The notes under the pieces: model-generated
Seen by the model: only the letters and a program-made list of their open reading frames with translations
Databases searched by the model: none
Told to the model about the DNA's origin: nothing
In this document: piece by piece, positions 1 through 21,101 of the stretch
Layout of the letters: each line of letters opens with the position of its first letter
Position numbering within the stretch: the first letter of the stretch is position 1
Made by a program: the position numbers and the translations under genes
Source: a virus
Length of the DNA stretch: 21,101 bases
Direction: 5' to 3' (one strand)
IMG/VR virus record: IMGVR_UViG_3300017709_000045
Span: 1 to 21,101 of that record

Positions 1-816
1 ATTCATCTGTTCAAGAGTAATACCACTTGTTCTGTCGAATATCATACTAGTAATTTCTGGTCGTATTCTACTTGTGCTTGTTGTCCCATCCGCTGCAGTA
101 TCCGTTACAATAGAAGTATGGTCTATAAATGCAGCGGTAGCGAATGATGCTTCACTATGAACAGCAAATGGTGGTGGAGGGAGTATTTCTACTTCTGGAG
201 CGAGTATAGTATCTGTTACTGTACTTACTATCTGAATTTGAGAACCTAAAAACGTTCCAGCAGGATGAACAAAGAGTTTATATGCATCTTTCCATTTATC
301 TTGAGTAAGTTCTGACTTAATCAGTATAGCATGTTTTTGATACAACTTATTATCTGTAATAAACTTTTGACTTCCTGTTCCAATAACATCCCCCACATTA
401 AATATGTTTTTCTTAGTGTATATAACTTCAGGGTCTATACCAAAGAATGTTCTAAAGAATTGTTGTATAGAATACTTTGTACCCTTTGACCTAAACAATA
501 CATTAGAGTATTTTGATGCTGCACGTTTGTCTTGGAAACCTTCAAAGAAAGACTGACCCAATAACAACTCATCTTCAATAAAAGAAAGAAGGGATAAATC
601 AGTTTGAGATATATCCCTACTAATAAATAATTCATTAACAAGTTTAGAGGGAGAGGAATCAGTGTCCTCGAAGTGATAATATTGATCAAGTAAAGTAATT
701 AACTTAGGATACTCTTCACGAAAAAACTCTGGAAGAATTTCCTTGACCTGATATTTAGGAAAAGAAAGTTCTCTTCGATTATAATCTACAAGTGTTATGT
801 CAGAGTTTGATGACAT
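1..816 (-). CDS. Baseplate wedge-region structural protein, N-terminal part (runs off left edge)
   Basis: An uninterrupted reading frame of 272 codons starts with ATG at 816-814 and is still open at base 1, so the protein is truncated by the window edge. The start overlaps the gp6 stop codon (TAATG), which points to translational coupling and to membership of the same late operon. The N-terminus has a pattern of YPKLITLLDQYY, then FIEDELLLGQ, then RSKGTKYSIQQFFRTFFG. I associate this pattern with a conserved structural protein lying just after gp6 in marine T4-like phages, in the place where T4 has gp7 and gp8. A proline run (ILPPPPF) lies near residue 215. A baseplate wedge role (gp7-like) is inferred from position and from that resemblance, not from a recognised domain. 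Confidence 0.6.
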   Translation of the reverse strand, partial: MSSNSDITLVDYNRRELSFPKYQVKEILPEFFREEYPKLITLLDQYYHFEDTDSSPSKLVNELFISRDISQTDLSLLSFIEDELLLGQSFFEGFQDKRAASKYSNVLFRSKGTKYSIQQFFRTFFGIDPEVIYTKKNIFNVGDVIGTGSQKFITDNKLYQKHAILIKSELTQDKWKDAYKLFVHPAGTFLGSQIQIVSTVTDTILAPEVEILPPPPFAVHSEASFATAAFIDHTSIVTDTAADGTTSTSRIRPEITSMIFDRTSGITLEQMN

Positions 817-2636
817 TAGGTATTAACCCCTTCGGCAACATCTACTATTTTAGTAAAAGTCTTATCTGCATCTAGAACTATTACATCTTGTCTTAAAGGG
901 GATATAGCACTTTGGTTTGCAGGAACTGCACTTAATTTTATAAAAGAATTACCAGTTAAAAAAGCATCAACCTGAAGACCAACTAATCTAACTGTGTCTC
1001 CTGTATATTCTCCAATATTATCAATAATTACTGTACCAGAATTAGTATTAAATATTTCAAGAATATTTGATTTTAATCTGTTTCGTATTATACAAGTTGA
1101 ATTTTTAAAGGTAAATGCTTCAGAAGTTATCCTATAAAATTCATCGTCTGTTGATGCTATAGGAGCAGCATATCTAAGTGTATGATTTTGTTTTGCGGTA
1201 AGAGTGGGAGTAAACCTTCTTTGCATTTTTATTTCTTGTCTTGATGATAATACTGCGGCACTTGTAGCATCTATCAAAGATAATAGGTTTGACCTTCTAA
1301 ATGATTGACCAAATCTACCAGTATTATCAGTAAAGTAATTGTCTATGACTGTATTAACATTCCCTTCTATTGTGTTTCTTGAAAGGGTTGTGAGGTTATC
1401 ATTAAACTGGAAAAAAGTTGTAACTTCAATAAAAGTCTTTATGGGGTCTTCGAACTTAACGTCAAAAGAAGCAACAGATAATTGGTCTGCTAAAACTAGG
1501 ATATCTTCTTTAACTGATGCTTGAGTTGGAGGAAGAACATCATCGTTAAATAGTATTGATATGAAAACAACACCAAAGTCTGGTTCAAGAGCATCTTCTC
1601 CACCAAAGGATTGTATATCACTAATGAATGTTGAGAAGTTTTTAAGTACAAGAGAAGAATAGTCACTCGCAGTTACCATTCTGTTCTGTGACGCATATTG
1701 GAATGGAGCATTCTTTCGAATACTCTCTATAGTTTCTTTCTCACCTCCACCTACTGCTTTAGAATCAGTGGTTACGTTTAATGTATATCCAGTACCATCA
1801 ATAAATATTTGTTGCGCTGCAGTAAATGTTTTTGCGGTATTCGCTGCAGTACCTGATGTAGAAATATAATCAATTTCTATTTTTGCTCCAACATTAGGTG
1901 CTTTACCAAGTGTTGAACCATTACCAAAAGATAAATCAAAGTTTCCGTTAGGTGCTTCACGTAATATGAAAAGAGTTGAGTTTTCATTTATTGTACGCGC
2001 ATTTATTAAATTAGAATATGTTACGAATGTAGATGAAGTTGCTGAATCATAAACTCTTACTATCACGGTTGATGTATCTATGTTCTTATCTGGTATAACA
2101 TATATTGGATTGTCTGTTGCTTTTAAAGCAATAAAATTCTTAGTACGTTGAATACCTTCTATAATCTTTATTTTATCTTCTCCGCCAATGTCAGTAAAAT
2201 TATAACTTCCATTTGAGTTTATAGCAGATATATCTTCTCTTGTTTGAAACACATAATTAATATCATCTACTGTAGTATTAAATTTAAAGTTTTCGTTTAT
2301 TTGTATTGTTGCTGGACCACCACCTCCGCTTATTGTGAGAGACATTTTTATAGTTGCTTGCGGAGCAGTTTTTGAGTCAGCAACATAACCAATACCTTCT
2401 GCTAAAGATAACACTGAACTTCTAAGTTGCGCAGTACTTAGGAATGATTCATTCAAAGCAAAGTTTGCGGTAAGACCATTGTAATGTGTGTTGTAGGCAA
2501 GTACGTCAAGAATACTTGATAACCCAGACGCATCAAAATCAAAGTCTCCAAACTCTCCAGAGTTTCTGAGGGAATCCTTTAAATTTTGCTTTATACTATT
2601 AATATCTAAAGAAGTTGAACTTATTGTAGTTGCCAT
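816..2636 (-). CDS. 6: Baseplate wedge subunit gp6
   Basis: The 606-residue product is close to T4 gp6 (660). gp6 is the wedge protein that forms the continuous inner ring of the baseplate around the hub and relays the conformational change on infection. The N-terminal helix-rich stretch with SSILDVLAYNTHYN (about 40-53) and the NESFLSTAQLRSSVLSLA segment (62-79) are typical of T4-like gp6. A glycine-rich FGNG turn (237-240) and the later PFQYASQNRMVTASDY segment (311-326) match the gp6/Baseplate_J-type core. It sits one base after the gp25 stop and overlaps the next gene by TAATG, in the order gp25, gp6, next wedge protein. Expression should depend on the late promoter in front of gp25 and on read-through from upstream. 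Confidence 0.88.
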   Translation of the reverse strand: MATTISSTSLDINSIKQNLKDSLRNSGEFGDFDFDASGLSSILDVLAYNTHYNGLTANFALNESFLSTAQLRSSVLSLAEGIGYVADSKTAPQATIKMSLTISGGGGPATIQINENFKFNTTVDDINYVFQTREDISAINSNGSYNFTDIGGEDKIKIIEGIQRTKNFIALKATDNPIYVIPDKNIDTSTVIVRVYDSATSSTFVTYSNLINARTINENSTLFILREAPNGNFDLSFGNGSTLGKAPNVGAKIEIDYISTSGTAANTAKTFTAAQQIFIDGTGYTLNVTTDSKAVGGGEKETIESIRKNAPFQYASQNRMVTASDYSSLVLKNFSTFISDIQSFGGEDALEPDFGVVFISILFNDDVLPPTQASVKEDILVLADQLSVASFDVKFEDPIKTFIEVTTFFQFNDNLTTLSRNTIEGNVNTVIDNYFTDNTGRFGQSFRRSNLLSLIDATSAAVLSSRQEIKMQRRFTPTLTAKQNHTLRYAAPIASTDDEFYRITSEAFTFKNSTCIIRNRLKSNILEIFNTNSGTVIIDNIGEYTGDTVRLVGLQVDAFLTGNSFIKLSAVPANQSAISPLRQDVIVLDADKTFTKIVDVAEGVNT

Positions 2637-2637
2637 T

Positions 2638-3087
2638 TTATCTTAACCTTACGAGATTTGTAGTTAATTGAACCAATTCTGATGTATTCCTTATTCTAAA
2701 AATTATTGTAACGTCAACAGAGTTTTTATAATCGTCTGTTGTTGTTGTGATAATTTTAATAACCTTTGCTCTTGGTTCATTTCTTTGTATTGTAGAAGTT
2801 ATTTGTTCAGTCAATATGAAGTTTTCTCCATAATCTGCTAATTCAAATAAAGCACTCCTTATATTACCGCCAAAGTTTGGTCTGAAAGGTTTTTCCAATC
2901 GGTTAGTCATAATGAGATTTTTAACTGCTTGTTTAACTGCCGCAGCATCATTCTTTTTATATATGTCACCGCTCGTAGGTTTTACTGCAAGCGTCAAGTC
3001 TATATCGACATACCTGCGAGTTCGACTAATCTCTACTGAGTTAGTTCCTAAGTTTATATCTTCTTGTGCGAATGCTCTTCTTGTCAT
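2638..3087 (-). CDS. 25: Baseplate wedge subunit gp25
   Basis: The 149-residue protein belongs to the GPW/gp25 family, small wedge proteins near the sheath-baseplate junction (T4 gp25 has 132 residues). Key visible features are an alpha/beta core with VKNLIMTNRLEKPFRPNFG (55-73), the SALFELADYGENF helix (78-90) and the conserved Glu-Pro-Arg (104-106, in QRNEPRAKV), a hallmark of the family. The ATG at 3087 is preceded at five bases by TATAAATA (3100 to 3093 on this strand). No Shine-Dalgarno sequence is visible between the box and the start. By the T4 late-promoter geometry the transcript would begin at the A of this ATG. Upstream read-through messages from the hub genes could also cover it. 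Confidence 0.9.
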   Translation of the reverse strand: MTRRAFAQEDINLGTNSVEISRTRRYVDIDLTLAVKPTSGDIYKKNDAAAVKQAVKNLIMTNRLEKPFRPNFGGNIRSALFELADYGENFILTEQITSTIQRNEPRAKVIKIITTTTDDYKNSVDVTIIFRIRNTSELVQLTTNLVRLR

Positions 3088-3092
3088 ACTGT

Positions 3093-3100
3093 TATTTATA
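3093..3100 (-). promoter_or_regulatory. Late promoter box TATAAATA in front of gp25
   Basis: A perfect T4-type late promoter octamer TATAAATA reads on the minus strand from 3100 to 3093. It lies in the only non-coding gap (3088-3134) of the gp48-to-left-edge operon. With the usual -13 to -6 placement the start site falls on base 3087, the first base of the gp25 start codon. The rest of the gap is A/T rich with no clear terminator. Confidence 0.7.
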
Positions 3101-3134
3101 TGTTTTTGTTACTATTATTTTAAAAAATATTATT

Positions 3135-3794
3135 CTATTTTGCTTTACTTGGAGCAACAGGTTTTATTATATTCTTGTCAGTAAATTCAACTAATGCTCC
3201 AATTTGTTGAATTGCTCCATTAAACATAGTTAATAATGAATTGTCATTAAAGGTTTCGTTTTGTCCTTGACTTTTATATATCACGTTATAGTTTGTAGGA
3301 ACGTTTGGCATTAATAATCCAATTTGAGATGTTAAACTTCCATCTGGATTATACTCATCATAATCTAATATTAACTCGTCAAATTCTAAATGTTGAGACC
3401 AAAACTTAGCAACATCATAAGTTCTTTCTAAATCTATTGTTCCATTATCACCAATGACTTGATAATAGACTAGATTGCCTAGTGCTTTTTGTTTCATAGT
3501 TTCATTTGATAGGTCTGGTATATTACGGTCATAAAGACCTTCACTTACAATAAGTCTAATATCATTAAATCTATCTGTATTTCCGTTTATAAGTGTAATC
3601 GCTCTTGCGTGCAAAGTTAAGTTTCTTGCTATCTGAACTCTTGCTTGTTCGTTCGCGATATTATAAAAACTCATTTTATCTCCATAAGCACCAAGAAACT
3701 TTGCTAGAGTAACACCCTTAGCAAGTTTAGTCCTAGAACTTATAGGTGATAAAATATTTGGGTCATATATAAAGTCTGGAATCAATTGTGGCAT
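3135..3794 (-). CDS. Unidentified virion/baseplate-operon protein
   Basis: A 219-residue soluble protein with no signal peptide or membrane segment, and no domain I recognise. Notable stretches are the N-terminal MPQLIPDFIYDPNIL, a basic helix with ARNLTLHARAITLING (about 57-72) and an acidic segment with LEFDELILDYDEYNPDG in the second half. The C-terminus is short and lysine rich. ATG 3794-3792 follows the TAG of the spike gene after one base, and the spike-side bases GGAAAGAG provide a plausible ribosome site. Its position between the spike and gp25 suggests a baseplate component or assembly factor. That is an inference from context only. Confidence 0.6.
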   Translation of the reverse strand: MPQLIPDFIYDPNILSPISSRTKLAKGVTLAKFLGAYGDKMSFYNIANEQARVQIARNLTLHARAITLINGNTDRFNDIRLIVSEGLYDRNIPDLSNETMKQKALGNLVYYQVIGDNGTIDLERTYDVAKFWSQHLEFDELILDYDEYNPDGSLTSQIGLLMPNVPTNYNVIYKSQGQNETFNDNSLLTMFNGAIQQIGALVEFTDKNIIKPVAPSKAK

Positions 3795-3795
3795 T

Positions 3796-5391
3796 CTAAA
3801 ATCTCTTTCCTCTATTATCTAATGAATTGCCAATAGGTGTATATCCATATCTACCTTCTTTATTGGTAACTGCTGATGTTATCCTACCTGTCATTGAAGG
3901 AGGAGTCATATTAAGGTAATTTTTATTTAATTTACCTTCAACAATAAGTTTCGCGCCAAGAGTAGTTCTAAGTCGAGAATCATCATTTCTAAATGCTGAC
4001 CTTATTTCTTGTGTTGTAGGTTGTGTCTTAAATACTTCTTCATAGTGATCAAGACCTTTTATATCGGTTAACATATAGTCATTAGCATCAATCGCTACAT
4101 GTTTCTCTCCTTTTGCATATGCAAACTTAGCGAGTAATAATTTATTCTTTTGATTATTATTAGTTGCAGTATCTGTCAATTCATAATTGTTCGTAAAGAT
4201 ATTATCAACATCAATTGATTCTACGGTATTATAATCTGATGCTCCCATCCCACTTTCTGCTTCTTGACCAAAGTTTGCCATTAAATCGTTTATTGCAAGA
4301 ACACCAGAAATCGCACTCGCAGCACTAATAAACGTTGCTGCTGCAGCACTTGTTCCGACTGCACCTAGTGAAGTAGATGCTGCGAGCGCAAGAACAGAAC
4401 TGTTTGCTTTACTTGCATGTAATGACTTATCCGCACAACCTTTAAAGGTTCCGTGAAATATAGCAGTTTGTATTCCTGTTGGGTTTTGAGAACTATCATT
4501 CGCGGTTGATGTTTCTCTTGCTCCAGAATAAGTTCTTCCAGTATACCTAATTTCTTGACCACCTATCTGACCTTCAGTACCCCTTATGAATAATCCCTTA
4601 GAACCCATAATGTGAGTATTAAGAGATACAATATTTAAAGATTCAGTTGCAGTAACAAGCATATCAGTTCCGCAAGAAAGGTCATATTTACCCTGAACCG
4701 CATCTGTCCTATCACCTTTTACAACATAATGGTCATCTCCTAGTAAGAATTTTGTATTTGTTTTTACAACTCTTTCGGTCTTTGTTCCTAAAAACTTTTC
4801 ACTAGTATTTCCTGCTACCTCTATAACGTTATGAAGTTTAGTTTTTTGTGTATTATTACCTGCTACTTTTACATTATAGTCACCACCAACTTCTACGTTA
4901 TAGTCGCCACTTACTTTAAGATTAAGGTTTCCGTTGTATACAAGATTACCATGACCTTCAATAATTACGGTTTGGTCTCCTCCTGTTACTTCAACCTTAT
5001 TATTTAACGCGGATATTACAACCGTACCATCAGCACGTAACTCTACACCAGAACCTTTACGATGTTTAATAAGGACTCTTTCGCCACCCGGAGTGTCGTC
5101 CATCTCAATAACATGCCCGCTTGGAGTTTCATCTACTTGATTGAAAGGATACTGAGAAGGTAATTGTTCTGGAATATTTAAAGGAACTCCTATATCTCCC
5201 CCACCCGTGTAGAGTTCGTTTATCTTAGTTCCGAGTGCTGCTTTGTTAACTGAAGAACCAAAATTATATTCTCTCCTCGGATAATCACCTGAAGCATTCT
5301 GCATTCCATCTGCAGGAACTCCTTGAGAAAGTTCTTGCCCTAACTCACCTTCTGAAATTCTTCTTTGAAAGTTGTCTGTTTTAGTTGCCAT
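3796..5391 (-). CDS. 5: Central spike protein, gp5 C-terminal beta-helix type
   Basis: The 531-residue protein carries the needle part of a gp5/VgrG-type tail spike but neither the OB fold nor the lysozyme domain. Residues about 90-285 contain HVIEMDDTPGGERVLIKH followed by many short alternating strands (for example KVSGDYNVEVGGDYNVKVAG, 159-178), the valine-glycine repeat pattern of the intertwined trimeric beta-helix. Residues 1-90 form a polar leader. The C-terminal 245 residues include an alanine-rich hydrophobic stretch (about 333-372) not present in T4 gp5. The missing gp5 domains are encoded two genes upstream (8119-8949). The spike is expected to trimerise under the hub and puncture the outer membrane. 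The start has AAGGA about ten bases upstream. Confidence 0.8.
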   Translation of the reverse strand: MATKTDNFQRRISEGELGQELSQGVPADGMQNASGDYPRREYNFGSSVNKAALGTKINELYTGGGDIGVPLNIPEQLPSQYPFNQVDETPSGHVIEMDDTPGGERVLIKHRKGSGVELRADGTVVISALNNKVEVTGGDQTVIIEGHGNLVYNGNLNLKVSGDYNVEVGGDYNVKVAGNNTQKTKLHNVIEVAGNTSEKFLGTKTERVVKTNTKFLLGDDHYVVKGDRTDAVQGKYDLSCGTDMLVTATESLNIVSLNTHIMGSKGLFIRGTEGQIGGQEIRYTGRTYSGARETSTANDSSQNPTGIQTAIFHGTFKGCADKSLHASKANSSVLALAASTSLGAVGTSAAAATFISAASAISGVLAINDLMANFGQEAESGMGASDYNTVESIDVDNIFTNNYELTDTATNNNQKNKLLLAKFAYAKGEKHVAIDANDYMLTDIKGLDHYEEVFKTQPTTQEIRSAFRNDDSRLRTTLGAKLIVEGKLNKNYLNMTPPSMTGRITSAVTNKEGRYGYTPIGNSLDNRGKRF

Positions 5392-5409
5392 TACATTTAT
5401 TCCTTATCA

Positions 5410-8109
5410 CTACTTATCATTACCTAATCTCCAGGATACATATCCTTCATCCCTTAAAAAGTCGCCAAGAGGTCTATTACTATGAGCACTAACACCACTG
5501 TTACCACACTGGAATGTTGCCATATCAAGATGAACGAAATTAGTGTATAAGTGTATACCCTGAAATTTTAATTCTCTTGCTTTTTGAACTAAGGTATATA
5601 ACTTTTCATGTGCTTTTGCATTATGATAAAATTTTGTTATACTCTTTTTATTTTGTGTAGCATGTGCTAGAGGGTCTATTTCTTCAAATGCCATTATTTG
5701 GAAATCAACCGCAACACCGTCTAAATGATTACTATTATCAGCACCCCCTATAGAAATGTTTTGTGCTTCAGTTCTAAACCCACTTGTTACTCTCAAATCA
5801 GAACCTATAGCGTTTGCTATTTGAAGTAATTTAGAAGGAATGTCTTTCCCTAATCCCCTAAATTCTGATGGGTCTACATTTTTTCCATTACTACTTTGAT
5901 ATGCATACTCAACTACAAACTCTCCGTTAGAAGGTCGTTCAATAGTTGGCAAAGGAACAGGAAGACCTTGTGCTATTCTGGATAAAGCACGTTGACGTGT
6001 AGCAAACCTACCAGAAGGAGTTTGTCTACTCGCAAAATCTAATTCGTTTTGACTATCGTCTGGAAATTCTGCGATAATATCTGTTCCATCTTCAAGTGTT
6101 GCACTTTGAGATATTAGTAGACCTTCTATAACACCTTCTTCCCAATCATCTAATTTTTGGTCTTCAACTTGTTTTCTATTAATTTTACCGAATAAGGAAT
6201 ATATGTATTCACTTACATCAAAGAACGGGTCAAGAAATTCTTGTTCATCTAGTGGTTCTTCTTCTCCGTCAGTGTCAGTAGAAAATAAAGATTTTAGTTC
6301 GTTATGACCATAAACTTCTCCTCCAGGAAGATGATTATAAAACGTTTTAAGGAATAGTTCTAATGTATCATACTGAGCGCGTGTAAATGATGCGCTTGAA
6401 TTGGTAAAATTAAGACTCTCTGTACTTGCTCTGTTAATACCACCTACCATAACAAGACCTATTGAAGTCTTATTAAAGTTGTAAGGTGCATGATCACCTT
6501 CTTGTTCAACACTTCTTCCTCTTTGTAATCTGCCATCACGCCTTATTACATAATGATAACCGATTTCTTCTTGTCCTAACTGAACCGCGAAATCATCTAT
6601 TTCTTCTGCACCTATATTTTTGTTTGTAAACGTTTCGGTTGCATGAATAATTGTGGAGTCTACATTTCTTCCACTTCTCATAACTCTTTGAAAAAACTCT
6701 TTTTCTAATTCTTCTACTGAACCTATGTATGAATACTTATCTATCTGTTTAAATTCAGCAACAGGAGGTTGAACCGCAACTTCTGATATAATACTCTCAA
6801 GTTGGTTCGTGAAGAAATCATTCTCACTAACTTCTTTTAGTTTATTTCTAAATGCGTCTTGAACTTCTTTTATCTGTGCTGCTGTAGCACCACTTTCTTT
6901 ACCTGCCTTTTCAATTCTCCTTAGAACTTCTTCTGCGTCTATACCATCTTCAGTAAAACTTCCTGCCCCTGTAAGAGGTTCAAATTTATTTAATAGAGTT
7001 GTCACATTTCCGTCAAGGATAGTCATATTAGCAACAGCGTTTACTCTTTTTGTACCACCCTGAACCAACCTATTAACTATATTTGCAGTTTGAATATCTG
7101 GTATATTAAATGAAGTTAATCTTTTAACTTCTGCAGTAAGAACTCCTGTCGCTGCTTCTGCCAAATCACTAATAATACCACCAAGTGAAAATTGATTAAC
7201 ATCAACTGCTCTACCAGCGATATTAGTGTTTAAATTAACAGAAATGCCATTAGCAGTTGCAGAAGAAATACTATTCGCAGCATTCCCTGCCTCGTTTGTT
7301 AAACTCTGACTCAAACCATTTATGCCAGCATCAACTTCACCTAACGTGTCTTTAACGACTTCGTTAAATGAGGTTGTAACACCTTCAATAGCACCATTAA
7401 TATGTTCCATAGCACCATTGTATGCACCTTTAATATCATCTATTAAACCTTGAATACCTGTTTCCCGTAAAATATTATCTTTGAGAGTAGTAAGTTTGTC
7501 TGTAAGACCTTGAAGAGGTGATATCTGAGGTAGTAATACACCTGCCGCACCTATAACACCAACCACTTTTAAAAGGGTTCCAAGGAAACCTCCTGAAGGT
7601 GCGCCCAAAACATCTGGAAGATTATCTAAAAATGTTTTCCATGATTCATTTCTTTCATTAACATCTTTAATAACTTTAATTCTTGTTAGTTCTATTGCTT
7701 GAGGTGCACCAGAACAATATGCTACCACGTTTTGTCCTGAACCATTACCCTCTAAACCAAAATCACCTTCTAGTTTACAAACCCCTACATCATATCTTGA
7801 TGCTTCATTACCAATAGATTTTACAAAACCTCCAAAGGTTTCGCCATCTGTTCCATCTCCTATTATTGATGAACCTTGAACCAATGCAGTTTCTATATTA
7901 GTTCGTACTTCTGCAGCATTACCTTGTAGGTTTGAAAGCACGTTTGTTGACACAGTAACTTCACAATCAAAATCTTGTAATGGTGTTCCTTCAAGCGATT
8001 CAGCAGTTAAATTAACAGTTTTAGGTATAGATTGCGATAAGTCAGAAAAAGATTTTCTTCTTGTTTCTGCAGCAAGTTGATTTACTTTATCAAGATTTCT
8101 TAAACCCAT
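5410..8109 (-). CDS. Tail-associated bifunctional peptidoglycan hydrolase: amidase plus M15 peptidase
   Basis: An 899-residue protein. Residues 1-450 are mostly small and polar with predicted helices and no recognised domain, probably a structural anchor. Residues about 483-637 look like an N-acetylmuramoyl-L-alanine amidase (Amidase_2/T7-lysozyme fold). The likely zinc ligands are His489 (STIIHATET), His602 (GHNEL) and Asp627 (LDPFFDV, where many relatives have CysProGly); the fold is supported by IGYHYVIRRDG and TSIGLVMVGG. Residues about 745-870 match Peptidase_M15, with SNHLDGVAVDF giving His795 and Asp802, and FVHLD giving His860. The protein would cleave the glycan-stem-peptide bond and a peptide cross-link during entry. 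It lies between the OB/lysozyme and beta-helix halves of gp5, and AGGAG stands seven bases before the ATG. Both enzyme calls are from motifs only. Confidence 0.8.
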   Translation of the reverse strand: MGLRNLDKVNQLAAETRRKSFSDLSQSIPKTVNLTAESLEGTPLQDFDCEVTVSTNVLSNLQGNAAEVRTNIETALVQGSSIIGDGTDGETFGGFVKSIGNEASRYDVGVCKLEGDFGLEGNGSGQNVVAYCSGAPQAIELTRIKVIKDVNERNESWKTFLDNLPDVLGAPSGGFLGTLLKVVGVIGAAGVLLPQISPLQGLTDKLTTLKDNILRETGIQGLIDDIKGAYNGAMEHINGAIEGVTTSFNEVVKDTLGEVDAGINGLSQSLTNEAGNAANSISSATANGISVNLNTNIAGRAVDVNQFSLGGIISDLAEAATGVLTAEVKRLTSFNIPDIQTANIVNRLVQGGTKRVNAVANMTILDGNVTTLLNKFEPLTGAGSFTEDGIDAEEVLRRIEKAGKESGATAAQIKEVQDAFRNKLKEVSENDFFTNQLESIISEVAVQPPVAEFKQIDKYSYIGSVEELEKEFFQRVMRSGRNVDSTIIHATETFTNKNIGAEEIDDFAVQLGQEEIGYHYVIRRDGRLQRGRSVEQEGDHAPYNFNKTSIGLVMVGGINRASTESLNFTNSSASFTRAQYDTLELFLKTFYNHLPGGEVYGHNELKSLFSTDTDGEEEPLDEQEFLDPFFDVSEYIYSLFGKINRKQVEDQKLDDWEEGVIEGLLISQSATLEDGTDIIAEFPDDSQNELDFASRQTPSGRFATRQRALSRIAQGLPVPLPTIERPSNGEFVVEYAYQSSNGKNVDPSEFRGLGKDIPSKLLQIANAIGSDLRVTSGFRTEAQNISIGGADNSNHLDGVAVDFQIMAFEEIDPLAHATQNKKSITKFYHNAKAHEKLYTLVQKARELKFQGIHLYTNFVHLDMATFQCGNSGVSAHSNRPLGDFLRDEGYVSWRLGNDK

Positions 8110-8118
8110 TAATTTCTC

Positions 8119-8949
8119 CTACTGAATATCAGAATAACTACCTATTGACTCAAGGTCACGTAGTTGTTTCAGGGACATTTTCAAATAGTATTTAGCGAAT
8201 ATTTTAAAGGAACCATTTTTTCCTCCAAATTTTTCAGACCTCAATAATCTAATATTAGCAGACCTTTGTGTACTGTTTAATTCGTGTGCAATAAATTCAA
8301 CTTGTTTAGTAAAAGATTTAGGATTATTAGTAAACTCTTTTAATTGTCTTAGTCTTGTACCTCTCCAACCCGCTATACCATATGGACCAGACTCTAAATC
8401 TCCTCCTGATAACATACCTGTTTGAGATAAATTTTCTGTAATTCCTATTGCTTGATTGTAACTATATCCTATATTTAAAAAGAACTGTAAAGTATATTGT
8501 AATCTAAAAGTTTTTACTTCGCCTGAAACAAGTGTTTTCTGATTACCATCATCTACATTAGCAGAGGTTACTATTAATGAATTGTCATCAACAATTATTT
8601 GTTTTGTATCTAATTGTATCTGAGAAGGTCTTTCCATTTTAGGTAATGAACCTAGTACGATAGGTGTCTGTGAGTTTTTACCATCCATAAACATACCAAA
8701 CACTAATGCGCTTGGTAATATGCGAGGTATCTTACCAATACCTGAAACCCCACCTTCGGTAGTTGGAAGAACGCATTGCGCCCATGGTAAATGGTCTTCA
8801 GGAATATCTTGTGTATTCTCGCTGTGTAATCCGTGTATGCGTATCTTTACTCTTCCTTCATATCCTGCTTCAGGAACTGAATTAACGACAGTCGCAATAA
8901 ACCATCTTGTACTATCACCATAGTATTCTGATAAAATAGGTCTCATCAT
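8119..8949 (-). CDS. 5: Baseplate hub OB-fold protein with tail-lysozyme-like domain (gp5 N-terminal part)
   Basis: The 276-residue protein has a gp5/VgrG-type OB domain at about residues 15-105: WFIATVVNSV, then GRVKIRIHGLHSE, then LPWAQCVLP, then PIVLGSLP. The second half (about 155-225) resembles the phage tail lysozyme family (Phage_lysozyme2): GYSYNQAIGITENLS, PYGIAGWRGTRLRQLKEF and QVEFIAHELN. At the place where the family normally has a Glu (GNLxxESG) this protein reads ENLSQTGML, so the general acid may be lost. Glu172 or Glu186 could stand in. The OB domain should bind the gp27-like hub, whose gene ends in a four-base ATGA overlap with this start. Combined with the beta-helix gene downstream it makes up a split gp5. 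Confidence 0.8.
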   Translation of the reverse strand: MMRPILSEYYGDSTRWFIATVVNSVPEAGYEGRVKIRIHGLHSENTQDIPEDHLPWAQCVLPTTEGGVSGIGKIPRILPSALVFGMFMDGKNSQTPIVLGSLPKMERPSQIQLDTKQIIVDDNSLIVTSANVDDGNQKTLVSGEVKTFRLQYTLQFFLNIGYSYNQAIGITENLSQTGMLSGGDLESGPYGIAGWRGTRLRQLKEFTNNPKSFTKQVEFIAHELNSTQRSANIRLLRSEKFGGKNGSFKIFAKYYLKMSLKQLRDLESIGSYSDIQ

Positions 8950-10451
8950 AATTTTGACTCCAACTTGCGGAGATTTAATGTCACGTTATGTAAATTCCTA
9001 GCGAAATGATGCTTTACATCATATATAAGATGATTACCAGAATATCTTGAATCTGATAATTCTTCTCTTTTTTCAGCGCGAACGTTATCTCCTCTTATAT
9101 CTATGCTAATAATTTGACCCACACCTCCGCGACCTACAATAAATCCTGAACCTTCTATTACAATAGTTAATGGATTTTTGTTAAGGAATGCCTTTATTGA
9201 CTTTGATTCGATTTTTGTTTTAAATTTACTTTCAACTCTTTCATCATGATAACTATTAAGATTACCATAGGTTCCTGAAGAAGTTATTGTATGAAAATTT
9301 CTAGACTTGTATCTTAAAATATTTTTATCTTTAAATTTGGCGGTAGGGTCAATAACATTTTGTACCTTACCTTCTTTTTCTATTATATCATCTTTAGAAA
9401 TATTGCTTAATGTTCGCACAATACTGTGCTCAGATTTATGAACTTCTCCTGTACCTAAGTTAGTGTTAGAGTATGTACTAGAAATTGCTCCAATATCAAT
9501 TAGTTTCAAAGTATTAGAACTAGCAGGAGTTTCTATCGCTCTTATGTTAAATACTTGTTTTTCTCTGCTTTGGTTAGCATTCGTTGAGTTGGTTTGGGGA
9601 GTAAACCTATATGGTATTTTATTAAATGGTTCTTGTTCTAACATTGTATCAAGATTACCTAACCTTATAATGTTTCCTGCTTTAATATCTTCTTCGCCCT
9701 TAACAGAAAAACTACCATCTTTATGATGAGGAATATTAAGAGTAGCAAAACAAAAGTAAGGTGAACCGTTTTTAGTTGTTAATCTACTAGATATCCAATC
9801 TATAGTTTCTAACGCATTTAAATTAGGAACGATACAAGTTATGTTTTCTTGAGCACCAAATTCATCAGTAGGTTTTTTTGCGCCAGTATAACTAATCTCT
9901 GTGTCTCTACCTAATTCGTTTTTAACAACTGATTTTATTATTTTTTCTAAACTTCCGCTATAGGATTTTCTTATTTTAGTTGCACGACCAACCATAGCAA
10001 TTTCATCTAAAAGAGTAATAGTAAACACACTAGATGAACCTGCCTCGCCACTTTTAGTTTGACTTTCAATACCTGTCATTATAAACTTTTTATTTAAAAT
10101 AACATCTGTTTGTTGAGAGTCTTCTGTTGCGAGAGTAATTTGTACATTTTCTGTACCTTGTAGTTCTAATCCATTAAATAATTCTGAATCGTCAAGCACT
10201 ACCATTTTCCCTGACATGTATGGTCTATCTAATGATTCAAATATAATTAATTCAGAAACAAACGCAGTAATATCTATTGAAAATGAATCATCCGTTTCTT
10301 CAGTATCATTTTCAGTTACAACCGTATTTGTAGGTGTTTTCTTTTTTTCTATAGTAGTAACGGGCAGTCGCAAACGTGAAGAGGTGATCAACACCTTCTT
10401 AATTCTGAATTCAGGATTAGTTACGCTCTTTGATAAGGAAGGACTTGTCAT
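8946..10451 (-). CDS. Baseplate hub protein, gp27-like
   Basis: A 501-residue beta-rich protein, larger than T4 gp27 (391). The gp27 family forms the trimeric tube-like hub that joins the tail tube to the gp5 spike. Supporting features are position directly before the OB-fold spike gene with an ATGA overlap, the FVSELIIFESLDRPYMSGKMVV strand-turn pattern near residues 64-85 (typical of hub and VgrG domain I), ALETIDWISSRL near 213, and the C-terminal NHLIYDVKHHFARN segment typical of gp27-like tube domains. The threonine- and acid-rich stretch at about 35-55 appears disordered. The start follows the gp53 stop by six bases. The gp27 name rests on context and pattern; sequence identity with T4 gp27 would be low. 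Confidence 0.65.
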   Translation of the reverse strand: MTSPSLSKSVTNPEFRIKKVLITSSRLRLPVTTIEKKKTPTNTVVTENDTEETDDSFSIDITAFVSELIIFESLDRPYMSGKMVVLDDSELFNGLELQGTENVQITLATEDSQQTDVILNKKFIMTGIESQTKSGEAGSSSVFTITLLDEIAMVGRATKIRKSYSGSLEKIIKSVVKNELGRDTEISYTGAKKPTDEFGAQENITCIVPNLNALETIDWISSRLTTKNGSPYFCFATLNIPHHKDGSFSVKGEEDIKAGNIIRLGNLDTMLEQEPFNKIPYRFTPQTNSTNANQSREKQVFNIRAIETPASSNTLKLIDIGAISSTYSNTNLGTGEVHKSEHSIVRTLSNISKDDIIEKEGKVQNVIDPTAKFKDKNILRYKSRNFHTITSSGTYGNLNSYHDERVESKFKTKIESKSIKAFLNKNPLTIVIEGSGFIVGRGGVGQIISIDIRGDNVRAEKREELSDSRYSGNHLIYDVKHHFARNLHNVTLNLRKLESKL

Positions 10452-10457
10452 CTTTTA

Positions 10458-11261
10458 TTATAATCTTTGCTTCATTAGAGTTTTGAATTCACTTACGAAA
10501 CCAGAAATAGCACTTGGTTTAACAACAACGATTTGTTGTAGTTCTAAATTCTTTTTCTCAAGTCTATCTCTGTATGTAACCGCAGTCCAATTTACATTCG
10601 GGGTTATCCAATCTGTTGGTAATGGAGGTGAATCACTAGTAAAACTAAATGTTGGAGTTAAGTCTTGATAAACGCCATCTGCGTCTTCATAATGATGAAC
10701 GGAATCATACTGAGCAGACTCCTTTACAAGACGAACCTTTTTTTCTCCATCTACTGGACCAAATTTAAGTTCTTCGGTGGGTAAAAACTCTGTTCCTGCT
10801 ACTGTAGGTTTTATTATAATTTGTCCCATATCAGGTATTTTGCGAATAATTGTTCCAGTTGTGCTGCTCGTTACTCCTGTTACAGTTACCCCAACAGGAA
10901 ATAATTCATATGAACCATTATCTGTAGATATATCTTGATTAGTTGTTACAGTTCTATGAGGATATCTTATTTTTGATTCAGCAAGTAAATCATAACTTGG
11001 AACTGACCAACCTGATTCACGAATATGTTCATTTATAAGAAAGAATGTCCAATAATAATCTACTGTACCATAAAGTTTAAATGATATTGTATCAGGTCTA
11101 TCTCCTGCTACTACAGTGTATTTCTCAATAAGAGTTTCGGTATTTCTCACTTGGTCTAAAACACTAACATATTGAGAAAGTTTCTTGGTGAATACGGGGG
11201 TTTCATTATCCCCAAAACTATAAGGCACATTTTCAAAGTTTGTAAAAAATGTTGTAGGCAT
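10458..11261 (-). CDS. 53: Baseplate wedge subunit gp53
   Basis: About 267 residues from the chosen ATG (11261). The segment YTVVAGDRPDTISFKLYGTVDYYWTFFLINE is the LysM-like signature of gp53, which in T4 locks the wedges together when the six wedges join around the hub. The T4 protein has 196 residues. This one is longer because of an inserted threonine- and glycine-rich beta segment and a C-terminal extension ending in a long helix (LEKKNLELQQIVVVKPSAIS). An upstream ATG at 11288 would add nine residues and overlap gp48 by 26 bases. The internal ATG, one base after the gp48 TAA (TAATATG), fits the tight operon spacing better and has GGAT upstream. Confidence 0.85.
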   Translation of the reverse strand: MPTTFFTNFENVPYSFGDNETPVFTKKLSQYVSVLDQVRNTETLIEKYTVVAGDRPDTISFKLYGTVDYYWTFFLINEHIRESGWSVPSYDLLAESKIRYPHRTVTTNQDISTDNGSYELFPVGVTVTGVTSSTTGTIIRKIPDMGQIIIKPTVAGTEFLPTEELKFGPVDGEKKVRLVKESAQYDSVHHYEDADGVYQDLTPTFSFTSDSPPLPTDWITPNVNWTAVTYRDRLEKKNLELQQIVVVKPSAISGFVSEFKTLMKQRL

Positions 11262-11262
11262 A

Positions 11263-12363
11263 TTAGTATCCGTAACCTTTCTCATCAAGTTCTATGTCTT
11301 GTCTCACAAGTGTAGTTGATTCTACAAACGATAAAGTCATTGTCGTTTCTACAGGGTCATATGCTGCCTCCCCACCGTCTACTTGATATTTTATAAATGA
11401 TTGTTTTGTTTGGTTATATGTTACATTAACGTCTCTTAAATAAGAAGGTTTTATTCTATGGAATATTGGTTTACCATCATACATCATATAGATATAAAAT
11501 CTTTCTGGAAATTTATAACCCATACTTACTCCTGCTTCGTCTATTGACTCAGGATATAATTGCGTACGAAAAAATAGTACGATATCAGAAATTGCTCTTG
11601 CTTCTTGTGGACTTGTAGGAATCATAGTGAAGGTAAAATCAAAACTTCTGTGTCCAACCCCTTTAAAAAGAACTCTAGAGTTTGGATTTATTGTAACCTG
11701 AGATGCTAATCCTGCTACATTTTTTAATGTAGTTCCTCCTGGAACATTTTCTGCTTTTTGTAAAACAGCATTGACTGCGAGATTTACGGCAGGACTTTTT
11801 CCGCTTCCCTTTAAACCTTGTGCTAAAGTTTTTCCTGCAGTGCCCAACATATCACCAATCGCTCCTGAAACACCTCCTCCTGATGTTAGTGCTTTTAATC
11901 CAACCGCTCCTACTGCACCAATTTGAACACCTGTGTTATAACTTGCTCCACCTTGAAAGGAAATGTTTGCTGGCATATATAAATCAGCAAACATACCATC
12001 CTTAAGTTTAAGTGTAGTATCTCTTTCTAATCGAGTATTTTGAACATTACCTAAGTTTTCTACTACTTGAGAAACGAACTGACCTTCACCAAATAAACCA
12101 GTTGAATTGACTTCTGCATCAGCAAAAGTTTGTGCCAAATCCACTAATGCTGTTTTAAAATTACTACCAAGACCTGAAACTGTCACAGGTTCTTCATCTA
12201 TTACTTGAAACCGTATATAAGTTTTTTGACCATTTTCTTTGAGGTTTTGAGGAAAGGTTCTGGTTTTATATCCTGCCCCACCATATAGCGTACCGTGTGA
12301 CACAATTTCAGCACCCAATCCCCCATAAACGTTTTGAGAGTTTACTAAATTTTCGTCTGCCAT
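11263..12363 (-). CDS. 48: Baseplate tail-tube cap protein gp48
   Basis: The 366-residue product matches T4 gp48 (364) closely in length. gp48 sits on the hub and, with gp54, forms the platform on which tail tube polymerisation starts. The C-terminal two-thirds show the tube-protein-like pattern: NSRVLFKGVGHRSFDFTFTM, then PTSPQEARAISDIVLFFRTQL, then FPERFYIYMM, then a strand ending MTLSFVESTTLVR. The central portion is glycine and alanine rich (about 140-215). It is the first gene of the minus-strand structural operon. The ATG is preceded by AGGAAACTAAG, a good ribosome site, and by a late promoter box at 12408-12401, giving a predicted leader of roughly 32 bases. Confidence 0.85.
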   Translation of the reverse strand: MADENLVNSQNVYGGLGAEIVSHGTLYGGAGYKTRTFPQNLKENGQKTYIRFQVIDEEPVTVSGLGSNFKTALVDLAQTFADAEVNSTGLFGEGQFVSQVVENLGNVQNTRLERDTTLKLKDGMFADLYMPANISFQGGASYNTGVQIGAVGAVGLKALTSGGGVSGAIGDMLGTAGKTLAQGLKGSGKSPAVNLAVNAVLQKAENVPGGTTLKNVAGLASQVTINPNSRVLFKGVGHRSFDFTFTMIPTSPQEARAISDIVLFFRTQLYPESIDEAGVSMGYKFPERFYIYMMYDGKPIFHRIKPSYLRDVNVTYNQTKQSFIKYQVDGGEAAYDPVETTMTLSFVESTTLVRQDIELDEKGYGY

Positions 12364-12400
12364 CTTAGTTTCCTACTAAATAGTTTATATTCGTCAAGTC

Positions 12401-12408
12401 TATTTATA
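12401..12408 (-). promoter_or_regulatory. Late promoter box TATAAATA for the gp48 operon
   Basis: TATAAATA reads on the minus strand from 12408 to 12401, in the 53-base divergent gap between gp48 (minus) and gp4 (plus). The expected start is near 12395. No equally good box faces the plus strand for gp4, though the octamer is nearly symmetrical (TATTTATA on the plus strand). Confidence 0.7.
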
Positions 12409-12416
12409 AGGTTTTT

Positions 12417-12902
12417 ATGGCATATTCTGGAAGATATTCAGTAAAAAATCCATCTAAGTATGAAGGCGACCCAACCAAGGTTACCTATCGTTCTCTATGG
12501 GAACGACATGCCTTCAAATGGTGTGACGATAACCCCAATATAATCAAATGGTCATCCGAAGAAGTTGTTATACCTTATCTATATGAAGTAGATAGAAAGT
12601 ACCACCGATACTTTATGGATTTAAAAATTACAACTAAACAGGGTAAGACATTCCTTGTAGAGATAAAACCCGATGGACAGACAAGACCACCCAAGGGTGC
12701 AAGAAGGACAAAGAGATATCTTACTGAGAGTTTGACTTATATTAAGAACGTGAACAAATGGGAAGCAGCAGAAGAATATGCCAAGGACAGAGGTTGGGAG
12801 TTTATAATATGGACTGAGAAGAACGAACCTCTTAAGTCTATTATACCTAAGTCAACCAAACCATTAAAACCAATAAAACCTTTCAAACGTCGTAAAAAAT
12901 AG
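12417..12902 (+). CDS. 4: Head completion protein gp4
   Basis: The 161-residue product is similar in size to T4 gp4 (150; also called gp50/65), needed to finish DNA-filled heads before tail joining. The fold resembles a TnsA/PD-(D/E)xK nuclease: Glu29 in SLWERHAFKW, Asp68 in YFMDLKI and Glu82-x-Lys84 in FLVEIKP form a plausible active site. The VRYHRYF-like block here reads KYHRYFMD. The C-terminus is a basic proline-lysine tail (about 145-161), possibly DNA binding. ATG 12417 has AAGG eight bases upstream. It opens the plus-strand cluster, and its TAG stop is immediately followed by the late promoter of the next gene. Confidence 0.85.
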   Translation: MAYSGRYSVKNPSKYEGDPTKVTYRSLWERHAFKWCDDNPNIIKWSSEEVVIPYLYEVDRKYHRYFMDLKITTKQGKTFLVEIKPDGQTRPPKGARRTKRYLTESLTYIKNVNKWEAAEEYAKDRGWEFIIWTEKNEPLKSIIPKSTKPLKPIKPFKRRKK

Positions 12903-12910
12903 TATAAATA
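12903..12910 (+). promoter_or_regulatory. Late promoter box TATAAATA at the gp4 / next gene junction
   Basis: A perfect TATAAATA begins at the base after the gp4 stop codon. The next ATG (12916) follows after five bases, so the expected transcript start coincides with that ATG, as in front of gp25. Confidence 0.7.
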
Positions 12911-12915
12911 GACGT

Positions 12916-13494
12916 ATGAGTAACTTGTTTGACACACTATCAAGAGAAGCATTTCGAGCGGGAGTGACACCCAAGACAGACGAATCACGGAAATGGTTTC
13001 GTCAACGCGCAAAAGATTTGCGTGGGATTAATAGAAAAGAATTACAAAGGGAGTTACCAACAGGTGGGGATATAATTGGAACGATGCAGATGTTCTTCTA
13101 TGACCCAAAGACAAAAGACACTTTACCCTATTACGATACTTTCCCTCTAGTTGTAATAGTTGGTCCAGCAGAAAAAGGTTTTTATGGATTAAATCTTCAC
13201 TACCTACCTCCTATGTTACGTGCAAAAATGTTAGACGGATTAATGGATATTGCTTCAAGTAAAAGGTCTCCTAACGCAAAGTTTGAGATTACATATGAAA
13301 CTTTAAAATCAACTTCTAAATTAAAGTTTTTTAAACCTTGTTTCAAACATTACTTAGCATCAAATGTTAAAGGTGGGTTTGCGCAAGTTCCTGCGCCGGA
13401 GTGGGAAATTGCTACCTTTTTACCTGTAGCAAGTTTCAAGAAGATACCAAACCCATTAACTGCATACAAAGATTCAAGAAAGATGATAGGTTAA
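12916..13494 (+). CDS. Conserved T4-like protein of unknown function, probably virion associated
   Basis: A 192-residue protein with a basic N-terminal half (RKWFRQRAKDLRGINRKE) and a central block MQMFFYDPKTKDTLPYYDTFPLVVIVGPAEKGFYGLNLHYLPP (split across about residues 57-100). I recognise this block as recurring in T4-like phages beside gp4 and tail tube genes, but cannot attach a function. No membrane segment or catalytic motif is visible. It lies between gp4 and gp54 and ends one base before the gp54 ATG, so translation of the two is probably coupled. The late box upstream leaves no room for a ribosome site on its own transcript. Confidence 0.65.
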   Translation: MSNLFDTLSREAFRAGVTPKTDESRKWFRQRAKDLRGINRKELQRELPTGGDIIGTMQMFFYDPKTKDTLPYYDTFPLVVIVGPAEKGFYGLNLHYLPPMLRAKMLDGLMDIASSKRSPNAKFEITYETLKSTSKLKFFKPCFKHYLASNVKGGFAQVPAPEWEIATFLPVASFKKIPNPLTAYKDSRKMIG

Positions 13495-13495
13495 A

Positions 13496-14206
13496 ATGGC
13501 ATTAAGAGTAGACGAGTTTTTATCTGAAGTTGCGAAAAGCGGAGGTATAGCGGAACCAACACTATATAACATTATCTTACCCACAATTAATAAAGAGTCT
13601 AGAGGTATGAATATATTATGTACAGATATAGAAATACCACAAAGACAAATCACAACCAAAGAACGAAGAATAGGAATGGACACTGTAAAAATAGCATATG
13701 GTGAAGTTCTTACAGACATAAATCTTAGTTTTATGCTTTTAAATGATTTCGGCGCAAGATATTATTTTGAATCTTGGCAAGGTACAGCATATGATCAAGA
13801 AACAAAACTTTTATCATACCATAGGGATATCGTTAAAGACGTAACAATTCAAGTCTTAAGAAAAGGTGTTGCTTTTGATATAACAAAGAAAAAACTATTT
13901 GATTCTGGTAAATTACCAAGTTCAATTGCTTCAAGACTTCCTCGCCTTGGTCCACTAGATTTTGCTCAAGGAGAGTTTGACTTAAACTATTTAACCACAG
14001 ATGATGTTATATATGAAGTAAAACTTATTGATGCATTTCCTACCTCTATGGCATCCCTTAGTATGGGAGCATCTGCAGATGGTTTAATAAAACAAACAGT
14101 ACAATTATCGTACAAAAACTTTAAAACAACATCAAAGTATAGTCAAGGAAAAGGAAGTCAACTTGGACAAGCACTTCTTGCTGGCGCGATGAGAAAAATC
14201 TTTTAA
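13496..14206 (+). CDS. 54: Baseplate tail-tube initiator, gp54-like
   Basis: A 236-residue protein, shorter than T4 gp54 (320), with a tail tube-like arrangement. It has an N-terminal helix (RVDEFLSEVAKSGG), AEPTLYNIILPT, then a membrane-free beta domain with LTDINLSFMLLNDFGARYYFESWQ, and a C-terminal block VIYEVKLIDAFPTSMASLSMGA characteristic of gp19/gp54 tube folds. gp54 binds gp48 and starts polymerisation of the gp19 tube. A second tube-like protein rather than gp54 is possible. I prefer gp54 because the gp48 partner gene is nearby and no sheath gene is adjacent. The ATG follows the preceding TAA after one base, with a weak ATAGG ribosome site. Confidence 0.65.
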   Translation: MALRVDEFLSEVAKSGGIAEPTLYNIILPTINKESRGMNILCTDIEIPQRQITTKERRIGMDTVKIAYGEVLTDINLSFMLLNDFGARYYFESWQGTAYDQETKLLSYHRDIVKDVTIQVLRKGVAFDITKKKLFDSGKLPSSIASRLPRLGPLDFAQGEFDLNYLTTDDVIYEVKLIDAFPTSMASLSMGASADGLIKQTVQLSYKNFKTTSKYSQGKGSQLGQALLAGAMRKIF

Positions 14207-14212
14207 AAAGAT

Positions 14213-14220
14213 TATAAATA
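14213..14220 (+). promoter_or_regulatory. Late promoter box TATAAATA upstream of the gp26-type gene
   Basis: TATAAATA at 14213-14220 in the 48-base gap after gp54 predicts a start near 14226 and a leader of about 29 bases. A good ribosome site, CGGAG, lies at about 14237-14241. A second related box, AATAAATA (14242-14249), stands exactly five bases before the ATG, the same spacing as in front of gp25 and the 12916 gene. Confidence 0.65.
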
Positions 14221-14254
14221 AATTATATTATAAACACGGAGAATAAATAATATT

Positions 14255-14962
14255 ATGGCACTACCTAAGTTAAATGAATCTATTCGTTATGAAATAGTAA
14301 TACCCTCAACCAAGAGGGAAGTAACATATAGACCTTATCTTGTGAAAGAAGAAAAAATACTTTTACAAGCATTTGAAGCACAAGACGAAAAAACAGCAAT
14401 GAGAGCAATGGTTGATACAGTTATTGCTTGTATATACGATACAATAAACCCTAATCTATTGACAACATTTGATGTTGAATATTTGTTCAGTCAGATAAGA
14501 GCGAAATCAGTTGGAGAAACTTCTGTTCTGAATGGTACATGTAACGCAGAAGATTGTGACGCAAAAACAGAAGTTGAAATTGACTTGACCTCTCTTAATG
14601 TAGAATTACCTAAAGATGTAAGTAATCTTATTGAAATGAGTCCTGATATATCATTAGAATTAAAATATCCTTCTTATAATTCTTTTATGAAGCATTATAA
14701 AGAGGGAGTATCTGAATCAGAGTTTAGTATGAACATGGTTAGAGAATGTGTTATTTCTGTTAATACAGCAGACGAAAGAATAACGGAATGGTCAAATAAA
14801 GATATGGATGACTTTATAGATTCAATGACGACCAGTCAGTTTGAAAAGGTTGGGGAGTTTATTTCAAGTGCTCCAACACTTAAAAAAGAAGTAGAGTACA
14901 CTTGTGTAAAGTGTGGTAATGACAACAAATTAACATTGGAGGGTCTACAAGATTTTTTTTAA
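14255..14962 (+). CDS. 26: gp26-type baseplate hub assembly protein / tail assembly chaperone, zero-frame product
   Basis: A 235-residue protein of the T4 baseplate protein family (gp26-like; T4 gp26 has 208 residues). The N-terminal MALPKLNESIRYEIVIPST and RPYLVKEEKILLQAFE blocks are typical. Two cysteine pairs, Cys96/Cys101 and Cys217-x-x-Cys220 (YTCVKCGND), could hold zinc. The TAA stop follows directly after an eight-T run (14953-14960), and a conserved-looking acidic helical extension continues in the -1 frame. The gene stands directly before a tape-measure-like gene. That arrangement parallels the G/GT chaperone pairs of many tailed phages, in which a minority of ribosomes slip. The chaperone role is inferred from this layout; the family assignment rests on sequence pattern. 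Confidence 0.8.
   Translation: MALPKLNESIRYEIVIPSTKREVTYRPYLVKEEKILLQAFEAQDEKTAMRAMVDTVIACIYDTINPNLLTTFDVEYLFSQIRAKSVGETSVLNGTCNAEDCDAKTEVEIDLTSLNVELPKDVSNLIEMSPDISLELKYPSYNSFMKHYKEGVSESEFSMNMVRECVISVNTADERITEWSNKDMDDFIDSMTTSQFEKVGEFISSAPTLKKEVEYTCVKCGNDNKLTLEGLQDFF
14953..14959 (+). promoter_or_regulatory. Probable -1 ribosomal slippery site T TTT TTT
   Basis: In the zero frame the codons read GAT TTT TTT TAA. The heptamer T TTT TTT fits the X XXY YYZ rule and allows two phenylalanine tRNAs to re-pair one base back; the next codon would be TTA. The zero-frame stop codon lies immediately after the heptamer. A small stem (ATGC/GCAT, 14964-14976) follows four bases later, too weak to be counted as a firm stimulator. 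Confidence 0.7.
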
Positions 14963-15150
14963 TATGCCTCTCGCATGATAATTTGATTAATCATTTTCAA
15001 ACTAATTTTGCTTTGATGCAGCATTACAGATATTCATTACATGATATTGAAAATATGCATCCGTGGGAAAGAGAAGTTTATCTAACATTATTAGAGCAAC
15101 ATCTTGAAAAAGAGGCAGAAGAACATAGAAAAATGAATTCAGACTTTTAG
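14959..15150 (+). CDS. -1 frame extension of the gp26-type protein (GT-like)
   Basis: After a -1 slip, reading continues from TTA at 14959 for 63 codons to the TAG at 15148-15150, giving a total product of about 298 residues. The extension reads LICLSHDNLINHFQTNFALM and later HPWEREVYLTLLEQHLEKEA, a charged helical pattern seen in tail assembly chaperone C-termini and poorly explained as chance. The frame opens only after a TGA at 14920-14922. Its first internal ATG (15016) lacks a convincing ribosome site and would miss the conserved-looking first third. The tape-measure-like gene starts ten bases after the stop. A separate small protein from 15016 (44 residues) is the alternative. Confidence 0.65.
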   Translation, partial: LICLSHDNLINHFQTNFALMQHYRYSLHDIENMHPWEREVYLTLLEQHLEKEAEEHRKMNSDF

Positions 15151-15159
15151 GGAATAACA

Positions 15160-16860
15160 ATGGCAACCAAAAAACCAGTCGAAAAAGAAAAAACTTTAGC
15201 AGACGTAACTAAAGAAAACAAAAAACAAAATGTGCTTCTTGCTGAGCAAAGTACAAAACTGACTGGGATAAAGAGTTCGCAGCAGTTTACTAATGTTAAA
15301 TTAGATAAACAAATTGACCTATTTCAAAAATATTTTGACAGACTTAATGCTCAAAGAGGAGATGACGCAGAATCAGAAGCAGAATTATTAGCAGCATTAA
15401 AAGACCTTAAAAGTAAAGGTAAATCAGAAGAGAAGAAGCAAGAAAAAAGCGTAGGGGGTTTGTTAGGAATGCTTGGGCGTATTTTTGCGGGAATACGAGG
15501 GATACCAATGCTTCTTGGTGCGGCATTGGGTAGTGTTGGTACATTACTTTTTGGGAAGACAGGGTTCGCAATCGTAAAGGGTTTATCCAAGGCAATGTTT
15601 AGGTTCACAAAGTTCTTAATTAAAGCACCTTTTCAATTCGCGAAGTTTTTAGGAAAAGGGTTTGCGAAACTTCCAGGAATTAGAGGTTTATTTGCTGCTC
15701 GTCAAGCACGTGCCGCAAAGGCAGCGACGGGTTTAAGAGGTCTTGCGATGAGAGGAGTATCTCAAAAGCAGATTGCTAAAATGCCAAATATGTACGGGAA
15801 ACAATTTAGCGCACAAGCAAGAAGCATGACACCTCAACAATTTGCTAAAATGCAAAAAGGTGGAAGAGCACCACTTAGGATGCCTGCTTTCTTATCTAAT
15901 TTAAGAGGAGGAGGAAAGACAGCAAAAGATGCTTCAAAGGTTGGGAAAAGTAGTGGTATGCTTTCTGGTCTTTTTGCTAAGTTAGGTAAAATATTCCCTA
16001 CAATAACGAAAGGTGTAAAGGGGATGGGAAAATTCCTTGGAGCATTCCTTGTCCCACTTAGAATTATATTTACTGTATTTGAAACTGTTAAGGGTGCGCT
16101 TGATGGATTTAGTAGATTCAAAGAAGAAGGTTTGTTTGCAGGATTAGTTGCTGCCACTATAGGAGGTATAGGAGGCGCTCTTAAGGCAATCATTGGTTAT
16201 CCATTCGATTTAGTCAAAGATATAGCAGCATGGGTTTTAGGTAAGTTTGGCATGAATAATGCTGCCGAGTTCCTTAAAAGTTTCTCAGTCTCAGATATGA
16301 TTGGTAATTTGTTTGGTGCTATAACAGATAAGTTATTTTCTTTTGTAGATGCAATGAAAGATGAAACAGGAAAATTTTCAATAGGGAAAATTTTAAAAGT
16401 TGCTTTTGCTGGTATAATAGATATGTTCACCGCAATACCAAGAAAACTTTTGACTTCAGCAGCAGACTCACTTGAGGGAGGTAAGTTTGGATTTTTAGCA
16501 CCTGCTCTTAGAAAAACAGCGTCGTTTATAAAACTAGGGGATAATGTTGGTTTAGATGATGCATACGATGCAAGACGAGAAGAGAGAAAAGAATTTGATA
16601 AAGCAAAACTTGAGAAAAAAGAAGCAGATAATGCAGCAAAAATAGAGAAGAAAAAGAAGGAAGCAGCAGAAGCAGAAAGACAACAAAAGTTATTAGAAGC
16701 ACAAGAACTTGCTGCACTTAATGGTGGTGGTGGAGGTGTAGTTGATTCAAGTGTCACCTCAATAGATAATAGTAGTCAAACATTTACTGGTGGTGTTGAA
16801 TCAGCAAAAGACCCTATGGCAGACCCTAACATGCAACTCTTTATATCTTTAATGGGATAA
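15160..16860 (+). CDS. Tape-measure-like tail protein (gp29 analogue)
   Basis: A 566-residue protein close in length to T4 gp29 (590), the tail length determinator. The N-terminal 95 residues are charged and helical (coiled-coil-like, many Lys/Glu). Hydrophobic glycine-rich helices follow at about 98-180 and about 285-360, and the C-terminal part has a Lys/Glu/Ala coiled coil (about 475-520) followed by a five-glycine run. This pattern of coil, membrane-active helices and coil is usual for tape measure proteins. The gene directly follows the frameshifting chaperone-like gene, the conserved place for a tape measure. It has AGGGAATAAC before the ATG and ends at the cluster terminator. No zinc or enzyme motif is seen. 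The role is inferred from architecture and position. Confidence 0.6.
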   Translation: MATKKPVEKEKTLADVTKENKKQNVLLAEQSTKLTGIKSSQQFTNVKLDKQIDLFQKYFDRLNAQRGDDAESEAELLAALKDLKSKGKSEEKKQEKSVGGLLGMLGRIFAGIRGIPMLLGAALGSVGTLLFGKTGFAIVKGLSKAMFRFTKFLIKAPFQFAKFLGKGFAKLPGIRGLFAARQARAAKAATGLRGLAMRGVSQKQIAKMPNMYGKQFSAQARSMTPQQFAKMQKGGRAPLRMPAFLSNLRGGGKTAKDASKVGKSSGMLSGLFAKLGKIFPTITKGVKGMGKFLGAFLVPLRIIFTVFETVKGALDGFSRFKEEGLFAGLVAATIGGIGGALKAIIGYPFDLVKDIAAWVLGKFGMNNAAEFLKSFSVSDMIGNLFGAITDKLFSFVDAMKDETGKFSIGKILKVAFAGIIDMFTAIPRKLLTSAADSLEGGKFGFLAPALRKTASFIKLGDNVGLDDAYDARREERKEFDKAKLEKKEADNAAKIEKKKKEAAEAERQQKLLEAQELAALNGGGGGVVDSSVTSIDNSSQTFTGGVESAKDPMADPNMQLFISLMG

Positions 16861-16867
16861 AAAAAAA

Positions 16868-16898
16868 GGGAGACCCGAAAGTCTCCCCTGCCTTTTTT
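16868..16898 (+). terminator. Rho-independent terminator between converging clusters
   Basis: The stem GGGAGAC (16868-16874) pairs perfectly with GTCTCCC (16881-16887) around the loop CCGAAA, then CTGCC and six T bases follow (16893-16898). Nine A bases (16859-16867) precede the stem, so transcripts of the opposite strand, coming from gp32, would also see a hairpin followed by a T run. It closes both the tape-measure cluster and the gp32 unit. A second small stem GGGG-AAAT-CCCC lies at 16911-16922. Confidence 0.85.
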
Positions 16899-16965
16899 AC
16901 GTGGGTTTAAGGGGAAATCCCCTCCCTAATTATTCGGGGATACCAATGGTAAAGGCGGACATCTT

Positions 16966-17892
16966 TTAATCCTCTGCCGCGAGTTTCGCGAAGTAGGATA
17001 ATGTATCATCATCTCCCTCAGATGCCATCGCTACCTGCGGTTGAGGAGCAGACGGAATCACTTGAGGTTCAACTGACTTAGACCCTACGGTCTCAGCAGT
17101 TTGTTGTAATGATTCATTCTTCATAGTAGAACCTGAACCAGTCGCCTGACCTAACACAACTTCAAGTCGTGCTTTTAAATCATTGTAAGACTTGTATGAT
17201 GATGGGTCAGTAAACTCACTCATGTCATGCATAGTATTATAGGTTGCTTCTAGTTTAGTTTCATCACCTTCTAATAGAGGTGTAGGTGACTTGAACTCAG
17301 ACTTGTCATAGTTACGATATCCCGCAACATTACGTATCTTAAGTTGGAAGTCAGCACCACTCCAGAAATCGAATGGATTTACAGGAGTTTCATCAGGATA
17401 CTCAGGTTGCATCTTATCCATAATCTTATCAAAAATTTTCTTACCAAAGTCGTAAAGGAATACTTTACCGTTGTTGGAAGGATTAGATGGGTCACTTAGT
17501 ACCATAATGTTAGTTACATAATGTAGTCGTCTCTTTTGAGAACGAGCAGTTTCTTTGTCTGCCTCTATACCAGAGTTCCAAAGACGTGAGTTATATTCAC
17601 TCACAGGGTCTGCTTCACCGCCCAATGTAGTACGTGATTTCTCTACATACCATTGACCAGTATTACCCTTAAAGAAATGGTCAAAGTATCTTACCCAAGG
17701 TAACTCTTGACCTTCCCCTGCAGGAAGAAATCTTACAACAGCATAACCATTGCCAGACTCATCGACTGTCGGTTTCCAGAACCGTAAGTCTTCATATTTG
17801 TTTGTGGATTTTTTTGTATTAGACATTTCGGCAGCAGCATTAGCGAGAGCAGAAACATCAGTACGATTAGATTTTAAATTAGCAAAAGACAT
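16966..17892 (-). CDS. 32: Single-stranded DNA-binding protein gp32
   Basis: The 308-residue product (T4: 301) is clearly gp32, which coats single-stranded DNA in replication, recombination and repair. Recognisable blocks are NGYAVVRFLPAGEGQELPWV (49-67), HFFKGNTGQWYVEKS (72-86), VTNIMVLSDPSNPSNNGKVFLYDFGKKIFDKI (split about 126-157), PFDFWSGADFQLKIRNVAGYRNYDKSEF (173-200) and an acidic C-terminus (SEGDDDTLSYFAKLAAED) that would recruit partner proteins. T4 zinc ligands Cys77, Cys87 and Cys90 are replaced here by Ser86, Asp95 and Ser98, only His72 remains, and the protein has no cysteine at all. The ATG has AAGGA eight bases upstream and is driven by a strong host-type promoter plus a late box. 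Confidence 0.95.
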   Translation of the reverse strand: MSFANLKSNRTDVSALANAAAEMSNTKKSTNKYEDLRFWKPTVDESGNGYAVVRFLPAGEGQELPWVRYFDHFFKGNTGQWYVEKSRTTLGGEADPVSEYNSRLWNSGIEADKETARSQKRRLHYVTNIMVLSDPSNPSNNGKVFLYDFGKKIFDKIMDKMQPEYPDETPVNPFDFWSGADFQLKIRNVAGYRNYDKSEFKSPTPLLEGDETKLEATYNTMHDMSEFTDPSSYKSYNDLKARLEVVLGQATGSGSTMKNESLQQTAETVGSKSVEPQVIPSAPQPQVAMASEGDDDTLSYFAKLAAED

Positions 17893-17935
17893 ATATATTT
17901 TTCCTTGTATGTTTTGTGTGTTTTGTATTATTTGT

Positions 17936-17964
17936 ATTATAGTATATTGCGACTAATAAGTCAA
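17936..17964 (-). promoter_or_regulatory. Host-type (sigma70-like) promoter of gp32
   Basis: On the minus strand TTGACT (17964-17959), a 17-base spacer and TATAAT (17941-17936) make a near-perfect sigma70 promoter. The leader to the gp32 ATG is about 40 bases. The same -35 and spacing recur at 19225-19253 and 20589-20617. Confidence 0.8.
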
Positions 17965-17967
17965 GTA

Positions 17968-17975
17968 TATTTATA
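17968..17975 (-). promoter_or_regulatory. Late promoter box TATAAATA upstream of gp32
   Basis: TATAAATA reads on the minus strand from 17975 to 17968, immediately upstream of the -35 of the host-type promoter. The predicted late start (about 17962) falls inside the -35. This suggests gp32 is made both early and late. Confidence 0.6.
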
Positions 17976-17988
17976 ACATTTTTTTCTC

Positions 17989-18288
17989 CTATGTTGACGG
18001 AAGTCTATGAGACTTTTCAAGGAAGTTTAGATTCATTGCTTCTGATTCTATTCTATCCTTTATAGACGATGAAAGATATTTCTTCACATCATCAACCTCA
18101 ATTGTATTTTCGTCACAAAGATACACTACGGCATCCATGTAAGACATAGACATTTTTCTTACGGTATCTTCTACCATCTTACTAAATCTCTTTTTACTTA
18201 GGAAGTTACTTTCTTCCTTCTCATCAGTAGGACTATCTGCCCCACCTTGTACGAAATCAACTTTCAACTTCTTCTCCTTCTTCTTCAT
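17989..18288 (-). CDS. 33: Late transcription coactivator gp33
   Basis: About 99 residues from ATG 18288 (T4 gp33: 112). gp33 binds the beta-flap of host RNA polymerase and couples the gp55 holoenzyme to the gp45 sliding clamp at TATAAATA promoters. The core NFLSKKRFSKMVEDTVRK, MSYMDAVVYLCDENTIE and SIKDRIESEAMNLNFLE parallels T4 KMVEEFGMSYLEATTAFLEE and IIEKIQSEA. T4 gp33 continues for about 20 residues after that core to a clamp-binding LDFLL tail. Here the protein ends shortly after with KSHRLPST, so that motif is not visible. ATG 18324 would add twelve residues but overlap the upstream gene by 68 bases; AGGT stands before 18288. Gene 59, which lies between 33 and 32 in T4, is absent here. 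Confidence 0.8.
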   Translation of the reverse strand: MKKKEKKLKVDFVQGGADSPTDEKEESNFLSKKRFSKMVEDTVRKMSMSYMDAVVYLCDENTIEVDDVKKYLSSSIKDRIESEAMNLNFLEKSHRLPST

Positions 18289-18739
18289 CGAAACCTGTAC
18301 CATTCCAGACACCGCCATCGTCATACCAATAACCTTTTATTCGTTTGACTTCACCGTTGTCGTGATAACCTTTTTTAGTTACTAACCATTTTATTTTATG
18401 TTGCTTATTTGAACCATAGAACATATCTAACCATAGACCTGTTCTTAGGTATGTTTTCATATTAGCAATATAAACCTGAAGGGATGTATACTCGTTTCTT
18501 TCTTTCCATTTATGCGAGTCTTTCTTTAAACGCATTTCCTTAGTCTTGATTTCTATTTCACAATCCTTTATCCACTTCTTTACTTTCTTCCAATGTAAAC
18601 CATGGTCTTCAGGTAAATGTCGAATATCCTCATGAATAGAAAGACTGCCATCATGCCCACGAGCGAGTCGTGCTTTCGCAAGACGTTCACTCGCAGCAAG
18701 ACGTTGCTCCTCAGTGAGTTTACGTTTCTTCTTTGCCAT
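18257..18739 (-). CDS. Conserved basic protein of unknown function upstream of gp33
   Basis: About 160 residues from the chosen ATG at 18739, giving MAKKKRKLTEEQRLAASERL at the N-terminus; an ATG at 18757 would add six residues and overlap the upstream gene. The first 30 residues form a basic helix. A middle block with LPEDHGLHWKKVKKWIKDCE (about 42-61) and YIANMKTYLRTGLWLDMFYG resembles proteins I associate with the place next to gp33 in marine T4-like phages, but I know no function. The tail is acidic (FDEEEGEEVES). The end overlaps gp33 by about 32 bases, suggesting coupled translation. The basic N-terminus could bind nucleic acid; that is speculation. Confidence 0.6.
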   Translation of the reverse strand: MAKKKRKLTEEQRLAASERLAKARLARGHDGSLSIHEDIRHLPEDHGLHWKKVKKWIKDCEIEIKTKEMRLKKDSHKWKERNEYTSLQVYIANMKTYLRTGLWLDMFYGSNKQHKIKWLVTKKGYHDNGEVKRIKGYWYDDGGVWNGTGFDEEEGEEVES

Positions 18740-18740
18740 A

Positions 18741-19001
18741 TTATGCGGTGGCGCCATTGAAGGTTAGTAAACTATCAATACGGAAACTTCTCCAGTCACT
18801 TAGGTCAGTATCAAATACTCGTACCGCAGTTTGGTTCTTCTGAAGTTTTTCGTTCGCGTCAGTCTTAGGCATCTTATCTTCGGGTATCAAATCCGAGTTA
18901 AGAGTTGCAGTCATATCGCGGACGCCACCATCCTTCACTTTTGTAAAGGATAACTTTACTACACCCTCTCGGAGTGTATTTACTATTTCATCATATGTCA
19001 T
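18741..19001 (-). CDS. Small protein with SH3-barrel-like (DUF2693-type) pattern
   Basis: An 86-residue protein starting at ATG 19001, one base after the TAA of the upstream gene (TAATATG). The frame is open further upstream to 19175, but that stretch is the shadow of the 62-residue gene. The pattern TLREGVVKLSFTKVKDGGVR, then DMTATLNSDLIPED, then VRVFDTDLSDWRSFRIDSLL is a strand-rich arrangement seen in small phage proteins sometimes called SH3 beta-barrel fold-containing. These are common in T4-like phages and have no established role. No catalytic or metal site is visible. Confidence 0.6.
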   Translation of the reverse strand: MTYDEIVNTLREGVVKLSFTKVKDGGVRDMTATLNSDLIPEDKMPKTDANEKLQKNQTAVRVFDTDLSDWRSFRIDSLLTFNGATA

Positions 19002-19002
19002 A

Positions 19003-19191
19003 TTAATTCCAGTCATTTTCGTATGCTCTTGTATTACGGCAGACGTCACCAACGAGTTGGTCTGCATATTTACGGTCACTTCCCCATGAAATGCCTCTAC
19101 GGAAGTCTTTGTCGTAGTTGCCTGAGAACATATCCTCAACAACCTTTTTATTTTCACGACGTCTTTTCTTTTCATTTGTGTAATAACTCAT
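19003..19191 (-). CDS. Small basic protein of unknown function
   Basis: A 62-residue product beginning MSYYTNEKKRRRENKKVVED, very basic in its first 16 residues, then DMFSGNYDKDFRRGISWGSD and a C-terminal NDWN. I do not recognise a family. The ATG has AAAGG seven bases upstream and lies about 27 bases after the predicted start of its own promoter (19225-19253), which supports a real gene. It heads a run of four genes that ends with gp33. Confidence 0.55.
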   Translation of the reverse strand: MSYYTNEKKRRRENKKVVEDMFSGNYDKDFRRGISWGSDRKYADQLVGDVCRNTRAYENDWN

Positions 19192-19224
19192 ATTAACCTT
19201 TCTTTGTTTTATAGTTACTTTTAT

Positions 19225-19253
19225 ACTATACTATACTTTAACCAATAAGTCAA
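19225..19253 (-). promoter_or_regulatory. Host-type promoter for the 62-residue gene to gp33 unit
   Basis: TTGACT (19253-19248), a 17-base spacer and TATAGT (19230-19225) on the minus strand. The TGA stop codon of the upstream gene (19252-19250) lies inside the -35 hexamer. Bases around the -35 (AGTGCTTGACTT, then TTGG) match the promoter at 20589-20617 almost exactly. Confidence 0.75.
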
Positions 19254-19792
19254 GCACTAATATACCAAGACGAAATATTTCTTTTCGTCCATCTAGCGAA
19301 ATCTTTCTTTTCATTAATATAGTAAACGCGATATGCCTCAATAGGGTCTTTACGTTTACAATAATCGGGCATACATTGTTTAAACTCAGTTACTTCACCC
19401 TGTAAAAGATTACGAGGTGTTCGAGATAATGTATTGCGTAACTTACTGTCAGTCATATGTACCTTACCATACCTATGAGTGTACTCATCACACAACGCAA
19501 CGAAGTGTGTATACAACCATTCATAGTTTGACGAGGTTTCTCTTGTCCAAATAGTAGAGGGATGATTGACGTGACATGCTTTGTAAAGTTTTGTTTCCAT
19601 TTCTGAGTCAGGGTGTAACCAACGTTTGATATTACGATTAGACTTTGTCTTACCCTTATACTCTTTACCATCTACGACACGATGCGCGGTTGATAGTAAC
19701 TGAGCAGTCTCAATTACCATCTTAACTACGTGCTTGTCACACATCTGTTCGGCACAAATCTTTGGGTCAGTATCTACGTGAAATATATTCAT
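19250..19792 (-). CDS. Phage protein of unknown function with conserved N-terminal DKHVVKM motif
   Basis: A 180-residue soluble protein. The N-terminus MNIFHVDTDPKICAEQMCDK leads into KHVVKMVIETAQLLSTAHRV, a pattern I associate with a family widespread in marine phages and without a proven role. A later block HVNHPSTIWTRETSSNYEWL has a loose likeness to the region of T4 DenV/pyrimidine-dimer glycosylase relatives, but I cannot identify catalytic residues and do not make that call. The many His and Cys residues (Cys13, Cys18, His21 and others) could bind metal. The ATG has GAAGG just upstream, seven bases after the preceding stop. It is transcribed with the two genes before it from the promoter at 20589. 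Confidence 0.6.
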   Translation of the reverse strand: MNIFHVDTDPKICAEQMCDKHVVKMVIETAQLLSTAHRVVDGKEYKGKTKSNRNIKRWLHPDSEMETKLYKACHVNHPSTIWTRETSSNYEWLYTHFVALCDEYTHRYGKVHMTDSKLRNTLSRTPRNLLQGEVTEFKQCMPDYCKRKDPIEAYRVYYINEKKDFARWTKRNISSWYISA

Positions 19793-19798
19793 ACCTTC

Positions 19799-19963
19799 TT
19801 ACCTGTGTAAATCATTTTTAGATTTTTCTATTCCTCGCCAATAGTTCCTGTGAAGTTGTTCAACTACACTGTTCCAATATCCGCGACCCCAAGAACCCCC
19901 TTCACATCGATACGATGCTTCATAGGCATTCTTGATTCTTTCCATATATAGTTCTCTACTCAT
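19799..19963 (-). CDS. Small protein of unknown function (54 residues)
   Basis: An ATG at 19963-19961 overlaps the TGA of the metallopeptidase-like gene (ATGA), and the frame runs to TAA at 19801-19799. The product starts MSRELYMERIKNAYEASYRC and ends NDLHR, with an aromatic, glycine-rich middle (GGSWGRGYWNSVVEQ). Without it the operon would have a 167-base hole. The ATGA junction on one side and a GAAGGT ribosome site of the next gene directly after its stop on the other make it a likely real gene. No family recognised. Confidence 0.6.
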   Translation of the reverse strand: MSRELYMERIKNAYEASYRCEGGSWGRGYWNSVVEQLHRNYWRGIEKSKNDLHR

Positions 19964-20565
19964 TTCGCTTGCCTTTGTCTATGTCTCAACAACATCATAT
20001 GGGTATAAGACTTCTGCCATTGTTCAAAGGTTTTTGGTTTCCTTGCGTCTCCATACTTAAGACCTTGTTCTTTGAAACATCTCTTCAGTTCTTTCTTATG
20101 GTCTGCACCTAGAAAGGTTCCTACCAAAGCAAGGACTGTTTTACGGAATGACCGACCATGATGCATATGACCAAGGCAATGCGCAAGTTCATGAAGTAGA
20201 GTATACTTACAAAGACCACTCTTATAAAGAGTAACCCTATGACCATCTGTATGTCCACCAAGTCTTTTTGACTCTCTTTGTGCCGCAAGTATGATAGGTT
20301 TTCTAGTTCCTACATTTTCAGTTTGCCAACTCCTAAAGTTTTCTTCCCAAAGTTTATTCCAAGTCTTAGACTTGTATATTCTTTTAGCAAACTTCTCTGC
20401 TTCTTCAATAGATTCGAACATATCTTTACCACCCATGTTTCTGGTGTATGCCCATTCAGCACGATAAGTCTTTCTTTTTTCAGTATCACGTGTTCTTCTT
20501 GCACCACGGTTTTGTCTTAGATGAAACTCACCAAGATAATTTCGATATTTTAGTTTTAGTGACAT
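19960..20565 (-). CDS. Zinc metallopeptidase-like protein (HExxHxxGxxH)
   Basis: A 201-residue protein. Residues 125-135 read HELAHCLGHMH, fitting HExxHxxGxxH with His125, Glu126, His129 and His135, followed by HGRSF (136-140), a pattern also seen in SprT-like and small phage metallopeptidases. The N-terminal 45 residues are basic (RQNRGARRTRDTEKRKTYR), and the region after the motif is Lys/Arg rich, so a nucleic-acid-bound substrate is possible. No signal peptide is seen, so it should act in the host cytoplasm. The ATG has GGAAAG upstream and its own promoter (20589-20617). Substrate unknown. A DNA-protein crosslink role (SprT-type) and a host-protein-degrading role are both open. Confidence 0.7.
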   Translation of the reverse strand: MSLKLKYRNYLGEFHLRQNRGARRTRDTEKRKTYRAEWAYTRNMGGKDMFESIEEAEKFAKRIYKSKTWNKLWEENFRSWQTENVGTRKPIILAAQRESKRLGGHTDGHRVTLYKSGLCKYTLLHELAHCLGHMHHGRSFRKTVLALVGTFLGADHKKELKRCFKEQGLKYGDARKPKTFEQWQKSYTHMMLLRHRQRQAK

Positions 20566-20588
20566 AGTTTTTCCTTTCCTATAATATT

Positions 20589-20617
20589 ACTATAGCATAC
20601 AGAAACCAAAAAGTCAA
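20589..20617 (-). promoter_or_regulatory. Host-type promoter for the metallopeptidase-like operon
   Basis: TTGACT (20617-20612), a 17-base spacer and TATAGT (20594-20589) on the minus strand, with a leader of roughly 18 bases to the ATG at 20565. A perfect inverted repeat sits two bases upstream of the -35. Confidence 0.75.
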
Positions 20618-20619
20618 GC

Positions 20620-20638
20620 ACTTATTTTCAAAATAAGT
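20620..20638. repeat. Perfect 19-base inverted repeat next to a -35 box
   Basis: ACTTATTTT, a central C, then AAAATAAGT: nine-base arms with one central base. On the minus strand it directly precedes the -35 of the 20589-20617 promoter, and it lies in the gap after the 83-residue gene. It could be an operator, an A/T-rich UP-type element or a weak terminator. Long A/T runs flank it on the far side (20639-20656). Confidence 0.6.
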
Positions 20639-20655
20639 AACTTTTTTTAACTTTT

Positions 20656-20907
20656 TTATCCGTAGACTATTCCCTTCTGTAGGTATGTTGGACAATCATC
20701 CAACCATTCTGCCCAATCGCACTCGTCCACGAGGTACTCGGCACGAATACATTCCCAATAATCTTTACCGTCTGGCAAGTTCATCTTGTTATAGAAACGA
20801 GAGTAGTCTTGAGACTGCGCCTCTTCAATAGAGACATCGAACACAAAGATGTTGCCACCTTTACATTTATTCTCTATTACGATTTGTGTTTCATATACTA
20901 GTTTCAT
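20656..20907 (-). CDS. Small acidic protein of unknown function
   Basis: An 83-residue protein rich in acidic and aromatic residues, with a C-terminal DECDWAEWLDDCPTYLQKG segment and cysteines at residues 15, 53, 63 and 72. The N-terminus begins MKLVYETQIVIENKCKGG with a strand-like pattern. No family recognised. The start has AAAGGGAT upstream and follows the stop of the small zinc-finger gene by four bases, so they form one unit entering from beyond the right edge. Confidence 0.6.
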   Translation of the reverse strand: MKLVYETQIVIENKCKGGNIFVFDVSIEEAQSQDYSRFYNKMNLPDGKDYWECIRAEYLVDECDWAEWLDDCPTYLQKGIVYG

Positions 20908-20911
20908 AATC

Positions 20912-21070
20912 TTATCCCTTTCTAAAATCTACCTTACCGAACGAACCGAATAAATCGTCACATCCTTCTTGAGTACCTGTTCCGTCACAGGTCATACAGT
21001 CATCATCTGACTCTACTCCGTTGAACCACTCGGTTCCACTTCCATCACATCTTTCACATAAATTATTCAT
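20912..21070 (-). CDS. Mini-protein with two DnaJ-type CxxCxGxG motifs
   Basis: A 52-residue reading frame from ATG 21070-21068 to TAA 20914-20912. It contains CERCDGSG (residues 5-12) and CMTCDGTG (25-32), two CxxCxGxG repeats that together can bind one zinc ion as in the DnaJ cysteine-rich domain, and a later Cys37. The rest is acidic. A strong ribosome site (AAAGGA) lies six to seven bases before the ATG, and the next gene follows after four bases. No J domain is present, so it is not DnaJ. Possible roles are a small chaperone partner or zinc-ribbon regulator, both speculative. Confidence 0.7.
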   Translation of the reverse strand: MNNLCERCDGSGTEWFNGVESDDDCMTCDGTGTQEGCDDLFGSFGKVDFRKG

Positions 21071-21101
21071 AATATTTCCTTTCTTATTATATCTTACAGT
21101 A

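Follow-up and report, generated by a model that had tools for sequence, protein, structure and literature searches.

Organization of the gp26 locus

The DNA analysed here, referred to as the window, is the whole 21,101-nt (21.1-kb) record IMGVR_UViG_3300017709_000045 of a T4-like myovirus. In the named phage collection, its relatives belong mainly to marine phages of the Kyanoviridae type, and Vibrio and rhizobial phages are more distant. The features of the locus under study are listed in Table 1. The product of the gp26-family gene aligns over residues 11-235 with positions 3-218 of the 219 in the PF12322 profile, which covers the whole domain. The 3' end of this gene reads GAT TTT TTT TAA (14951-14962), and the heptamer T TTT TTT, close to the end of the short frame, is of the canonical -1 type with the pattern X XXY YYZ. 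A preliminary description of the window had pointed to this zero-frame ending and to a heptamer that allows a -1 slip, and the coordinates agree. The -1 frame entered at 14959 stays open for 63 codons before a TAG at 15148-15150, and the next ATG follows at 15160; the extension was thus rightly described as stopping just short of a tape-measure-like gene, with a gap of 9 bases rather than the ten given.

Table 1. Features of the gp26 locus in the window.
Feature	Position	Strand	Evidence
Tail tube protein gene, directly 5' of gp26	13496..14206	+	phrog_45 tail tube, E=1.3e-25
gp26 family, putative short (G-like) chaperone form, 235 aa	14255..14962	+	PF12322, E=1.4e-49; phrog_150, E=5e-51; AlphaFold2, mean pLDDT 91
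Slippery heptamer T TTT TTT in the gp26 frame	14953..14959	+	T TTT TTN present in all 177 loci
0-frame stop TAA, immediately 3' of the heptamer	14960..14962	+	Sequence
-1 frame extension (putative T-like domain, gp51 C-terminus homologue), 63 aa and TAG	14959..15150	+	phrog_634, E=1.7e-22; tblastn, 583 phage records; pN/pS 0.24 in codons 2-8
Candidate stimulatory RNA stem, TTTGA (14982-14986)/TCAAA (14997-15001)	14982..15001	+	z=-2.6 against synonymous-codon controls (codons 7-23); fold; pair counts in relatives
Tape-measure-like gene, 566 aa, directly downstream	15160..16860	+	Position; hydrophobic runs; parallels in Cr30 and RHph_I1_18

The gene order would be that of a chaperone locus, with the tail tube gene upstream identified by profile and the downstream ORF called tape-measure-like solely from its position and hydrophobic runs. 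The 566-aa product has no confident family match in domain and phrog profile searches; in RHph_I1_18 and Cr30, the gene just downstream of the slip locus carries a tape measure annotation.

The gp26 protein contains two Cys-containing motifs, CNAEDC and CVKCG, which resemble zinc-ribbon knuckles. The second of these is absent in some relatives, e.g. S-PM2 and S-WAM2.

The -1 extension as a protein domain

Used as a query by itself, the extension hits phrog_634, 'baseplate hub assembly catalyst' (gp51), as well as the C-terminus of phrog_150, and the tblastn matches in Table 1 were counted at E<=1. With the extension joined to gp26, phrog_150 is hit at 218.1 bits in place of 174.8, in a single continuous alignment. 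These sequence comparisons identify the extension as a genuine protein domain and a homologue of the T4 gp51 C-terminus, and the earlier view of the 63 codons as non-random holds. The window lacks a complete stand-alone gp51 gene and carries only this C-terminal part, in the -1 frame. In the AlphaFold2 predictions, gp26 is modelled confidently (mean pLDDT 91.1), and the extension is predicted to be helical (helices 9-23, 27-31 and 35-62; mean pLDDT 77).

Conservation of the extension begins at codon 2, with conserved columns at 4, 6 and 9 and then at 16 and 17, and the family-wide pN/pS is 0.24 for codons 2-8 and 0.16 for codons 9-19. In 58 of the 128 distinct loci compared, no ATG, GTG or TTG stands in the -1 frame between the preceding stop and extension codon 15. 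Some cyanophages have an ATG at extension codon 4, which is annotated as the start of gp51 in S-PM2 and P-SSM2, and a TTG at codon 9 (14983) of the extension is a formal alternative start in the window. In Aeh1, where the heptamer is T TTT TTC, the earliest ATG, GTG or TTG of the extension is codon 19. The extension is unannotated in S-WAM2, ACG-2014c, Ah1, VmeM-32, S13 and Aeh1, in which an apparent gap of approximately 160-215 bases separates gp26 from the next gene.

Conservation of the slip site in relatives

Three scans of viral contigs, together with named phages and the window, provided 177 loci with gp26, 128 of them distinct; KVP40 gp26 used as a query against the viral contigs returned two loci only. 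The heptamer T TTT TTN is present in the gp26 frame near the gene end at each of the 177 loci, and a -1 extension of 45-68 aa follows at every one, some of the shortest being possibly cut by a contig end. The expectation that the run, the 0-frame stop and the extension would be kept while the surrounding bases drift is therefore borne out, and relatives without an extension are not found in this set. The most common arrangement is T TTT TTC with the stop at +3 (109 loci), followed by T TTT TTT with the stop at 0 (46) or at +3 (13), T TTT TTC with the stop at 0 (5) and T TTT TTG with the stop at +3 (2). Overall, the 0-frame stop lies 0-3 nt past the heptamer in 175/177 loci, at 24 nt in one and at 27 nt in one.

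The last two are Mosig and RHph_I1_18, respectively, in which the stretch between heptamer and stop is an overlap read in both frames. RHph_I1_18 is also less typical in its heptamer, T TTT TTA, which lies 27 nt ahead of the stop.

Elsewhere in gp26, an in-frame T TTT TTN is seen at 0.027% of codons, and only 2 of the 72 other Phe-Phe pairs in the 128 distinct loci are spelled in this way. Given that 70% of the Phe codons in the gp26 body are TTT, the probability of finding TTT as the first Phe codon and a T at the end of the preceding codon every time is approximately 6e-6 over 18 clusters at 50% identity, a rough estimate that treats the clusters as independent. The slip site is found in KVP40, K575, Aeh1, Ah1, VmeM-32, S13, Mendera, Cr30, RHph_Y68 and AF3. 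As judged from these loci, the slip is distributed over the Kyanoviridae, part of the Straboviridae, the Pootjesviridae and others; this taxonomic reach is possibly a new detail.

RNA structure downstream of the slip site

The folding energy of 105 sequences was compared with that of controls in which the synonymous codons of the same locus were redrawn. The first 17 codons past the slip exhibit a mean z of -1.78, with p<=0.05 in 57% of the sequences, and windows starting at extension codon 4 exhibit a mean z of -1.68, compared with +0.04 to -0.53 (mean near -0.25; 2-16% at p<=0.05) for upstream gp26 windows. Farther downstream, z returns towards zero save for smaller dips. The strongest excess of structure is in the group with T TTT TTC and the stop at +3 (mean z -2.64). 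In the group of the window, the peak lies slightly farther on, at codons 7-23 (mean z -1.53; the window itself, -2.61).

In the group with T TTT TTT and the stop at +3 (e.g. L038, L044 and L069), a second structured region begins at extension codon 13, with a mean z of -3.95.

The sequence and register of the stem vary between clades. In the S-PM2 clade, 93.8% of the cells pair, with a C-G/U-A exchange at one pair; in the clade of the window, 11 cells are changed on both sides in one register, compared with 2.9 in shuffles, and a second pairing register exhibits weaker covariation. These pair counts, which come from related sequences, support the stems without proving them. The stem of the window is weak and starts approximately 22 nt past the heptamer, compared with the usual 5-9 nt; z in the window is -2.6 at best and near 0 in the stretch beginning at the slip. 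An Rfam search at the slip site returned no match. Fast-turning RNA stems downstream of the slip are possibly a new detail.

An interleaved pseudoknot in the window, combining ATGAT (14975-14979)/ATCAT (14990-14994) with TTTGA/TCAAA, appears possible by eye and was set aside; its ATGAT/ATCAT part overlaps codons for His-Asp and Asn-His, which are often conserved.

Relationship to gp26 and gp51 of T4 and other T4-like phages

In an hhalign comparison, the alignment of a fused-protein profile with T4 gp51 spans the junction (E=9.6e-13, columns 21-280), which indicates that T4 gp51 is a ready-made in-frame fusion; a search for fused versions in relatives, proposed in the preliminary description, thus finds one in T4 itself. 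The N-terminal part of the fused profile also aligns with T4 gp26, and this alignment ends at a Phe-Phe pair. T4 gp26 has no extension and ends GAG TTC TTT, so that Phe-Phe is kept in a spelling that is not slippery. The two systems share the gp26 domain, the gp51 C-terminal domain and a set of one short and one long protein. However, T4 has lost the slippery codons and encodes gp26 and gp51 as separate genes on opposite strands, whereas in the window a -1 slip would make both proteins from one gene. In 44RR gp26, the Phe-Phe pair is lost, and in Slopekvirus phiKp_23 both forms are apparently adjacent genes.

The gp26 and short 'gp51' of cyanophages and KVP40 (S-PM2, P-SSM2, KVP40) are closer to the window, with the same gene, a T TTT TTC slip site and a homologous -1 extension. 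These systems are annotated as two genes or with the extension left unannotated, and the clade of the window differs in having T TTT TTT with the stop immediately after. Somewhat more likely than not is a history in which the slip goes back to an ancestor of the wider T4-like group, with the position of the RNA stem kept while its sequence and register turn over, and in which T4-type phages and Slopekvirus replaced the slip through duplication of the chaperone gene and lost the slippery codons. The contrast with T4 may be regarded as a natural experiment in which a frameshift would have been replaced by gene duplication.

Proposed frameshift and alternative explanations

The features described above are very probably explained by a programmed -1 ribosomal frameshift that yields a pair of tail assembly chaperones from a single mRNA, gp26 (G-like) and gp26-gp51 (GT-like). 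The majority of ribosomes would read GAT TTT TTT TAA and release the 235-aa gp26, and a fraction would slip back by one base on T TTT TTT, add 63 residues and produce a 298-aa gp26-gp51 fusion. The slip would be aided by the adjoining stop, and perhaps by RNA structure approximately 20-40 nt downstream. The sequences show a conserved slip site and extension, local RNA structure, homology to T4 gp26/gp51 and the gene order; that ribosomes slip, and at what rate, is inferred. On the lambda model, the predicted role of the short form is to coat the tape measure protein and that of the extension is to bring in tail tube subunits.

Many cyanophage annotations assume instead that the extension is a separate gp51 gene, with a start close to the gp26 stop that depends on re-initiation or coupling. 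The ATG at codon 4 annotated in S-PM2 and P-SSM2 and the TTG at codon 9 of the window agree with such a start, but the 58 of 128 loci that lack a start codon up to codon 15 nevertheless share the conserved columns 4, 6 and 9 in that very region, and these loci rule out a separate start as a general rule. The extension contains no conserved ATG of its own; a start at such an ATG with a ribosome site in relatives would, according to the preliminary description, have spoken against a slip. Moreover, a separate gene leaves the invariant heptamer unexplained and fits neither Aeh1, where no start codon precedes codon 19, nor T4 gp51, which is fused across the junction. We consider a separate gp51 gene very unlikely.

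Slippage of the RNA polymerase on the run of T's, which would produce the fused frame in the transcript, is less likely again. The window has eight T's, a run that is possibly long enough for polymerase slippage, but in most relatives the run is just six T's long and is followed by C, or in two of them by G, and little slipping of the polymerase is expected at such a length. Ribosomal slipping also agrees with the phase of the heptamer in the gp26 frame and with the RNA structure downstream of it. That gp26 and the extension form one ordinary open frame broken by an under-called ninth T, as the preliminary description considered for this homopolymer, which here lies in a metagenomic contig, has a negligible probability: two separate contigs (L004 and L005) at 97% identity give the same eight T's, and the same frame relation in cultured isolates and in relatives with T6C, T6G or T7 and a further codon before the stop excludes a sequencing error as the general cause in the family.

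Comparison with other tail assembly chaperones and previous studies

The proposed frameshift in gp26 resembles that of lambda gpG/gpGT and the P2-type chaperones in having a -1 slip where the short gene ends, a short extension and a putative site between tail tube and tape-measure-like genes. In profile-based searching of the PDB sequences, no chaperone came up and no sequence similarity to the lambda or P2-type chaperones was detected. With Foldseek, the gp26 model matched gp26 relatives in the viral library; against the PDB, nothing was found at E<=0.001, and the recognisable phage chaperone match was to HK97 (2ob9_B; probability 0.87, E=0.46, TMt 0.41 over 63 columns), a weak one that does not amount to proof. 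The tail assembly chaperone of the Vandenendeviridae and Andersonviridae, with a -1 slip on GTTTTT (PMC12846349), is likewise a myophage chaperone with a poly-T slip; these are different phage families from that of the window.

In a 2016 review (PMC5009743), the G-T slip is said to be conserved widely among long-tailed phages 'except T4'. The tail assembly chaperones of T4-like phages were identified in a study by Vladimirov, Gautam and Davidson (Virology 2022, 566:9-15), to which later papers (PMC10885494 and PMC12846349) attribute the gp26/gp51-type chaperones and a poly-T slip in T4-like phages. PMC10885494, citing the same study, adds that in place of a frameshift some T4-like phages carry a short gene together with a longer, fused one. 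The link between a T4-like gp26 and the G/GT chaperones that was drawn in the preliminary description is supported; the pair and a poly-T slip in T4-like phages have apparently been published. The mechanism is well known in phages and, going by these accounts, appears to be already known in T4-like phages, and the window appears to be a further clear example.

Sullivan et al. (2010; PMC3037559) reported that the gp51 of cyanophages and marine vibriophages lacks about the first 200 residues, that cyanophage gp51 has only ~20% of the usual length and that gp51 is seemingly missing in Aeh1. The proposed frameshift would account for the short gp51 and for its apparent absence from Aeh1, where the extension is there with no early start codon, and this reading of the 'short' and 'missing' gp51 is possibly new. 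It would correct the annotation in an abundant group of marine phages, in which the 'short gp51' would be the tail end of a frameshifted chaperone and not a gene of its own.

Other features of the window

On the minus strand of the window, a gp5-type tail lysozyme/needle is apparently encoded in two genes, an N-terminal one at 8119-8949 (positions 15-109 of the phrog_430 profile) and a C-terminal one at 3796-5391 (positions 332-548 of the same profile). Between the two halves lies an 899-aa ORF (5410-8109, minus strand) with amidase and endolysin/peptidase matches.
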